Source: an uncultured Bacilli bacterium (GTDB lineage: Bacteria > Bacillota_I > Bacilli_A > RF39 > UBA660). From it: a DNA stretch of 58,728 nucleotides. The translations under genes were made by a program, and so were the position numbers. The notes beneath the pieces were generated by a model. It was not told the DNA's origin and ran no database searches. It worked only from the letters and a program-made list of their open reading frames with translations. Every line of letters begins with the position of its first letter. Position 1 is the first letter of the stretch. Positions 1 through 58,728 of the stretch are shown one piece after another. The stretch spans positions 1 through 58,728 of the forward strand of contig CALVXO010000008.1 of the NCBI GenBank assembly GCA_944371325.1, in the 5' to 3' direction.

Positions 1-21
1 ATAAATAATAAAATAAATCAA

Positions 22-145
22 TGTTTCACGTGGAACTATAATAATAAAATAAATCAATGTTTCACGTGAAACTATAATAATAAAATAAATCAATGTTTCA
101 CGTGAAACTATAATAAAAAAATAAATCAATGTTTCACGTGGAACT
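22..145. repeat. parS: Tandem array of four parS-like ParB sites, 36-bp period
   Basis: Four 16-bp sites begin at 22, 58, 94 and 130, exactly 36 bp apart, separated by A/T-rich spacers. Sites 2 and 3 read TGTTTCACGTGAAACT, matching the Bacillus parS palindrome except for the last base. Sites 1 and 4 read TGTTTCACGTGGAACT. parS sites bind ParB (Spo0J) and cluster around the origin, which agrees with the origin-type genes that follow. The array may continue upstream of the window. Confidence 0.88.
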
Positions 146-154
146 ACGAAATAT

Positions 155-163
155 TGTGGATAA
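155..163 (-). promoter_or_regulatory. DnaA box
   Basis: TGTGGATAA on the plus strand is the complement of the consensus DnaA box TTATCCACA. It lies just after the parS array. It is a single box; similar words also occur inside coding genes, so a role at the origin is not shown. Confidence 0.4.
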
Positions 164-207
164 TAAATACATTAATTGTTTTAATTAAGAAATAATAACT
201 AAAATTA

Positions 208-237
208 TTGATTTTTATAACAATATTATTGTATATT
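208..237 (+). promoter_or_regulatory. Promoter of the SRP RNA
   Basis: TTGATT (208-213) and TATATT (232-237) are separated by 18 bp. The predicted start, near 244, coincides with the 5' end of the folded SRP RNA. Confidence 0.5.
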
Positions 238-243
238 ATATAC

Positions 244-319
244 GCACAACATTTATGTTTGAATCTGGTCAGAGTCGGAAGACAGCAGCCATAAGATCCT
301 CTAAATGTGTGTGCTTTTT
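244..319 (+). ncRNA. ffs: Signal recognition particle RNA (small bacterial type)
   Basis: The conserved helix-8 region is present at about 265-295 (GGTCAGAGTCGGAAGACAGC then AGCC), which binds Ffh. The ends pair (GCACAACATTTA with TAAATGTGTGTGC) and a T-run follows at 314-320, serving as terminator. The hairpin is about 75 nt, so it is the short form without an Alu domain. The tadA-SRP RNA-dnaX neighbourhood is standard in Bacilli, although here the RNA precedes tadA. Confidence 0.93.
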
Positions 320-334
320 TTGTAGGTGATTATT

Positions 335-763
335 ATGGATAAATATATGTTAGAAGCTTTAAAAGAAGCTAATAAGGCTTTTAAAGCTGGTGAAGTACCA
401 ATAGGAGCAATTATAGTTAAAAATAATAAGATAATTGCTCGTGCGTATAATAAAAAAGAATCTAGTAATTTAGCAACTTCACATGCGGAAATATTAGCGA
501 TTAATAAAGCATGTAAAAAAATTAATAATTGGAGATTAATTGATTGTACTTTATATGTAACTGTTGAACCTTGTTTAATGTGTTGCGGTGCTATTATACA
601 ATCTCGAATAAAAAAAGTTGTATATGGAACACCTAATGAATATTATGGTGCTGTGGAAAGTATAGATAATGCATTAAAAAATTATAATGTCGAAATTGAA
701 AGCGGTATATTACAAAACAAATGTTCGTATATATTAAAAGAATTCTTTAAAAAAAGAAGATAA
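335..763 (+). CDS. tadA: tRNA-specific adenosine deaminase TadA
   Basis: TadA deaminates A34 to inosine in tRNA-Arg(ACG), allowing it to read CGN codons. The protein (142 aa) has the zinc/catalytic signatures of the cytidine-deaminase fold: HAE near residue 53 with the catalytic Glu, and PCLMCCGA near residue 83. The ATG at 335 was chosen because AGGTG (324-328) sits 6 nt upstream; the in-frame GTG at 326 lies inside that ribosome site. The gene follows directly on the SRP RNA terminator. Confidence 0.95.
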   Translation: MDKYMLEALKEANKAFKAGEVPIGAIIVKNNKIIARAYNKKESSNLATSHAEILAINKACKKINNWRLIDCTLYVTVEPCLMCCGAIIQSRIKKVVYGTPNEYYGAVESIDNALKNYNVEIESGILQNKCSYILKEFFKKRR

Positions 764-816
764 GTGTTTAATATTGTTAATAAAAATGATATAATTATAA
801 AGTCGAGGTGAGTAAT

Positions 817-2517
817 ATGTATCAAGTTTTATATAGAAAATATCGGCCTAAAACATTCGATGATGTAGCTGGGCAAGAAGTTATTATTAGAACACTTAAA
901 AATGCAGTTATAAATGATAAAATTAGTCATGCTTATTTGTTTGCTGGGCCACGTGGCTGTGGCAAAACTTCAATAGCCAAAATATTTGCTAAACTGGTAA
1001 ATTGTAAAGATAGTGTAGACGGAATACCATGTAATAAGTGTGTTTGTTGTACACAAACAAACGAACAAAACATGGATGTTATTGAAATGGATGCTGCATC
1101 AAATAATGGCGTTGACGAAATAAGGGAAATAAATAATAAAGTTAATTTAGTGCCTTCTCTTGGAAAATATAAGATATATATTATCGACGAAGTTCATATG
1201 TTGACGATTGGTGCTTTTAATGCTTTATTAAAAACATTAGAAGAACCACCATCTCATGTTATATTTATTTTAGCTACAACTGATCCACATAAAGTTCCAA
1301 TAACAATATTATCAAGATGTCAAAGATTTGATTTGAAAAAAATATCTGTGAAAAATATTTATAATCGTTTAAAATACATATGTGATAAAGAAAATATAAA
1401 AATAGAAGAAAATGCTATATGGGAAATTGCTAGATTAGGTGATGGTGGATTAAGAGATGCTATTGGTATATTAGATCAAGTTGTATCGTATGCAGTTGAT
1501 ACCGTAACATTAAATGATGTTCATGAAGTAAATGGTACTATTTCTCAAGAAAATGTATTTAATTTAATGAAAAATGTAGTTAATAATAATTTAACTGAGG
1601 TTATTAACACAATAACTGAGTATAGTAATAAAGGTAAAAGTATTATAAAGATAACAGAGGAAATAATTTTATTTTTAAGAAATGCTATTTTAGCTAATAC
1701 AACAACTTTAGAAGATAAAAAAATTTACCAGGAAATAAATAATCATTTTAATACCGATGAAATGTTAAATTATATTAGTATTTTAAATGAATCATTATTA
1801 GATATGAAAAAGTTTTCTAATTCTAAAATGATTTTAGAACTTGCTTTTATAAAAATAATGAATAAAACAAATAACAAAATAGAAAACAAACCTGTGGAAA
1901 AGCAAAATATTGAGACAAAAATTATTACCCGAGAAATAAAGCAACCAGAAAAAATTACCCAGGAAATAAAATCTGAAGTTGAAATAAATAATGCTGTGGA
2001 TAATAAAATTATTTCCGGGGAAATAAATAAAAAAACAGTGGATAATGAATTGTTAGAAAAACTTAATAAATTTGTTGAGATAAGAGTAAATAATACACTT
2101 TCAAAATTTTCTAAAAAAGAAACTATTGAGTTAAAAAATGAATTAAATAGGGTAATGGACTATGTGATGGATGAAAAATATAATATTTATGCTACAATGG
2201 TATTAGATGGACAGTTAAAAGCAGTCAGTGATGAATATGCTATATTTACTTATAAAACTGAACACTTATCAAATCTATTTAATGAAAATATAATTAATAT
2301 TGAAAGTTTAATAAAAGAAGTTTTTAATAAACCATACAAAGTAGTAGCTGTTGATATTGATAAATGGAATGTTATAAAAGATAATTTCAACAGTAGAAAA
2401 CAAAAATTTGAATATCAAAATGAAATATATTCGATAGAAGATATTTTAAGTCAATTAAACAAAGAACCAGAGGATGATATGAAATCATTATTTGGAGATA
2501 TAGTAGAGTATAATTAA
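817..2517 (+). CDS. dnaX: DNA polymerase III subunits gamma/tau
   Basis: This is the clamp-loader ATPase of the replisome. The protein (566 aa) has a Walker A motif (GPRGCGKTS, about residue 44), a four-Cys zinc module (CKDS..CNKCVCC), a Walker B-like IIDEVHML and the SRCQRF sensor/arginine-finger motif. It then has an Asn/Lys/Glu-rich linker with short repeats (about residues 355-410) and a tau-like C-terminus. GAGGTG at 805-810 precedes ATG 817; a GTG at 808 overlaps that ribosome site. The gene starts the dnaX-ybaB-recR operon. Confidence 0.95.
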   Translation: MYQVLYRKYRPKTFDDVAGQEVIIRTLKNAVINDKISHAYLFAGPRGCGKTSIAKIFAKLVNCKDSVDGIPCNKCVCCTQTNEQNMDVIEMDAASNNGVDEIREINNKVNLVPSLGKYKIYIIDEVHMLTIGAFNALLKTLEEPPSHVIFILATTDPHKVPITILSRCQRFDLKKISVKNIYNRLKYICDKENIKIEENAIWEIARLGDGGLRDAIGILDQVVSYAVDTVTLNDVHEVNGTISQENVFNLMKNVVNNNLTEVINTITEYSNKGKSIIKITEEIILFLRNAILANTTTLEDKKIYQEINNHFNTDEMLNYISILNESLLDMKKFSNSKMILELAFIKIMNKTNNKIENKPVEKQNIETKIITREIKQPEKITQEIKSEVEINNAVDNKIISGEINKKTVDNELLEKLNKFVEIRVNNTLSKFSKKETIELKNELNRVMDYVMDEKYNIYATMVLDGQLKAVSDEYAIFTYKTEHLSNLFNENIINIESLIKEVFNKPYKVVAVDIDKWNVIKDNFNSRKQKFEYQNEIYSIEDILSQLNKEPEDDMKSLFGDIVEYN

Positions 2518-2529
2518 GGAGGAAAATTT

Positions 2530-2826
2530 ATGAATATACAAGCTATGATGAAACAAGCACAAAAATTACAAAAGGATATGATGAATGCTAAAAAGGAGAT
2601 AGATGAAACAGAGTTTGAATGCACTAAATCTTTTTTAACAGTTAAAGCTATGGGAAATAAAAAAATAACATCTATTAAAATAGATATGGATAGTATTTCT
2701 AAAGATGAGATGGAAATGGTTGAAGATTTAATTTTAGTTACTGTTAATGAATTGATTGAAAAAATTGATAAAGAAACTGAAAAGAAAATGGGTAAATATA
2801 CTCAAGGAATGCCGGGGTTATTCTAA
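2530..2826 (+). CDS. ybaB: YbaB/EbfC family nucleoid-associated protein
   Basis: A small DNA-binding protein (98 aa) that forms dimeric tweezers on DNA. The N-terminal helix (MNIQAMMKQAQKLQKDM) and the C-terminal MGKYTQGMPGLF are family hallmarks. A strong AGGAGG precedes the ATG. Its stop overlaps the recR start (TAATG), and the dnaX-ybaB-recR order is nearly universal. Confidence 0.95.
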   Translation: MNIQAMMKQAQKLQKDMMNAKKEIDETEFECTKSFLTVKAMGNKKITSIKIDMDSISKDEMEMVEDLILVTVNELIEKIDKETEKKMGKYTQGMPGLF

Positions 2827-3437
2827 TGCTATATCCTGAGACAATTAATAATTTAATTGAGTGTTATAAAAAATTTCCAGGAATAGGTGAAAAATCTGCT
2901 GAACGAATGGCTTTATACACGTTAGAACTAGATCAAGAAGTAATTGATCTTTTTGCGCAATCTTTAAAAGATTCTAAAAAAAATATTAAAAGATGTAAAA
3001 AATGTAATAATTTATCTGAAACAGATATTTGTCCAATATGTGGTAGTGAAACAAGAGATAAAAAAGTTATCTGTGTTGTTGAAGAACCAAAAAATGTTTT
3101 TCAATTTGAAAAAATAGGATCATATAATGGTTTATATCATGTATTAGATGGATTAATTTCACCATTAGAAGATATTAATCCAGAAGATATTAATTTAGAT
3201 AGTTTATTAGATCGAATTAAGAATGATAACGTTGAAGAAGTCATTATTGCAGTTAAACCTAGTGTTGAAGGTGAAACAACTGCATTATATATTTCAAAAA
3301 TATTAGAAGATAAAAATGTTACAATATCTAAAATTGCTCATGGTGTACCTATGGGAGCAGATATGGATTATGTTGACGCCTTAACTTTAGAATTAGCGTT
3401 ACAAGAAAGAAAAAATATAACTAGTCATACTGAATAA
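2826..3437 (+). CDS. recR: Recombination protein RecR
   Basis: RecR loads RecA through RecFOR at gaps. The protein (203 aa) shows an N-terminal helix-hairpin-helix (KFPGIGEKSAERMAL), a C4 zinc finger (CKKCNNLSETDICPIC), a Toprim domain (VCVVEEPKN, later VEGETTALY) and the C-terminal GVPMGADMDYVD Walker-B-like segment. It is translationally coupled to ybaB. Confidence 0.96.
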   Translation: MLYPETINNLIECYKKFPGIGEKSAERMALYTLELDQEVIDLFAQSLKDSKKNIKRCKKCNNLSETDICPICGSETRDKKVICVVEEPKNVFQFEKIGSYNGLYHVLDGLISPLEDINPEDINLDSLLDRIKNDNVEEVIIAVKPSVEGETTALYISKILEDKNVTISKIAHGVPMGADMDYVDALTLELALQERKNITSHTE

Positions 3438-3469
3438 TATTAATTCATAATTTTTTATTGGTGAAGAAT

Positions 3470-3658
3470 ATGTTTAAAAAATTATTTAATTTAATCAAAA
3501 GAATTGTTATTAGTGCTTTTGTTTTATATGGATATAATTTATTAGTAACACCAATAAATTTAATAATACCAATTAATATAGTAACAGTATCTTTATTAAC
3601 TATTTTTGGCCTACCGGCTTTATTTTCATTAATCATAATATTAATTGTAGTTTTTTAG
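3470..3658 (+). CDS. bofA: BofA-like pro-sigma-K processing inhibitor
   Basis: A 62-aa membrane protein with two hydrophobic stretches. Its C-terminal pattern (PINIVTVSLLTIFGLPALF) matches the conserved end of BofA, which holds the SpoIVFB protease inactive in the forespore outer membrane until the sigma-G checkpoint. It lies downstream of recR, as in Bacillus. ATG 3470 follows GGTGAAG (3460-3466); GTG and TTG codons lie further upstream in frame. At this length the call rests on the C-terminal motif plus synteny. Confidence 0.75.
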   Translation: MFKKLFNLIKRIVISAFVLYGYNLLVTPINLIIPINIVTVSLLTIFGLPALFSLIIILIVVF

Positions 3659-3670
3659 GAAGGTGTAAGT

Positions 3671-4618
3671 ATGTTAGAACAATATCAAAATAGTCAATCA
3701 ATTGCTTATCAAATAATTAAAAATACTTTGAATAAAAAACATTTTGCGCATGCTTATTTAATTGAAACAAATGGATATGATAAAGGTTTTGATTTTGCTT
3801 TAACATTTGCTAAATTATTATTATGTCCTTACGATGAATGTATCAATTGTATGCAATGTAAGATGATTGATGATAATAACTTTCCGGAATTAAAAATAAT
3901 TAATCCTGATGGTAACAATATTAAAAAAGAACAATTAATTGAATTACAAGAAGAATTTAATAAAAAATCAATTGTTGGAAATAAAAAAGTTTATATTATA
4001 AATAAAGCTGAAAAATTAAACGTTAATTCAGCTAACACAATATTAAAATTTTTGGAAGAACCACAAGAAGGAATAATTGCTATTTTAATAACTAATAATA
4101 TTTATCAATTATTGGATACTATTATTTCAAGGTGTCAAATAATTTCTTTAAATGGACAAGTTGATTTAGAAAATAAAAATACATTTAATAAAATAGGTCA
4201 ATTATTGACTGATAATAATGAAGATTATAATAATTTTATCAATGATGAAAATAATAAAGAAAAATTAGAAGCTTTATTAAAATTTATAAAATACTATGAA
4301 AATAATCATAAAAAAATATTGTTATATATGAATGATTACTGGTTTAATTATTTTAATGATAAACAAGAAATGAGTAAGTATATATTAATAATGATCTATT
4401 TTTATAAAGATGTTTTAAATTATAAAATTAATTGTGATATTGAAATATTTAATGATTATTTAAATTTAATAGAAGATATAGCTGATAAAAATACTGTGGA
4501 TAACTTAGTTAATAAGATAACTATTATTAATGAACATAGAACATATTTAGAATATAATGCCAATTTAAATTTATTAATGGATAAAATTATAATTGAATTA
4601 GAAAGTGGTGTAAGATGA
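3671..4618 (+). CDS. holB: DNA polymerase III delta' subunit
   Basis: A clamp-loader subunit (315 aa) homologous to the N-terminal domains of DnaX but without an intact Walker A. It has a zinc module (CPYDECINCMQCKM), SANTILKFLEEP and SRCQI motifs. AGGAAGGTG precedes the ATG. Its stop overlaps the ricT start (ATGA), giving translational coupling. Confidence 0.92.
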   Translation: MLEQYQNSQSIAYQIIKNTLNKKHFAHAYLIETNGYDKGFDFALTFAKLLLCPYDECINCMQCKMIDDNNFPELKIINPDGNNIKKEQLIELQEEFNKKSIVGNKKVYIINKAEKLNVNSANTILKFLEEPQEGIIAILITNNIYQLLDTIISRCQIISLNGQVDLENKNTFNKIGQLLTDNNEDYNNFINDENNKEKLEALLKFIKYYENNHKKILLYMNDYWFNYFNDKQEMSKYILIMIYFYKDVLNYKINCDIEIFNDYLNLIEDIADKNTVDNLVNKITIINEHRTYLEYNANLNLLMDKIIIELESGVR

Positions 4619-5397
4619 AAGTAGTAGGAGTAGCGTTTGATAATAATAAACAAATATATTATTTTAATCCTAAAACATTTGATTTAAGAAGAAATGTTAC
4701 TGTAATAGTAGAAACAGAAAGAGGATTACAATTCGGTAAAGTTATTTTACCACCTTTTGAAATTGAAGAATCTAAACTTAAATCAATATTAAAAGATGTA
4801 ATTAGAATATCTACTAAAAAAGATTATTTAGAATATAAAAAAAATCTAAGAGATGCTGAAAATGCCTTAGTTAAATGTAAAAAACTAATTGAAAAACTAG
4901 AACTTAATATGCAAGTAATGGATGCTAATTTTACTTTTGATAGATCACAATTGTTATTTAGATTTTTATCCGATAATAGAGTTGACTTTAGACAATTAGC
5001 TAAAGAATTAGCGAATATTTATAAAACAAGAATTGAATTAAGACAAGTAGGTGTTAGAGACAAAGCTAAAGAAATAGGTGGCTGTGGATTATGTGGTAGA
5101 CAACTTTGTTGTGCAAGGTTTAATTCTGATATGTCTTCAGTATCTATTAATATGGCTAAAAATCAAAACATATCTTTAAATCCAAATAAAATCAATGGAG
5201 TTTGTGGTAGACTTTTATGTTGTTTAAAATATGAAGATGAAACTTATAAAGAATATAGAAAAGATTTACCTAAAATAGGTAATATTGTGGATACTGATAA
5301 AGGAAAAGGTAAAGTTGTTAATGTTGATATTCTAAATAAAAAATACAGTGTAGATATTAAAGATGTAGGGATTGTTGAAATAGATGGAAGTAACTAA
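4615..5397 (+). CDS. ricT: RicT/YaaT (PSP1 domain) regulatory complex protein
   Basis: 260 aa with the PSP1 C-terminal region and the diagnostic double-cysteine signature CGLCGRQLCC and CGRLLCC. In B. subtilis RicT works with RicA and RicF, binds Fe-S clusters and stimulates RNase Y-dependent mRNA maturation and the Spo0A phosphorelay. It overlaps holB by 4 nt and yabB by 14 nt, the same order as holB-yaaT-yabB in Bacillus. Confidence 0.93.
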   Translation: MKVVGVAFDNNKQIYYFNPKTFDLRRNVTVIVETERGLQFGKVILPPFEIEESKLKSILKDVIRISTKKDYLEYKKNLRDAENALVKCKKLIEKLELNMQVMDANFTFDRSQLLFRFLSDNRVDFRQLAKELANIYKTRIELRQVGVRDKAKEIGGCGLCGRQLCCARFNSDMSSVSINMAKNQNISLNPNKINGVCGRLLCCLKYEDETYKEYRKDLPKIGNIVDTDKGKGKVVNVDILNKKYSVDIKDVGIVEIDGSN

Positions 5398-6109
5398 TTA
5401 TTTGTTAGGATATAAAGATAAATATATTGTTCAAAATACACAAATGTTTAATTTTTCTTTGGATTCTGTCTTATTACCTAATTTTGTAACGTTAAATAAA
5501 AATATTAAAAACATATTAGATATTGGTTGTGGCAATGCTCCAATACCTTTAATTTTATCCACTAAAACTAACGCATTAATAACAGGTGTTGAGATTCAAA
5601 AAGATGTTTATGATTTAGCTGTTAAATCAGTTAAAATAAATAACCTAGAAAATCAAATTAATATTATAAATGCGGATATCAATGAAATATATAATAAATT
5701 TAAAACAGAATCTTTTGATGTAATAACTTGTAATCCTCCCTTTTTTAAAGTAAGTGAACAATCTAATTTAAATAAATCTGACTATAAAACTATAGCTCGT
5801 CATGAAGTTAAATTAAATTTAGATGATATATTTAGAATATCTAAAAAACTACTTAAAAATAATGGGTATGTTGCTATTGTTCATCGCCCTGAAAGATTAT
5901 TAGATATTTTAACTAGCATGCAAAAATATAATATTGAACCTAAAAAAATACAATTTATTTATCCTAAAACTAATATGGAATCTAATATATTGTTAGTTGA
6001 AGGAAAGAAAAATGGTAATAAAGGATTAAAAATATTATCACCTATTTATACTCATTTAGAAAATGGAGAATATACAGAACAAATAAAAAAATATTTTGAA
6101 GGTGATTAA
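5384..6109 (+). CDS. tRNA1(Val) A37 N6-methyltransferase-like (YabB/TrmN6)
   Basis: A class I SAM-dependent methyltransferase (241 aa). It shows the glycine-rich SAM loop DIGCGNAPIP (residues about 47-56), the acidic GVE at the end of strand 2 and the N6-adenine catalytic motif NPPF. Position after ricT and the start LLGYKDKYIVQNTQMFNFSLDS fit the YabB family. The start lies within the end of ricT. Confidence 0.88.
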   Translation: MEVTNYLLGYKDKYIVQNTQMFNFSLDSVLLPNFVTLNKNIKNILDIGCGNAPIPLILSTKTNALITGVEIQKDVYDLAVKSVKINNLENQINIINADINEIYNKFKTESFDVITCNPPFFKVSEQSNLNKSDYKTIARHEVKLNLDDIFRISKKLLKNNGYVAIVHRPERLLDILTSMQKYNIEPKKIQFIYPKTNMESNILLVEGKKNGNKGLKILSPIYTHLENGEYTEQIKKYFEGD

Positions 6110-6110
6110 A

Positions 6111-7130
6111 ATGGCAAAAGATTTAATTATAAGAAGTAGTGCTGAAGAATTTATAACATTTAAACTTAAAGAAAAAGATAAAGGTATCCAAGTTAGATAT
6201 GAAAATGAGACTCTATGGATGACACAAAAGGCTATGGCTGAATTATTTAATGTTGAACAACCTGCTATAGCTAAACATCTTATAAATATATATAATGAAC
6301 AAGAATTAGATAAAAATTCAACTTATTCCAAAATGGAATTAGTTCAAAAAGAGGGAAATAGGAATGTTAAAAGGAGTATTGAATTTTATAATTTGGATGC
6401 AATAATTTCTGTTGGATATAGAGTAAATTCAATAAGGGCGACACAATTTAGAAGATGGGCGACTAATATTTTAAAAACATTTACTATTCAAGGTTATGTT
6501 TTAGATAAAGAACGAATGAAAAATGGTTCATTTATTGACAAAGACTATTTTGAAAAATTATTAGAAGAAATTAGGGAAATAAGATTATCAGAAAGAAGAT
6601 TTTATCAAAAAGTAACTGATATTTATGCTACAAGTATAGATTATGATCCAAAATCTCCAATATCAATTAAATTTTTTAAAAAAGTACAAAATAAAATGCA
6701 TTTTGCTGTATCCCATCAAACCGCAGCAGAAATTATTTATAATCGAGTAAATTCAAAAAAAGAGAATATGGGACTTACAAATTGGAGAAATTCTCCTAAT
6801 GGCAAAATAATGGAATCTGATGTTATAATTACAAAAAATTATTTATCTAAAGATGAATTGCAAGATTTAGAGGGCATTGTCAGTGCATTTTTGGAAATAG
6901 CAGAAAATAGAGCAAGAAGGCATATTCCAATGACAATGGAAGATTGGGCAACTAGAATTGATAAATTTTTATTATCTGATGATAGAGATATATTAAAAGA
7001 TGCTGGAAAAATATCACATGAAATTGCTTGTGATAAAGCATTAACTGAATTTGAAAAATATAGAATAAAACAAGACAAGTTATATAAATCTGATTTTGAT
7101 TTATTGTTAGAAGAAGAAAAATTTGAATAG
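6111..7130 (+). CDS. RhuM-family protein (accessory insertion)
   Basis: 339 aa. The N-terminal half (LWMTQKAMAELFNVEQPAIAK, then FYNLDAIISVGYRVNS and ATQFRRWATNILKTF) is typical of the virulence RhuM family, phage antirepressor-like DNA-interacting proteins often found in islands. It sits between yabB and rsmI, where Bacillus has yazA. Start ATG 6111 follows AAGGTGAT. The same AGGTGATTAAAATG start context precedes rsmI and pth. Biochemical function is unknown. Confidence 0.8.
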   Translation: MAKDLIIRSSAEEFITFKLKEKDKGIQVRYENETLWMTQKAMAELFNVEQPAIAKHLINIYNEQELDKNSTYSKMELVQKEGNRNVKRSIEFYNLDAIISVGYRVNSIRATQFRRWATNILKTFTIQGYVLDKERMKNGSFIDKDYFEKLLEEIREIRLSERRFYQKVTDIYATSIDYDPKSPISIKFFKKVQNKMHFAVSHQTAAEIIYNRVNSKKENMGLTNWRNSPNGKIMESDVIITKNYLSKDELQDLEGIVSAFLEIAENRARRHIPMTMEDWATRIDKFLLSDDRDILKDAGKISHEIACDKALTEFEKYRIKQDKLYKSDFDLLLEEEKFE

Positions 7131-7141
7131 AGGTGATTAAA

Positions 7142-7975
7142 ATGTCGCAAAAAAGTTATGATAACAAACCAACTTTATATTTAATAGCTACACCAATAGG
7201 TAATATGGAAGATATTACTTATCGTGCTATTAATGTATTAAAGAGTGTTTCAGTTATATTTTCAGAAGATACAAGAGTAACTAATCAATTATTAAGTTAT
7301 TATAATATAAAAAATAAATTGATATCTTCTCATCAATATAATGAAAAAGATAATATAGATAAATTATTAAAGTATTTAAATGATGGACAAGATGTTGGAT
7401 TAGTTACAGATAGAGGAACTCCTATTATAAGCGATCCAGGTTATTATTTAGCTAAAGCAGCTATTAATAATAATTATAATGTGGTATCAATACCAGGAGC
7501 TACTGCTTTCGTATCAGCTTTAATAACTTCTAATATTGATGCACAACCTTTTACTTTTTTTGGATTTTTAAATAGTAAATCAAGTAAAAGAAGAAAAGAA
7601 TTAGAAGAATTAAAAAATAATAAATATACTTTAATATTTTATGAGTCACCTCATCGTTTAATTGATACATTAAATGACATGTTAAAAATATTGGGAAATA
7701 GAAATATCTCAATTTCCCGGGAAATAACAAAGAAATTTGAAGAAATATATAGAGGTACCATAAGTGATGTAATTAACGAATTAGACGTGTTAAAAGGAGA
7801 ATTTGTCATAGTTGTAGAAGGTAATAAAGATGTAAATGATTTTAGTAATCTGTCAATCTTAGATCACGTTAATTTATATATTGAAAATGGATTAGATCCA
7901 AAAGAAGCAATAAAAAAAGTTGCACATGAACGCAAACTAAATAAAAATGAAGTGTATAGAGAATATCATAAGTAG
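7142..7975 (+). CDS. rsmI: 16S rRNA (cytidine1402-2'-O)-methyltransferase
   Basis: 277 aa of the tetrapyrrole-methylase fold. It has the RsmI signatures LIATPIGNMEDITYRA near the start, EDTRVTNQLL, DRGTPIISDPG and SIPGATAFVSALI. It 2'-O-methylates C1402 in the ribosomal P site. Start ATG 7142 was chosen after GAGGTGAT; the upstream in-frame GTG overlaps the ribosome site. Confidence 0.95.
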   Translation: MSQKSYDNKPTLYLIATPIGNMEDITYRAINVLKSVSVIFSEDTRVTNQLLSYYNIKNKLISSHQYNEKDNIDKLLKYLNDGQDVGLVTDRGTPIISDPGYYLAKAAINNNYNVVSIPGATAFVSALITSNIDAQPFTFFGFLNSKSSKRRKELEELKNNKYTLIFYESPHRLIDTLNDMLKILGNRNISISREITKKFEEIYRGTISDVINELDVLKGEFVIVVEGNKDVNDFSNLSILDHVNLYIENGLDPKEAIKKVAHERKLNKNEVYREYHK

Positions 7976-7984
7976 GTGATTAAA

Positions 7985-8542
7985 ATGAAGTTAATAGTAG
8001 GTTTGGGAAATAAAGGTAACGAATATAATAATACTCGTCACAATGTTGGATTTATGGTAGTTGATAATTATATTAATAAAAATAATTTAACTTTAAAATC
8101 TAAATTAGATGGATTATATGCAGAAACAGTAATTAATGGTGAAAAAGTGATTTTTTTAAAGCCACAAAATTATATTAATTTATCAGGTGATGTAATAAGT
8201 AAATATATTAAATATTTTAAAATAGATATTAAAGATATATTAGTTATTCATGATGATATGGATTTAGAAATAGGTACTTTTAAAATAAGATATAAAGGTG
8301 GATCTGCTGGTCATAATGGCTTAAAAAACATTGAAGCAAATTTAAAAACTAATGAATATAAAAGAATAAAAATAGGTATATCTAAAAATAATATAGATAA
8401 AGTTGATTATGTTTTAGGTAAATTTAGTCCTTTAGAATTAAGTAAATTAAATAAAGTTATTGATATTACTTATAATATAATTGAAGATTTTGTTTCTTTA
8501 TCATTTGAAAATTTAATGAATAAATATAATGGATACAAATAA
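7985..8542 (+). CDS. pth: Peptidyl-tRNA hydrolase
   Basis: 185 aa. Motifs: LIVGLGNKGNEYNNTRHNVGF with the catalytic His, FLKPQNYINLSG, IHDDMDLEIG with the catalytic Asp, and KGGSAGHNGLKNIE. It releases peptides from drop-off peptidyl-tRNA. ATG 7985 follows AGGTGATT. pth-mfd adjacency matches Bacillus, but no fin (yabK) lies between them. Confidence 0.96.
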   Translation: MKLIVGLGNKGNEYNNTRHNVGFMVVDNYINKNNLTLKSKLDGLYAETVINGEKVIFLKPQNYINLSGDVISKYIKYFKIDIKDILVIHDDMDLEIGTFKIRYKGGSAGHNGLKNIEANLKTNEYKRIKIGISKNNIDKVDYVLGKFSPLELSKLNKVIDITYNIIEDFVSLSFENLMNKYNGYK

Positions 8543-8553
8543 GTATCCTTTTT
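8531..8553 (+). terminator. Terminator/attenuator between pth and mfd
   Basis: GGATAC and GTATCC form a 6-bp stem (8531-8548) followed by five T. The stem overlaps the end of pth and the mfd ribosome site follows at once, so it probably attenuates rather than fully stops transcription. Confidence 0.55.
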
Positions 8554-8563
8554 GGAGGTTATT

Positions 8564-11500
8564 ATGATATTTAATAAACTATTTAGTGATTATAGTAATA
8601 ACAATATTGGTGGATTAACAGATGAATTAAAATGTATATATATTGCTAATAACTTTAAAGAAAATACTTTAGTTGTTTGTAATAGTTTATATGAAGCCAA
8701 TAAATTTTATCAAACATTAAAAAACTATGTAGACAATGTCTACTTTTTTCCGATGGATGATTTTATGACTAGTCAAGTATTAGCTATATCTCCTGATTTC
8801 AAAATGACTAGATTAGAAACATTAAATAATATTGATGATAAATGTATCGTTGTAACTAATTTAATGGGTTATTTAAGATTTTTGCCTCCAAAAGATATAT
8901 TTAAAAAAAGTTTTATCAAATTAAAAGTAAATGATGATATTAAAGATTTAGATCATAAATTATATGACATTGGTTATGAAAAAGATACTATAATTAATAA
9001 ATCTGGTGATATGGCTGTAAGAGGTTATGTAATTGATGTATTTCCCATTAACTATGATAATCCAATAAGAATTGAATTTTGGGGTGATACCATTGAATCA
9101 ATTAGAAAATTTGATATCAATACTCAATTAACTATCGAAACAATTGATGAAGTTGATATAATACCTAATACTGAAGAATTATCAAGTGATTATGTAGATA
9201 TCTATAGTTATCTAAATGGTAAAGTTTATTATAATGAATTTGAAGATATTAAAACTGGTTATGAACAATTGATGAATGAAGTATTAGAGTATGATACTAG
9301 TAAAAAATATTTCTTTGATTTTAAAGAATACGATTCAATTAAACTATCAAATAATTATGGTGAATTTAATTATAATTCTTTTAAAATAGAAGATAGATTT
9401 AATAGTATTAAAGATATTTTAAAATATAAAAATAAAACTATTGTTATATGTGTTTCAAATCGATATCAAGCTAATAAAATAATTGATGAAATTGATTGTG
9501 TATTTACTAATGTTAATCAAATATTCGATAAAAAAATAAATGTCGTAATATTTAATATCAATGAAGGTTTTATCTTTAATGATTATGTTTTTATATCTGA
9601 AAATGAAATATTTAATAAGAAAAATTCTATTCCATATAAGACTAATTTTAAATATGGCACTAAAATAAAAGATATATCAAAACTAGAAATAGGAGATTAT
9701 GTAGTTCATAATGTTCATGGTATAGGTAGATACTTAGGTCTTAAAACTATGAATAAAAATGGATTAATTAAAGATTATTTACAAATAGAATATAAAGATG
9801 GCGATAAATTATATATTCCTGTGGAAAAGATAGATTTAATTAGTAAATATGCGTCTAAAGATGGTTATGTACCTAAAATAAATAAACTAGGTTCATCTGA
9901 ATGGTCTAAAGTTAAAATGAGGGCTCGTGCTAAGGCACATGATATAGCTCAAGAATTACTTAAAACTTTTGCTTTAAGAGAAGTAAATAAAGGATTTAAA
10001 TTTAAAGAAGATGATGAAACACAAATATTATTTGAAAAACAATTTCCATATCAAGAAACACCTGATCAATTAAAAGTATTGGATGAGATTAAAAAAGATA
10101 TGGAAAGCAGTCATCCAATGGATCGATTGTTGTGTGGTGATGTTGGATATGGTAAAACCGAAATAGCTTTTAGAGCAGCTTTTAAAGCAATATTATCAGG
10201 TAAACAAGTAGCTTTATTATGTCCAACTACAATACTTTCTAATCAACATTTCCTTAATGCCTTAGATAGATTTAAAGAGTTTCCCGTTAATATAAGATTG
10301 ATTAATCGTTTTACTACACCTAAAGTATATAAAGATACCTTATTAAAACTCCAAGAAGGTTCTATAGATTTTGTAATTGGTACACATAGATTATTAAATG
10401 ATGAAATTAAGTATAAAGACTTAGGATTATTAATAATAGATGAGGAACAACGTTTTGGAGTAACGCATAAAGAGAAGATTAAAAAATTAAAAACTAATAT
10501 TGATGTTTTAACCTTATCAGCTACACCTATTCCTCGTACCTTACAAATGTCTTTATCTGGTATCAAAGGATTATCAACTATTGAAACCCCACCTTCTAAT
10601 AGATATCCAGTTCAAACTTATGTCTTAAATTATAATACTAAAATAATTAAAGATGCTATTTATAAAGAATTATCTAGATCAGGTCAATGTTTTATTTTAT
10701 ATAATCATGTTGATAGTATTGCTTCTAAAGCTAAAGAAATTCAAGATTTAGTTAAAGATGCTAAAGTAGTTTATGCCCATGGTAGAATGAACAAAACAGA
10801 TATCGAAGATATAATGCTTAAATTTATAAATAAAGAATATGATGTTTTAGTTTGTACAACTATTATTGAAACAGGAATAGATATACCTAATGTTAATACA
10901 TTAATTATATTAGAAGCCGATCGATTAGGTTTATCCCAACTATATCAATTAAGAGGTAGAGTTGGTCGTACTAACAAAATAGCTTATTGTTATTTAATGT
11001 ATAGTAAAATACTATCTGAAATAGCTACTAAAAGATTAAATGCTATTAAAGAATTTACTGAATTAGGTAGTGGATTATCTATAGCAAGAAGAGATTTATC
11101 ACTAAGAGGAGCAGGTGATTTTTTAGGTGATGAACAGTCAGGATTTATTGATTCAATAGGTATAGAATTATTTACAGAATTACTAAAACAAGAAATAGAT
11201 AAATTAAAAGGAGTATATGTTAAAGAAGAAGAAGATACACAACCATTAATTGAAGTAGATACTTATATATCTGATTCTTATGTTAAAGAAATGGATTTAA
11301 AAATAGAAATACATAAAAAAATAAATGAAATTGATTCATATGATAAGTTAGTTTCCGTTCAAAAAGAATTAGAAGATAGATTTGGTAAATTAGATGATAA
11401 ATTAATTATTTATATGTATCAAGAATGGTTTGAATCATTAGCTTCTAAATTAAAAATTATAAGTATTAAACAAAATTCAAAAGAAATAGAATTAACAATT

Positions 11501-11680
11501 GATTCTAATATAGATGGCGAAAAATTATTTTTAGAAACATTTAAAATAAGTGGTAACTTTAGATTTGGAACTCGTGGTAAAAATTTAATTATTACATTAA
11601 AATTACAAGGATTAGAAAAACATTTTATTTATTATTTAATAGATTTATTATTTGTTATTGAAAAAGCAAAAAAAGTATAA
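8564..11680 (+). CDS. mfd: Transcription-repair coupling factor Mfd
   Basis: 1038 aa. From N to C: UvrB-like module, RNA polymerase-interaction domain (IGDYVVHNVHGIGRYLGL), helicase with Walker A (LLCGDVGYGKTEIA), DEEQ box (IIDEEQRFGV), SATPIPRT, motif VI (QLRGRVGRT) and a C-terminal TRCF domain. It removes stalled RNA polymerase and recruits UvrA. ATG 8564 follows TTGGAGG. In Bacillus spoVT comes next; here a 4.6-kb accessory island intervenes. Confidence 0.96.
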   Translation: MIFNKLFSDYSNNNIGGLTDELKCIYIANNFKENTLVVCNSLYEANKFYQTLKNYVDNVYFFPMDDFMTSQVLAISPDFKMTRLETLNNIDDKCIVVTNLMGYLRFLPPKDIFKKSFIKLKVNDDIKDLDHKLYDIGYEKDTIINKSGDMAVRGYVIDVFPINYDNPIRIEFWGDTIESIRKFDINTQLTIETIDEVDIIPNTEELSSDYVDIYSYLNGKVYYNEFEDIKTGYEQLMNEVLEYDTSKKYFFDFKEYDSIKLSNNYGEFNYNSFKIEDRFNSIKDILKYKNKTIVICVSNRYQANKIIDEIDCVFTNVNQIFDKKINVVIFNINEGFIFNDYVFISENEIFNKKNSIPYKTNFKYGTKIKDISKLEIGDYVVHNVHGIGRYLGLKTMNKNGLIKDYLQIEYKDGDKLYIPVEKIDLISKYASKDGYVPKINKLGSSEWSKVKMRARAKAHDIAQELLKTFALREVNKGFKFKEDDETQILFEKQFPYQETPDQLKVLDEIKKDMESSHPMDRLLCGDVGYGKTEIAFRAAFKAILSGKQVALLCPTTILSNQHFLNALDRFKEFPVNIRLINRFTTPKVYKDTLLKLQEGSIDFVIGTHRLLNDEIKYKDLGLLIIDEEQRFGVTHKEKIKKLKTNIDVLTLSATPIPRTLQMSLSGIKGLSTIETPPSNRYPVQTYVLNYNTKIIKDAIYKELSRSGQCFILYNHVDSIASKAKEIQDLVKDAKVVYAHGRMNKTDIEDIMLKFINKEYDVLVCTTIIETGIDIPNVNTLIILEADRLGLSQLYQLRGRVGRTNKIAYCYLMYSKILSEIATKRLNAIKEFTELGSGLSIARRDLSLRGAGDFLGDEQSGFIDSIGIELFTELLKQEIDKLKGVYVKEEEDTQPLIEVDTYISDSYVKEMDLKIEIHKKINEIDSYDKLVSVQKELEDRFGKLDDKLIIYMYQEWFESLASKLKIISIKQNSKEIELTIDSNIDGEKLFLETFKISGNFRFGTRGKNLIITLKLQGLEKHFIYYLIDLLFVIEKAKKV

Positions 11681-11719
11681 AACTTTAAAAAAACTTTCCG
11701 CGCGTGCGTAATTTAGGTC

Positions 11720-11748
11720 TTGAAAATAATAAAAAAATATTGTATACT
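11720..11748 (+). promoter_or_regulatory. Sigma-A-type promoter of DGR target 1
   Basis: TTGAAA (11720-11725) and TATACT (11743-11748) with a 17-bp spacer. It lies 57 bp upstream of the target start, so the variable protein has its own vegetative-type promoter. Confidence 0.65.
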
Positions 11749-11804
11749 TGAATTATGTTAAAGATAGTAGTCTTAAAATTTGAAAGGAGAATATAAGAAT
11801 ATAT

Positions 11805-13508
11805 ATGTATAAAAAGCACAAAGGTTTTACATTAATTGAATTATTAGCAGTAATTATTATTTTAGCAATAGTAGCTTTAATAGCTACACCAATAATATTA
11901 GATGTGGTGGAAGATGCAAGAATAACAGCTGGTAGATCAGAAGCAAATATGATATTAGGTGGAATAAATAATTATTGTGCTAGTGAAGATATGAAATATC
12001 AATTAGATAATAGTTATAAAAGAATATGTACATCAAGTATGGACGCAAATAATGTAAAAGATATGGTTAATTTAGGAAATGCAACAATAGATAAAATAAC
12101 ATATAATGGATCTAAATTAACTGAATTGGTTATAACAAGCAATAATCATAAATTTACATTATGTCCAAGTGGACAATTTGCAACGGATGATGAAGGTTGT
12201 CCAAGAGACCCTAATTCTTTAATTACAAAATTATTAGGACAATATAAAGAAGGCGAAACAGCAGGATTAGTAAAAGATAGTACAAATCCAAATTTATATT
12301 ATTATACTGGAAGTAATGAAGAAGTTGGTAATAACTTTTTATGGTATGGAGGCCACCAATGGAGGGTATTAGAATTTGATGTGAGTGCTAATGCTGTAAC
12401 ATTAATAAACCAACAACCATTAACAGCTATTCAACCAGCAAGTGCAGTTGCAGTATGGACAACTCAAGAGGAATATGAATCAAGTTATATCAACACATGG
12501 TTAACTGATTATTTTTGGAATAGTTTAGATAGTAGTATTCAAAAAAATATATTAGATAGTACATTTAATGTAGGAATATATACAGATATAGACGAAATTA
12601 CGACAACTCAAAAAGTAGGATTATTAGATGAGGAGCAATATAAAAGGGCAGGAGAAGCTAATTCATTCTTAGATATAAAAGATTATTTTTGGTTAGGTAA
12701 TAGATATAGTTCGTCTAGCGTTCGCTACGTCTATTACAATGGCAACCTCAGCAACCTTAGTCCGTCGAGCAGTTACGGCGTGCGTGCAGTTATAAAAATT
12801 TCTGATATAACCATCATCGGAGGAGATGGTACTCTTGCAAGTAATTATCAAGTAGGAAATAAAGCGACAAATACAGATAATGTTCAAGTAGGAGAATATA
12901 TCAATGTACCATATAGTGGAAGTGATAGTGCATGTGGAAGTGATAATATGTGTACATTTAGAGTGGTAAGTAAAGATAGTAATAGTATTAAAGTAGTACT
13001 AAATGGATTACTTCCAACAACAAGTAAATATGGAAGTTCAACAACAATAAGTACAAGTCATACAATATATACACCACTTAATACATTTGCTGAAGGAATA
13101 AGTGACATATATCGATATACAGGCAAAAAAACATTTTATATAGGAGATTATCCATCAACTGCTACAAATTATAAAGATGTACAAGATGAAACATTGGAAG
13201 CAAGTGTTGGATTACCAATAGTGGGAGAGATGTTCAGTGGAAATGACATTGATTTAAGTACATCAAGTATCAAAACGTTTGTAGATGTAAATACAATAGA
13301 AAACCCAACTACATCAGATTACTATTGGACAATGAATAGATATAGTTCGTCTGACGTTCGCAACGTCAATTACAATGGCCTCCTCCTCGACCTTAGTCCT
13401 TCGAACAATAGCGGCGTGCGTGCAGTTATATATCTGAAGTCAGGGACTTCAGCCATAACCTTCACTGGAGGTGAAGGTACTCCAAATTCACCATATGTAT
13501 TACAATAA
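11805..13508 (+). CDS. DGR target 1: prepilin-like protein with two variable C-type-lectin-like domains
   Basis: 567 aa. A type IV prepilin leader (KG before FTLIELLAVIII, then a single hydrophobic helix) suggests cleavage by a prepilin peptidase and display at the surface or on a pilus. Two related modules follow, each with a motif like HQWRVLEF or CTFRVVSK and ending in a GVRAVI segment typical of DGR formylglycine-generating-enzyme/C-type-lectin-fold domains. Residues 301-328 (VR1) and 513-540 (VR2) match the template repeat at 13603-13688, with differences mainly at template adenines. AGGAG (11785-11789) is 15 nt from ATG, somewhat far. A paralogue with two more VRs lies at 51076. The ligand is unknown. 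Confidence 0.93.
   Translation: MYKKHKGFTLIELLAVIIILAIVALIATPIILDVVEDARITAGRSEANMILGGINNYCASEDMKYQLDNSYKRICTSSMDANNVKDMVNLGNATIDKITYNGSKLTELVITSNNHKFTLCPSGQFATDDEGCPRDPNSLITKLLGQYKEGETAGLVKDSTNPNLYYYTGSNEEVGNNFLWYGGHQWRVLEFDVSANAVTLINQQPLTAIQPASAVAVWTTQEEYESSYINTWLTDYFWNSLDSSIQKNILDSTFNVGIYTDIDEITTTQKVGLLDEEQYKRAGEANSFLDIKDYFWLGNRYSSSSVRYVYYNGNLSNLSPSSSYGVRAVIKISDITIIGGDGTLASNYQVGNKATNTDNVQVGEYINVPYSGSDSACGSDNMCTFRVVSKDSNSIKVVLNGLLPTTSKYGSSTTISTSHTIYTPLNTFAEGISDIYRYTGKKTFYIGDYPSTATNYKDVQDETLEASVGLPIVGEMFSGNDIDLSTSSIKTFVDVNTIENPTTSDYYWTMNRYSSSDVRNVNYNGLLLDLSPSNNSGVRAVIYLKSGTSAITFTGGEGTPNSPYVLQ
12704..12789 (+). repeat. DGR variable repeat VR1
   Basis: Aligned without gaps to the TR at 13603-13688. 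I count 14 differences, 10 at TR adenines. The four others (TR 13623, 13626, 13633, 13653) are shared with VR2 and point to TR change. The constant 3' end GGCGTGCGTGCAG is identical to the TR. The repeat is about half G+C inside an A/T-rich gene. Confidence 0.93.
12810..12830 (+). other. Hairpin 20 nt downstream of VR1
   Basis: ACCATC (12810-12815) pairs with GATGGT (12825-12830). Equivalent hairpins follow the other three VRs with changed but still pairing stems. A hairpin just past the VR is needed for efficient target recognition in the BPP-1 phage DGR, so the same role is inferred. Confidence 0.6.
13340..13425 (+). repeat. DGR variable repeat VR2
   Basis: Second VR of target 1, aligned to TR 13603-13688. 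I count 17 differences, 11 at TR adenines. Non-adenine differences are at TR 13623, 13626, 13633, 13653, 13663 and 13671. The 3' end GGCGTGCGTGCAG is retained. It encodes residues 513-540. Confidence 0.92.
13434..13478 (+). other. Two hairpins downstream of VR2
   Basis: CTGAAGTC/GACTTCAG (13434-13452, loop AGG) is followed by ACCTTCAC/GTGAAGGT (13458-13478, 5-nt loop). Both stems are perfect 8-bp pairings. The first recurs after VR4; the second recurs after every VR with stem changes on both arms. Confidence 0.65.
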
Positions 13509-13534
13509 ACAAATTTAGTAGGAATAATAATAAT

Positions 13535-13858
13535 GTATAAACGAAGAAAAGACACACCTTGCCGATGAAAAGGGCAAGGTGAGGGGATATGGGTGTAAGG
13601 CTATATAGTTCGTCTAACGTTCTCAGCGTAAACAACAATGGCAACCTCAACAGCAATAGTCCGTCGAACAGTAACGGCGTGCGTGCAGATTCCTTTTAAA
13701 CTGAGATTTATATGACCAAGGTTATGTAAATAGAAGCACTAGGAAACAAGCCTTATTCCCTAGGTATAAACCCTAAAAATATTAGTGATAGTACAACTAG
13801 AATAAAAGTGGTTTAGTAGAGTAAAATCGAAAAATCGCTTTTTCTTTTGTATTTTTTT
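13535..13858 (+). ncRNA. Candidate DGR template RNA region (no protein gene)
   Basis: This 13509-13917 intergenic stretch holds the template RNA. A possible promoter is TTACAA (13500-13505) and AATAAT (13523-13528), 17-bp spacer. A perfect 9-bp hairpin (CACCTTGCC/GGCAAGGTG, 13555-13581, no T-run) precedes the TR at 13603-13688. Downstream are a CTAGG/CCTAG stem (13739-13763) and a weak GAAAAA/TTTTTC stem followed by T-rich sequence (13829-13858), a likely terminator. DGR RNAs need the sequence between TR and RT to prime cDNA synthesis. RNA ends are inferred. Confidence 0.6.
13603..13688 (+). repeat. DGR template repeat (TR)
   Basis: An 86-bp near-copy of VR1-VR4, outside any gene, between target 1 and the RT operon. 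Its central part is a run of AAC/AAT (Asn) codons if read in the target frame, the design that gives maximal amino-acid choice under adenine mutagenesis. It ends in GGCGTGCGTGCAG, identical to all four VRs. It differs from all four VRs at 13623 (T versus G) and 13626 (G versus A). Confidence 0.95.
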
Positions 13859-13868
13859 GAATAAACAC

Positions 13869-13900
13869 TTGACAACGTGTGTGTGTGTGTGTGTGATAAT
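13869..13900 (+). promoter_or_regulatory. RT-operon promoter with a (GT)9 spacer
   Basis: A perfect -35 TTGACA (13869-13874) and a 5/6 -10 GATAAT (13895-13900) are 20 bp apart. The spacer is almost wholly nine GT units (13877-13894). The start of transcription would be near 13907, only about 11 nt before the GTG start. Loss of one or two units would give spacers of 18 or 16 bp, near the optimum. Slippage could therefore switch expression. Confidence 0.7.
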
Positions 13901-13917
13901 ATTATCTAGGTGGTATT

Positions 13918-14328
13918 GTGAGATTAGTTGATTTAAGAAATGAATTAAAAGAAGAATATAAAGATGTAGTTATATTTATGAGATATGGTAATTTTTATCG
14001 GGTATTTGATGATGATTGTTATATTGTAAGTGGATTATTTGGTTATAGAATATATGATAATAAAACAGGTTTTCCTATATCTGAATATAATAAAGTAAAA
14101 GAGGTATTAGATAAAAATAATATTAGCTATATATTTTATAATATATGTGAAAGTATAAAAGAATTAAATAGTTATGATCTAGTATTGAATTATTATAAAA
14201 ATAATTTTTATAAAAAGGATTTAATTAATATATTAATAGAATATGATGTTATAAATGAATTAGAAAAAATATTAAGATTAATTGATAAAGATAAGTTAAA
14301 TAAATTAAGAAAAAAGTATGAAAGATAA
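13918..14328 (+). CDS. DGR accessory protein with MutS domain I-like fold (MSL)
   Basis: 136 aa, GTG start after AGGTGG. The segment VIFMRYGNFYRVFDDD (residues about 18-33), followed by GFPISEYNKVKEVL, resembles the mismatch-contacting N-terminal domain of MutS (FFRxGDFYExF...). MutS-like proteins have been reported as DGR accessory genes. The rest is helical and Lys-rich. It overlaps avd by 11 nt. Its role, perhaps handling cDNA/target heteroduplex, is inference. Confidence 0.75.
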   Translation: MRLVDLRNELKEEYKDVVIFMRYGNFYRVFDDDCYIVSGLFGYRIYDNKTGFPISEYNKVKEVLDKNNISYIFYNICESIKELNSYDLVLNYYKNNFYKKDLINILIEYDVINELEKILRLIDKDKLNKLRKKYER

Positions 14329-14659
14329 ATTTTATATAATAATTGAAGTTAAGAAAACTATTAATTATATAAATAAAATTATAGTTAATTATCCTAAGGT
14401 AGAATATGTATTAAAAAATAATATTGAGTTAAATCGTTATAAGTTATTAGAATATTGTTATAAAGCTAATATTTTAAAGGATAATAGGTTAAATTATCAA
14501 AAGGAAATAATAATAATTATAAGGATGATTGATTATTATTTTTATTTAAGTTATTTAAATAAATTAATTAATAAAAACAAATATGAAAGTATTAGTAATT
14601 ATTTGTTAAATATAACTAAATATGTTTATGGGTGGATTAGAAGTGAAAAGAGTAAATAA
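14318..14659 (+). CDS. avd: DGR accessory variability determinant (Avd-like)
   Basis: 113 aa, all-helical and basic. NYPKVEYVL near residue 25 and the C-terminal ITKYVYGWIRSEK match the Avd four-helix-bundle pattern (PK.. near helix 1, GW at the end). Avd forms a pentamer that binds the RT and the template RNA. It overlaps both the MutS-like gene and the RT. Confidence 0.8.
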   Translation: MKDKFYIIIEVKKTINYINKIIVNYPKVEYVLKNNIELNRYKLLEYCYKANILKDNRLNYQKEIIIIIRMIDYYFYLSYLNKLINKNKYESISNYLLNITKYVYGWIRSEKSK

Positions 14660-15620
14660 TTTATATAATCAATTATTTGATATTGATTTTATTTTAAATA
14701 CTTATAAAATTATTAAAAAGAATACAAAAAATAAAAATAAATTAGAAAAGTTTGAGGAAAATTTATCGATTAATTTAATTGATATTAAAGATAAAATAGG
14801 TAAGAATATTGATAAATATAATTTATTTATGATTTATGAACCTAAAGAAAGATTAATATTAAGTTTAAATTTAAAGGATAAAATCATTAATCATATGGTT
14901 GGATATATTTTATTTGATGTTTTAGAAAAGAGTTTAATTGATAGTAATGTAGCTGTTAGAAAAAACAAAGGTACTAGTTATGGTATTAAGTTAATAAAAA
15001 AATATATTAAAGAATTAAACTATAATTATTATTGTTTAAAGATTGATATTAAAAAGTATTTTTATAGTATTAATCATAATATTTTAAAAGATTTATTAAA
15101 TAAAAAAATAAAGGATAAATTATTTTTAGATATTGTTTATAAAATAATTGATAGTACTAATAGTGATTATATATTTGAATATGCAAACAAACATAATATA
15201 AATTATTTAAAAAAAGGATATGGATTAAGTATTGGTAATTTAACTAGTCAAATATTAGGTATATTTTATTTAAATGATTTAGATCATTATATTAAAGAAG
15301 AATTAAAAATAAAGTATTATATTAGATATATGGATGATATGGTATTATTTCATAAGAATAAAGATTATTTAAAATATTGTTTAGATAAAATTATAATTTA
15401 TTTAAAAGAATATGATTTAGAATTAAATAACAAAACTATTATAACTAAAAATAGTTTATGTTTTTTAGGTTATCGATTTTATAATAAAAAAATTAAAATA
15501 TTAAGTAAAAATAAAAGAAGAATATATAAAAAATTAAGAATATTAAAATATAAAGATTATAACAAATATATTAAATCATTAAGTAGTTATTATGGTTATT
15601 TTAAAGTACAGAAGTATTAA
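14643..15620 (+). CDS. DGR reverse transcriptase
   Basis: 325 aa. RT motifs in order: KIDIKKYFYSI (catalytic Asp), GLSIGNLTSQ, where DGR RTs have (I/L)GxxxSQ instead of the usual QGxxxSP, YIRYMDDMVLF (YxDD), and a LGYRF thumb-side motif. It copies the TR RNA with errors at adenines. GTG 14643 was chosen because GGTGG at 14631-14635 is 7 nt upstream; an in-frame ATG at 14622 would deepen the avd overlap. The gene is very A/T-rich. Confidence 0.95.
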   Translation: MKRVNNLYNQLFDIDFILNTYKIIKKNTKNKNKLEKFEENLSINLIDIKDKIGKNIDKYNLFMIYEPKERLILSLNLKDKIINHMVGYILFDVLEKSLIDSNVAVRKNKGTSYGIKLIKKYIKELNYNYYCLKIDIKKYFYSINHNILKDLLNKKIKDKLFLDIVYKIIDSTNSDYIFEYANKHNINYLKKGYGLSIGNLTSQILGIFYLNDLDHYIKEELKIKYYIRYMDDMVLFHKNKDYLKYCLDKIIIYLKEYDLELNNKTIITKNSLCFLGYRFYNKKIKILSKNKRRIYKKLRILKYKDYNKYIKSLSSYYGYFKVQKY

Positions 15621-16093
15621 GAATTTTTAGATAATTCTATTTCCATTTGTTCTTTTATTTTATCTATATCTGTAAAAAATAAATTAATTCCTTTCTCTTT
15701 CAATTTCATTAATTTTTTAAATTCTTTTAATATTATTTTACTTAAGGTTTCAGGAACTTTAGCTGGTATATTATCTATAGTATGGATATGGTCAATATAT
15801 TTTTCTAAAGTAGGAAAAGCATTTTGTAATAATATAGCGGTTTTTCTATCAAATATTTTTTCTATTAAAATTGTATTACAAAATCCATATCTTTTAATTT
15901 TATTATTTACTATTTTTTCATATTTTTCTACTTTACTGCTTAATGGAATAAACCATAGTATATCTTTATCTTTTATAGTAAAATAAGTAGGTCTTTTTTT
16001 CCCTTTTTCATGATTAGCCATCAAGTTATCATTATTAACTTTGTCAAAAAATTCATCTTTTATGTGATATAAATATCCAGTTTTTATTTCCAT
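15617..16093 (-). CDS. Type III toxin, CptN/ToxN-like endoribonuclease
   Basis: 158 aa. The pattern GYLYHIKDEFFDK, LMANHEKGKKRPTYF, WFIPLSSKVEKYE and AILLQNAFPTLEKYI follows the CptN/ToxN/AbiQ family, endoribonucleases held inactive by a repeat RNA. The start at 16093 follows GAGGAG. Upstream on the same strand are a terminator and two pseudoknot repeats, the canonical type III arrangement. Type III systems often act by abortive infection against phages. It converges on the RT gene. Confidence 0.85.
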   Translation of the reverse strand: MEIKTGYLYHIKDEFFDKVNNDNLMANHEKGKKRPTYFTIKDKDILWFIPLSSKVEKYEKIVNNKIKRYGFCNTILIEKIFDRKTAILLQNAFPTLEKYIDHIHTIDNIPAKVPETLSKIILKEFKKLMKLKEKGINLFFTDIDKIKEQMEIELSKNS

Positions 16094-16142
16094 ATTTATC
16101 TCCTCTCTAATTAAGTATTTAAAATTATAGCACATATAAAAA

Positions 16143-16172
16143 GAAAACTCTATCTATTAAGATAAAGTTTTC
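16143..16172 (-). terminator. Terminator between type III antitoxin RNA and toxin
   Basis: A long stem (GAAAACT.TATCT with AGATA.AGTTTTC, one mismatch, 4-nt loop) is followed on the minus strand by a T-run. In type III systems this leaky terminator sets the excess of antitoxin RNA over toxin mRNA. Confidence 0.85.
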
Positions 16173-16293
16173 AAACATTTTCAACTAGGATAATTTATTA
16201 ACTCGCAAGCCACCTAGAAGCGAGAAACATTGTCGACCGGGATTATTTATTAACTCGCAAGCCACCCGGAAGCGAGAAACATTTTCTAAATGC
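16173..16293 (-). ncRNA. Type III antitoxin RNA: two 52-nt pseudoknot repeats
   Basis: Read on the minus strand, each repeat has CTCGC...GCGAG as stem 1. A 5-nt loop segment pairs with sequence downstream of stem 1, forming an H-type pseudoknot. Copy A (about 16233-16284) pairs CCGGG with CCCGG; copy B (about 16181-16231) pairs CTAGG with CCTAG. Both arms changed together, which is direct covariation support. The toxin would cut the array into single inhibitory units. Confidence 0.88.
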
Positions 16294-16299
16294 AATATT

Positions 16300-16328
16300 A
16301 ATATACATTATTTTAAAATATTTGTCAA
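16300..16328 (-). promoter_or_regulatory. Promoter of the type III antitoxin/toxin operon
   Basis: On the minus strand, a consensus TTGACA (16323-16328) and TATATT (16300-16305) are 17 bp apart. The predicted start near 16293 lies just before the first repeat. Confidence 0.8.
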
Positions 16329-16332
16329 TATT

Positions 16333-16382
16333 GCATTTATATTATATGTAAAAATTAGCATTTATATTATATGTAAAAATTA
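16333..16382. repeat. Two 25-bp direct repeats upstream of spoVT
   Basis: The unit beginning GCATTTATATTATATG occurs at 16333 and 16358 with no spacer. It contains only A/T-rich words. It lies between the divergent antitoxin promoter and spoVT, and its role is unknown. Confidence 0.6.
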
Positions 16383-16426
16383 GTATATTATTTAATATAT
16401 TGTTTAAACTAACTTTGAGGTGAACA

Positions 16427-16939
16427 ATGAAAACAGGAGTTATAAGAAGAATCGATGAGTTAGGAAGAATAGTAATACCTAAAGAAATAAGAAGAAGTTT
16501 AAGAATTAAAGAAGGAGAAAGTTTAGAAATATTAGTTGATAATGAAAATATTATTTTAAAAAAATATTCTTTAATTAAAAATTTAAATGACTTTGCTCAA
16601 AATATAACTGATTCGATTAAATCTTTTATTAAAAACAGTGTCTTAATATGTGATACTGATAGTATAATTGCAGTATCTGGTGATTTAAAAAAGCAATTAT
16701 TAAATAAAAAAATAGGTAGTGATTTAGAAGTTAAATTAAATAGAAGAGAAGAAATGTTAGAAAAACATAAAAAAACAATTAAAATAAGTGATGAATTAGA
16801 ATGTTGCTATGCAGTAAGTCCTATTATTGTTAATAGTGATGTTATTGGATTAGTAATGATTTTAGGTGATGATGTTGATGAAACCGATTTAAAATTAGCG
16901 CAAATAGCAGCCAAATTTTTAACTAATCATTTAGAATAA
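16427..16939 (+). CDS. spoVT: Stage V sporulation protein T
   Basis: 170 aa. The N-terminal swapped-hairpin AbrB domain (MKTGVIRRIDELGRIVIPKE, then RRSLRIKEGESLEI) is followed by a GAF-like domain ending in the AAKFL region. SpoVT tunes sigma-G genes in the forespore. GAGGTGA precedes the ATG. In Bacillus it follows mfd; here the DGR and toxin island separates them. Confidence 0.93.
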   Translation: MKTGVIRRIDELGRIVIPKEIRRSLRIKEGESLEILVDNENIILKKYSLIKNLNDFAQNITDSIKSFIKNSVLICDTDSIIAVSGDLKKQLLNKKIGSDLEVKLNRREEMLEKHKKTIKISDELECCYAVSPIIVNSDVIGLVMILGDDVDETDLKLAQIAAKFLTNHLE

Positions 16940-17037
16940 ATGTAAAAATTGCGTAAAATGTCGTTATTTGAATATTAAAAATATTGTTATATAACAAATA
17001 TCTATGATATAGTATTAACATAGAAGGGAATAGTACT

Positions 17038-17205
17038 ATGGAACAAAAATTAACTGATTTAGCGCCGTTAGCATTGTTGTTTATTCCAGTTGTAATAGCT
17101 TTAATAGGAGTTATAATTAGCTTTAATATTGTAGATTTTGTTTATTTAGTATTAGTAGGAATTTTATTTTTAAAATATTTTATAGTAACAAGAAAACAAA
17201 ATTAA
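17038..17205 (+). CDS. Small hydrophobic protein, 55 aa
   Basis: ATG 17038 follows GAAGGGA and the frame stays open for 55 codons to TAA. The product starts MEQKLTDLAP and has two hydrophobic stretches (about residues 11-28 and 31-49) split by a short SFNIVDF turn, ending in TRKQN. It fills the 290-bp gap between spoVT and tatD. No family recognised. Confidence 0.55.
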   Translation: MEQKLTDLAPLALLFIPVVIALIGVIISFNIVDFVYLVLVGILFLKYFIVTRKQN

Positions 17206-17230
17206 TTTTTGTTTTTTTTAGGAGGTTTTT

Positions 17231-17950
17231 ATGGTTGATACACATTGTCATATAACAAGTGAATATTATGATAATATTGATGAAGTTATAAATAAAATGA
17301 AGGATAATATAATTATAGTAAGTGGTACTAATAAAGAAGATATAAAAGAAGTAATTAATTTATGTAATTATGAAAATGTTTATGGAACTATTGGTATATA
17401 TCCAACTGAAGAATTAGATTTAAATATAATAGAGGAAAATATTAATAATAAAAAAATAGTAGGTATAGGTGAAATAGGATTAGATTATCATTTAGAACAT
17501 AATAAAGAAGAACAAAAAGATAAATTCATAAAACAATTAGATTTAGCTAGAAAATATCATAAATGTGTTGTTATACATACAAGAGAAGCTATACAAGATA
17601 CATATGATATATTAAAACATTATAAGGATTTAAAGAAAGTTATTCATTGTTATAGTGGTAGTTTAGAAATGGCTAAAGAATTCATTAAAATAGGTTGTAG
17701 ATTAGGTATTGGTGGGGTGTTAACGTTTAAAAATAGTAAGTTAAAAGATGTTATTAAAGAAATAGATCTAAAATTTTTATTATTAGAAACTGATAGTCCT
17801 TTTTTAACACCAGAGCCATATAGAGGCACTAAAAATGAACCTTATAATGTAATATATGTGGCTAAAAAAATAGCAGAAATTAAAAATATTTCTTTAGAAG
17901 AAGTACTAGATGTAACTACTTCTAATGCTAAGGATCAATTTGACTTATAG
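17231..17950 (+). CDS. tatD: TatD family deoxyribonuclease
   Basis: 239 aa amidohydrolase-fold metal-dependent DNase. Metal-binding motifs: VDTHCHI at the start, GEIGLDYH, VVIHTREA, HCYSG and ETDSPFLTPEP. AGGAGG precedes the ATG. The tatD-yabE-(rnmV)-ksgA order of Bacillus is kept, but no rnmV is seen before rsmA here. Confidence 0.93.
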   Translation: MVDTHCHITSEYYDNIDEVINKMKDNIIIVSGTNKEDIKEVINLCNYENVYGTIGIYPTEELDLNIIEENINNKKIVGIGEIGLDYHLEHNKEEQKDKFIKQLDLARKYHKCVVIHTREAIQDTYDILKHYKDLKKVIHCYSGSLEMAKEFIKIGCRLGIGGVLTFKNSKLKDVIKEIDLKFLLLETDSPFLTPEPYRGTKNEPYNVIYVAKKIAEIKNISLEEVLDVTTSNAKDQFDL

Positions 17951-17994
17951 TTTGATTTATGATACACTTAAATTATGGATAGTAGAGGTGAACC

Positions 17995-18699
17995 ATGAAT
18001 TTTTATTTACTAAGTTTATTTGGTAAATGGGTGAGTTTGGGATTACTTTCAATTGTATCTTTATTTGGTTTTGAAGTAAATGAAACAAAAAAAGAAGTAA
18101 ATAATGATAATATTAATAAAAATGTTAATGTTGTTTCTAAAGTTATAGAATATGAAACAATTAAAACTTATGATAGTTCTATTCCTAGTAATATAACTAA
18201 TGTTTTAGTTGAAGGTAAAAATGGATTAGTAGTAGTTGGTACTAATAACGAAGAAATAGTTTTAGAGGAAGTAATTAATGAAGAAGTAGTTATAGGAACA
18301 GGAAAAAATGGGCAATATACTGGTGTTATGACAGGATACGGACCAGATTGTAGTACTTGTTCTGGAGTAGGAAATGTTTCTTGTAAAACAGAAGATAAGA
18401 AAAAATTTAATTTAATTAAAGATGGAGTTTATTATAACGATGATGAATTTGGTGATGTAAGGGTATTAGCAGCAGCTTTATCAGAATTTCCTTGTGGAAC
18501 TATAATTGAAGTTAAAGGTTCTAATTTAGGTGATTTTATGGGTATTGTAATGGATACTGGATATACAATGAGAGAACAATTAAAAGATGGAATTTATCAT
18601 TTTGATGTAGCTTATCAAACAGAGAAAGATGAAAAAATTAAACTTGCTACTAATATGAGTGGTAATGTGGAATTTAATGTTCAAAGATGGGGTTGGTAA
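17995..18699 (+). CDS. Secreted 3D-domain protein (YabE-like)
   Basis: 234 aa. An N-terminal hydrophobic segment (residues about 4-23) acts as signal or anchor. A short variable region has G5/DUF348-like strands (VIEYETIKTYDSSIPSN). The C-terminal 3D domain follows, with VMTGYGPDCSTCSG, VRVLAAALSEFPCGTIIEV and GIVMDTG, whose Asp residues give the domain its name. YabE-type proteins are cell-wall hydrolases of the double-psi barrel type. The position between tatD and rsmA supports this. Confidence 0.8.
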   Translation: MNFYLLSLFGKWVSLGLLSIVSLFGFEVNETKKEVNNDNINKNVNVVSKVIEYETIKTYDSSIPSNITNVLVEGKNGLVVVGTNNEEIVLEEVINEEVVIGTGKNGQYTGVMTGYGPDCSTCSGVGNVSCKTEDKKKFNLIKDGVYYNDDEFGDVRVLAAALSEFPCGTIIEVKGSNLGDFMGIVMDTGYTMREQLKDGIYHFDVAYQTEKDEKIKLATNMSGNVEFNVQRWGW

Positions 18700-18712
18700 C
18701 CATCTTTTTATT
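18684..18712 (+). terminator. Intrinsic terminator after the 3D-domain gene
   Basis: AAGATGG pairs with CCATCTT across the stop codon and is followed by a T-rich stretch. Confidence 0.75.
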
Positions 18713-18772
18713 TTATAAAAAAAATGATATAATTTATTTAGAATTATTTAAATAATTTAAAAGGAGCAAAAT

Positions 18773-19597
18773 ATGGAATATTCACCTAAAAAAATAAAAG
18801 AAATGATGGAATTAAATGATTTTAATTTTAAAAAGAAATTTGGTCAAAATTTTATAATTGATGAAAATATTATTGATTCTATTATAAATAAGGCTAATAT
18901 TGATAAAAATACGTTAGTAATAGAAATAGGCCCAGGAGCAGGATCATTAACTTATAAATTGGCTTTAAATGCTAAAAATGTTATATGTTATGAAATAGAT
19001 ACAACACTAAAAGAAATACTAGATAGTAACTTAAAAGAACTAGATAATGTTGATATAATTTATAATGATTTTTTAAAGCAAGATATTAAAGAAGATATAA
19101 AAAAATATAATTATGATAAATTATATGTAGTAGCTAATCTACCATATTACATAACTACACCTATTTTAATTAAAATAATCGAAGATAATATTGATGTTGA
19201 TAAAATAGTAGTAATGGTTCAAAAAGAGGTTGGAGATAGATTTAAGGCTAAACCTAATAGTAAGGATTATAGTTCTTTATCTGTTTATTTAAATTTTTAT
19301 TTTGATGTGAAAAAAGTTTTAGACGTTAGTAGAAATGTGTTTATGCCAAAGCCTAATGTTGATAGTATTGTGGTTGAATTTAGTAAAAAATCAAGAATTA
19401 ATTTAAAAAACGATCAATTATTTTTTAAATTAGTTAGAGATTCATTTAAACAGAAAAGAAAAAATTTGAGAAATAATTTAAAAGATTATGATTTAGAAAA
19501 AATAAATAAAATATTGAATAAATATAATTTTGATTTGACTGTACGAGCAGAACAATTGGACATTAATATATTCATTGATATCGCTAATAATTTATAG
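18773..19597 (+). CDS. rsmA: 16S rRNA A1518/A1519 dimethyltransferase
   Basis: 274 aa. Motifs: KKKFGQNFIIDENI, the SAM loop IEIGPGAGSLT, the NLPYYITTP catalytic motif and VMVQKEVGDR. It dimethylates two adenines in helix 45 of 16S rRNA; its loss gives kasugamycin resistance. AAGGAG precedes the ATG. Confidence 0.95.
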   Translation: MEYSPKKIKEMMELNDFNFKKKFGQNFIIDENIIDSIINKANIDKNTLVIEIGPGAGSLTYKLALNAKNVICYEIDTTLKEILDSNLKELDNVDIIYNDFLKQDIKEDIKKYNYDKLYVVANLPYYITTPILIKIIEDNIDVDKIVVMVQKEVGDRFKAKPNSKDYSSLSVYLNFYFDVKKVLDVSRNVFMPKPNVDSIVVEFSKKSRINLKNDQLFFKLVRDSFKQKRKNLRNNLKDYDLEKINKILNKYNFDLTVRAEQLDINIFIDIANNL

Positions 19598-19685
19598 AAA
19601 ATTGCAAAAAAAATGCAATTTTTTTTAAAATCATACAAGAAATCACTATACCTTTGGCTAATAAAACTAATAGGAGGTGATTTAA

Positions 19686-20398
19686 ATAAAAAAGTTTTAT
19701 ACTGCAAAGCATGAACCTATTTTTATGTATGCTGCTGTTAAAAAAGAATTCTTAATAGTTATTTTAGAGCCTATTCTAGATAAAAAAATTGGCAATTTAC
19801 AAATACTAAATCCAAATTTAATTCAAAATCATTATAAAATACATGGTCAAAGATTAGATTTATTAGTAAAAACAAAAGATGAAATAATCAATGTTGAATT
19901 AAATACAAATTATAGCGAAGAAATAAAAATAAGAAATCTTCATTATGTTTTTAAGTTGGCAAGTGAAAATACGGAAAGAGGAAATAAATACAAAGTATGT
20001 TATCCGATAATTCAAGTAAATTAAATTTTTATAATAGTAAACACACAAAAAGTATTTATACATTATATGATAAGATAAATAAAATAGAGTTAACTGATTA
20101 TATAAAAATATATAATGTAGATATAGACAAATACATAAAAAACTATTATAATAATGATAAGAAGTTTACCAAGGGTGAAGAAGAACAAAAACAATATGAA
20201 GAAGTAATGTATGAAAAAGGACTTAATCAAGGAATTGTTCAAGGTGTTCTTCAGGGAAAACAACAAGGTTTATCAGAAGGAATTGAAAAAAATAAAATTG
20301 ATACTGCTAAGAAAATGTTAGAATTAAATATGGATTTAGAAACAATATCAAAAGTAACAGGTTTATCTATTGATCAAATTGAAAGTTTAAGAAATTAA
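19686..20398 (+). pseudogene. Rpn/PDDEXK_2 family nuclease-transposase, broken
   Basis: AGGAGGTGAT is followed by a frame starting at ATA (IKKFYTAKHEPIFM) where the family has an ATG (MKK.YTAKHD..FK), so the start codon seems lost. The frame runs through GQRLDLLVKTKDEIINVELN (the D..E.N nuclease core) to a stop at 20024. The protein then continues one base out of frame (LNFYNSKHTKSIYTLYDK) to the usual C-terminal GxxQG-rich helix and RN end at 20398. One missing T near 20022 explains the break. The family is related to recombination-promoting nucleases. Confidence 0.75.
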
Positions 20399-20434
20399 AC
20401 TTTTTTTTATTAATATAATTAATTAGGTGATAAA

Positions 20435-21709
20435 ATGCTAAAAATAATTGATAGTATTTTATGGGCAATTGCGACAGTACTAATGGTATATTCAGGTATA
20501 TATTTTACCTATAAATTGAAACTAGTCCAATTTAACTTTAAAGAAATGTTTAAAAACATAATAAAAAAGGAAAATAATTCAATTTCTCCTTTTGAATCTT
20601 TAATGATGGTATTAGGTGGTAGAATCGGCGTTGGAAGTATTGCAGGTATTGCTTTAGCTATTTATTTAGGTGGATTAGGTTCAATTTTTTGGATGTGGAT
20701 AATAGGTTTTATATCTGCTGCTAATAGTTTTGCAGAAACTACTTTAGGTGTTAAATATCAAGAAAAAGATAATAATTTATATAAAGGTGGTCCAAGTTAT
20801 TACATTAAAAATGGTTTAAATAATAAAAAATTAGGTAAATTATATGCTTTAATCATTGTTATTAGTCAAGTATTTGGTTTCTTAAGTATTCAAGCTAATA
20901 CAATAACTAATTCTATAAATATTAATCCTATTATAAGTGGTTTAATAATAACTTTTATTTCATTTATTATCATAAACAAAAGTACTAAGCAATTATTTAA
21001 AATATCTTCTAAATTAGTGCCTATTATGACATTAATATATATAATAGCTTCAATATTTATAATAATAAATAATATTAATCAAATTCCTAATTTATTTAAA
21101 AGTATAATAATTGAATCTTTCAACATTAAATCATTAGGATTTGGAGTGTTGTCATCTTTTATAGTAGGTATTCAAAGAGGAATATTTTCTAATGAAGCCG
21201 GCTTAGGAACTGGCGCTATTGCTGCTTCAACTGTTAAAACACAATTTCCCGCAAATCAAGGTTTTGTTCAAATATTAGGTATATATATAACAACTTTTTT
21301 AGTTTGTACCGCAACTGCTTTAGTTATTTTGACTAGTGATATAAATTTCCTAGGAAATAATTTAAATGGTATTGAAATAACGCAAAATGCATTTATTTAT
21401 CATTTGGGAAATATAGGAAATTTAATAGTTGTAATATCAATAATTTTATTTGCTTTTTCAACTATTCTAGCTGGATTTTATGATGCGGAATCTAATTTAA
21501 AATACTTAACAAGTAAAACAAATTATTTAAAAGTAGTTATATGTATTGTTTTATTTATAAGTTCAATTATACCTGCAAAAACAATTTGGCAAATAGTAAA
21601 TATACTAACATCTTTACTAGCTATTATAAATATATATGCATTAATTAAATTAAAGAAAGATGTTATATTTGAATTGAGAAGATATAAGGAATGTGGTAAA
21701 ATGAAATAG
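20435..21709 (+). CDS. Alanine/glycine:cation symporter (AGCS family)
   Basis: 424 aa polytopic membrane protein. Signatures: GGRIGVGSIAGIALAIYLGG, FWMWIIGFISAANSFAETTLGVKY, YKGGPSYYIKNGL and the AGCS hallmark NEAGLGTGAIAAST. It takes up small neutral amino acids with Na+ or H+. GGTGATAAAATG forms the start. Substrate is not determinable from sequence. Confidence 0.9.
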   Translation: MLKIIDSILWAIATVLMVYSGIYFTYKLKLVQFNFKEMFKNIIKKENNSISPFESLMMVLGGRIGVGSIAGIALAIYLGGLGSIFWMWIIGFISAANSFAETTLGVKYQEKDNNLYKGGPSYYIKNGLNNKKLGKLYALIIVISQVFGFLSIQANTITNSININPIISGLIITFISFIIINKSTKQLFKISSKLVPIMTLIYIIASIFIIINNINQIPNLFKSIIIESFNIKSLGFGVLSSFIVGIQRGIFSNEAGLGTGAIAASTVKTQFPANQGFVQILGIYITTFLVCTATALVILTSDINFLGNNLNGIEITQNAFIYHLGNIGNLIVVISIILFAFSTILAGFYDAESNLKYLTSKTNYLKVVICIVLFISSIIPAKTIWQIVNILTSLLAIINIYALIKLKKDVIFELRRYKECGKMK

Positions 21710-21718
21710 GTGTTAGTT

Positions 21719-22375
21719 ATGATTAATAAAAATTGGGATATAGTTTTAAAAGATGAATTTAAAAAAGACTATTTTAAAAAACTAGGTATTTTTGTAAAAA
21801 ATGAATATAAAACTAAAATATGTTATCCACAGTATAAAGATATTTTTAATGCTCTAAGATATACAGATTATGATGAAGTAAAAGTAGTTATATTAGGTCA
21901 AGATCCTTATCATGGAGAAAATGAAGCTCATGGATTATCATTTTCAGTTAGAGATGATGTTAAAAGACCACCATCTTTAAATAATATTTTTAAAGAATTA
22001 GAAAGTGATTTAGGTATTAGAAAAACAAATAATGATTTAACTAATTGGGCTAAACAAGGAGTATTATTATTAAATAGTATTATGAGTGTTGTAAAGGATA
22101 CTCCTTTATCTCATAAAGAAAAAGGATGGGAAATATTTACAGATAATATTATAAAAAAATTAAATGAAAGAGATAAGCCAATTGTTTTTATTTTATGGGG
22201 CGGATATGCTAGAAGTAAGAAAAAATTAATAACTAATAAAAATCATTATATTGTAGAATCTGTTCATCCTTCACCATTATCAGCTTACAATGGATTTTTT
22301 GGTAGTAAACCATTTTCTAAAACAAATAATTTTTTAATAAGTAAAAATATTACCCCAATTGATTGGAGTAAGTAG
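21719..22375 (+). CDS. ung: Uracil-DNA glycosylase
   Basis: 218 aa, family 1 UDG. It has the water-activating motif GQDPYHGENEAHGLSFSV (Asp and His), LLLNSIMSV and the DNA-minor-groove loop HPSPLSAYNGFFG. It removes uracil from DNA. ATG 21719 follows AGGTG, overlapping the end of the symporter operon. Confidence 0.96.
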   Translation: MINKNWDIVLKDEFKKDYFKKLGIFVKNEYKTKICYPQYKDIFNALRYTDYDEVKVVILGQDPYHGENEAHGLSFSVRDDVKRPPSLNNIFKELESDLGIRKTNNDLTNWAKQGVLLLNSIMSVVKDTPLSHKEKGWEIFTDNIIKKLNERDKPIVFILWGGYARSKKKLITNKNHYIVESVHPSPLSAYNGFFGSKPFSKTNNFLISKNITPIDWSK

Positions 22376-22421
22376 TATAAAAAATTCTTTTACAAATATA
22401 TTTTTGTAGGAGGATTTTTTT

Positions 22422-22940
22422 ATGTTAGTAATTATTATTGCAATAAGTCTTAGTATGGATGCTTTTTCTTTAGCTTTGGCGTATGGTACTTTAAATTTAA
22501 ATAAAAAAGACATTTATAAATTGTCTAGTGTAGTAGGTATTTATCATTTTATAATGCCTTTATTAGGATTATTTTTAGGTAATATTATATTAAAATATGT
22601 AAGTAATCCTAATATAATTGTATTTTTAATTTTGTTTTTTATTGGTATTGAAATGATATATGAAACTTTTAAAGAAGAAGATATTAAAAATATTGTCAGT
22701 TTTAAACAAATATTATTATTTGGTTTAGCTGTAAGTATTGATAGTTTTTCAGTAGGTATTGGTTTAAATGTAATTAGTAAAAATTATATATATTGTGCAA
22801 CTATATTTTCTTTATTTAGTTTATCTTTTACATATTTAGGCTTGATGCTTGGTAAAAAAATAAATAATATTATAGGTAAAACTTCTACTATAATAGGAGG
22901 AATAGTTTTAATTATAATAGCATTTTTATATTTATTTTAA
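22422..22940 (+). CDS. MntP/YtaF family membrane protein
   Basis: 172 aa with about six hydrophobic helices. The two inverted halves each start with the family acidic motif: SLSMDAFSLALAYG and AVSIDSFSVGIGL. This is the layout of MntP Mn2+ exporters and of the sporulation membrane protein YtaF. I saw no yybP-ykoY riboswitch upstream, so an Mn2+ role is less certain. AGGAGG precedes the ATG. Confidence 0.75.
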   Translation: MLVIIIAISLSMDAFSLALAYGTLNLNKKDIYKLSSVVGIYHFIMPLLGLFLGNIILKYVSNPNIIVFLILFFIGIEMIYETFKEEDIKNIVSFKQILLFGLAVSIDSFSVGIGLNVISKNYIYCATIFSLFSLSFTYLGLMLGKKINNIIGKTSTIIGGIVLIIIAFLYLF

Positions 22941-22941
22941 A

Positions 22942-23235
22942 CTATTTTATTTTAGATGTTTCTTCTATATTTTTATTTGCCAAGTAATTTAATTTTATTT
23001 GCATAATTTCAATAGGAACACCATATAAATCAGCTAAATACTGAATTTTTAATTGATCATTTTTAACATCTTTAATTCCGCCCATTAAGTCTATATATCT
23101 ATTGATACTTTCAGTTGGAATTAAAAGGTGCATTGCGAATTCACATGCTTCTACTTCTTGTTTTTCATCTTTGGTTAATTCTTTTTTTATTCCAAAATTA
23201 TATTCGATCCATATTTTAAAACTGTTTTTTGTCAT
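22942..23235 (-). CDS. ImmA/IrrE-like C-terminal domain protein, lacking the metalloprotease motif
   Basis: 97 aa. EACEFAMHLLIPTESI and IQYLADLYGVPIEIMQIKLNYL correspond to the part of ImmA/IrrE peptidases just after the HExxH zinc site (E.eAn.FA..LLmP). No HExxH is present, and the start (MTKNSFKIW after AAGGGAG) looks native rather than truncated by a visible lesion. It is either a reduced, non-catalytic relative or a remnant. Confidence 0.6.
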   Translation of the reverse strand: MTKNSFKIWIEYNFGIKKELTKDEKQEVEACEFAMHLLIPTESINRYIDLMGGIKDVKNDQLKIQYLADLYGVPIEIMQIKLNYLANKNIEETSKIK

Positions 23236-23340
23236 AAATTTCTCCCTTCAATTTAGATATTATAACACATTTTTGACATACAAAATATCAAAATCCTTGA
23301 TTTTATAATAAAAAGTATATATAATTAAATTGGTGATAGA

Positions 23341-24192
23341 ATGTTAGTAAATATGAAAGATATGCTTAATAAAGCAGATAGTGGTAAATATGCTGTGCCA
23401 CATTTTAATATAAATAACCTAGAATGGACAAGATTTATACTAGAAAAATGTCAAGAATTAAATAGTCCTGTTATTTTAGGTGTAAGTGAAGGTGCTACTA
23501 AATATATGGGTGGTTATAAAACAGTATCTAATTTAGTTAGATCTTTAATTAGTGATTTAAATATAACAATTCCTGTAGCACTACATTTAGATCATGGAAG
23601 CAGTTATGAAAGTTGTGTTAAAGCAATTGATAATGGATTTACTTCTGTTATGATTGACGCTTCAAAATATAGCTTGGAAGAAAATATAAAAATAACTAAA
23701 CAAGTTGTTTTATATGCTAAAGATAAAAATGTAACTGTTGAAGCTGAAATCGGAGCTGTTGGTGGTGAAGAAGATGGTGTTGCTGATGAACTTGCATATG
23801 CTAAAGTAGAAGATGCAGTTAAATTAGTTAAAGATACAAATATTGATTTTCTAGCCCCAGCTTTAGGTAGTGTTCATGGATTATATAAAGGTGAACCTAA
23901 ATTAGACTTTGAAAGAATGATTAAAATTCATGATTTGGTTAAATTACCTTTAGTATTACATGGTGGTTCAGGTATTCCAGATGAATTAATAAAGAAAGCG
24001 ATAAGTTGTGGTATTACAAAAGTAAATATTAATACGGAGTTACAAATTGCTTGGTCTAAAGCAGTAAGAGTTTATTTAAATGAAAATAAAGAAGTATATG
24101 ATCCACGTAAAGTAATTAAAAGTGGTGAAAATGCTATGAAAGATATGATTAAAGAAAAAATAATTTTATTTGGAAGTAATGGCAAAGCCTAA
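23341..24192 (+). CDS. fba: Class II fructose-1,6-bisphosphate aldolase
   Basis: 283 aa. Zn-binding motifs LHLDHGSSYESC, VEAEIGAVGGEEDG and LHGGSGIPDE, plus VNINTELQ. A glycolytic enzyme. GGTGATAGA precedes the ATG. It is followed by murA, matching the Bacillus fbaA...murAB region; no transaldolase gene is present between them. Confidence 0.95.
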   Translation: MLVNMKDMLNKADSGKYAVPHFNINNLEWTRFILEKCQELNSPVILGVSEGATKYMGGYKTVSNLVRSLISDLNITIPVALHLDHGSSYESCVKAIDNGFTSVMIDASKYSLEENIKITKQVVLYAKDKNVTVEAEIGAVGGEEDGVADELAYAKVEDAVKLVKDTNIDFLAPALGSVHGLYKGEPKLDFERMIKIHDLVKLPLVLHGGSGIPDELIKKAISCGITKVNINTELQIAWSKAVRVYLNENKEVYDPRKVIKSGENAMKDMIKEKIILFGSNGKA

Positions 24193-24223
24193 TTAATTAC
24201 ATACAAATATAGTGGAGGAAGTT

Positions 24224-25477
24224 ATGAAAAAAATAAAGATAAATGGAGGAAAAGAATTAAAAGGGTCAATTAAAATAAGTGGTGCTAAAAATAGTGCAGT
24301 TGCTTTAGTACCAGCTTCTCTTTTGTCAGATGGTGTTGTAACAATAGATAATATACCGAATATTTCCGATATCGATGCTTTAAATGAAATATTAGAATAT
24401 TTAGGTGCTAAGGTAACTAGAGAAAAAGATAAAATGATTATTGATCAAAAAAATTTAGAGAATAAAGAAATACCTGAATCAAAAGCAAAAAAATTAAGGG
24501 CTTCTTATTATTTTATGGGAGCTTTACTTGGAAAATATAAAAGAGTTGAAATATATTTTCCAGGTGGTTGTTCAATTGGTGCAAGACCAATTAATTTACA
24601 CCTAAAAGGGTTTGAAGCTTTAGGCGCTAATGTAATAGAAAATGGAAATAAATATATAATTGAAGCAGAAGAATTAAAAGGTAATAATATTTATTTAGAT
24701 GTACCTAGCGTTGGTGCTACGGTTAATATTATGTTAGCCGCTGTAAAAGCTAAAGGATTAACTATTATTGAAAACGCTGCAAAAGAACCTGAAATAGTAA
24801 ATGTGGCAACATTTTTAAACAATATGGGAGCTAAAATAACTGGTGCCGGAACAAGTGAAATACGTATTAAAGGAGTAAATAAATTAGGTAATGGATTTAC
24901 AGAAGTAATACCTGATAGAATTGAAGCAGGTACTTATGTTATAGCTGGAGCACTATTAGGTAATAACTTAAAGATAGAAAATATAATTCCAGATCATATT
25001 GAATCTTTAACATTAAAATTAAAAGAAATGAATGTTCCTCTTGAAATTCATGATGATTATTTAATTATTTCTAAAACAGACAAAATGAAAAAAGTTAATA
25101 TAAAAACTCAAGGATATCCTGGTTTTCCTACAGATTTACAACAACCAATGACTACTTTATTAGTTGGTTGTAATGGTACTTCAACATTAGAAGAAACTAT
25201 ATATGAAAACAGATTTCAAAATGTTCCTTTCTTAAATGAAATGGGAGCAGATATTATTATTGATAAAAGAAAAATTCATATAAATGGCCCTAAACAATTA
25301 GTTGGAAAAGAAGTAATAGCAACCGATTTAAGAGCTGGAGCATGTTTAGTGTTAGCAGGTCTTAAAGCAAGTGGAACAACTGTTATTAAAGATGTTGAAC
25401 ATATTTTAAGAGGTTATGAAAATATTATAGAAAAACTAAAAAATGTTGGAGCAGATATTGTTTTAGTTGATGAATAA
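24224..25477 (+). CDS. murA: UDP-N-acetylglucosamine 1-carboxyvinyltransferase
   Basis: 417 aa. First committed step of peptidoglycan precursor synthesis. GAKNSAVALVPASLL, the fosfomycin-target Cys in PGGCSIGARP and ATDLRAGA are present. ATG 24224 follows GTGGAGGA. Confidence 0.95.
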   Translation: MKKIKINGGKELKGSIKISGAKNSAVALVPASLLSDGVVTIDNIPNISDIDALNEILEYLGAKVTREKDKMIIDQKNLENKEIPESKAKKLRASYYFMGALLGKYKRVEIYFPGGCSIGARPINLHLKGFEALGANVIENGNKYIIEAEELKGNNIYLDVPSVGATVNIMLAAVKAKGLTIIENAAKEPEIVNVATFLNNMGAKITGAGTSEIRIKGVNKLGNGFTEVIPDRIEAGTYVIAGALLGNNLKIENIIPDHIESLTLKLKEMNVPLEIHDDYLIISKTDKMKKVNIKTQGYPGFPTDLQQPMTTLLVGCNGTSTLEETIYENRFQNVPFLNEMGADIIIDKRKIHINGPKQLVGKEVIATDLRAGACLVLAGLKASGTTVIKDVEHILRGYENIIEKLKNVGADIVLVDE

Positions 25478-25501
25478 TTTAGTTAATAAATAATATAATT
25501 A

Positions 25502-25523
25502 AGTAGAGTAATCTACTTTTTTT
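25502..25523 (+). terminator. Intrinsic terminator after murA
   Basis: AGTAGA/TCTACT with a GTAA loop, then seven T, leading into the AGGAGG of the next gene. Confidence 0.7.
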
Positions 25524-25535
25524 AGGAGGAAATTT

Positions 25536-26231
25536 ATGAAAAAAATATTAACTATAATTATTGTTTTATTATCAGTATTTTTAATTTACTTAGGCTTTAA
25601 AGATAAAGATATATATTATTTTTCAATGGGAGATAGTCTTGCTAATGGAATAAATTCTTATAATGCTAAAGATTATGGATATTCTGACTATGTTAAAGAA
25701 TCTTTAGATGTTAAAAAATATGTAAGTTATACTAATAATAATAAAAGAAGTATTGATTTTATTAAAGATATTGAAGATAATGTGAAAATAGATGACAAAA
25801 CAATTCAAAATGTATTAATTAAGGCAGATATAATAACTTTATCAGTAGGTATGAATGATTTATTTAGCAATATAACATTTAATAGTGATTTTAGTGTTAA
25901 TGATTTATATACAAAGTTTGAAGAAGTAGTAGTTGATTTAGAAAATTTATTTAAATTATTAAGAACTTATTCAAAGGAAGAAATAATTTTTATTGGATTT
26001 TATAATTGTTTAAAAGAATATAGTTTGAATGAATTTTTTATTTATGCAAACGAGCAATTAAAAAAAATATGTGATAATTACAAAATAACATATTTAGATA
26101 TATATAATGAATTTAATAATACTTCTTATTTTGATAATCCTAATAGTTATTTTCCTAATAAAGATGGATATAAATTAATTTCTAATAAGATAATTGACAT
26201 AATTAATGAAAAAAATAAAAAAAATGCTTGA
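25536..26231 (+). CDS. SGNH/GDSL-fold lipoprotein-like hydrolase, atypical C-terminal block
   Basis: 231 aa. An N-terminal hydrophobic anchor (residues about 4-20) is followed by the GDS block FSMGDSLANGIN with the nucleophile Ser, a SVGMNDLF block and the last conserved region. That region reads YFPNKDGYKLIS, where SGNH enzymes normally have DxxHPN; the catalytic His is replaced by Phe if the alignment is right. It is probably an extracytoplasmic acyl- or acetyl-esterase relative, and activity is uncertain. Confidence 0.7.
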   Translation: MKKILTIIIVLLSVFLIYLGFKDKDIYYFSMGDSLANGINSYNAKDYGYSDYVKESLDVKKYVSYTNNNKRSIDFIKDIEDNVKIDDKTIQNVLIKADIITLSVGMNDLFSNITFNSDFSVNDLYTKFEEVVVDLENLFKLLRTYSKEEIIFIGFYNCLKEYSLNEFFIYANEQLKKICDNYKITYLDIYNEFNNTSYFDNPNSYFPNKDGYKLISNKIIDIINEKNKKNA

Positions 26232-26312
26232 TTTTTTTCAAATTTATTTGCTATAATATAGAAGCATTAAATTTCTATGACTTATTTTAGTCATGGCGGA
26301 AGGAGATAGATT

Positions 26313-26528
26313 ATGAAAAAAGGTATTCATCCAGAATATATGGAAACTAAAGTTACTTGTGCTTGTGGTAATACTTTTACAGTAAGATCTAATAAAAAAG
26401 AATTACATTTAGAAGTTTGTGACAAATGTCATCCATTCTTTACAGGTAAACAAGGAACTGTTACTAAAACAGGTAGAGTTGAAAAATTCAAGCGTAAATA
26501 TGGACTTAATCAAGATAAAGCTGCTTAA
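26313..26528 (+). CDS. rpmE: 50S ribosomal protein L31
   Basis: 71 aa. The zinc-binding form with CACG (residues about 16-19) and [20 protein letters not shown] precedes the ATG. It sits downstream of murA, as in Bacillus (where rho intervenes). Confidence 0.95.
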
Positions 26529-26542
26529 TTGCAGTTTTTTTG
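26522..26542 (+). terminator. Intrinsic terminator of rpmE
   Basis: CTGC/GCAG stem with a 6-nt loop, overlapping the stop codon and followed by seven T. Confidence 0.65.
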
Positions 26543-26573
26543 TGATATAATTAAGTAGAAAGGAAGATTCAAG

Positions 26574-27002
26574 ATGAAAATAGGAATAGCCAGTGATCAT
26601 AGAGGCGTTATTTTAAAAGAAAAAATTAAAAATTATTTAAATGATAGATATCAAATAATAGATTATGGAACTAATTCAATAGAAAGTGTAGATTATCCAC
26701 AATATGCTTATAAAATTGGAGAAAGTATAAGAGACAATAAAATTGATTTAGGTATATTAATTTGTGGAACTGGAATTGGCATGAGTATTGCTTGTAACAA
26801 GGTAAAGAAAGTAAGATGTGCTAAAGTAACAACTAAAGAAGAAGCTTTTTTAGCAAGATCTCATAATAATGCTAATGTTATTGCATTAAGTGAGAATACC
26901 ACTAATTATAAAGAAATTGTTGATACTTTTTTAACTACTGATTTTTCAAATGAAGAAAAACATAAAAGAAGAGTAGAAATGATTGATAATTATGGCGATT
27001 AA
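26574..27002 (+). CDS. rpiB: Ribose-5-phosphate isomerase B
   Basis: 142 aa. IASDHRGVILKEKI, the catalytic Cys in GILICGTGIGMSIACNK and ARSHNNANVIALSE are RpiB/LacAB hallmarks. It interconverts ribose- and ribulose-5-phosphate. AAAGGAAG precedes the ATG. Confidence 0.93.
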   Translation: MKIGIASDHRGVILKEKIKNYLNDRYQIIDYGTNSIESVDYPQYAYKIGESIRDNKIDLGILICGTGIGMSIACNKVKKVRCAKVTTKEEAFLARSHNNANVIALSENTTNYKEIVDTFLTTDFSNEEKHKRRVEMIDNYGD

Positions 27003-27183
27003 AACAATTTTATATATTGTTGTGTTACCTTTTTCTTTTTTAGCTTTAGATAGTATAAATATCAATAATATATTTAAAAAAAATCGGTATTATCAAGCAA
27101 GAATATTATATATGTTTCTTGTTATGGCTTTGTCGTATTTAGTCGTTAACTTTTTTTACGATATATATATTTCAAGTGTATAA
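26992..27183 (+). CDS. DUF1146 (YwzB-like) small membrane protein
   Basis: 63 aa with two transmembrane helices and a basic loop (FKKNRYYQARI) between them, ending in YLVVNFFYDIY. This matches DUF1146/YwzB, encoded near murA-spoIID in Bacillus. ATG 26992 lies within the end of rpiB. Function unknown. Confidence 0.75.
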   Translation: MAIKTILYIVVLPFSFLALDSININNIFKKNRYYQARILYMFLVMALSYLVVNFFYDIYISSV

Positions 27184-27224
27184 TTTAATATAGATAGCAG
27201 TATTTTAATAATGGAGATGATATT

Positions 27225-28130
27225 ATGAAAAAAATACTGCTTTTAACATGTTTAATTATTTTTATTCCTTATATCATTATTAATTTATTTGTAAAAGATG
27301 AAGAAATAAAATTTAAATACACATCTAATATGATGGTAAGAGTAAAGCAAGATGATGAAATAGTAAATGTTCCATTTGAAGATTATATTGTTGGTGTTTT
27401 AGCAGGTGAAATGCCAATATCATTTGAATTAGAAGCTTTAAAAGCGCAGGCAGTTGCTGCTAGAAGCTATGTTATGAAAAAGATGCAAGCTAATATTGAT
27501 AAAGAATATGATGTGGTAGATACTGTTATGAATCAAGTTTATTTAGATGATGAACATTTACAAGAGGTATGGAAAGATGATTATACTAATAATATTAATA
27601 AAATAAAGCAAGCAGTTTTAGAAACATTTAATGAATATTTAGAATATGATGGTAAAGTAGTTGATGCAATGTTTTTTTCAACTAGTGTTGGTGCCACTGA
27701 AAATAGTGAAGAAGTATTTACTAATAAAGTACCTTATCTAAGAAGTGTTTCTTCAACTTGGGATTCAATTTCACCTGTTTATGAAGTAAATTATACATTT
27801 AGTTTAGAAGATTTTTATAATAAATTAAATTTAAATTATAGTGAATCATTAGATATTGAATTATTAGAAACTACTAGTACGGGAAGAGTTAAAAAATTAA
27901 AAATAAATGGTGCTACTTTAGAAGGAAATACCGTCGTAACTAATTTAAAATTAAAATCAAATCATTTTACAATAAAATTAGAAAATAATAAAATTTATAT
28001 TACAACTAAAGGATATGGTCATGGTGTTGGAATGAGTCAATATGGAGCTCAAGCAATGGCTTTAAATGGATATACATATGATGAAATTTTAAAATATTAT
28101 TATCAAGGAGTTGAAATTAAAAAAATTTAA
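27225..28130 (+). CDS. spoIID: Stage II sporulation protein D, peptidoglycan lytic transglycosylase
   Basis: 301 aa with an N-terminal signal anchor (residues 3-22). The SpoIID domain shows VPFEDYIVGVLAGEMP with the catalytic Glu, FELEALKAQAVAARSYV, DAMFFSTSVGATENSEEVF and the C-terminal GYGHGVGMSQYGAQAMA. It cleaves stem-less glycan strands during engulfment, together with SpoIIP and SpoIIM. It heads the spoIID-spoIIQ-spoIIID-mbl block. Confidence 0.95.
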   Translation: MKKILLLTCLIIFIPYIIINLFVKDEEIKFKYTSNMMVRVKQDDEIVNVPFEDYIVGVLAGEMPISFELEALKAQAVAARSYVMKKMQANIDKEYDVVDTVMNQVYLDDEHLQEVWKDDYTNNINKIKQAVLETFNEYLEYDGKVVDAMFFSTSVGATENSEEVFTNKVPYLRSVSSTWDSISPVYEVNYTFSLEDFYNKLNLNYSESLDIELLETTSTGRVKKLKINGATLEGNTVVTNLKLKSNHFTIKLENNKIYITTKGYGHGVGMSQYGAQAMALNGYTYDEILKYYYQGVEIKKI

Positions 28131-28178
28131 TGTATAAAATTTTCATATTTGAGCAAACTTATTTTAGAGGTGAAAAAT

Positions 28179-28802
28179 ATGAAAAGAAGATTAAAAAAAC
28201 CAGTTATTTATGCTTTATATGCTTTATCTTTTGTAACTATTATTGGAACAATTTATATGTTAGAAATGATATCTAGTCCTTCTAAATTAGATGATAATTC
28301 AACTTATGTCGATGATGTGATAATTGAAGATGAGGTTCCTGTTGTTAATACAAGAAATATAATAACTAGACCTTATTTAATTGATGATGTTATTATTGCT
28401 AGACATTTTTATGATTATCAAGGAAGTGAAGAAGAACAAAAGAATTCATTGATCTATTATGAAAATACATATATTCCAAATAGTGGTGTTGATTATCAAA
28501 GCAAAGAAACATTTGATGTTGTATCTATTTTAGATGGTAAAGTAACTAAAGTAGAAGAAAATAACTTATTAGGTAAAATAATCGAAGTTACTCATGATAA
28601 CAATTTAATAAGTGTTTATCAAAGTTTAAGTGAAACATTAGTTAAAGAAGGAGATAATGTTTTACAAGGTCAAGTAATTGGTAAAAGTGGTGAATCTAAT
28701 ATTTCAACAGATTTAGGCAACCATCTTCATTTTGAGTTAATTCATAATAGTAAAAATGTTAATCCAGAAGAATATTATGATAAGCAATTAGGAGAGTTGT
28801 AA
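28179..28802 (+). CDS. spoIIQ: SpoIIQ-like LytM-domain protein
   Basis: 207 aa. One N-terminal transmembrane helix, then an M23/LytM fold (FDVVSILDGKVTKVE, GNHLHFEL). The first zinc ligand, His in the usual HxGvDY, is replaced by Asn (NSGVDYQ), while HLHFEL remains. B. subtilis SpoIIQ is likewise non-catalytic and lacks this His. It forms the forespore half of the SpoIIQ-SpoIIIAH channel. ATG 28179 follows AGAGGTGA. Confidence 0.85.
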   Translation: MKRRLKKPVIYALYALSFVTIIGTIYMLEMISSPSKLDDNSTYVDDVIIEDEVPVVNTRNIITRPYLIDDVIIARHFYDYQGSEEEQKNSLIYYENTYIPNSGVDYQSKETFDVVSILDGKVTKVEENNLLGKIIEVTHDNNLISVYQSLSETLVKEGDNVLQGQVIGKSGESNISTDLGNHLHFELIHNSKNVNPEEYYDKQLGEL

Positions 28803-28815
28803 CAACTCTTTTTTA
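28793..28815 (+). terminator. Intrinsic terminator after spoIIQ
   Basis: AGAGTTG/CAACTCT with a 3-nt loop, spanning the stop codon and followed by six T. Confidence 0.8.
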
Positions 28816-28862
28816 GGTATATTTATTAAAATAATAGATATATTTAATTAGAGGTGTTTATA

Positions 28863-29108
28863 TTGAATAAAAACATTATAAAACGAGTTTTAGAAGAAGC
28901 TAATTATATGATAAAAACAAGTAGTACAGTAAGAGAAATGGCATTAATTTTTAATGTTAGTAAAAGTACTGTTCATAAGGATTTACATGAACGTTTATTA
29001 GACATTGATGATAAACTTTATTTAGAAGTTGAAAAAATATTAAAGTATCATACAGATGTTAGACATATAAGGGGTGGACAATCAACTAAAAGAAAGTATT
29101 TAATGTAA
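28863..29108 (+). CDS. spoIIID: Sporulation transcription regulator SpoIIID
   Basis: 81 aa. A helix-turn-helix (TVREMALIFNVSKSTVHKDL) and a basic C-terminus (HIRGGQSTKRKYLM) are diagnostic. It modulates sigma-E and sigma-K genes in the mother cell. It starts at TTG 28863, 6 nt after GAGGTG; the GTG at 28854 overlaps that site. Confidence 0.94.
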   Translation: MNKNIIKRVLEEANYMIKTSSTVREMALIFNVSKSTVHKDLHERLLDIDDKLYLEVEKILKYHTDVRHIRGGQSTKRKYLM

Positions 29109-29157
29109 AAAAATGGTAAAAACATGATATAATAAATTAAGAAATGAGAGTGATAAA

Positions 29158-30147
29158 ATGTTTGCAAAGGATATTGGAATAGATTTAGGGACAGCTAATG
29201 TATTGATATATGTTAAAGGACAAGGAATAGTATTAAATGAACCATCAGTTGTTGCTATGGACGCAGATACTAAAAAACCTCTTGCTGTTGGTAGCGAGGC
29301 AAGAGAAATGTTAGGAAGAACACCAGGATCTGTAGTGGCTATTAGGCCTATGAAAGATGGTGTTATAGCCGATTTTGAAATAACTGAAATAATGTTAAAC
29401 TATTTTATTAGAAAAATTAATGGTAAAAGTTTTTTATCACGTCCTAGAATATTAATATGTTGTCCTTCAAATATTACTCAAGTAGAAAAAAATGCAATTA
29501 AAGAAGCTGCAGAAAGAACAGGAGCTAAGAAAGTATTTATTGAAGAAGAACCAAAAGTTGCGGCAATTGGTGCTGGTATGGATATATCTAAACCAAGTGG
29601 AAATATGGTAATAGATATTGGTGGTGGAACTACTGATATAGCTGTTTTATCATTAGGAGGTATTGTTACTAGTTCTTCAATAAAAATAGCAGGAAATGTT
29701 TTCGATAGCGATATTATGAAATATATTAAAGATAAATATAAATTATTAATTGGAGATAGAACTGCTGAAGAAATTAAAATGACAATTGGTACCGTTTATA
29801 GTGGTAATAAAAATGATAAAATGGAAGTAAGAGGAAGAGACTTAGTAACAGGATTACCACACACAATTACAATGTGCTCAGACGAAGTAGAAGAAGCATT
29901 AAGAGAAAGTATTTATATAATAATCCATACAGCTAAAAACGTATTAGAACAAACTCCACCTGAATTAGCAGCAGATATTATTGATAAAGGTATTGTTATT
30001 ACTGGTGGTGGTGCATTAATAGATGGATTTGATCAATTATTAGCACATGAATTAAAAGTTCCTGTTTTTGTTGCTGAAAGTCCATTAACATGTGTTGTTG
30101 AAGGAACAGGAGTATTACTAGATAATATTCATTTAATAGATAAATAA
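29158..30147 (+). CDS. mbl: MreB-family actin (Mbl type)
   Basis: 329 aa. Actin-fold motifs: DIGIDLGTANVLIYVKG, VAIRPMKDGVIADF, EEPKVAAIGAGMD, MVIDIGGGTTDIAVLSLGG and ITGGGALIDG. It directs elongation-phase wall synthesis. Its place after spoIIID is that of mbl in Bacillus. Confidence 0.9.
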   Translation: MFAKDIGIDLGTANVLIYVKGQGIVLNEPSVVAMDADTKKPLAVGSEAREMLGRTPGSVVAIRPMKDGVIADFEITEIMLNYFIRKINGKSFLSRPRILICCPSNITQVEKNAIKEAAERTGAKKVFIEEEPKVAAIGAGMDISKPSGNMVIDIGGGTTDIAVLSLGGIVTSSSIKIAGNVFDSDIMKYIKDKYKLLIGDRTAEEIKMTIGTVYSGNKNDKMEVRGRDLVTGLPHTITMCSDEVEEALRESIYIIIHTAKNVLEQTPPELAADIIDKGIVITGGGALIDGFDQLLAHELKVPVFVAESPLTCVVEGTGVLLDNIHLIDK

Positions 30148-30175
30148 AATCACGATTTCTTTCGTGATTTTTTTT
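30148..30175. terminator. Bidirectional terminator between mbl and the XRE gene
   Basis: AATCACGA/TCGTGATT with a 6-nt loop, then T8 on the plus strand. It overlaps the last codons of the convergent gene. Confidence 0.85.
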
Positions 30176-30371
30176 CATTTGATAAACCAACAATATAATC
30201 AATGCTAACATTATAAAATTTTGCTAAAGTAATCAAATGCTCTGTTGGTATAGTAAAACTCCCTAATTCATATTTTGAATAATATTGTTGTGATATATTT
30301 AAAACTTTTGCAATATCCTTTTGTAAATAATCATTATCAATTCTTAAATCTTTTAATCTTTTAAAATACAT
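30150..30371 (-). CDS. XRE-family transcriptional regulator
   Basis: 73 aa. A single Cro/CI helix-turn-helix: KDIAKVLNISQQYYSKYELGSF, then LITLAKFYNVSIDYIVGL. The start at 30371 follows GGAGGTAG. Such small repressors are common; the target is unknown. It is convergent to mbl. Confidence 0.85.
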   Translation of the reverse strand: MYFKRLKDLRIDNDYLQKDIAKVLNISQQYYSKYELGSFTIPTEHLITLAKFYNVSIDYIVGLSNEKKSRKKS

Positions 30372-30517
30372 AACTACCTCCATTTTCATAAATAAAATAA
30401 CACAAAAATAATTGTAATTTTTATTTCACATAATAACTTATGTAGACTATGTGCTTACAAAAATAAATGAATATATTTTAATAAAATATGGTATAATTAT
30501 CTAAAGGGATGTGAGTT

Positions 30518-30949
30518 ATGAAAAGAGAATTTTGTGCATCAGTTTTTGTTGTAAATCCAATTGACTATAAAATTTTATTATGTCATCATAAAAAATTTAA
30601 TCGTTGGGTACAACCTGGTGGTCATATTGAAAATAATGAAACGCCTGAAGAAACAGCATTAAGAGAGACTTATGAAGAGACAGGAGTCAGAGTTAAATTG
30701 ATTGGTGAGAGATTTCCTAGAGAAGATGATTATATAAGGCCTTTAGGAATTCAAAGAAATAGAGGTAAAGATGGATCATTACATGTAGATATCACTTATG
30801 TTGGTATTCCATTAAATCAAGATAATGTTATTGAAGATGATGAAATAGATCGTTGTGGTTGGTTTTCATTTGAAGAATTAAATGATATTGAAGTATTTCC
30901 TGATATCAAAATTAGTTTTAACCATATATTAAATAATATACTTAAGTAA
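30518..30949 (+). CDS. NUDIX hydrolase
   Basis: 143 aa. NUDIX box GGHIENNETPEETALRETYEETG with the REXXEE core. The N-terminal FVVNPIDYKILLCHHKKFNRWVQPGG fits nucleoside-diphosphate-X hydrolases. Substrate unknown. AAGGGATGTG precedes the ATG. Confidence 0.88.
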   Translation: MKREFCASVFVVNPIDYKILLCHHKKFNRWVQPGGHIENNETPEETALRETYEETGVRVKLIGERFPREDDYIRPLGIQRNRGKDGSLHVDITYVGIPLNQDNVIEDDEIDRCGWFSFEELNDIEVFPDIKISFNHILNNILK

Positions 30950-30963
30950 GGAGTTGTGGGGGA

Positions 30964-32013
30964 ATGGTAGGAACAATATATGATGAATGTTGTAGTATGC
31001 TAGATATATTATTATCTGCTGTATATGACAATATTAGTAATGAAATAGAAGTGTTAACTAATGAGCTAGTTTTGTTTTTGACAACTGATGATAATAGGTA
31101 TGAAGATATTTTTCAAAATGATTATTTTAAAGATTATCTTTTAAATAAGCAAAAATATAAAAAAGTAATGATGTTAATTATAATTAGTAAAGCATATTAT
31201 ATAGCTTTATATTCTTTAAAAAATGATATAAATTTTGAACATTATGAAAATATTTTGGAAGATATTGAATCTCTAAATCCAAATTCAATAATAAACCTTT
31301 TTCAAAATAAGTCTAATAGATCTAATCTTGTTGACTATGTTGAAGATTTTTGTGAATATTTTGAAAAAAATTATATACATCATAATAATTCAATGGAAGA
31401 AGTAATTAAACAAAAAAAACTACCGATATTGCTAAAAATAAATCCTTTTGAAACACTCAATTTTTTAAATTATAAAAATCCTGAAGATTTATTAAAATCT
31501 GAAAAAAGTATTCAAAAATTTATTGATATATATGATAGTTCACTTTCTTATACTTTTTCAGATGAAGATGGTGAATCATCACATTATGATTCTGATGATG
31601 ATTTTTTGATAGCTGTTTTAAAAGAAAAAATATTTGAAGCTTATCCAGATGAAAAAAATTTAAAAAATTTTTATAGCTATATATTTTCTAATGTATATGA
31701 AGGGTTTTTTGTATTTTATTCGTTAGATTCTTTAATAGAAAAGAAATATCATTCTTTAGCAAACGAATTTATGAAACCTGATATTACTTTTGATAAAATT
31801 TATCAAAGAGTAATGTCAGATAATGAATTTTTCTTAAATTTAATAGATTTTTTCTTAGAATTAAATGATAATATATATGATGAAGAACTAATGATTAGAA
31901 GAAACGAATTTAAAGAAGTTGGTAATATAAAAATATTAAAAGAATTAAATCCTTTTTATGAAGAAGAAGAAATTGTTTTTCAAAAGATAAAGAAAAAAAG
32001 ATATTCGAACTAG
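30964..32013 (+). CDS. Unrecognised acidic helical protein, 349 aa
   Basis: I do not recognise a family. The protein is rich in Asp, Glu, Phe and Tyr, predicted mostly helical, with an acidic low-complexity patch (SDEDGESSHYDSDDD, about residues 199-213) and a basic C-terminus (KKKRYSN). No signal peptide or transmembrane helix is seen. It follows the NUDIX gene by 14 nt and probably shares its transcript. AAGGAG lies about 10 nt before the ATG. Confidence 0.7.
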   Translation: MVGTIYDECCSMLDILLSAVYDNISNEIEVLTNELVLFLTTDDNRYEDIFQNDYFKDYLLNKQKYKKVMMLIIISKAYYIALYSLKNDINFEHYENILEDIESLNPNSIINLFQNKSNRSNLVDYVEDFCEYFEKNYIHHNNSMEEVIKQKKLPILLKINPFETLNFLNYKNPEDLLKSEKSIQKFIDIYDSSLSYTFSDEDGESSHYDSDDDFLIAVLKEKIFEAYPDEKNLKNFYSYIFSNVYEGFFVFYSLDSLIEKKYHSLANEFMKPDITFDKIYQRVMSDNEFFLNLIDFFLELNDNIYDEELMIRRNEFKEVGNIKILKELNPFYEEEEIVFQKIKKKRYSN

Positions 32014-32023
32014 AATATCTTTT
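31996..32023. terminator. Bidirectional terminator before ddl
   Basis: AAAGATATTC/GAATATCTTT, a 10-bp stem with a 6-nt loop, with A and T runs on both sides, between convergent genes. Confidence 0.85.
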
Positions 32024-32927
32024 ATGCATTTTCAATTAATTTTGTGATTAAATCTTTATATTTAATTTTATTTAATAATTTAGGATACATACTTATTTTA
32101 GTAAAACCTGGCAAGGTATTTATTTCATTTAAATATATTTTATTATATTCCATATCATAGAAAAAATCAATTCTTGCAAGTCCTTTTAGTTCTAGAACCT
32201 CAAATGCCTGTTTAGCGTATTTTTTTATTTGTTTTTTAATGCTTTTAGGAATATCTGCTATAATTGTTTTAGCATTATTATTAACATACTTAGTATCATA
32301 ATCATAAAAGGTATTTTCGGTTATGATTTCACCTATATCTGAAATAATAATTTTTTTATCTTCAAGTATTGCACATTCTAACTCTCTAGCTTTTACATAT
32401 TTTTCAACTATTACTTTGTTGTCAAATTTTAAAGCTTTTTTCAATGCTCTTTTGTATTCTTTTTTATTATGGGCTATACTAATTCCAATTGAAGATCCTC
32501 CATTTGCTGGTTTAACAATAACAGGAAATGGAAGAATTAGTTTGTTTTTACTGTTTTGAAAAGGAACTTGTGGTATATTATAATATTTTAATATTTGTTT
32601 TGTTCTTTCTTTATCCATACATATATAACTTGCACCACAATTTGAACCAATATATTTAATATTAAATAGATCTAACATTCCTTGAATTTTGCCATCTTCT
32701 CCAGTGCTTCCATGAATTATATTAAAAACAACATCAAATTGTTTTAAAAATTCAATAATATTATCTATTTTATTATCTTGATATATCCATTCATTGCTTT
32801 GTGTGACGTATACACAAGATAATATAAATTTATTTTTATCAATATTATTCATTATTTCTTTTGCAGATTTGCATGAAACATCATGTTCGCTAGATTTTCC
32901 ACCATATATTAAAACTAATTTTTTCAT
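32022..32927 (-). CDS. ddl: D-alanine--D-alanine ligase
   Basis: 301 aa ATP-grasp enzyme. YGGKSSEHDVSCKSA, VFNIIHGSTGEDGKIQGML, FPVIVKPANGGSSIGI and ARIDFFYD...YLNEINTLPGFT are Ddl motifs. It makes the D-Ala-D-Ala terminus of peptidoglycan. Start 32927 follows AAGGTGATT and overlaps the end region of cotJC, so it may be cotranscribed with coat genes. Confidence 0.94.
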   Translation of the reverse strand: MKKLVLIYGGKSSEHDVSCKSAKEIMNNIDKNKFILSCVYVTQSNEWIYQDNKIDNIIEFLKQFDVVFNIIHGSTGEDGKIQGMLDLFNIKYIGSNCGASYICMDKERTKQILKYYNIPQVPFQNSKNKLILPFPVIVKPANGGSSIGISIAHNKKEYKRALKKALKFDNKVIVEKYVKARELECAILEDKKIIISDIGEIITENTFYDYDTKYVNNNAKTIIADIPKSIKKQIKKYAKQAFEVLELKGLARIDFFYDMEYNKIYLNEINTLPGFTKISMYPKLLNKIKYKDLITKLIENA

Positions 32928-32929
32928 AA

Positions 32930-33490
32930 TCACCTTTTAAATTTATTTAAATAATAATCTCTTAATTCTTTGAATCTATTATAGTGTACTACTTCTCGTT
33001 GTCTTAAAAATGATAAAGGACCTAAAACATCAGGATCATTAGTTTGATTCATTAACTTTTCATATGTAACTCTTGCACGCTGTTCTGCTGCCATATCACT
33101 TTCTAAATCTGCCCAATAATCTCCTGTTGCTTCGATATAGGCACTTGTAAAAGGAACACCACTTGTATCTATAGGAAAATTTGCATCTTTGTGCTGGGTA
33201 TAATAGCCTATTAAACCATTTTCCTTTAATTCTTCAATTGTTGCACCTTTCATTAATTGCTGAATCATAGTTGCTATCATTTCAAAATGAGCAAGTTCTT
33301 CTGTTCCAATATCAGTTAATAAAGCAAATCCTTTTTCATCAGGCATAGTATATCTTTGATTCAAATATCTTAAGGCAGCTCCTAATTCAGAGTCAGGTCC
33401 GCCATATTGTGCCATCATAGTTTTAGCTAAACTTAAATCCTTTTTATTAATATTTATAGGATATTCTAATTTTTTTTCATATTTCCACAT
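32930..33490 (-). CDS. cotJC: Spore coat protein CotJC, manganese-catalase family
   Basis: 186 aa ferritin-like four-helix protein. Metal-ligand positions: SELGAALRYLNQRY, GTEELAHFEMIATMI, AAEQRARVTYEKLM and REVVHYNRFKE. It starts MWKYEKKLEYPI like other CotJC. It lies 10 nt after the cotJA/cotJB gene. Confidence 0.93.
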   Translation of the reverse strand: MWKYEKKLEYPININKKDLSLAKTMMAQYGGPDSELGAALRYLNQRYTMPDEKGFALLTDIGTEELAHFEMIATMIQQLMKGATIEELKENGLIGYYTQHKDANFPIDTSGVPFTSAYIEATGDYWADLESDMAAEQRARVTYEKLMNQTNDPDVLGPLSFLRQREVVHYNRFKELRDYYLNKFKR

Positions 33491-33500
33491 AAAATCCTCC

Positions 33501-33914
33501 TTAATTTTCCCAAGGCCATGGTCTATTGTCCCACATCCAAGGCGTATTATTTAAAGCATCACTATTTAATAAAATTGGTCCGTATTTATTTTGATAAGAA
33601 TTTAATAATTCGTTTTGTTCTTTACGGTATTTATTAAAAAGTTCAATGGCACTTTTATCATCAGGATAAACATCTAAATATAGATTTAAATCAACTAGAG
33701 CGAATTCTAGACTATCAATATCAGTTAACATTTTAGCTTGATCATTCATAGGTTTAATTGCATAAGGTTTTTGATTTTTATAAGGATCATATATATTTTT
33801 AAATAGATTTCCTCTTATTAATCCTTCATATGGATTAAATAAATTATCATTTTGATAATTTCTCAAATTGTTTCCATCAAAATAAAAATTTGGTGGATAA
33901 TTGTAATTATACAT
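33501..33914 (-). CDS. Fused CotJA-CotJB spore coat protein
   Basis: 137 aa. NPYEGLIRGNLFKNIYDPY (about residues 28-46) resembles CotJA (P..AL..GT.FP.L..PY). The rest, LEFALVDLNLYLDVYPDDKSAIEL, KYGPILL and the WMWDNRPWPWEN end, is CotJB. The two are separate genes in Bacillus. Start 33914 follows GGGAGG. A possible sigma-E/sigma-K -10 (CATACTAT on the minus strand, 33933-33940) lies upstream. Confidence 0.82.
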   Translation of the reverse strand: MYNYNYPPNFYFDGNNLRNYQNDNLFNPYEGLIRGNLFKNIYDPYKNQKPYAIKPMNDQAKMLTDIDSLEFALVDLNLYLDVYPDDKSAIELFNKYRKEQNELLNSYQNKYGPILLNSDALNNTPWMWDNRPWPWEN

Positions 33915-34000
33915 AGTTTTTCCTCCCATTTTATAGTATGAATACATAGGCTTTTAGTTTGGGTAAAATAACTATATTTCAATAAAATAATTAAAAAGTG

Positions 34001-34029
34001 TTGCAAAAGTATGAAAAATTTGTTAATAT
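34001..34029 (+). promoter_or_regulatory. Promoter of tRNA-His
   Basis: TTGCAA (34001-34006) and TAATAT (34024-34029), spacer 17 bp. Confidence 0.55.
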
Positions 34030-34059
34030 TATATGTGTCAACTTATTTTGTTGATTAAT

Positions 34060-34136
34060 GGCGCAATTGGTGAAGGGGTTAACACGGCGGATTGTGGTTC
34101 CGTTATGCAAGGGTTCGAATCCCTTATTGCGCCCCA
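34060..34136 (+). tRNA. trnH: tRNA-His (GTG anticodon)
   Basis: A complete cloverleaf: 7-bp acceptor (GCGCAAT/ATTGCGC) with the extra G at -1 (34060) opposite C73, the His identity pair. Anticodon loop TTGTGGT has GTG at about 34093-34095; T-arm is AAGGG-TTCGAAT-CCCTT and CCA is encoded at 34134-34136. Confidence 0.97.
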
Positions 34137-34148
34137 TTTTGTATTTTA

Positions 34149-34176
34149 AATTCATAATATCTTATGAATTTTTTTT
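34149..34176 (+). terminator. Terminator of tRNA-His
   Basis: AATTCATAA/TTATGAATT with a 4-nt loop, then a T-run. Confidence 0.85.
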
Positions 34177-34284
34177 ATTAAATGTAAAATAAAATTCATA
34201 ATTTATGAATAGTTAATTATCATATGTAACTAATAAATTTTTATTTTCATATAATATAAAAGATATTATGGAGGTTTTTGTTTT

Positions 34285-35352
34285 ATGCGTTATGACAAAA
34301 TAAATGGAAACAAAATAATGTGTTGTGTACCACTAAAAAAGCTATATCTCGTTCCAGGACCTCAAGGTCCAACAGGACCAACGGGACCTATGGGGACTCC
34401 TGGATTAGTAGGAACAACTGGTCCAACTGGCCCAACAGGGCCTACTGGTGTAGCTGGTTCAATAGGCCCAACAGGACCAACTGGAGCAACAGGTATGAAT
34501 GGTTCTATAGGTCCAACTGGTGTAACTGGTCCAACTGGTGCAACTGGCTCAGCAGGGCCAACAGGTCCAATAGGATTAACTGGTGCAACCGGCCCAACAG
34601 GTGCTACTGGCCCAACTGGGGCAACAGGTCCAACTGGAAGTGTTGAGTCCAATCCGTATAATTTATATGTTCAGTCATCTGCACAACCAGGTGGAGATGG
34701 AAGTCAAGTTTCACCATTTCAAACAATACAACAAGCACTAGCAGTAGCGCAACCTAATGGTATTATAAATGTTTTAAGTGGGACTTATCCTATTACAAGT
34801 CAAATTAATATAAATAAACCAGGATTGACGATAAAAGGAAGAGCTGGAGCGGAAATTTTACTTCAAGCTCCAGTAGTTCCGTTTTTAATTAGTAGTGATA
34901 ACACAACAATTGATGGACTTACGATGACTAGTGATCAAGCATATCCTGTTGAGTTTATTCAAATTGCAGGAAATGGAGATCAAATTCTAAACTGCCAAAT
35001 ATACGGGCCAACTCAATCTGGAGATTCATCAACATGGGTAGTAAATAGAGGATTTGTGACTCAAGCAAGTACAACAAATTTGTTAGTAAGAAATAATATT
35101 TTTCACACTTTACGTCAGCCTGCATATTTAAATCCTAATTCTACAGGGAGTATTATAGATAATGTTGTATATAATACCCGTGGATATGTAGTTGATCGAG
35201 CTATATTTTTATTTTCTGGAAATTCTTGGGGTATTCCTGAAAATGCCGTAGATATTGCATTACTTGCAGGAACTATATCAGGTGCTCCTTATGATCCACT
35301 TTCAGCTTTAGAAGCAAGTAATAGTTCTGCAACAATTAGTGATCAAAGATAA
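34285..35352 (+). CDS. Collagen-like repeat protein with a parallel beta-helix C-terminal domain
   Basis: 355 aa. After 24 residues, about 31 Gly-X-Y triplets (mostly GPT, GAT) run to about residue 118. Then comes a domain with the right-handed beta-helix pattern ([11 protein letters not shown]-like start, [34 protein letters not shown]). Bacterial collagen-like proteins of this kind (BclA and relatives) form exosporium filaments, and coat genes lie just upstream. No signal peptide is seen, as in spore proteins. Surface location is inferred. Confidence 0.85.
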
Positions 35353-35379
35353 AATGACAATTAATTTTGTCATTTTTTA
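35351..35379 (+). terminator. Terminator of the collagen-like gene
   Basis: AAAATGACA/TGTCATTTT with an 8-nt loop, then T-rich sequence. Confidence 0.85.
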
Positions 35380-35464
35380 TTATAATGTATATTTATTTTA
35401 ATAAATTTTACTTGTTTTTTTATATATAAAATTATATAATAAGAGTCATATTAAGGAGAATTAT

Positions 35465-36153
35465 ATGGAATATAAAGAATTTGCTAAATATTATGATATA
35501 TTTTATAGGAAGAAAAATTATAAAAAAGAAGTTGAATTTTAAAAAAATTTATTAAAAAAGATGATAGAATTATTGATATTGGTTGTGGAACAGGAATTCA
35601 TGCTTCTTTATTAAGTGAATATGATGTAGATGGATTAGATTTAAATGAAGAAATGTTAGAGATAGCAAAAACTAGAATAACAGGTAAGTTGTATAATCAA
35701 AATATGTTAGATATTAATATAAATAAAAAATATAATGTTATAATATCAATGTTTGCTGTAATTAATCATTTAAAAGATACTATAGATCTAGAAAGATGTT
35801 TATTTAATTTAAAGAATATTTTATTACCTGGCGGCAGAATAATATTGGATTTACATAATCCACAGTCTTCTGTAGAAAAAGTAGATTGCTATGATAATAT
35901 TGAAAGGAAAATGATTTGGATTTATGATAAAAATTCAAAAGTAGAAAAAAGTAAAATTATTTTTAAAATTAATAATAAAACATATAATGATTCACATATA
36001 TTTAAAATATTTAGTATAGAAGAATTAGAAAATGTATGTAAAAAATTAGGATTAAATATAATAAATGTTTATGAAAATTATGATGTTTTAAAAAAAGGTA
36101 ACTCTAAATCTAAGAATTTACAATTTATAATAGAAATTTCTCAATTTGACTAA
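35465..36153 (+). pseudogene. SAM-dependent methyltransferase, frameshifted
   Basis: AAGGAG precedes ATG 35465. The frame reads MEYKEFAKYYDIFYRKKNYKKEVEF and then stops at TAA (35540). One base out of frame it continues as LKKFIKKDDRIIDIGCGTGIHASLL, the SAM-binding loop, through SMFAVINHL to 36153. A single T missing from the T-run at 35536-35539 accounts for it. It is either a recent pseudogene or a sequencing error in a homopolymer. Substrate unknown. Confidence 0.8.
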
Positions 36154-36215
36154 TTCATAAAAATATGATAAAATTGAAGACGTTTTCCCAAATTTTTATG
36201 AAGAGGTGAAAAAAT

Positions 36216-36776
36216 TTGAAAACAAAGCTGTGCGTTTTTCTAGGATTATTTATAGCAAGTAATTTTATGCATGTAAATATAGAAAAGCCAACTATAATAG
36301 AGCCTAATCAAAAATTATTAGCTGAAGCTTCAGTTCAAGCTTTAGAACTTAAGGAAGAAATTGTATATGACGGCTTAACAAAACAACAGTTGATTGATAA
36401 AATCAATAAATTCTTAAATTCTGATTTAAAGAATAAAGGTGAATTATATGTCACATATTCTTTAGAAAAAGGTGTTGACCCATACTTAGCAGTTGCAATT
36501 TCTATGCATGAAACAGGATGCAAATGGAATTGTAGCACCTTAGTAAAAAAGTGTAATAATGTCGGTGGTCAAGTTGGTGGTCCATCATGTAATGGCGGAT
36601 CTTATAAAAAATATGATACATTAGATGAAGGAATTAAAGGTTTTATTGATAATATTGCAAAAAATTATGTTCAAAAAGGATTAACAACCGCAGAAGAGAT
36701 GAACTCAAAGTATGCAGCTGATAAAAGTTGGGCTAGTAAAGTTAATAAATATATTGACGAAATAAAAGAATCCTAG
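36216..36776 (+). CDS. Secreted glucosaminidase/lysozyme-like protein
   Basis: 186 aa, TTG start after GAGGTG. An N-terminal signal sequence (residues 1-18) and spacer precede a C-terminal domain: DPYLAVAISMHETGCKWN (candidate catalytic Glu), NNVGGQVGG, YDTLDEGIKGFIDNIAKNYV and KYAADKSWASKVNKY. The pattern is that of GH73/transglycosylase-like cell-wall hydrolases. The four Cys (CKWNCS, KKC, SC) may form disulphides. Confidence 0.7.
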   Translation: MKTKLCVFLGLFIASNFMHVNIEKPTIIEPNQKLLAEASVQALELKEEIVYDGLTKQQLIDKINKFLNSDLKNKGELYVTYSLEKGVDPYLAVAISMHETGCKWNCSTLVKKCNNVGGQVGGPSCNGGSYKKYDTLDEGIKGFIDNIAKNYVQKGLTTAEEMNSKYAADKSWASKVNKYIDEIKES

Positions 36777-36793
36777 ATTACTAGGATTTTTAT
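36769..36793 (+). terminator. Terminator of the glucosaminidase-like gene
   Basis: AATCCTAG/CTAGGATT with a 4-nt loop over the stop codon, then T-rich sequence. Confidence 0.85.
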
Positions 36794-36827
36794 TTAGAAA
36801 AATGTATAATAAAAATGAGGTGGATAG

Positions 36828-37550
36828 ATGACAGCAATTATAACAGGAGGAACCAAAGGAATTGGTAAAGCTATTGCATTAATTTTAGCTAAGAATCATT
36901 TCAATTTAGTTTTAACTTATGTAAATGATGATACCACTGCTTTACAAACTAAGAAAGAAATAGAAAAATATACAAATGTATTAGTTTTAAAAAATGATGT
37001 TTCAAAAGAAGAAGAAGTAATAAAATTGTTAGATAATACTATTTCAAAATTTAATGAAATTGATGTATTAATTAATAACGCAGGAATAGCTATAGATACA
37101 ATTTTAGATGATAAAACTGTGGATAATTTTAAAAAGATTTTAGATGTCAATCTTATTGGTCCTTTTTTAACAAGTAAATATATTGGAGAATATATGTATA
37201 AAAATAAAAAAGGAAAAATAATTAATATTTCTTCTACTAATGCTATTGATACATATTACAAAGAAGGTTTGGATTATGATGCATCTAAAGCTGGTTTAAA
37301 TTCATTAACTCATAATTTTGCTAATATTTATGCACCATATGTTACTGTTAATGCTATTGCTTGTGGTTGGGTTGATACTGATATGAATAAAGATATGGAT
37401 ATTGAATTTAAAAATAAACAGTTGAATAAAATATTATTAAATAGATTTGCTAATCCTACTGAAATAGCTAATGTAGTAAATTATTTAATAAATGATACCT
37501 ATATTAATAGTTCAATAATAAGAGTTGATGGTGGTGTTAAAAATGATTGA
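36828..37550 (+). CDS. Short-chain dehydrogenase/reductase (FabG-like)
   Basis: 240 aa Rossmann enzyme. Cofactor loop TGGTKGIGKAIAL, NNAGIA and the catalytic Ser and YDASKAG (Tyr, Lys). It resembles 3-oxoacyl-ACP reductase, but a lone FabG-like SDR cannot be assigned a substrate. It overlaps the next gene by 8 nt. Confidence 0.85.
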   Translation: MTAIITGGTKGIGKAIALILAKNHFNLVLTYVNDDTTALQTKKEIEKYTNVLVLKNDVSKEEEVIKLLDNTISKFNEIDVLINNAGIAIDTILDDKTVDNFKKILDVNLIGPFLTSKYIGEYMYKNKKGKIINISSTNAIDTYYKEGLDYDASKAGLNSLTHNFANIYAPYVTVNAIACGWVDTDMNKDMDIEFKNKQLNKILLNRFANPTEIANVVNYLINDTYINSSIIRVDGGVKND

Positions 37551-38766
37551 AGAAGCTGAAAAAGAATGTTTAAATCAATTTAAATTAATTGATGATGTTT
37601 GTTTTTATAATAGTAAAAAAGTATTACAAGCGTTCCAAGAAAATAGTGTATCAGAAACACATTTTAATTCTACAACAGGTTATGGTTATAATGACACTGG
37701 TAGAGATGTAATTGAAAAAGTTTATGCTAATATTTTTAAAGCAGAGGATGCTGTTGTTAGAAATCAATTTATATCGGGAAGTCATGCTCTAGCTGTTACT
37801 TTATTTGCTTTACTACGTCCTAATGATATATTATTAAGTATAACTGGTAAACCTTATGATACTTTGGATGAAGTAATAGGTATTGTTGATAATCCTAGTT
37901 CATTAAAGTCATTTAAAGTGAAATACAAACAAATTGATTTAATAGATAATGATTTTGATTATAAAAAAATAGAAGAAGTTCTAAAAAATAATAAAATTAA
38001 AGTTATTGAAATTCAAAGATCTAAAGGATATTCAACTAGAAAAAGTATTACAATTGAAAAATTAGAAAAAGTTATTAAATTCATTAAAAATATTGATAAA
38101 GAAGTAATAATTATGATAGATAATTGTTATTGTGAATTTGTGTCAACTAAGGAACCAATAGAAGTTGGAGCTGATATTGCAGTAGGATCTTTAATTAAAA
38201 ATTTGGGTGGTGGAATTGCACCTAATGGTGCATATGTAGTAGGTAGAAAGGATTTAATTAAATTAGTTGGAGAACGATTAACTTTACCTGGAGAAGGAAA
38301 AGAAGTTGGACCTAGTTTAGGTGTAAATAAATATTTATTGCAAGGTTTATTTTTTGCACCAAGTGTAGTAGCTAGTAGTTTAAAAACAGCAGTATTATCT
38401 AGTAGAGTATTTGAAAGGTTAGGCTATGAAGTAGAACCAAAGTATAATGAAGAAAGAGCAGATATTGTTCAAAATATTATATTTCACGATGAAAATAAAT
38501 TAATTAAGTTTTGTCGAGGAATTCAAGCAGGATCTCCAATTGATTCATATGTAGAACCAATACCATGGGATATGCCTGGTTATCAAGATAAAGTTATTAT
38601 GGCTGCAGGAACGTTTACTCAGGGATCTTCAATTGAATTATCTTGTGATGGACCTATTAGAGAACCATATATTGCATACTTACAAGGATCTTTGATGTAT
38701 CCATATGGTAAATTAGCGATTATAAAAGCTTTGGAATTTATAAATGATATTGACAATTTAAAATAA
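37543..38766 (+). CDS. PLP-dependent methionine gamma-lyase-like protein (YnbB family)
   Basis: 407 aa fold-type I PLP enzyme annotated in relatives as aluminium-resistance protein. HFNSTTGYGYNDTGRDVIE, FISGSHALAVTLFALLRP, VIMIDNCYCEFV and the PLP-lysine region GSLIKNLGGGIAPNGAYVVG are typical. ATG 37543 overlaps the SDR stop. True substrate unknown. Confidence 0.85.
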   Translation: MIEEAEKECLNQFKLIDDVCFYNSKKVLQAFQENSVSETHFNSTTGYGYNDTGRDVIEKVYANIFKAEDAVVRNQFISGSHALAVTLFALLRPNDILLSITGKPYDTLDEVIGIVDNPSSLKSFKVKYKQIDLIDNDFDYKKIEEVLKNNKIKVIEIQRSKGYSTRKSITIEKLEKVIKFIKNIDKEVIIMIDNCYCEFVSTKEPIEVGADIAVGSLIKNLGGGIAPNGAYVVGRKDLIKLVGERLTLPGEGKEVGPSLGVNKYLLQGLFFAPSVVASSLKTAVLSSRVFERLGYEVEPKYNEERADIVQNIIFHDENKLIKFCRGIQAGSPIDSYVEPIPWDMPGYQDKVIMAAGTFTQGSSIELSCDGPIREPYIAYLQGSLMYPYGKLAIIKALEFINDIDNLK

Positions 38767-38797
38767 TTTACTTATAATACTTCTGCAGGAGGTTATT

Positions 38798-39157
38798 ATG
38801 TATATTGAACAATTATGTGATCTTGTAGAAGAATCAAATTTACCTGTTTCTGAAAAAAACAATTTAAAAAAATTAGTTATAAAAGGAGCTTGTCAATATT
38901 TATATTTAAGAAAAACTAATATGGAAAAAGATGAATTAAATTTTATATTAACTGACTGCTTTATTGAACAATCCGATTTTTTAAATAGCTTAGGTATTAA
39001 AGTTTTTCCAAAGAAATATGGAGAAATTAATGATAAAGAAAGTTTTTTTGGACAATATTTTCAAAAATGTGATACTTTTGTTATTTTTCCTTTAAGTTTG
39101 TTTTCTAAAGATAGTAAATTTGAAATGCAAGAAAAAATTAAATCACATAAAAAATAA
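38798..39157 (+). CDS. Unrecognised protein, 119 aa
   Basis: AGGAGG precedes the ATG. A soluble, mixed alpha/beta sequence with three Cys and no clear motif; the N-terminal half is helical (LCDLVEESNLPVSEKNNLKKL). Probably cotranscribed with the PLP enzyme. No function assigned. Confidence 0.65.
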   Translation: MYIEQLCDLVEESNLPVSEKNNLKKLVIKGACQYLYLRKTNMEKDELNFILTDCFIEQSDFLNSLGIKVFPKKYGEINDKESFFGQYFQKCDTFVIFPLSLFSKDSKFEMQEKIKSHKK

Positions 39158-39178
39158 GTAGCTTGATACTACTTATTT
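39153..39178. terminator. Bidirectional terminator between convergent genes
   Basis: AATAAGTAG/CTACTTATT with a 7-nt loop and T-run. It serves the 119-aa gene and, on the other strand, clpB. Confidence 0.8.
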
Positions 39179-41275
39179 TTTAATGTATAAATTATCATCA
39201 ACATCAATTGTAATTGTCGAATTGAATTTAACATCATTGTTGATAATTTCATTAGCAATTAAATTTTCCACAGTTTTAGTAACAAAACGTTTAATTGGAC
39301 GAGCTCCATATCTAGAATCATAAGAGTTTTCCACAATATAATTTTTTGCTTTATCAGTTAAAACTATTTTTAATTGTTTATCACTTAATCTTTTTTCAAT
39401 ATCTTTAATAATTTTATCTAATATTTGATAAATTACAGTTTTGTCTAATGATTTAAATATTATTATTTCATCAATACGATTAATAAACTCTGGCTTGAAT
39501 GTTTGTCTTAATTCATTCATAACTAATTCATGTGAATTTTCTACATTATCTAGAATATATTCACTACCTAAATTTGATGTCATAATAATAATTGTATTTT
39601 TAAAATCAACTGTTCTACCTTGTGAATCAGTGATTCGACCATCATCTAATATTTGTAATAAAATATTAAATACATCTTTATGAGCTTTTTCTATTTCATC
39701 GAATAAAACGATACTATACGGATTTCTCCTAACTGCTTCGGTTAATTGGCCACCATCGTCGTATCCTACATATCCTGGAGGAGATCCAATTAATCTAGCT
39801 ACAGAATGACTTTCCATATATTCACTCATATCAATTCTAACCATGTGTCTTTCATCATCAAATAATTCGTAAGCTAAAGTTCTAGCAACTTCTGTTTTTC
39901 CAACCCCAGTAGGACCTAAGAAGATGAATGAACCTATTGGTTTATTAGGATCTTTAATACCAGCTCTTGCTCTTATAATGGCATCACTAACTAACTTAAT
40001 AGCTTCATCTTGTCCTTTTACTCTTTTTTTCATATTTTCATTTAATTTAAGTAATTTATCTTTTTCACTATCAACTAATTTATTAATAGGAATATTAGTC
40101 CATTTAGATATTATTTTAGCAATATCATTATCATCAACTGTATCACTTAAAATATCTGACTTGTTTTTACTATTTAATTCGTTTAATTCTTTTTCTAATT
40201 GTGGTAAGACACCATGTCTTAATTTAGCAGCTGTTTCTAAATCATATTCATTTTCAGCTTTTTCCAATTTATGTTTAGTACTATCGATTTCTTCCTTTTT
40301 CTTATTGATTAAGTTATTGATTTGTTTTTCTTCTTCCCAATTTTTTCTTAATTTAGATTCTTTTTCTTTTAAAGATTCAATTTCTTTATCAATTTCCTCT
40401 TTACGATGTTTTGATAAATCATCTTTTTCTTTTTTTAATGCTTCTTTTTCAATTTGTAATTGCATTATATGTCTTGTTAAAGTATCTAATTCAGTAGGTA
40501 CTGATTCCATTTGTACTTTAATAGTAGCACAAGCTTCATCAATTAAATCAATTGCTTTATCTGGTAAAAATCTATCGGTTATATATCTATCTGATAATGT
40601 TGCAGCTGCTATTAAAGCTTTATCTTTAATATTAACACCATGATATACTTCTAGTTTTGGTTTTAAACCTCTTAAAATTGTAATAGTATCTAATACAGTA
40701 GGTGGTGCAACTATTATTTTTTGGAAACGTCTTTCTAGAGCACCATCTTTTTCAATATATTTACGATATTCGTTTAAGGTTGTAGCGCCTATGCAATGAA
40801 TTTCGCCACGAGCTAACATTGGTTTTAACATATTACCAGCGTCCATTGCTCCTTCTAAAGCACCAGCTCCTACAATCATATGAATTTCATCGATAAACAT
40901 AATGATATCACCGTTAGAATCTTTTACTTCTTTTAATACGGCTTTTAATCTTTCCTCAAATTCACCACGGTATTTAGCACCTGCTATTAAAGCTCCCATA
41001 TCTAGTTCCCAAATTGTTTTGTTTTTTAAACTATTAGGAACATCACCTTTAACAATACGAGTTGCTAATCCTTCTACTATTGCAGTTTTACCAACACCAG
41101 GTTCACCTATTAAAACAGGATTATTTTTAGTTTTTCTAGATAAAATCCTAGTTATACTTCTTATTTCATCATCACGACCAATAACAGGATCAATTTTATT
41201 ATCTTTCACTGCTTGGGTGATATCTCGTCCATATTTTTCTAAAACATTTTCAAGATTTTCTTGGTATGGATTCAT
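39173..41275 (-). CDS. clpB: ATP-dependent disaggregase ClpB lacking the N-domain
   Basis: 700 aa, against about 860 in full-length ClpB. It starts directly before the first AAA+ module ([30 protein letters not shown]) and has the ClpB-type coiled-coil middle domain (about residues 260-385). The second AAA+ module ([26 protein letters not shown]) and C-terminal domain follow. The N-terminal substrate domain of about 150 aa is absent; the AGGAGGAAT-ATG start and promoter show this is native. It works with DnaK. HrcA control is indicated by the CIRCE site. Confidence 0.92.
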
Positions 41276-41321
41276 ATTTTATTCCTCCTTTTTACTGTTG
41301 ATTATTTTAATCAACGATAAA

Positions 41322-41350
41322 AGTATATCACTTAATTTAGCACTTGTCAA
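41322..41350 (-). promoter_or_regulatory. clpB promoter
   Basis: On the minus strand TTGACA (41345-41350) and TATACT (41322-41327) are exactly 17 bp apart. The -35 and spacer lie inside the CIRCE operator. Confidence 0.8.
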
Positions 41351-41363
41351 TAGTGAGTGCTAA
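41337..41363. promoter_or_regulatory. CIRCE operator (HrcA site)
   Basis: TTAGCACTT, nine bases, GAGTGCTAA: the CIRCE inverted repeat with one mismatch from TTAGCACTC-N9-GAGTGCTAA. It overlaps the clpB promoter, so HrcA should repress clpB until heat stress. Confidence 0.93.
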
Positions 41364-41413
41364 ATATTGTTAAATAAATTTTTTTATGATATAATTACAA
41401 ATGAGGTATTTTT

Positions 41414-42163
41414 ATGAATTTGACTAAAATATTTTTATTGTTTATTATTTATTCTTTTTTGGGGTGGGTAGTAGAAGTTATAAATAATTTAATTTTTGAC
41501 AAAAGATTTGTTAATAGAGGTTTTTTAATAGGCCCGTATTGTCCTATATATGGGATAGGTGGGTTAATAGCAACTATTTTTTTAACGAAATATAAAGAAA
41601 GCATTTTTGTAACTTTTGGTATGTCTGTTATTATGTTTGCTATTTTAGAATATTTTACAAGTTATATAATGGAAAAATTGTTTAAGGCCAGATGGTGGGA
41701 TTATTCTCAAAATAAATTTAATATTAACGGTCGAGTATGTTTAGAAACTTTAATACCTTTTGGATTATTAGGTTGCTTTGCTATCTATGTAATAAATCCA
41801 ATAATATTTTCAATATTTGATATAGCCAATATATCTACCTTAAGAGTTATAGCTTTAATTTTATTTATAATTTTTATTATTGATTTTATAATTTCATTAA
41901 AGATAATTAATAGTTTTAAAAATACTGCAGTTAAATTTTTAAAAAAAGATAATACTGAAGAAATAACTAAAAGAGTTAAGGAAATTTTATTATCTAAATC
42001 AGTTTGGACTAAACGTTTAATTGAATCATTTCCTAAAGTAAAAGCAGTTATTACTAATAATATTGATTTAATTAAAATGAAATTTGAATTAAAACAGACT
42101 AAGAAAGAATTAAAACAAACTAAAAGAGAACTTAGAAAAGTTAATAAAAAATTAAGGAGGTAA
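41414..42163 (+). CDS. Membrane protein of the CmpB/DUF1113 family
   Basis: 249 aa. About six transmembrane helices and the family pattern FLGWVVEVINN, NRGFLIGPYCPIYGIGG, ILEYFTSYIMEKLFKARWWDYS and NGRVCLETLIPFGLLG (putative ABC-transporter permease family). A Lys-rich amphipathic tail (ELKQTKKELKQTKRELRK) follows. Divergent from clpB. Function not established. Confidence 0.8.
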   Translation: MNLTKIFLLFIIYSFLGWVVEVINNLIFDKRFVNRGFLIGPYCPIYGIGGLIATIFLTKYKESIFVTFGMSVIMFAILEYFTSYIMEKLFKARWWDYSQNKFNINGRVCLETLIPFGLLGCFAIYVINPIIFSIFDIANISTLRVIALILFIIFIIDFIISLKIINSFKNTAVKFLKKDNTEEITKRVKEILLSKSVWTKRLIESFPKVKAVITNNIDLIKMKFELKQTKKELKQTKRELRKVNKKLRR

Positions 42164-42166
42164 ATT

Positions 42167-42493
42167 ATGAAATTTTATAAAGGTTTAGGAATTTTAGAAT
42201 CATTAAATGAAGTAGGTGATTTAGTTAAAGTAAATAGTGTAGATGCTAGTGTAGAAAAGCATGTACCTTTTTGTGAAGTAAAAGATGACAAGGTATATGT
42301 TACTATAGGAGAACTAGTTCATCCGATGGAAGAAAATCATTATATAGAATGGATAGCAATGGTTAAAGGTAATAAAATTATTAAATATTTATTAAAACCA
42401 AACGATGAACCAAAAGCTATATTTGATTATGAAGAGAATAGTACAATTTATGCTTATTGTAATAAACATGGATTGTGGAAAAAAGAAATTTAA
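42167..42493 (+). CDS. Superoxide reductase (desulfoferrodoxin-type centre II domain)
   Basis: 108 aa. Iron-ligand motifs EKHVPFCEV, HPMEENHYIEWI and YCNKHGLWK (His4Cys site) are intact. The small desulforedoxin domain is absent, so it is the neelaredoxin-like form. It reduces superoxide without making O2, common in anaerobes, which suggests an anaerobic host. AGGAGG precedes the ATG. Confidence 0.9.
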   Translation: MKFYKGLGILESLNEVGDLVKVNSVDASVEKHVPFCEVKDDKVYVTIGELVHPMEENHYIEWIAMVKGNKIIKYLLKPNDEPKAIFDYEENSTIYAYCNKHGLWKKEI

Positions 42494-42515
42494 GTCTATA
42501 ATTAGACTTTTTTTC
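42492..42515 (+). terminator. Terminator of the superoxide reductase gene
   Basis: AGTCTA/TAGACT with a short loop, then T7. Confidence 0.75.
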
Positions 42516-42537
42516 ATACTATTTTATAGGTGATTTT

Positions 42538-42708
42538 GTGAAAAAGTTGTTAATTTTATTATTATTAATACCAATAAATATTAAAGCTTATTCTAGTAGT
42601 GCCACTAGTACAGTTTTAATGGATATGGATAGCTTAAATGTTATATACTCTAATAATATGAATGAGATTAGAAGTATAGCTTCCATATCTAATATTATGA
42701 CTACATAG
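42538..42708 (+). pseudogene. dacB: dacB 5' part, interrupted by a mobile element
   Basis: GTG 42538 after ATAGGTGA. Signal peptide KKLLILLLLIPINIKAYS, then TSTVLMDMDSLNVIYSNN and RSIASIS, which is the start of a D,D-carboxypeptidase up to the active-site Ser of SxxK. The element takes over after the codon TCT at 42688-42690; the junction frame gives NIMTT and a stop at 42706. The rest of the gene resumes at 47243. Order dacB-spmA-spmB-rluB is as in Bacillus. Confidence 0.9.
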
Positions 42709-42710
42709 TA
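42681..42710 (+). other. attL of the dacB element
   Basis: Host sequence ending TATCT joins the core AA (42691-42692) and element arm TATTATGACTACATA (42693-42707). That arm is the inverse of the one at attR apart from one base. Position deduced by rejoining the two dacB parts in frame. Confidence 0.8.
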
Positions 42711-42875
42711 ATGAATTCAAAATATATAAGAAATACTAATAATTTATTTCAAATAAACTATAAAATGTATTATGAAATTGTAGTTCATATAATAACAAAA
42801 ATATAGTTAAATTTTAACAATGAGTTTGTTGAAGCATTTATCGTAAAATGATATAATTACTATGGAGGAAGTACA

Positions 42876-43283
42876 ATGAAAAAAATGAATGTTATTGTAG
42901 TATTTGATAATAAACTAGAAAATACATTAATGTGTAAAAGAACAAAAGAACCATATATGGGAATGTATAATTTAGTAGGTGGAAAAATAGAAAAAGAAAA
43001 TGATGGATTAAATGAAGCATATAGAGAATTAGAAGAAGAAACTAATATTAAGAAGAAGGATATAGATTTAATTCATTTTATGAATCTTACTTATACTAAA
43101 TGGAATAAAGAATTAGAAGTTTATTATGGAATATTAAAAAATGAAGTAGAACTAATCGAAGAAGTAAATAAACTAGAATGGGTAAGTGTTAACGATAATT
43201 TCTTTGATATGAACAGATATGCAGGAGAAGGAAATATAGGACATATTATCGAAGAAATTAAAATAGATTTGAAAAGCAACTAA
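42876..43283 (+). CDS. NUDIX hydrolase (element cargo)
   Basis: 135 aa. NUDIX box GGKIEKENDGLNEAYRELEEE then TNI, with the REL.EE core; N-terminal VIVVFDNKLENTLMCKRTKEPYM. Resembles MutT-type nucleotide hydrolases. GGAGGAAG precedes the ATG and a TATAAT-like -10 lies upstream. It may have its own transcript, as a terminator follows. Confidence 0.88.
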   Translation: MKKMNVIVVFDNKLENTLMCKRTKEPYMGMYNLVGGKIEKENDGLNEAYRELEEETNIKKKDIDLIHFMNLTYTKWNKELEVYYGILKNEVELIEEVNKLEWVSVNDNFFDMNRYAGEGNIGHIIEEIKIDLKSN

Positions 43284-43299
43284 CAAATAGTTGTTTTTT
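43274..43299 (+). terminator. Terminator after the cargo NUDIX gene
   Basis: CAACTA/TAGTTG with a 5-nt loop, then six T. Confidence 0.7.
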
Positions 43300-43359
43300 G
43301 CTTGGAAAAAAACGGAATTTATGCTATAATACAAGGCAATTCAAGGGGGAGATATATTT

Positions 43360-43616
43360 ATGAATATAGTTTTTAGTGGATCTAGCGGTGCTGGGAAGGG
43401 AACATTAACAGAAATGTTCTTGAAAGATAATAACTTTAAAAAATTTACAACATGTACAACAAGGAAACCACGTGAAGGAGAGAAAGATGGTTTCGATTAT
43501 TATTTTTATGACAAAGAAATATTTTTACAAAAGGTAAATGCAGAAGAAATGTTATAACAGGTGAATATTTGACATATAATTGTGAAAATCTTCAAAGAAA
43601 ATTAAGGAGGAAGTAG
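43360..43616 (+). pseudogene. Guanylate-kinase-like P-loop protein, truncated
   Basis: The frame from ATG 43360 has the kinase P-loop [12 protein letters not shown] and the GMP-binding-like [20 protein letters not shown], but stops at 43557 after 65 aa. One frame over, [14 protein letters not shown] continues the family pattern briefly to a stop at 43616. So the N-terminal third of a guanylate-kinase-like enzyme remains, with a frameshift near 43550. Whether the short product is used is unknown. Confidence 0.7.
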
Positions 43617-43617
43617 T

Positions 43618-45474
43618 ATGATTTTATACAGTTCAAGAGTTAGTGATTTTATTGAGGATATAAATAATAATAAAATCACATATATTTTAGAAAATATGAA
43701 ACAAAAAGAACTGTATGAAGGAACAACAATATCAGAGAAACAATCTTGGGAAAATTCTTTAAAATATATGAGTGAAATATTGAATCAAAGTAATATTCCA
43801 AAAGATTGTACTGTATCACTAGAATATAATCTTCCAATGACATCAAGCAGAATAGATTTTATGTTATGTGGATATGATATAGAAAATAAAAAAAATGTTC
43901 TTATTATTGAATTAAAACAATGGTCAAAAGTAAACAGAATAGAAGATAGTGATATATTATTAGAAACATATGTTGGAAATGGATTAAAAAAAGTAGTTCA
44001 TCCATCATATCAAGCTTGGACATATAAGATGTTGTTGAAAGATTTTAACCAAAATATACAAGAAAATAATATCGTCGTAGAAGCATGTTCAATTTTACAT
44101 AACTATATACCAAACAACGATGATCCAATCCTAGATAATAAATTTACAGAACTAATTAAAGAAGTACCAATATTTTTTCAAAATGATGAAGAAAAAATAA
44201 TAGAATTTATAAATAAAAAATTCAGTTATGGAGATAACTTATCTATAATTCAAGAAATTGATAGTAGTAAATTATTACCATCTAAAAGTTTGCAAGAAAA
44301 TATAGATAAACTCTTAAAAGGAAATAAAGAATTTAAATTAATAGATAATCAAATGATAATCTATGATGAAATATTATCAGCAATAAAAAGAGAAGAAAAA
44401 AATGTAATCATTGTAGAAGGTGGACCCGGTACTGGAAAATCTGTAATTGCAGTAAACTTATTAGCAACATTAACAAATCAAGGAAAACTATGTCAATATG
44501 TTTCTAGAAATACAGCACCAAGAGTAATTTATGGAACTAAATTAAAAGGAACATTAAATAAGACAAGTATAGATAATTTGTTCAAAACATCTGGAGCATA
44601 TACAGAAACAGATAAAGATATATTTGATGTTTTAATAGTAGACGAAGCACATTGTCTAACAGAAAAATCTGGATTGTTTAATAATTATGGTGAAAATCAA
44701 ATAAAAGAGATAATTAATTCAGCAAAATGTTCTATATTTTTTATAGATGAAAAACAAAAAGTTCATTTAAATGATATCGGTACAAAAAATGAAATAAAAA
44801 GATGGGCAGCAAATTTAAATGCTAATATAATAGAATTCAAACTAGAATCTCAGTTTAGATGTAAGGGCTCAGATAATTATCTAAAATTCATTGATTATAT
44901 ATTAGGAAATACCAACAATTATGTTGGTAAAATAAATTATGATATAGCAGTATGTGATACACCACAAGAATTAGAGTCATTAATAAAAATTAAAAATGCT
45001 GAAAATAATAAATCAAGAATTGTAGCAGGTTATTGCTGGAATTGGAATAAAGATGAAATTAATAATACTGATTATCACGATATTCAAATAGGAGATTATG
45101 GTATAAGTTGGAATTTGGGTGCAAAACAAACTTTTGCTATAGATGATTCTATAAATGAAGCAGGATGTGTACATTCAGTACAAGGATTAGAATTTGATTA
45201 CGTTGGAGTAATTATTGGAGAAGACTTGTATTTTAAAGATGGGAAAGTATGTACAGATTTTCAAAATCATGCTTCCTCTGATCCATCTTTTAAAGGTATA
45301 AAAAAAATGTATAAAGAAAATGAGATAATGGCAAGAGAAATATCTGATACAATAATTAAAAACACGTATAGAGTATTATTGACTAGAGGAATTAAAGGGT
45401 GTTATATATATTGTGTAAATGAAGAATTAAATAATTATTTTAAGGAACAAATTAATTGTATTAAAAAGAAATGA
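43618..45474 (+). CDS. DUF2075 helicase with an N-terminal PD-(D/E)XK-like nuclease
   Basis: 618 aa. N-terminal region has RIDFMLCGYD then NVLIIELKQWS, the D...ExK core of PD-(D/E)XK nucleases (about residues 80-105). The DUF2075 helicase follows: Walker A VEGGPGTGKSVIAV (about 262-275), Walker B DVLIVDEAHCL, SQFRC and a C-terminal QGLEFDYVGVIIG and YRVLLTRGIKGCYIY, the UvrD-like motifs V and VI. AGGAGG precedes the ATG. Nuclease-helicases of this kind occur in defence islands; an antiphage role is inferred. Confidence 0.85.
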   Translation: MILYSSRVSDFIEDINNNKITYILENMKQKELYEGTTISEKQSWENSLKYMSEILNQSNIPKDCTVSLEYNLPMTSSRIDFMLCGYDIENKKNVLIIELKQWSKVNRIEDSDILLETYVGNGLKKVVHPSYQAWTYKMLLKDFNQNIQENNIVVEACSILHNYIPNNDDPILDNKFTELIKEVPIFFQNDEEKIIEFINKKFSYGDNLSIIQEIDSSKLLPSKSLQENIDKLLKGNKEFKLIDNQMIIYDEILSAIKREEKNVIIVEGGPGTGKSVIAVNLLATLTNQGKLCQYVSRNTAPRVIYGTKLKGTLNKTSIDNLFKTSGAYTETDKDIFDVLIVDEAHCLTEKSGLFNNYGENQIKEIINSAKCSIFFIDEKQKVHLNDIGTKNEIKRWAANLNANIIEFKLESQFRCKGSDNYLKFIDYILGNTNNYVGKINYDIAVCDTPQELESLIKIKNAENNKSRIVAGYCWNWNKDEINNTDYHDIQIGDYGISWNLGAKQTFAIDDSINEAGCVHSVQGLEFDYVGVIIGEDLYFKDGKVCTDFQNHASSDPSFKGIKKMYKENEIMAREISDTIIKNTYRVLLTRGIKGCYIYCVNEELNNYFKEQINCIKKK

Positions 45475-45499
45475 TTGATTAGTAATTATTTCTTTTTTT
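45468..45499 (+). terminator. Terminator after the DUF2075 gene
   Basis: AAGAAAT/ATTTCTT stem with a 15-nt loop over the stop codon, then a T-run. Confidence 0.65.
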
Positions 45500-45526
45500 G
45501 TTTAATAAATTTAATTGGTGATACAA

Positions 45527-45637
45527 TTGTTAATTAATGAACTTAGTATTATTTTAAATGAATATTTATATGAAAATAATTATATTAATTTTCAGATTTA
45601 TAATGAAACATTAAAAAAATTAGGAGTTGATAATTAA
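45527..45637 (+). CDS. 36-aa ORF coupled to the recombinase
   Basis: TTG 45527 follows GGTGAT by 4 nt. The peptide starts LINELSIILNEYL and ends YNETLKKLGVDN. Its stop overlaps the recombinase start (TAATG), so the two are translationally coupled. Small helical, SHOCT-like ORFs are often found just upstream of large serine recombinases in Firmicutes; this assignment is tentative. Confidence 0.55.
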   Translation: MLINELSIILNEYLYENNYINFQIYNETLKKLGVDN

Positions 45638-47271
45638 TGGATTTATGTAAAATAAGAAATGAAATATCTAAAGGTGAAAGTATTTACAATATACCACTTA
45701 GAGTTACTTTTTATGCACGCGTATCTACAGATAAAGATGTTCAACTTAATTCTTTAGATAACCAAATTCTTTATTTTGAAAATTTTATTAAAGATAATAG
45801 AAATTGGACTTATGTTAATGGCTATGTAGACGAAGGCATTAGTGGGACTAGTGTAAAAAATAGAACAAATTTTTTAAAAATGATAAAGGATGCTAAAGAT
45901 GGTTATTTTGATTTAATATTGACAAAAGAAATATCAAGATTTTCTAGAAATACAGTAGATAGTATAAAATATACGCAAGAATTATTAGAGAATGATGTTG
46001 GTGTATTATTTTTATCAGATAACATTAATACTATATTACCTGATTCTGAACTTAGGCTTACTATCATGTCATCTATTGCTCAAGAGGAAGTAAGAAAATT
46101 ATCTGAAAGAGTAAGATTTGGAATGAAAAGATCAAAAGAAAAAGGAGTTGTTCTTGGAAATAATGCAATTACAGGTTATACGAAGAATAAAGGTAAATTA
46201 GAAATAAATGAAAAAGAAGCTATATTAATTAGAAAAATATATTCAATGTATGCATCAGGAGAATATGGATTAGCAAAAATATCAAAAAAACTTTACAATG
46301 AAGGCTACAAAACTAAAAAAGGTGATTTTATTCACATAACTACTTTAAGAAGAATAATAACTAATCCAAAATATAAAGGTTTTTATTGTACTAATACGGT
46401 AATGACTAAAGATTATAAAAATAAAAAGCAAATAAGACTTCCTATGGAAGAGTGGATTATAAAGGAAAGTAATGGTGAAATACCTGCTATAGTATCAGAA
46501 GAACTTTGGGATAAAGCAAATGAAATATTAAAATCAAAAAAAACTAATTATTTGAAAAATATTGAAGAAACACGAGTGTTTATGAAAAAATATTCTTACA
46601 GTGGAATTATTTATTGTAAACATCATAATAAGAAATATAAAAGAATTGCTAATAATGGAAAAAGTTATTGGATATGTAATGAATATGTAACTCATGGATT
46701 AAAAGAATGTAAAAGTATTAGATTATATGAAAGTGAATTAGATAAAATTTTTAAGTATATATACAATGATTTAATTAACAATTTTGATGATATAATGAAC
46801 AATCTGTTTAATGTCTATAAAAATATTAATTGTAGTACAGATAATGAAATAAAAAGATTAAAAAAAGAAATAAATAATTTAGATTTAAAAAAAGAAAGTT
46901 TACTAGAATTATACATTGATAAAATAATTACTAAAGATGAATTTGAAAATAGAAATAAGAAATATAATAATGAAATATTATATTTAACTAATGAAGCAAA
47001 GAAATTAGAAAACAATGATATTTTTGCTGTAATATCTGGAATTAAAAAAATAAATGTTAATGATTTTATAAATGATAATTTTGATAAATTATCTAAATTA
47101 TTAATTAATAAAATTGTAGTAGAAAATATTCCATGTAATGAAAAAAAAGTAGTTCTTGATATATACATAAATATTTTAAATATTAAGTATATATGGGACT
47201 ACAATAATTTTACCTATAATAAGCAGTTATGTAGTCATAATGAAAATAATGACAGCTATAGTAGCAATTGA
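45637..47271 (+). CDS. Large serine recombinase of the dacB element
   Basis: 544 aa. Catalytic domain with the nucleophile in FYARVSTDKD (about residue 30) and SRFSRNTVDS; recombinase domain (GYTKNKGKLEINEKEA); zinc-ribbon-like Cys (YCKHH, then C..C near YWICNEY and LKECKS); coiled-coil region and C-terminal tail. The last nine residues (ENNDSYSSN region) are encoded by host dacB DNA beyond attR. In the excised circle the frame would instead run 38 codons into the element's left end, to TAG at 42807-42809. Confidence 0.93.
   Translation: MDLCKIRNEISKGESIYNIPLRVTFYARVSTDKDVQLNSLDNQILYFENFIKDNRNWTYVNGYVDEGISGTSVKNRTNFLKMIKDAKDGYFDLILTKEISRFSRNTVDSIKYTQELLENDVGVLFLSDNINTILPDSELRLTIMSSIAQEEVRKLSERVRFGMKRSKEKGVVLGNNAITGYTKNKGKLEINEKEAILIRKIYSMYASGEYGLAKISKKLYNEGYKTKKGDFIHITTLRRIITNPKYKGFYCTNTVMTKDYKNKKQIRLPMEEWIIKESNGEIPAIVSEELWDKANEILKSKKTNYLKNIEETRVFMKKYSYSGIIYCKHHNKKYKRIANNGKSYWICNEYVTHGLKECKSIRLYESELDKIFKYIYNDLINNFDDIMNNLFNVYKNINCSTDNEIKRLKKEINNLDLKKESLLELYIDKIITKDEFENRNKKYNNEILYLTNEAKKLENNDIFAVISGIKKINVNDFINDNFDKLSKLLINKIVVENIPCNEKKVVLDIYINILNIKYIWDYNNFTYNKQLCSHNENNDSYSSN
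47225..47262 (+). other. attR of the dacB element
   Basis: Element arm TATGTAGTCATAATG (47228-47242), core AA (47243-47244), then host AATAATGACAGC. Joined with the attL arm it gives an attP that is nearly a 32-bp palindrome around AA. Confidence 0.8.
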
Positions 47272-48157
47272 AAATAAAGATATAAATGATATTGTAAAAA
47301 TTGGTGATGAAATAACTAAAGCATATGGATCGGGTATATATATTAAACAAGGAGAAGAAATAACTTTAGAATCATTATTATATGGTTTAATGTTAAGAAG
47401 TGGTAATGATGCTGCTTTAGCTATTGCCGATTATATTGGTGGAGATGTTGATAGTTTTGTTGAATTAATGAATAAAAAAGCTGTGGAAATCGGAATGAAA
47501 AATAGTAAATTTAACAATCCACATGGTTTAGATGAAAATGGTGGCAACTTATCCACAGCATACGATATGGCATTATTAACTAGTTATGCTATGAAAAATG
47601 AAACATATAAAAAAATAGTAAGCACAAAAAATTATACTTTAAGGACTAATATGAACTATTATTCGTGGATAAATAAAAATAAATTATTGCATAGTCATGA
47701 CTATATTACAGGTGGTAAAACAGGTTTTACTGATGTGGCTAAAAGAACATTAGTAACAACAGCCTCCAAAGATGATGTTAATTTAGTAGTTGTCACTTTA
47801 AATGATGGTAATGATTTTGTAGATCATATAAATTTATTTGAAGAAGCATTTGATAATTATACAAATTATAATATTTTAAAAGAAGGAGAAATAGAAATTA
47901 TCGATGAAAATTATTATTTAGATACTTTATATATAAAAAATAATTTTAATTATACATTAAATAATAATGATAAAAATAATATTTTATTAAATTTTAAATT
48001 AGAAAAAAAACAGAATTATTCTGATAATGATAAAGTAGGAATAGTTGAAGTTTTAGTTAATGATAAAAAAGTTCATGAGGAAGATATATATGTTACTAAA
48101 AAAGAAGAAAAAAGTTTTTTCCAAAAATTAAAGGAGTGGTTTAGTAATTTATGGTAA
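47240..48157 (+). pseudogene. dacB: dacB 3' part (D,D-carboxypeptidase without its active-site Ser)
   Basis: Resumes at KIMTAIVAIE, the Lys of the SxxK motif. SGN (MLRSGNDAALAIA) and KTG (YITGGKTGFT) motifs follow, then a C-terminal beta-rich domain and an amphipathic membrane anchor (FFQKLKEWFSNLW). An ATG at 47240, donated by the element arm, is in frame but has no good ribosome site; such a product would lack signal peptide and nucleophile. Intact DacB trims peptide side chains of the spore cortex. It overlaps spmA by 7 nt. Confidence 0.88.
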
Positions 48158-48729
48158 ATAAAATATGGGGTTATTTTATTATAATTGGTGTATTATATTG
48201 TTTATTAAATAATAATATCGAAGTAGTAAATGAATCTATATTAAATAGTACTAAGACTTCTTTTGATATGATTATAAAAATATTTCCAGTTATGGCATTA
48301 TGGTTAGGTATAGCTAAAATAGCAGAAGTATCAGGATTACTAAAAAAACTATCTAGTAAATTATCAATCGTATTAAAACATATTTTTCCAGAAATACCAA
48401 CCAATCATGAATCGTTAAGTTATATAAGTTCAAATATAATTGCTAATATGTTTGGATTAGGTAATGCTGCTACTCCTTTTGGTTTAAAAGCAATGCAATC
48501 TCTACAACAATTAAATAAAAAAAAAGATACTGCTAGTAGATCGATGATAACTTTTTTAGTTTTAAACACGAGTGGCGTAACAATAATACCTACTACAATT
48601 ATTTCATTAAGAATGATGTACGGAAGTGTTAACCCAACTAGTATTGTTTTACCTTGTATAATTATAACTTTTTTAAGTACTTTATCAGGTTTAATAATTG
48701 ATAGAATTTTTGCGAGGTTTTATGTCTAA
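48151..48729 (+). CDS. spmA: Spore maturation protein A
   Basis: 192 aa nucleoside-recognition (Gate) domain membrane protein. SFDMIIKIFPVMALWLGIAKIAEVSGL, NIIANMFGLGNAATPFGLKAM and LNTSGVTIIPTT are typical. Needed with SpmB for spore core dehydration. Translationally coupled to dacB. Confidence 0.93.
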   Translation: MVNKIWGYFIIIGVLYCLLNNNIEVVNESILNSTKTSFDMIIKIFPVMALWLGIAKIAEVSGLLKKLSSKLSIVLKHIFPEIPTNHESLSYISSNIIANMFGLGNAATPFGLKAMQSLQQLNKKKDTASRSMITFLVLNTSGVTIIPTTIISLRMMYGSVNPTSIVLPCIIITFLSTLSGLIIDRIFARFYV

Positions 48730-49210
48730 TTATATAATGCCATTAATTGTTTTATTAGTAATTATTTATGGAATTATTAAAAAAGTTGCTATATATGATA
48801 CTTTTATTGAAGGTGCTAAAGAAAGTTTTGATTTAGTATTTAAATTATTTCCTTGTTTATTAGCGATGATTTTATCAGTTAATATTTTTTTAAAAAGTAA
48901 TATAATTGATTTATTTAAATTTATATCATTTATTCCTAATCAAATATTACCAATGATAATAATGCGACCAATATCAGGCACATCATCTTTGGCTATTCTA
49001 ACAAATATTTATGAATTGTTTGGACCCGATAGTATGTTAGGAACACTTGCATCTTATATTCAAGGAACAACTGATACTACATTTTATATTTTGACTTTAT
49101 ATTTCGGTAGTATTGGTATTAGGAAAATAAAATATGCCTTATGGGTTGGTTTGTTAGCTGATTTGATAAGTATTACAATAAGTATATTATTTATTAACTT
49201 TATTTCTTGA
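48722..49210 (+). CDS. spmB: Spore maturation protein B
   Basis: 162 aa. A second Gate-domain protein: YDTFIEGAKESFDLVFKLFPCLLAM, MRPISGTSSLAI and QGTTDTTFYILTLYFGSIGIRK. ATG 48722 overlaps the spmA stop by 8 nt. Partner of SpmA. Confidence 0.93.
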   Translation: MSNYIMPLIVLLVIIYGIIKKVAIYDTFIEGAKESFDLVFKLFPCLLAMILSVNIFLKSNIIDLFKFISFIPNQILPMIIMRPISGTSSLAILTNIYELFGPDSMLGTLASYIQGTTDTTFYILTLYFGSIGIRKIKYALWVGLLADLISITISILFINFIS

Positions 49211-49251
49211 TTTTATTACTTTTATATTATATAATTTAATTGGTGATTTTG

Positions 49252-49962
49252 ATGGAAAGATTACAGAAAGTTATAGCTAATAGTGGATACTGTTCAAGAA
49301 GAAAAGCTGAAGAATTAATTATAAATGGCAAGGTTAAAGTAAACGGTAAATTAGTTTATGAGTTTGGTACTAAAGTAAATGAAAATGATGAGATAATGGT
49401 TGATAATAAATTAATTACAAAAGAAAATAAAGAATATATTTTATTATATAAACCAAGAGGTGTTGTAACAACTACTAGCGATGATAAAAAAAGAAAAACA
49501 GTTTTAGATTTAATTGAAACTACAAAAAGGATATACCCAATAGGTAGATTAGATTATGATACAACAGGTATATTATTATTAACTAATGATGGAGAATTAA
49601 CTAATTTATTAATTCATCCTAAAAATAATATAGATAAAGTTTATGTAGCTAAAATAAAGGGTGCATTAACAGGTTTGGAAATTAAACAATTAGAAAGTGG
49701 TGTTTTGATTGATGGCGTTAAAACTGCTCCTTGTAAAGTAAAAGTGAGAAAGAAAGATAAGGATCATTCTTTTGTTCAAATAATCATTCATGAAGGAAGA
49801 AACCATCAAGTGAAAAAAATGTTTCAATCAGTTAATCATGAAGTTGTTAAATTAAAAAGAGAAAGAATAGCATTCTTAGATTTAAAAGGATTAAAACCAG
49901 GAGAATATCGCTATTTAACGGTAAAAGAAGTAAAAAAATTATATGCATTAAAAAACGCTTAA
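49252..49962 (+). CDS. rluB: 23S rRNA pseudouridine synthase (RluB/RsuA family)
   Basis: 236 aa. N-terminal S4 RNA-binding domain (RLQKVIANSGYCSRRKAEELI), then LYKPRGVVTTTSDD, the catalytic Asp in YPIGRLDYDTTGILLLTNDG and IIHEGRNHQVKKM. Follows spmB as in Bacillus (ypuL). ATG 49252 follows TTGGTGAT. Confidence 0.93.
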   Translation: MERLQKVIANSGYCSRRKAEELIINGKVKVNGKLVYEFGTKVNENDEIMVDNKLITKENKEYILLYKPRGVVTTTSDDKKRKTVLDLIETTKRIYPIGRLDYDTTGILLLTNDGELTNLLIHPKNNIDKVYVAKIKGALTGLEIKQLESGVLIDGVKTAPCKVKVRKKDKDHSFVQIIIHEGRNHQVKKMFQSVNHEVVKLKRERIAFLDLKGLKPGEYRYLTVKEVKKLYALKNA

Positions 49963-49978
49963 AATTTAAGCGTTTTCA
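49955..49978. terminator. Bidirectional terminator between rluB and ferredoxin
   Basis: AACGCTTAA/TTAAGCGTT stem with a short AAA-type loop, then T-run, overlapping both stop regions. Confidence 0.85.
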
Positions 49979-50157
49979 ACATTTATAGCGCTTGTAGGAC
50001 AACCATCAGCGGCCATTTCTACATCTTCTTTATTTTCATCTTTAACTTCTCCAACAACATGAGCAACACCATCATCTTCTATTTTAAATACATCGCTACA
50101 TGTTGCTTCGCATTGTCCACAGCCAATACAATTTTCACTAATTATTGAAACTTTCAT
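49966..50157 (-). CDS. [4Fe-4S] ferredoxin
   Basis: 63 aa. CIGCGQCEATC near the N-terminus and a distal CPTSAI give the ligands for one 4Fe-4S cluster; a pair from the second cluster is lost, as in Bacillus-type Fer. Acidic protein. AGGAGGG precedes the start. Small electron carrier; redox partner not identified. Confidence 0.92.
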   Translation of the reverse strand: MKVSIISENCIGCGQCEATCSDVFKIEDDGVAHVVGEVKDENKEDVEMAADGCPTSAINVENA

Positions 50158-50264
50158 TATATCCCTCCTTTACAATTATAAAAAAATAATCAAAAAAATT
50201 CAAGTATCTATTTCATTATTTTTTTAAATATGTTATTATATTATTAGAAAGGTACGGTGATAAT

Positions 50265-51005
50265 ATGCCAAGTAGAATGGAAAAATATTATGAAATGAAA
50301 AGTAGAACAACAAAGAACAAAGAATTATACCGTACTATATATGATGAAGCAGAATATACAAATGTTGAAGGAATATCAGTAATTGAAAAAAACGAAAAAA
50401 TTGATATTGAAAAAATAAAGGAATTAATAAATGGGACAAATAATGTAAATAAACCAAAAGAATATAAAAAAGAAAGTATAAAACCATTAGCAGAGGAAAT
50501 AGAAGAACAAAAAAACTATGATATAAGAGATGTTTTAAATAAAGCAAAAAGCGAAAGAACAGATAAAGATAGTAGATATTCAAATACAAAATATAATGCC
50601 TTAAAAGATATTGACTTGAATTCAGAAACTAAAGTGCCAGATAATGTTGATGAAGATCAATTAAAAAGTATGATTGAAGCAATATCAAATAAAAATAAAA
50701 CAGAATTAACATCTGATTTACTAGATGATTTAAAATCAATATGTGATCCTAATTTAAAAAAAGAAGTAAAAGAAGAAATAGATAATCAAAATACACAATT
50801 ACAAAATACTCAATTAATTCAAGAAAATTTAGATAAATCTTTTTTTACATCAAGTTTAGATTTTTCTAGTGAAGATTTCGAAGATTTAAAAGAAATAAAA
50901 GAAAATATAAAGAAAAATAATATTTTAACTAAAATATTACTATTTATTTTATTAGTAATTATTATTACTGGAATTATTTTTTTAGTGTATCACTTTACAA
51001 GATAA
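50265..51005 (+). CDS. Tail-anchored hypothetical protein, 246 aa
   Basis: No family recognised. The N-terminal half starts MPSRMEKYYEMKSR, is charged and probably disordered or coiled (Lys/Glu-rich). A Gln/Asn-rich patch lies near residues 175-190, and a single transmembrane helix sits at the end (ILLFILLVIIITGIIFLVYHF, split here at residue 225). N-terminus cytoplasmic is likely. AGGTACGGTG precedes the ATG. The 307-aa protein at 55963 has a similar design. Confidence 0.7.
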   Translation: MPSRMEKYYEMKSRTTKNKELYRTIYDEAEYTNVEGISVIEKNEKIDIEKIKELINGTNNVNKPKEYKKESIKPLAEEIEEQKNYDIRDVLNKAKSERTDKDSRYSNTKYNALKDIDLNSETKVPDNVDEDQLKSMIEAISNKNKTELTSDLLDDLKSICDPNLKKEVKEEIDNQNTQLQNTQLIQENLDKSFFTSSLDFSSEDFEDLKEIKENIKKNNILTKILLFILLVIIITGIIFLVYHFTR

Positions 51006-51024
51006 CCTTTTAAGGTTATTTTTT
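51004..51024 (+). terminator. Terminator of the tail-anchored gene
   Basis: AACCTT/AAGGTT with a 2-nt TT loop, then A and T6. Confidence 0.65.
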
Positions 51025-51025
51025 G

Positions 51026-51052
51026 TTGACTAAAATTAATAAATGATATAAA
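51026..51052 (+). promoter_or_regulatory. Promoter of DGR target 2
   Basis: TTGACT (51026-51031) and TATAAA (51047-51052). The 15-bp spacer is short, so the exact -10 is uncertain. It lies 24 bp before the start codon. Confidence 0.45.
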
Positions 51053-51075
51053 ATTAATAATAGGAGATGATAATA

Positions 51076-52719
51076 TTGAAAAAAGCTTTCACTTTAGTTG
51101 AATTATTAGGAGTGATTATTGTACTAGGAGTAATAGCTTTAATAGCATTTCCTATAGTAAATAAATCAATAAAAACTAGTAAAGAAGATTCTTTAAATAG
51201 TATTATAAAAACTATTGAAAAAGCTGCTGAAGAGTATGTAGTTCGTGAACATATGGGATATACAACATCATATGATAAAGTTAATCTAGATGAATTAATT
51301 GCAAAAGGTTATTTAAAAGATAATATAATTAATCCAGTTACTAATGATAAAATGAATGGTTGTGTTGTTTATAAATGGCATGATGATTATAATCAATATA
51401 AATATGAATATCAAGATCCATGTACAGTAAAAACTTTAATTGGAACTTTATTAGGACAATATAATGAATCTAATACAACAGGGTTAGTAAAAGATAGTAC
51501 CAATGAAAATTTATATTATTATACAGGAACTAATGAAGAAGTAAGTAATAATTTTTTATGGTATGGAGGCCATCAATGGCGAGTATTAGAGTTTGATACA
51601 AGTGCTAATACATTAACATTAATAACTCAGCAACCATTAACGGCTATTCACCCAGCAAGTGCAGTATGGGAGTCACAAGAAGCATATGAATCAAGCTATA
51701 TTAACACATGGTTAAATGAATATTTTTGGAATAGTTTAGATAGTAGTATACAAAGTAATATTAAAGATAGTACATTTAATGTAGGAATATATGATAATGT
51801 AAGTGAAATAACAACAGTTCAAAAAGTAGGATTATTAGATGAAGACCAATATATAAGAGCTGGAAGTACAGATCATTTCTTGGATATAAAAGATTATTGG
51901 TGGTTAGGAAATAGAGCTGATTCGTCTAACGTTCGCAACGTATACTACAATGGCGACCTCCGCAGCGATAGTACTAGGGCTGCGTACGGCGTGCGTGCAG
52001 TTATAAAAATATCTGATATAACCATCACCAAAGGGGATGGTACTCTTGAGAACAATTATCAAGTAGCAAACAAAACAACGAATACAGATAATGTTCAAGT
52101 AGGAGAATATATCAATGTACCATATAGCGGAAGTGATAAAGCTTGTGGAGAAGATAATATGTGTACATTTAGAGTGGTAAGTAAAAATAATGACGGTATC
52201 AAAGTTGTATTAAATGGATTGCTTCCAACAACAAGTGCATGGGCAGATAGTGCAAGTGATAATATAACAACAAACGATTTAATATATACGAATGTATTAA
52301 ATGGATTTATAGAAAATATAGATAGTGAATATATAACAACAGGAACATATGGAGTAGGAATGTATGCAATTGGAAATAGTTATACAGTACCACAAAGTAC
52401 AACAATAACTGCAAGTATTGGATTACCAACAGTGGGAGAGATGTTCAGTGGAAATGATATAGATTTAAGTACATCAAGTACCAAAACATTTGTAGATGTA
52501 AACATAATAGAAAATCCAACAATATCAAGTTACTATTGGATAATGAATAGGTCTAGTTCGTCTAACGTTCGCAACGTCATCAGCTATGGCCACCTCAACT
52601 TCGATAGTCCGTCGGGCAGTTACGGCGTGCGTGCAGTTATATATATGAAGTCAGGGACTTCAGCCATAACCTTCTCCGGTGGAGAAGGTACTCCAAATTC
52701 ACCATATATATTAAAATAA
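51076..52719 (+). CDS. DGR target 2 (distal): prepilin-like protein with two variable domains
   Basis: 547 aa, paralogue of the target at 11805. Prepilin leader KKA before FTLVELLGVIIV (Ala instead of Gly at -1), a hydrophobic helix, then the same two modules (HQWRVLEFD..., CTFRVVSK...). VR3 encodes residues 283-308 and VR4 residues 495-520. TTG 51076 was chosen as AGGAG (51062-51066) lies 9 nt upstream; the in-frame ATG 51067 abuts that site. No TR or RT lies nearby, so it must be served in trans by the cassette 37 kb away. Confidence 0.92.
   Translation: MKKAFTLVELLGVIIVLGVIALIAFPIVNKSIKTSKEDSLNSIIKTIEKAAEEYVVREHMGYTTSYDKVNLDELIAKGYLKDNIINPVTNDKMNGCVVYKWHDDYNQYKYEYQDPCTVKTLIGTLLGQYNESNTTGLVKDSTNENLYYYTGTNEEVSNNFLWYGGHQWRVLEFDTSANTLTLITQQPLTAIHPASAVWESQEAYESSYINTWLNEYFWNSLDSSIQSNIKDSTFNVGIYDNVSEITTVQKVGLLDEDQYIRAGSTDHFLDIKDYWWLGNRADSSNVRNVYYNGDLRSDSTRAAYGVRAVIKISDITITKGDGTLENNYQVANKTTNTDNVQVGEYINVPYSGSDKACGEDNMCTFRVVSKNNDGIKVVLNGLLPTTSAWADSASDNITTNDLIYTNVLNGFIENIDSEYITTGTYGVGMYAIGNSYTVPQSTTITASIGLPTVGEMFSGNDIDLSTSSTKTFVDVNIIENPTISSYYWIMNRSSSSNVRNVISYGHLNFDSPSGSYGVRAVIYMKSGTSAITFSGGEGTPNSPYILK
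51921..52000 (+). repeat. DGR variable repeat VR3
   Basis: Aligned to TR 13609-13688. I count 10 differences at TR adenines and 9 elsewhere. Two of the latter (TR 13623, 13626) are common to all VRs. The other seven are clustered at TR 13661-13672, where VR3 reads ACTAGGGCTGCG instead of CCGTCGAACAGT. The 3' end GGCGTGCGTGCAG is intact. Confidence 0.9.
52021..52041 (+). other. Hairpin 20 nt downstream of VR3
   Basis: ACCATCACC/GGGGATGGT with loop AAA, one mismatch in nine pairs. Same spacing from the VR end as the hairpin after VR1. Confidence 0.6.
52554..52636 (+). repeat. DGR variable repeat VR4
   Basis: Aligned to TR 13606-13688. I count 10 differences at TR adenines and only three elsewhere (13623, 13626, 13653), all places where the TR itself seems to have changed. 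It is therefore a clean record of adenine mutagenesis. Encodes residues up to 520 of target 2. Confidence 0.93.
52646..52689 (+). other. Two hairpins downstream of VR4
   Basis: TGAAGTC/GACTTCA with loop AGG (52646-52662), then ACCTTCTCC/GGAGAAGGT with loop GGT (52669-52689), a perfect 9-bp stem. The second differs from its VR2 counterpart on both arms and still pairs. Confidence 0.65.
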
Positions 52720-52740
52720 ACGGTTAATCCGTTTTTTTTT
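52719..52740 (+). terminator. Terminator of DGR target 2
   Basis: AACGG/CCGTT with a 5-nt loop, then a T-run, directly after the stop codon. Confidence 0.8.
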
Positions 52741-52742
52741 GT

Positions 52743-54088
52743 ATGAGTAAATTAAGCTATGAAGATAAAATTGATATATATAATAAAAAGAAAAATGGGC
52801 AATTAAGAAAATTAATTGCCAATGAATACCAAATACGAGATTGTATTGTAATGTATTTAGTAAGATTAATAGATAAACATGGATTTGATATAGTTAGGAA
52901 AGATAAAAATAAATACTATACTTCATATCAAAAGAACAAATTATTAATAGAGCTCTGATTGGAGGTGAAAGTATTTTTGTTTCAATCGTTGAAGTATTAT
53001 TTAATTATAGAATGTTGCAAAATTTGATTAAAAAATATAAAGAAAACGGTTATAATATAGTTGAACGAAAGCGAGGAATGTAAACTATGCCTAAAATAAT
53101 AAAGAAAAAATTAAAAGATTAGAGGCGGAAAATTTATATTTAAAAGCCGAACTAGAATATTCAAAAAAATTGAGAGCCGTTGTTCAAACAAGGAAGAATC
53201 GACAACAGAAGAAAAAGTAAATGTTGTAAATGAACTTCGGCTATAATTTAATGATTCTTCTAAAAGTATCATGATTAGCTAAATCAACCTTTTACTATAC
53301 TTAATCCAAAACGGATAAAGATAATAAAAACAAAGAAATAATTAATAAAATAGTAGAAATCTTTCTTAAACATAAATAAAGATATGGCTATCGTAGAATT
53401 ACATTAGAACTTAGAAATCAAGGATATAATGTCAATCATAAAAAAGTTTATAGAATAATGGTAAAATTAAGATTAAAACCTTTAAAAAGAAATAAAAGGA
53501 AATCTTTTTCTTATAAAGGAACAGTTGTTAAAATTGCAGATAATCATATTAATAGAAAGGTTTATGCAGAAAAGTCAAATCAAAGTGGTATACTGATGTA
53601 AAAGAATTTAATCTTTGTGGAGAAAAATGTTATTTATCTCCAATAATAGATGGCTATAATGGTGAAGTTATATCTCATAATATTTCTAAATCTCCAAATT
53701 TAGAACAAATAAATGATATGTTAGATAAAGGCTTTAAAGGAAAAAATTTAGAAGGATTATTTTTTCATTCAGATCAAGGATGATAGTATCAACACCAATC
53801 TTATCAATAAAAATTAAAGAATCATGGAATTATTCAAAGTATGTCTAGAAATGAAAATAGTATGGATAACGGAATGATGGAGAATTTTTTTGGTATACTT
53901 AAGATAGAAATGTTTTATGATCAAGAAAGTAATTATAAAACATTAGATGATTTGATAAAAGCAATTGATGACTATATTTATTATTAGAATTAAAGTAAAA
54001 TTAAAAGGACTGTTACCTGTAAATTACAGACTACAATCCTCTAATTAGAAACTATTTATAAACTGTCTAACTTTTGGGGTTCAGTTCA
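52743..54088 (+). mobile_element. Decayed IS3-family insertion sequence
   Basis: An OrfA-like helix-turn-helix piece (ATG 52743, 71 aa to 52958: LSYEDKIDIYNKKK, IDKHGFDIVRKDKNKYYT) is followed in broken frames by OrfB. Recognisable OrfB parts: YGYRRITLELRNQGYNVNHK, WYTDVKEF (first D), SPIIDGYNGEVIS, LFFHSDQG (second D) and NSMDNGMMENFFGILKIEM (the E). Stops interrupt it at least at 53378, 53781 and 53808. The right end TGTCTAACTTTTGGGGTTCA (54064-54083) looks like an IS3 terminal repeat; no left repeat was found. It fills the gap between target 2 and rpsD. Confidence 0.85.
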
Positions 54089-54092
54089 TAAA

Positions 54093-54695
54093 CTATCTAT
54101 TGTAATATTCAATAATTAATGATTCGTTGATATCAGCATTTAATTCGCTTCTTTCAGGATATCTTACATATGTTCCAGCCATTTTGTTTTCATCGTAAGT
54201 GACGAATTCAACTCTTTTTAATAATGCTTCTAATGAAGATTTAATAATACTCATTTCTTTAGCATTATCTTTAACAGCTATAACATCACCTGGTTTACAA
54301 GTATATGAAGGAATATCAACTTTCTTACCATTAACAGTTATATGTCCGTGATTAACTAATTGTCTAGCTCCACGTCTAGTTGTAGAAAAACCTAAACGAT
54401 AAACTAAGTTATCTAAACGACTTTCAAGTAAGATAAATAAGTTATGTCCATGAACACCGCTCATTTTACCAGCTTTTTCGAAAGTAGTTTTAAATTGTTT
54501 TTCACTTAAACCGTACATAAATCTAAGTTTTTGTTTTTCTTGTAATTGTACACCATAGTTAGATAATTTTTTTGAATTTTTATTACCATGTTGACCTGGT
54601 GCATATGGTTTTTTAGTTAATTCTTTACCATTTTCTAATGTAGAAAAACCTAAACGTCTTGAAATACGGTTAGTACTTCCTGTGTATCTTGCCAT
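54093..54695 (-). CDS. rpsD: 30S ribosomal protein S4
   Basis: 200 aa. [16 protein letters not shown] start, central basic region, S4 domain ([33 protein letters not shown]) and [20 protein letters not shown] end. Nucleates 16S rRNA 5' domain assembly. AAAGGAGTG precedes the start. In Bacilli S4 often represses its own mRNA through a leader, and a 155-nt leader is present. Confidence 0.97.
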
Positions 54696-54849
54696 CTAAA
54701 ATTCACTCCTTTCTTAAAAATCTAAAAGGTTAATATGCCAATTTAATAGGGTGTTTAATTCAATTAATTATTGTTACGCAGCTTTCACAATAATTACCCC
54801 TAAAGGTAATAAACACATTAAAAATTTCATACTAACGCTGCTTAGATGC
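54696..54849 (-). promoter_or_regulatory. rpsD 5' leader, possible S4 autoregulatory RNA
   Basis: About 154 nt between the predicted start of transcription and rpsD, with no ORF. On the minus strand it contains an ATTACC/GGTAAT hairpin and GCAGC/GCTGC complementarity that could form a longer helix or pseudoknot. Placement and length fit the Firmicutes S4 leader, but I could not match its consensus. Confidence 0.4.
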
Positions 54850-54855
54850 ATTAGT

Positions 54856-54884
54856 ATTATATTATGTTTTATATTTTAAGTCAA
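54856..54884 (-). promoter_or_regulatory. rpsD promoter
   Basis: On the minus strand TTGACT (54879-54884) and consensus TATAAT (54856-54861) are 17 bp apart. Confidence 0.8.
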
Positions 54885-54889
54885 TACAT

Positions 54890-55861
54890 TTATAGTTTAA
54901 TTTTCATTATTTTCTCATATTTTGGTAATATACCAGTTTTATTTTTACTAAAACGTGGTTTTATTTGGAATACTCCAGGATAACTATTTCCTTCTATTAT
55001 GCAAGGTCCCTTTTCACTGATAGCAACATCCCAACCAATATATTTAATTTGCGGTATTTCTTTTGATGCTTCTAAAACTAAATTAATTGCTTCTTCAAAT
55101 TGAGGTACTTTAAATCCTAATATTTGTTTTTTACTCATTGGATGAATTCCATATATATTATCATTTTTATCAATGGCTGGTGTAATTACTGTCCCTGTTT
55201 CATCTAAAAAAGCATACATTCCATTAATGGAAAAATTATCTGTTATACCATTATTTCCTATTTTAAGTATGGCTTGAAGAAAATGTGATTCTTTACCATC
55301 AAAATAGGTAAATATTCGAAGAGAATTAACAGATGTAGGATATAACTCACTCATTTTTTTATGTTGAACGATAATTTCTTCTAATAAAAAACTATTATAT
55401 TTTTCATAAATATCTTTTTCTTTACAGTCTAATATTTTAATACCTTTTCCACCAATTCCATCTACTGGTTTAGCAATTATATTACTTTTATCTTTTAAAA
55501 ATCTATTTAATTGTTCTTTAGTGAATCCTGGATTTAGGTAATCTCTTTTCAAATATTTTTTGAAATAATTATTAAATTCATTTTTATTGTCTAATATATG
55601 CCAATAGGATTTATCGTTAAACATTCTAACTATTTCATTGTTTTTACCATTTGTAAGATATGTTTTTCTTTGATTGTTGTTTAATAAGTAAAATTCAAAT
55701 TCTAAATAATCTGAAAAAGCAGCCTGATATTTTATAGAGCAAGATATAATGTCAAGTAGAACAAATTTCCTGTTTGTTTGCTTTTTTACTTTTTTATATA
55801 CATTAATCAAACTTGATAATGTTGTTATTCTAATTGATTTGATTAAGAAATTTAATTTCAT
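54890..55861 (-). CDS. Sugar-transfer-associated ATP-grasp family protein
   Basis: 323 aa. ATP-grasp elements: IIAKPVDGIGGKGIKIL, FLLEEIIVQHKKMSELYP, VNSLRIFTYFDG, YIGWDVAISEKGPCIIEGNSYPG. The family (ATPgrasp_ST type) is found near polysaccharide genes; substrate unknown. GGTGGTAAT precedes the start. Its end overlaps the rpsD promoter region. Confidence 0.82.
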   Translation of the reverse strand: MKLNFLIKSIRITTLSSLINVYKKVKKQTNRKFVLLDIISCSIKYQAAFSDYLEFEFYLLNNNQRKTYLTNGKNNEIVRMFNDKSYWHILDNKNEFNNYFKKYLKRDYLNPGFTKEQLNRFLKDKSNIIAKPVDGIGGKGIKILDCKEKDIYEKYNSFLLEEIIVQHKKMSELYPTSVNSLRIFTYFDGKESHFLQAILKIGNNGITDNFSINGMYAFLDETGTVITPAIDKNDNIYGIHPMSKKQILGFKVPQFEEAINLVLEASKEIPQIKYIGWDVAISEKGPCIIEGNSYPGVFQIKPRFSKNKTGILPKYEKIMKIKL

Positions 55862-55962
55862 ATTACCACCTATAAAAATGATAACACTTTACTTTACATA
55901 AATCAATAAAAAAATTGTGGTATATTGTCAAAAATTGTGTTACAATATAATCGGGTGATAGT

Positions 55963-56886
55963 ATGCTACCAAGTAGAGTAATATATAAGAATAAAGAATA
56001 TGAAACAATAGGTTTCATTAAATTAAATAATGGGTCTTTTTTGATTTTACAAAATGATGATGAAATCATTGATTTAGACTTAAGTAAAACCAGTTTAAAA
56101 TTAGATTTAAAATTTGAAATAAAAGACGCAACTAAAGTTGAAGTTGTTTTTATTGACTATATCGTTGAAGCAATTAAAAACAATATAAAAAATAATGTTT
56201 ATCAAAATAAAGAAGAATTAAAAAGTAGTCTTGCTGATTTAAATAGATTTATAAATACTAATCCAGAGTTATTAGGTAATATGAAACAATTAGACTTTAA
56301 AGACGATGTCGTTGATAAAACAATGACTGGATTATTATCATATTTTGATGAAGTTATGAAGTCTACATCTTTAAAATCAAGTTCTTTAACTAATTTTAAA
56401 ATAGATGGCAAAGATTATGTAAGAGATGAATCAGGTAATTTGAAATTAATGGAAAATAATGAGAACATAGTTGAACAAGTTATTGAGGTACCAAGCATAA
56501 ATCAAAATGTTATAAATCAAACTCAAGATACAATTTCAACTATGCAAACAGAAACTTTAGACACTTCATTAAAAGTTGAAGAACCTCAAGTTGAAAAACC
56601 ACAAACTGAACAAATAGTTGACTTAGATACAACAAATCCAACTCAAGTGTTACCAAACGAGCAAACTGTTGAAAATGCTACTTTAAATGAATATGTTAAT
56701 CCTATAGATACCGTTGTTGATTCAACACCAGAATATAATGAAATAGAAAAACCAAAAGTAAAATCTTTCTCATTATATGACAATAAAGGAAAAGCTGCTT
56801 TTGTTGATACTTTATTGTTGAGTTTTATTGTTGGTTTAGTTTCTGGAATGTACTTAGTTTTTTTAATTATATTAATTATGTCGTAA
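55963..56886 (+). CDS. Tail-anchored hypothetical protein, 307 aa
   Basis: No family recognised. N-terminal 60 residues look like a small beta domain (VIYKNKEYETIGFIKLNNGSFLILQ); the middle is helical; residues about 175-265 are a low-complexity Gln/Thr/Pro/Glu region; one transmembrane helix ends the protein (FIVGLVSGMYLVFLIILIM). TATAAT at 55944-55949 and GGTGATAGTATG support the start. It precedes ezrA and may be a division- or envelope-linked protein. Confidence 0.7.
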   Translation: MLPSRVIYKNKEYETIGFIKLNNGSFLILQNDDEIIDLDLSKTSLKLDLKFEIKDATKVEVVFIDYIVEAIKNNIKNNVYQNKEELKSSLADLNRFINTNPELLGNMKQLDFKDDVVDKTMTGLLSYFDEVMKSTSLKSSSLTNFKIDGKDYVRDESGNLKLMENNENIVEQVIEVPSINQNVINQTQDTISTMQTETLDTSLKVEEPQVEKPQTEQIVDLDTTNPTQVLPNEQTVENATLNEYVNPIDTVVDSTPEYNEIEKPKVKSFSLYDNKGKAAFVDTLLLSFIVGLVSGMYLVFLIILIMS

Positions 56887-56929
56887 TTTGTCTAAAAATA
56901 TGATAAAATTATAATAGAGGGGTGATGAA

Positions 56930-58636
56930 ATGGATGTAACATTATTGGCTGTTAGCATTTATGTTATTACTGTCATAGTAGTAGTTTTAGTTTTAAATTT
57001 AATTCAAAATAGTAGAAACAAAAAATTTAAAACAATTTTGGATAATTTGGAAGTTGAAAAGAATGTTATAGATAGTGCTCCTGTTAATTCTGAAATTTCT
57101 AAAATAAAAACATTTTTAAAAAACGATAAATTAGATTCAAATTTAAATGATTGGGAAAATAGATTTAAGGAAATAAGAACTTCTGAAATACCAAAGATAA
57201 CAGATATGATTTTGGAAGCTGATTATTCTTTAAAGCAACTAGATTATAAAACAACTGTATTTAAAATTGCCAAGTTAGAGATGGAAATTTATAAAGTTAG
57301 AACTAATACGGATATGTTACTGGATGAAATAAAAGAAATAACATCTAGTGAAGAGAGAAACAGGGCTATAATAACTAAATTTAAATCAGTTTACCGTGAA
57401 TTGTATGATAAATTTACAAACACTAAATCAGAATTTGGCGATATAGCTAATTCTGTCTTATTACAATTTGAAAATATATCAAAAAGATTTGAAGCTTTTG
57501 AAACAACTATGGAAAATAACGATTATAATGAAGTAACAAAAATAATTAAATCAATTGATGAAATGTTAAAACATATGCAAATAGTAATTGATGAAGTTCC
57601 TTCAATTGTATTAATGGCTACAAGTATAATTCCTAAAAAAATAAATGAAATAAATGATATTTATCAAAAAATGGTTAAAGATGGTTTTCCATTAGATTAT
57701 TTAAATGTAGATTATAATATTACTGAAGCTAATAAAAAATTAAGTGATATAATGGATAGAACTAAAGTTTTAAATCTAGAAGATAGTTTGTTTGAATTGA
57801 AAGTTTTATTAGATTACTTTGATTCATTATATAATGATTTTGAAAAAGAAAAAAATGATCGTCATATATATGAAGAATTAAATGAAAATTTTGTTAAAAA
57901 GAATTCAAAAATAAATGGTATAGTTACAGATATATTTGATAAAATTGACGAAATTAAAACAGAATATAATTTATCTGATGAAGATATTGTTTTACTTAAT
58001 GATGTTAAAGAAGAATTAAATAAATTAACTACAGATTATGAAGTTTTAAAAAACCATACTGGTAATAATACTTTTGCTTATTCAAAGTTAATTAAGGAAA
58101 TAGAAGGTTTAACTTTAAGACTAAATAGTATTGAAGATAAATTGGATAGTTCTTTAGATGTTTTAGGTAGTATGAAAGAAGACGAATTAAGAGCTAGACA
58201 GCAATTAGAAGAAGTAAAAGCTATTTTGAGAGAATCAAAAAATAAAATGAGGGAATATAATTTTCCTGTTATTCCACAATATTATTATACTCAATTAAGT
58301 GAAGCACAGGATGCAATAAAAGAAATAATAAATGAATTAGAAAAGAAACCAATTACTATAAAAACACTTAATACAAGAGTAGATACTGCAAGAGATTTAG
58401 TATTAAAATTATATAGTGGAACAAAAGATTTATTAAAATTAGCTATGTTTGCAGAAATGGCAATAGTTTATGGTAATAGATATCGTGTTGTTACTGATGA
58501 AATAAATAAAAGTTTAACTTATTCTGAAATATTATTTTATAAAGGTGAATATAAGAAATCTTTAGAACTAACTATTAATTCACTTAATAAAATTGAGCCA
58601 GATATATATGATAAGTTAGTTAAAATTTATGAATAG
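56930..58636 (+). CDS. ezrA: Septation ring formation regulator EzrA
   Basis: 568 aa. One N-terminal transmembrane helix (VIVVVLVLNLIQN) followed by extended spectrin-like coiled coils, e.g. NDWENRFKEIRTSEIPKI near residue 68, and the C-terminal GNRYR...SLTYSEILFYKGEYKKSLEL pattern of EzrA. It is a negative regulator of FtsZ ring formation. GAGGGGTGATGAA precedes the ATG. rpsD-ezrA proximity is known in Bacillus. Confidence 0.93.
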   Translation: MDVTLLAVSIYVITVIVVVLVLNLIQNSRNKKFKTILDNLEVEKNVIDSAPVNSEISKIKTFLKNDKLDSNLNDWENRFKEIRTSEIPKITDMILEADYSLKQLDYKTTVFKIAKLEMEIYKVRTNTDMLLDEIKEITSSEERNRAIITKFKSVYRELYDKFTNTKSEFGDIANSVLLQFENISKRFEAFETTMENNDYNEVTKIIKSIDEMLKHMQIVIDEVPSIVLMATSIIPKKINEINDIYQKMVKDGFPLDYLNVDYNITEANKKLSDIMDRTKVLNLEDSLFELKVLLDYFDSLYNDFEKEKNDRHIYEELNENFVKKNSKINGIVTDIFDKIDEIKTEYNLSDEDIVLLNDVKEELNKLTTDYEVLKNHTGNNTFAYSKLIKEIEGLTLRLNSIEDKLDSSLDVLGSMKEDELRARQQLEEVKAILRESKNKMREYNFPVIPQYYYTQLSEAQDAIKEIINELEKKPITIKTLNTRVDTARDLVLKLYSGTKDLLKLAMFAEMAIVYGNRYRVVTDEINKSLTYSEILFYKGEYKKSLELTINSLNKIEPDIYDKLVKIYE

Positions 58637-58661
58637 ACTTTATGTCTATTTTTTTTTTTAA
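58632..58661 (+). terminator. Terminator of ezrA
   Basis: ATAGAC/GTCTAT with a 5-nt loop across the stop codon, then more than ten T. The final 67 bases of the window hold nothing I can identify. Confidence 0.85.
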
Positions 58662-58728
58662 TTAAAAAGTCAAGTGCAACTTTTGAATAAGTATAATATT
58701 CTACAGATAACATGTTTATGCCGAGAAA

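What the first reader, a model, noticed from the sequence alone, without database searches (positions are those of the whole stretch)
13603..13688. The template repeat has drifted away from the ancestor recorded in the VRs
All four VRs have G at TR 13623 (TR has T) and A at 13626 (TR has G). At 13653 the VRs show A, A, G and T, as if the template had A there, while the TR now has G. Non-adenine bases should be copied faithfully, so the VRs record an older TR with CGCAAC and AAC where the present TR has CTCAGC and AGC. Two of three changes are A to G and each removes a mutable adenine from an Asn codon. No VR carries the present TR sequence at 13623-13626.
Basis: seen in the sequence. Interest (0 to 1): 0.8.

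Follow-up and report, generated by a model that had tools for sequence, protein, structure and literature searches.

The report
DGR template drifted from its copies
A bacterial element that hypermutates surface-protein genes from a built-in template has a template that has itself mutated, while the gene copies it once wrote still carry the older template sequence, which a sister species confirms letter for letter.

Summary
The template repeat (TR1, 13603-13688) of an otherwise standard diversity-generating retroelement differs from its variable repeats (VRs) at 13623 and 13626, and at 13653 the VRs vary as if the template had A. All 11 distinct VRs of the genome agree, not just the window's four. 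A fourth drifted site, 13630 (C to A), was missed; it adds an adenine. The sister species' TR at the same locus has exactly the predicted ancestral bases; other species polarise the change as derived here. Six VRs with a TR1-type 3' half show 8/348 non-A mismatches to the sister TR but 22/354 to TR1. TR1 now encodes Leu at an Arg codon kept in 47 of 52 genus VRs.
It is frameshifted and has a different 3' half, so it cannot have written those six VRs whole, but an unassembled TR could have. Other VRs record further templates. Across the genus, RT-less "orphan" TRs are common and VRs often fit another species' TR best. The drift rate is ordinary; what is unusual is that no VR followed. The RT promoter carries a conserved, length-variable GT tract that suggests on/off switching.

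The parts
13603..13688 (+). Template repeat TR1, with four derived sites: 13623 G>T, 13626 A>G, 13630 C>A, 13653 A>G
   Evidence: Comparison with the sister-species TR at the same locus and with 11 VRs
11805..13508 (+). Target gene, 567 aa, pilin-like N-terminus (N_methyl) and DUF6273, two VRs
   Evidence: ORF; Pfam and NCBIfam
12704..12789 (+). VR C8a; one non-A mismatch to the sister TR, four to TR1
13340..13425 (+). VR C8b
13555..13581 (+). Leader hairpin CACCTTGCC...GGCAAGGTG before the TR, conserved in TR2 and downstream of two other targets
13689..13850 (+). Conserved RNA spacer ending in a terminator-like hairpin; weak match to Rfam RT-14 (RF02921), below its gathering score
   Evidence: 17-unit alignment, mean column identity 87%, hairpin with two compensatory pairs; Rfam
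13869..13900 (+). Promoter-like TTGACA-AC(GT)9-GATAAT, 20-bp spacer, before the accessory/RT operon
   Evidence: expression not tested
13918..14328 (+). Small MutS-domain-I-like protein (MSL), 136 aa
   Evidence: Pfam MutS_I 1.9e-06
14318..14659 (+). Avd accessory protein, 113 aa
   Evidence: PHROG Avd 1.1e-09, NCBIfam DivGenRetAVD 2.1e-09 below its cut-off
14622..15620 (+). DGR reverse transcriptase, 332 aa, intact, YMDD and SIGNLTSQ motifs
   Evidence: Pfam RVT_1 4.2e-19; best PDB match 8ub7 7.3e-25; sequence
51067..52719 (+). Second target gene, 550 aa, two VRs
51915..52000 (+). VR C8c, identical to a VR on contig C12
51721..52194 (+). 474-bp tract identical to the C12 target gene: conversion between target genes
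   Evidence: flanks 245/280 and 275/300 identical
52551..52636 (+). VR C8d; no non-A mismatch to the sister TR, three to TR1

Best explanation
This is a cellular DGR in an uncultured Bacilli genome. Its RT-adjacent template TR1 has gained four point changes on this species' branch, while the VRs still carry the non-adenine bases of older templates. Shown: TR1 is the derived copy; the VRs fit the sister species' TR far better; no VR in the assembly carries TR1's present bases at 13623-13626. Inferred: the six VRs with a TR1-type 3' half were written by TR1's own ancestor and have not been rewritten from present TR1 since. Also inferred: template and VRs fall out of step because homing is intermittent and several TR copies per genome write, decay, swap loci and are replaced, so the VRs act as a record of past templates. 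A length-variable GT tract in the RT promoter is a plausible switch behind the intermittency.
For: Sister TR carries the predicted base at all four sites. Outgroup TRs polarise the changes. Likelihood ratios of 10^2.0 to 10^12.9 per site for the older template base. VR C8d has no non-A mismatch to the sister TR. The TR1-type VRs have A or T, never G, at 13653, only 8 bases from the TR1-specific 3' half, so TR2 is an unlikely donor there. The RT is under purifying selection (35 nt differences to the sister: 8, 3 and 24 at codon positions 1, 2, 3). Non-adenine template changes are transferred fully in a reconstituted BPP-1 DGR (PMC12875486).
Against: TR2 holds three of the four ancestral bases in the same genome. 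One more TR is cut off at the end of contig C10 and could be the true writer. Three VRs share T at 13633, which no assembled TR of this genome has. The sister's own four VRs at two targets do not carry its RT-adjacent TR's 3' half, so RT-adjacency does not guarantee authorship. Reads were not available.
Confidence: 0.66

Rival explanations
1. The VRs were written by one or more other TR copies of the genome that still have the ancestral bases; TR1 is a decaying template that has not been the main writer.
For: TR2 has the ancestral bases at 13623, 13626 and 13653. A further spacer unit at the end of C10 has its TR unassembled. Three VRs share T at 13633, pointing to a TR absent from the assembly. 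Orphan TRs are common in the genus.
Against: TR2 is frameshifted and its 3' half does not match the six TR1-type VRs (5-6 against 0-1 non-A mismatches in the 3' half). The sister TR at TR1's own locus fits best, so the right template was once at this locus.
Confidence: 0.25
2. Present TR1 is still used, but VRs carrying its Leu codon are lost by selection, so only old VRs are seen.
For: Arg is kept at this codon in 47 of 52 type-I VRs.
Against: The base at 13653 would be copied as G into a freely variable codon where Ser should be tolerated, yet none of the six TR1-type VRs has it.
Confidence: 0.05
3. The TR1 bases are assembly or sequencing errors.
For: Draft metagenome-type assembly with repeats; no reads to check.
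Against: T at 13623 is in no other copy, so it cannot come from mixed repeats; four separate errors, one silent, confined to the TR are unlikely; TR divergence equals that of its flanks.
Confidence: 0.03
4. TR1 was itself mutated by its own retroelement, by homing into the TR.
For: Two of the four changes are A to G, the commonest change in these VRs.
Against: The other two changes are G to T and C to A; only 2 of 28 adenines changed, against 9-12 in each VR.
Confidence: 0.01

Closest known systems
Bordetella phage BPP-1 DGR (RT, Avd, TR, VR)
   Same: RT homologous (best PDB match 8ub7; identity of that entry as the BPP-1 RT is from memory); Avd; TR-to-VR transfer with changes at adenines; C-rich, identical 3' end of TR and VR
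   Different: Chromosomal, not phage; pilin-like targets with two VRs each; MutS-like accessory protein; several dispersed TR units; GT-tract promoter; TR out of step with VRs
Treponema denticola DGRs (PMC4891356)
   Same: TR variants between strains (81% identity, or a single base), remote targets, target genes in strains that have lost RT and TR
   Different: There TR variants were masked out of the VR analysis; here the VRs of one genome identify the older TR, and RT-less TR units occur beside an RT-bearing locus
DGRs with several TRs in genome surveys (PMC6642488)
   Same: Some DGRs hold more than one TR
   Different: Those are counted within one DGR-bearing sequence; here complete TR units lie on separate contigs without RT, with conserved leader, spacer and terminator
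Promoters with repeats between -35 and -10 that phase-vary (general knowledge)
   Same: Dinucleotide tract between hexamers, length differs between species
   Different: Here in front of a DGR operon; no expression data; no such report found in the library searched

Membership tests
Diversity-generating retroelement | Reverse transcriptase of DGR type, intact | tested here: met
   Intact 332-aa RT with YMDD and SIGNLTSQ; Pfam RVT_1; best PDB match 8ub7
Diversity-generating retroelement | TR/VR pairs whose differences lie at template adenines | tested here: met
   Six VRs against the sister TR: 60 of 168 adenine cells changed, 8 of 348 other cells changed
Diversity-generating retroelement | Accessory protein Avd next to TR and RT | tested here: met
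   PHROG Avd 1.1e-09; NCBIfam DivGenRetAVD 2.1e-09 but below its curated cut-off
Diversity-generating retroelement | VRs at variable sites of a C-type-lectin-like target | tested here: inconclusive
   VRs lie in intact target ORFs matching DUF6273; the fold was not predicted
Diversity-generating retroelement | Active mutagenic homing | not testable with these tools
   Needs cDNA or population reads
TR units served in trans by one RT | Complete TR unit with no RT nearby, in a genome with an RT elsewhere | tested here: met
   TR2 on the 50-kb contig C12, RT only on C8 plus a 41%-identical one on C19
TR units served in trans by one RT | VRs written by the RT-less TR | tested here: inconclusive
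   Some VRs resemble TR2's 3' half (C6a 2, C8c and C9b 3 non-A mismatches) but none exactly; G009 C39 VRs match their RT-less TR with none, though no orthologous RT is assembled there
Phase-variable promoter | Repeat tract between -35 and -10 with variable length | tested here: met
   Nine of nine genus RT loci; spacers 10, 18, 20, 22 bp; variation is between species, not within one
Phase-variable promoter | Expression changes with tract length | not testable with these tools
   Needs reporter or RNA data
Rfam RT-14 RNA (RF02921) | Score at or above the gathering threshold | tested here: not met
   33.2 bits against 48.1, full-length alignment, E 0.0073; no match up to E 0.05 in the other units searched

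The most novel reading that the evidence does not exclude
This genus runs a switchable, multi-template DGR: one RT operon, turned on and off by slippage of a GT tract in its promoter, serves several dispersed RT-less template units. During long off periods templates drift or break, so VRs preserve extinct templates and can be used to reconstruct template history and to date the last homing events.
Probability: 0.35. Interest if true: 0.78.

Novelty: new variant of a known kind. Interest (0 to 1): 0.55.

Why it matters
Template evolution is largely invisible in DGR studies, because one TR is compared with its VRs and non-A mismatches are treated as noise or masked. Here the VRs predict an ancestral template that a sister species still holds, so VRs can serve as a record of past templates and of when homing last occurred. 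If RT-less TR units are served in trans, and if the GT tract switches the RT, DGR activity becomes a heritable on/off trait that can be tested directly.

Tried and rejected
Viral origin: the spacer pattern gave no hit in viral contigs. A 14-base pattern of the present TR in viral contigs was too short and gave only noise. The idea that drift removes adenines was rejected on the fourth site. Accelerated TR evolution was rejected: TR divergence (4/86) is like that of leader, spacer, RT and mfd. RT-adjacent TRs agreeing better with neighbouring VRs than orphan TRs: median non-A mismatch 0.05 against 0.17, p = 0.086, small and non-independent sample, so not claimed. Literature searches for orphan TRs or phase-variable DGRs found nothing relevant, but the library lacks most subscription journals. 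In one search the per-position table used indices shifted by two; corrected. One alignment used wrong minus-strand stretches and was redone.

Full report
What is there. The window is a whole contig (C8) of a draft genome of 1.57 Mb in 77 contigs. It holds a diversity-generating retroelement: a target gene with a pilin-like N-terminus and two VRs (11805-13508), a leader hairpin, the template repeat TR1 (13603-13688), a conserved RNA spacer ending in a terminator-like hairpin (to about 13850), then an operon of a small MutS-domain-I protein, Avd and an intact RT (13918-15620). A second target lies at 51067-52719. Further targets with VRs lie on contigs C6, C9, C12, C22 and C26. Relatives with the same spacer are deposited as uncultured Bacilli genomes.

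The observation. At 13623 TR1 has T and every VR has G; at 13626 TR1 has G and the VRs have A7, G3, T1; at 13653 TR1 has G and the VRs have A8, T2, G1, over 11 distinct VRs. A fourth site, 13630, has A in TR1 and C in 8 of 11 VRs; since adenines become C in only 6 of 168 cases, the template had C. Six VRs carry the 3' half typical of TR1 (CCGTCGAACAGT, with changes at adenines). For these the likelihood favours the ancestral template base by 10^12.9, 10^5.8, 10^2.0 and 10^11.1 at the four sites in order. They differ from one another at 10-18 of 28 adenines, so they were written separately.

Outside test. The sister species G015 has the same locus (6.3 kb collinear at 92%; RT 96% in protein). 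Its TR differs from TR1 at exactly these four sites and has the predicted base at each. Other type-I TRs of the genus have G at 13623 and, with one exception, A at 13626. TR1 is therefore the derived copy. VR C8d has no non-A mismatch to the sister TR and three to TR1; the six VRs together have 8/348 against 22/354. Non-A template bases are transferred faithfully in a reconstituted BPP-1 system (PMC12875486), so these VRs were written from a template of the older type.

Consequence for the protein. In the VR frame TR1 reads SNVLSVNNNGNLNSNSP, the sister TR SNVRNVNNNGNLNNNSP. The Arg codon is CGN in 47 of 52 type-I VRs of the genus, and none has T at its middle base. Use of present TR1 would put Leu there. 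The change at 13630 is silent. The four changes lower the adenine count only from 28 to 27, and the TR has diverged no faster than leader, spacer, RT or mfd. So neither directed loss of adenines nor unusual speed is supported. What is unusual is that no VR has followed.

The second template. Contig C12 carries TR2, a complete unit with leader, TR, spacer and terminator but no RT. It has the ancestral CGCAAC and AACAAC. It does not overturn the drift, which rests on the sister locus, but it offers another author for some VRs. TR2 has a 1-nt deletion that frameshifts its reading and a 3' half (TTCTTCGAATACG) that only some VRs resemble (C8c, C9b, C6a). Two more spacer copies exist: one with a decayed TR (C5), and one whose TR lies beyond the end of contig C10, in front of the S10 ribosomal operon. 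Three VRs (C8a, C26a, C22b) differ from each other at 12-14 adenines and at no other base, and share T at 13633, which no assembled TR of this genome has but two G014 TRs do. So at least one further template once existed here or is missing from the assembly.

VRs also move without the TR. VR C8c is identical to a VR on C12 inside a 474-bp tract of full identity (51721-52194) between target genes that are about 87-92% identical on either side. This is ordinary conversion between paralogues; such VRs are not independent witnesses, and C8c is not among the six VRs used above.

The genus. Seventeen of 18 genomes have matches to the TR unit but only nine an orthologous RT. Many TR units sit kilobases away from any RT. 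Of 71 VRs in genomes with an assembled TR, 39 fit another species' TR better than any TR of their own genome in the 3' part; for example two VRs on G006 contig C28 match G013's TR with no non-A mismatch and their own with three. TRs missing from these drafts inflate that number. TR/VR mismatch at non-A sites is thus a pattern of the group, not a peculiarity of this genome.

A possible switch. Upstream of the MutS-like/Avd/RT operon lies TTGACA-AC(GT)9-GATAAT (13869-13900). The tract is present in all nine RT loci of the genus, with spacers of 10, 18, 20 or 22 bp, and the RT promoter is the only place with a GT tract of five or more units among the genus loci fetched. A related genus (G247) has TTGACA-C(GT)7-TATTAT in the same place. 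A repeat between -35 and -10 is a classic design of a phase-variable promoter (established knowledge). This genome has a 20-bp spacer, which would be expected to be weak. That would explain why VRs were not updated while TR1 drifted, but expression was not tested, and the tool's simple promoter scan, limited to 16-18-bp spacers, does not list it.

Verdict. TR1 drift, and VRs that keep an older template: strongly supported. That TR1's own ancestor wrote the TR1-type VRs: likely, not proven. Intermittent activity, service of orphan TRs in trans, and promoter switching: inference.

Noticed in passing
13869-13900: TTGACA-AC(GT)9-GATAAT before the MSL/Avd/RT operon. Present in all nine RT loci of the genus with spacers of 10, 18, 20 or 22 bp and, as C(GT)7, in another genus of the family: a candidate phase-variable DGR promoter.
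   Followed up: partly
L011 (G000:C12, TR2 at 24888-24972, minus strand), L079 (G015:C15), L057 (G247): The RT-less TR2 unit sits in front of a yvcK-like gene. The same place holds a type-II TR in G015, and in another genus a complete DGR cassette with RT, so TR2 may be a relic of an older DGR locus.
   Followed up: partly
L078 (G000:C10:56143-56258), L146 (G013:C49): A TR unit lies upstream of the S10 ribosomal operon in G000 (TR cut off by the contig end) and in G013, but not in most other species: TR units are inserted at different loci.
   Followed up: partly
L093/L109 (G005:C26:2425-2982): An RT remnant with a stop codon next to a spacer unit: RT loss in one species of the genus.
   Followed up: no
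51721-52194: 474-bp identical tract shared with a target gene on contig C12, covering a whole VR: VRs spread between targets by conversion.
   Followed up: yes
G000:C19:14788-15741 (L010, L017): A second RT, 41% identical to the DGR RT; its own template and targets were not sought.
   Followed up: no
13918-14328: A stand-alone MutS domain I protein in the DGR operon; less conserved between sister species (85% aa) than Avd or RT (96%).
   Followed up: no
34366-34638: Tandem repeats with a 9-nt period inside the ORF at 34285-35352.
   Followed up: no
4-146: 36-nt tandem repeats holding TGTTTCACGTGAAAC-type palindromes at the contig start, resembling ParB parS sites (from memory).
   Followed up: no

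Follow-up and report, generated by a model that had tools for sequence, protein, structure and literature searches.

The closest described counterparts of the promoter analyzed here are spacer repeats that control surface structures. In Haemophilus influenzae, a TA dinucleotide repeat lies between the -35 and -10 elements of the bidirectional hifA/hifB promoter, for which switching has been documented, and in Neisseria meningitidis the -35/-10 spacer of porA contains a poly-G run whose length sets the transcript level (PMC3899988). Diversity-generating retroelements (DGRs) with Avd and MSL accessory proteins are also known (PMC10053308; PMC8144416). In the literature searched, neither a repeat-controlled reverse transcriptase (RT) promoter of a DGR nor any work joining DGRs with slipped-strand mispairing was found, and the titles and abstracts retrieved for DGRs and phase variation described nothing on the control of a DGR.

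The window, that is, the whole stretch of 58,728 nucleotides analyzed, derives from a gut-type bacterium. Like the known Avd/MSL DGRs, its element has an RT, an Avd protein, a template repeat (TR), adenine-biased variable repeats (VRs), and a MutS domain I-like MSL protein; unlike them, its RT operon appears to have a GT-tract promoter of its own. The original prediction, that this promoter follows the same logic as those of the Haemophilus fimbriae, agreed with the data as to the dinucleotide repeat in the core-promoter spacer, the 2-bp change per slip, the variation in length between species, and the fimbrial or pilin context. The two systems differ in what is controlled: the hifA/hifB repeat controls the surface structure itself, whereas here it would be MSL-Avd-RT, the mutator that rewrites a pilin-like protein. 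The porA repeat is further removed, being a mononucleotide run changing in 1-bp steps before an outer-membrane protein gene, in contrast to GT units, 2-bp steps, and a mutator operon. By analogy, the tract should work in the manner of the hif and porA spacer repeats.

The DGR and its probable promoter

An RT, an Avd-type accessory protein, and TR/VR pairs differing at TR adenines were all found in the window, which contains a complete DGR. All features given below lie on the forward strand. The RT (14622-15620; YMDD) matched PF00078 (E = 4e-19) and phrog_1423 (E = 2e-75). It is preceded by avd, the accessory variability determinant (14318-14659), which matched phrog_3206, "Avd protein of DGR" (E = 1.1e-9), and PF22296 (bAvd; E = 1.7e-6, below the cutoff), and by msl (13918-14328), the first gene of the operon, which has a GTG start and encodes the MutS domain I-like protein (PF01624; E = 1.9e-6, over the cutoff). 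Upstream lie the TR region (about 13579-13693; repeat family D1) and a target gene for a type IV pilin-like protein with N_methyl and DUF6273 matches (11805-13508; VRs at 12680-12794 and 13316-13430); a second, remote target (51067-52719) has VRs near 51921 and 52575. The mismatches of the four VRs to the TR were mainly at adenines (e.g., 10 at adenines and 1 other in a 50-base core), from which it was deduced that the system has worked. Elsewhere in the same genome, a second DGR-like RT (contig C19, 14788-15741; L023), 41% identical to the first, is preceded by an Avd-like reading frame; no GT tract was present in the 500 bases upstream of this RT.

The promoter site is located directly upstream of the msl-avd-RT operon of this genuine DGR, and the predicted layout of TTGACA, AC, (GT)9, and GATAAT at 13869-13900 proved exact. 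The -35 element TTGACA (13869-13874) is followed by the bases AC and by the (GT)9 tract (13877-13894), which accounts for 18 of the 20 spacer bases, and then by the -10 element GATAAT (13895-13900) and the Shine-Dalgarno sequence AGGTGG (13908-13913). On this evidence, a tandem repeat lies between the -35 and -10 elements of a probable promoter. The last five bases of the tract, TGTGT (13890-13894), fit the Gram-positive extended -10 motif TRTGn (PMC2613000) and are supplied by the tract at any length. By the rule that transcription starts at a purine 5 to 7 nt from the -10 element (PMC4245973), the start is predicted at the A at 13908, 7 nt past the -10 element, with a leader of ~10 nt; this would place the Shine-Dalgarno sequence at the extreme 5' end of the message.

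An intrinsic terminator hairpin (13804-13842; arms at 13804-13814 and 13832-13842) with a T-rich tail to about 13859 stops about 10 bases short of the -35 element. The ~59 bases between this terminator and the start codon hold TTGACA, GATAAT, and the Shine-Dalgarno sequence in that order, and the latter and the start codon keep a nearly fixed distance from the promoter across relatives. Across eight species, 98.9% of the base-pair cells of the hairpin were paired, compared with 53 to 72% in slid controls, and compensatory changes were observed at two pairs. The hairpin resembles a terminator for the TR RNA, whose 3' end is proposed to lie here. Since a covarying terminator directly upstream means that the msl-avd-RT operon needs its own promoter, a promoter at the tract is very likely. 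The idea that mutagenesis itself is under stochastic control would thus hold for the protein arm, MSL-Avd-RT, and not for the TR RNA, because the latter appears to end at the upstream terminator.

Length of the tract among relatives

Nine species of the genus with RTs at least 75% identical were picked by RT protein similarity and not by pattern, so the promoter was no search criterion. All nine (G000, the window's own genome, among them) shared the layout TTGACAAC, GT tract, GATAATATTA, with TTGACA and GATAAT both invariant. Nine units and a 20-bp spacer were found in G000, G015, G016, G006, and G017, ten units (22 bp) in G014, and four units (10 bp) in G007. Interrupted tracts were found in G012 (GT4-GA-GT5; 22 bp) and G003 (GT7-GA; 18 bp). 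In two species of genus g121 (G247 and G137; RTs 51 to 52% identical to that of the window), the terminator and a perfect TTGACA were followed by GT7 or GT4 and TATTAT, the spacers being 15 bp with GT7 and 9 bp with GT4; in genus g31, GT6 stands in the same layout at a DGR whose RT is deleted. Homologous tracts thus range from 4 to 10 units. The identity of the GT repeat is conserved and its length is not, the steps within the genus being even (2 bp). A fixed spacer would be expected to hold its length and let its sequence drift, and a repeat that is kept while its length changes is unlike such a spacer.

Repeat number differs among relatives between conserved flanks, though nine units are shared by five species. 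These include near pairs (RTs of G000 and G015 96% identical, those of G006 and G017 98% identical), which implies either that slippage is slow or that nine is the favored state; the recurrence of nine units argues against fast drift in length. The interrupted tracts of two species would also slip less. Loss of mismatch repair was considered as a source of slippage and rejected, as 15 of 18 genomes have MutS_V and 17 have MutL.

Tract length was related to the integrity of the DGR. Pure GT runs of 7 to 10 units were present in all eight DGRs for which both an intact RT and a TR were verified, while runs of 4 to 6 units were present in all four decayed ones, in which the RT (G005, G017:C20, and G182) or the TR (G007) was lost. 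Fisher's test, with shared ancestry ignored, gave a P value of 0.002, and a rank test with G012 and G137, of unclear integrity, counted as intact gave 0.0095; since the species are related, both values are descriptive. The GT tract seems, from this comparison, to be maintained as long as the DGR works. All 11 RT-intact loci have a perfect -35 element even though their spacers are mostly outside 16 to 18 bp, whereas two RT-deleted copies carry mutations in it (TTGGCA in G005 and TTGATA in G017:C20); the element would thus seem to be in use at least part of the time.

In the decayed copies of G017:C20 (L026, 1-250) and G005 (L018/L083), the start of msl is fused to the last 35 to 42 residues of the RT, and a GT4 tract is found together with the mutated -35 element. 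The decayed G017 copy has a spoVT/AbrB-like gene as its neighbor, which is also the arrangement in the window; the intact G017 DGR lies elsewhere. The G007 locus (L076, about 3270-3590) has lost the TR and still holds the RT, avd, msl, and a VR-bearing target.

Rarity of the tract

The statement that this was the only clear dinucleotide tract of its length was borne out, as (GT)7 or longer was found nowhere else in the 1.57-Mb genome; shuffles of the window gave an expectation of 0 for (GT)6 or longer. In a census of 450 kb of the window's genome (24% GC), the runner-up dinucleotide run was (AT)6; tri- to hexanucleotide repeats all fell short of the 5 or 4 copies set as the minimum. Within 18 genomes of the genus, (GT)7 or longer was confined to this promoter and one phage-tail-gene contig in G006; this last run, a (GT)14 on G006:C78, was rejected as a further DGR tract as it sits in a phage tail region. 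In a 386-genome family sample, TTGACA followed by (GT)5 or longer occurred in 5 genomes, a lower bound because the pattern was strict, and 4 of the 5 occurrences were at DGR msl promoters. The sequence TTGACAAT(GT)5 in G172 was rejected as an ordinary 16-bp promoter of an unrelated gene. A pattern scan of 84,980 species returned eight loci of the genus and one unrelated chance match without a GT tract. The exact pattern was absent from the viral contigs searched, and the 21 matches to a looser pattern in viral contigs were all unrelated.

Spacer length and the extended -10 element

In the upstream regions within 450 kb of this genome, with one -10 mismatch allowed, 21 TTGACA/TATAAT-like promoters with spacers of 16 to 17 bp were found versus ~0.3 expected (nine with 16 bp and 12 with 17 bp; one further promoter had 18 bp). 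The tract promoter alone had 20 bp as its primary spacing, and a first consensus scan misses it only because that scan covered spacers of 16 to 18 bp. TGn is carried by 12 of the 21 well-spaced promoters, and a tract of seven GT units would combine a 16-bp spacer with TGn and so fall into the strong class that is most frequent in this genome. For nine units, the prediction had been weak or off. Judged against the genomic norm of 16 to 17 bp, the spacing is indeed weak; "off" was not sustained, because the tract always supplies a TGTGn extended -10 element, so that nine units are probably "low." Elsewhere, spacers of at least 18 bp are common among TGn promoters (PMC2613000), and the extended -10 element supplied by the tract may make this promoter tolerant of spacer length.

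Repeat tracts in sister genomes

Poly-G tracts in coding regions mediate phase variation, for example in Campylobacter surface genes. Runs of this type were found in DGR targets of related genomes, unlike the situation in the window. Several sister genomes (about 25% GC) contain G9 to G14 runs, and in most of the sixteen poly-G loci examined, the run was near the open-frame start of genes for pilin-like members of the target family (L180 to L193 in G016, G006, and G003, at about codon 10; e.g., 2123-2136 in L190). Of the 14 gene starts reread, 13 have an ATG at 24 to 54 bases before the run. In-frame and out-of-frame lengths were both found: G9 or G12 led to products of 336 to 587 residues in three genes, and G10, G11, G13, G14, and one disturbed G12 led to a stop after about 15 to 24 residues. 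Two poly-G genes of G006, which also carries a (GT)9 promoter, hold VRs matching the TR of G006 with 1 to 3 nonadenine and 7 to 10 adenine differences. Two TTTA repeats immediately precede a TGCTACAAT extended -10 element: (TTTA)13 in G008 (L079, 7860-7911), where it lies before a DGR target gene, and (TTTA)8 in G003:C26 (L164, 985-1016). The phase-variation layout of the poly-G pilin-type genes makes slippage-type control in the genus probable. As no such poly-G or TTTA runs are present in the window's genome, they were taken as context rather than proof. At a different DGR, in G004 (L014, 423-431), a G9 run lies near the start of msl; the frame from the upstream ATG meets a TAA just past the run, and msl goes on in another frame.

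Alternative explanations

A constitutive promoter, with TGTGnGATAAT alone giving low, steady RT expression and the rest of the tract a microsatellite kept by slippage that purges interruptions and has little effect on output, was judged rather unlikely. It leaves unexplained why TTGACA is invariant in RT-intact loci and lost in two RT-deleted copies, why the genome holds no comparable microsatellite elsewhere, and why the tract shrinks upon DGR decay. It does fit the presence of TRTGn at every tract length, the share of TGn among the well-spaced promoters of this genome (12 of 21), the tolerance of TGn promoters for long spacers (PMC2613000), and the predominance of 20- to 22-bp spacers at intact DGRs. 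This last range would also be the working length of a fixed, regulated long-spacer promoter, in which a regulator or supercoiling realigns the elements and alternating GT serves as a flexible sequence prone to Z-DNA. MerR-type promoters use 19- to 20-bp spacers, and a fixed length would be consistent with the 20 bp of five species and with the alternating purine-pyrimidine sequence of the tract. However, the spacers of relatives range from 9 to 22 bp, and the alternation is broken by GA interruptions. The AC(GT)9 spacer shows no dyad for a MerR-type operator, and by eye no MerR-like gene adjoins the operon, the sole adjoining regulator gene being the spoVT/AbrB-like gene downstream; such a promoter was therefore deemed distinctly unlikely. 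A palindromic operator was rejected because the palindrome GATAATATTATC was not conserved among the homologues of the genus.

A role of the tract in RNA or translation, as a leader element, a part of the TR RNA, or a frame switch, instead of as a promoter spacer, appeared most improbable. In genus g121, a reading frame does cross the tract into msl, but the covarying terminator parts the tract from the TR RNA, and the -35, -10, and Shine-Dalgarno sequences flank the tract at promoter distances. In-frame stops lie between the tract and the start codon in all nine members of the genus, for which translational switching was rejected on this ground. Very unlikely, too, was a self-accelerating hypermutation switch, in which a slip would raise MSL-Avd-RT, MSL would interfere with mismatch repair, and slippage would rise further at the operon's own promoter. 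This proposal takes MSL as a lone MutS mismatch-recognition domain with Arg for the usual Glu (FYR for FYE). MSL of the window and its homologues have GNFYR or GNFYK versus GDFYE in the genome's own MutS, so that the Phe of the mismatch contact motif is kept and the Glu is replaced by a basic residue. If the proposal were true, the poly-G runs of sister-species targets would slip more, DGR-made mismatches would escape repair, and one slip would start both the rewriting and the phase variation of targets.

Proposed mechanism and implications

The best-supported reading, and one that we regard as fairly probable, is that the core promoter of msl-avd-RT contains, in (GT)9, a contingency-type repeat that confers phase variation. 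Replication slippage would add or remove GT units and thereby shift the -35 element relative to the -10 element in 2-bp steps. With nine units (20 bp), sigma-A would probably act mainly via the extended -10 element, TGTGn-GATAAT, and transcription would be low; with seven (16 bp) or eight units (18 bp), it could also make use of the perfect -35 element, and a high level of transcription would be expected. Avd and RT would then be made in different amounts by different subpopulations, whose pilin-like surface proteins would in turn be rewritten at different speeds. The original prediction of a phase-variable switch is favored by the promoter itself (very likely), the 2-bp steps between species, the genomic norm of 16 to 17 bp, and the shrinkage of the tract on decay. 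The anatomy of the site, the constancy of repeat identity under variable length, the distinctness of the promoter, and the relation of tract length to the integrity of the DGR are shown by the data, whereas we infer slippage within populations, the expression levels, and the effect on mutagenesis. Because nine units recur, some tracts are interrupted, and MutS and MutL are present, confidence in phase variation was kept moderate. The GT repeat in the promoter of the DGR mutator is real, length variable, and apparently selected.

Little is settled about how DGRs are kept from mutating a useful surface protein all the time. If a slippage-prone promoter sets the dosage of the RT, most cells of a population would diversify slowly and a few quickly, and stochastic control would act on the mutator rather than on the antigen. 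Together with the poly-G runs in the DGR targets of sister species, this would amount to chance control at two levels, one stacked on the other, over a single family of pilin-like proteins.
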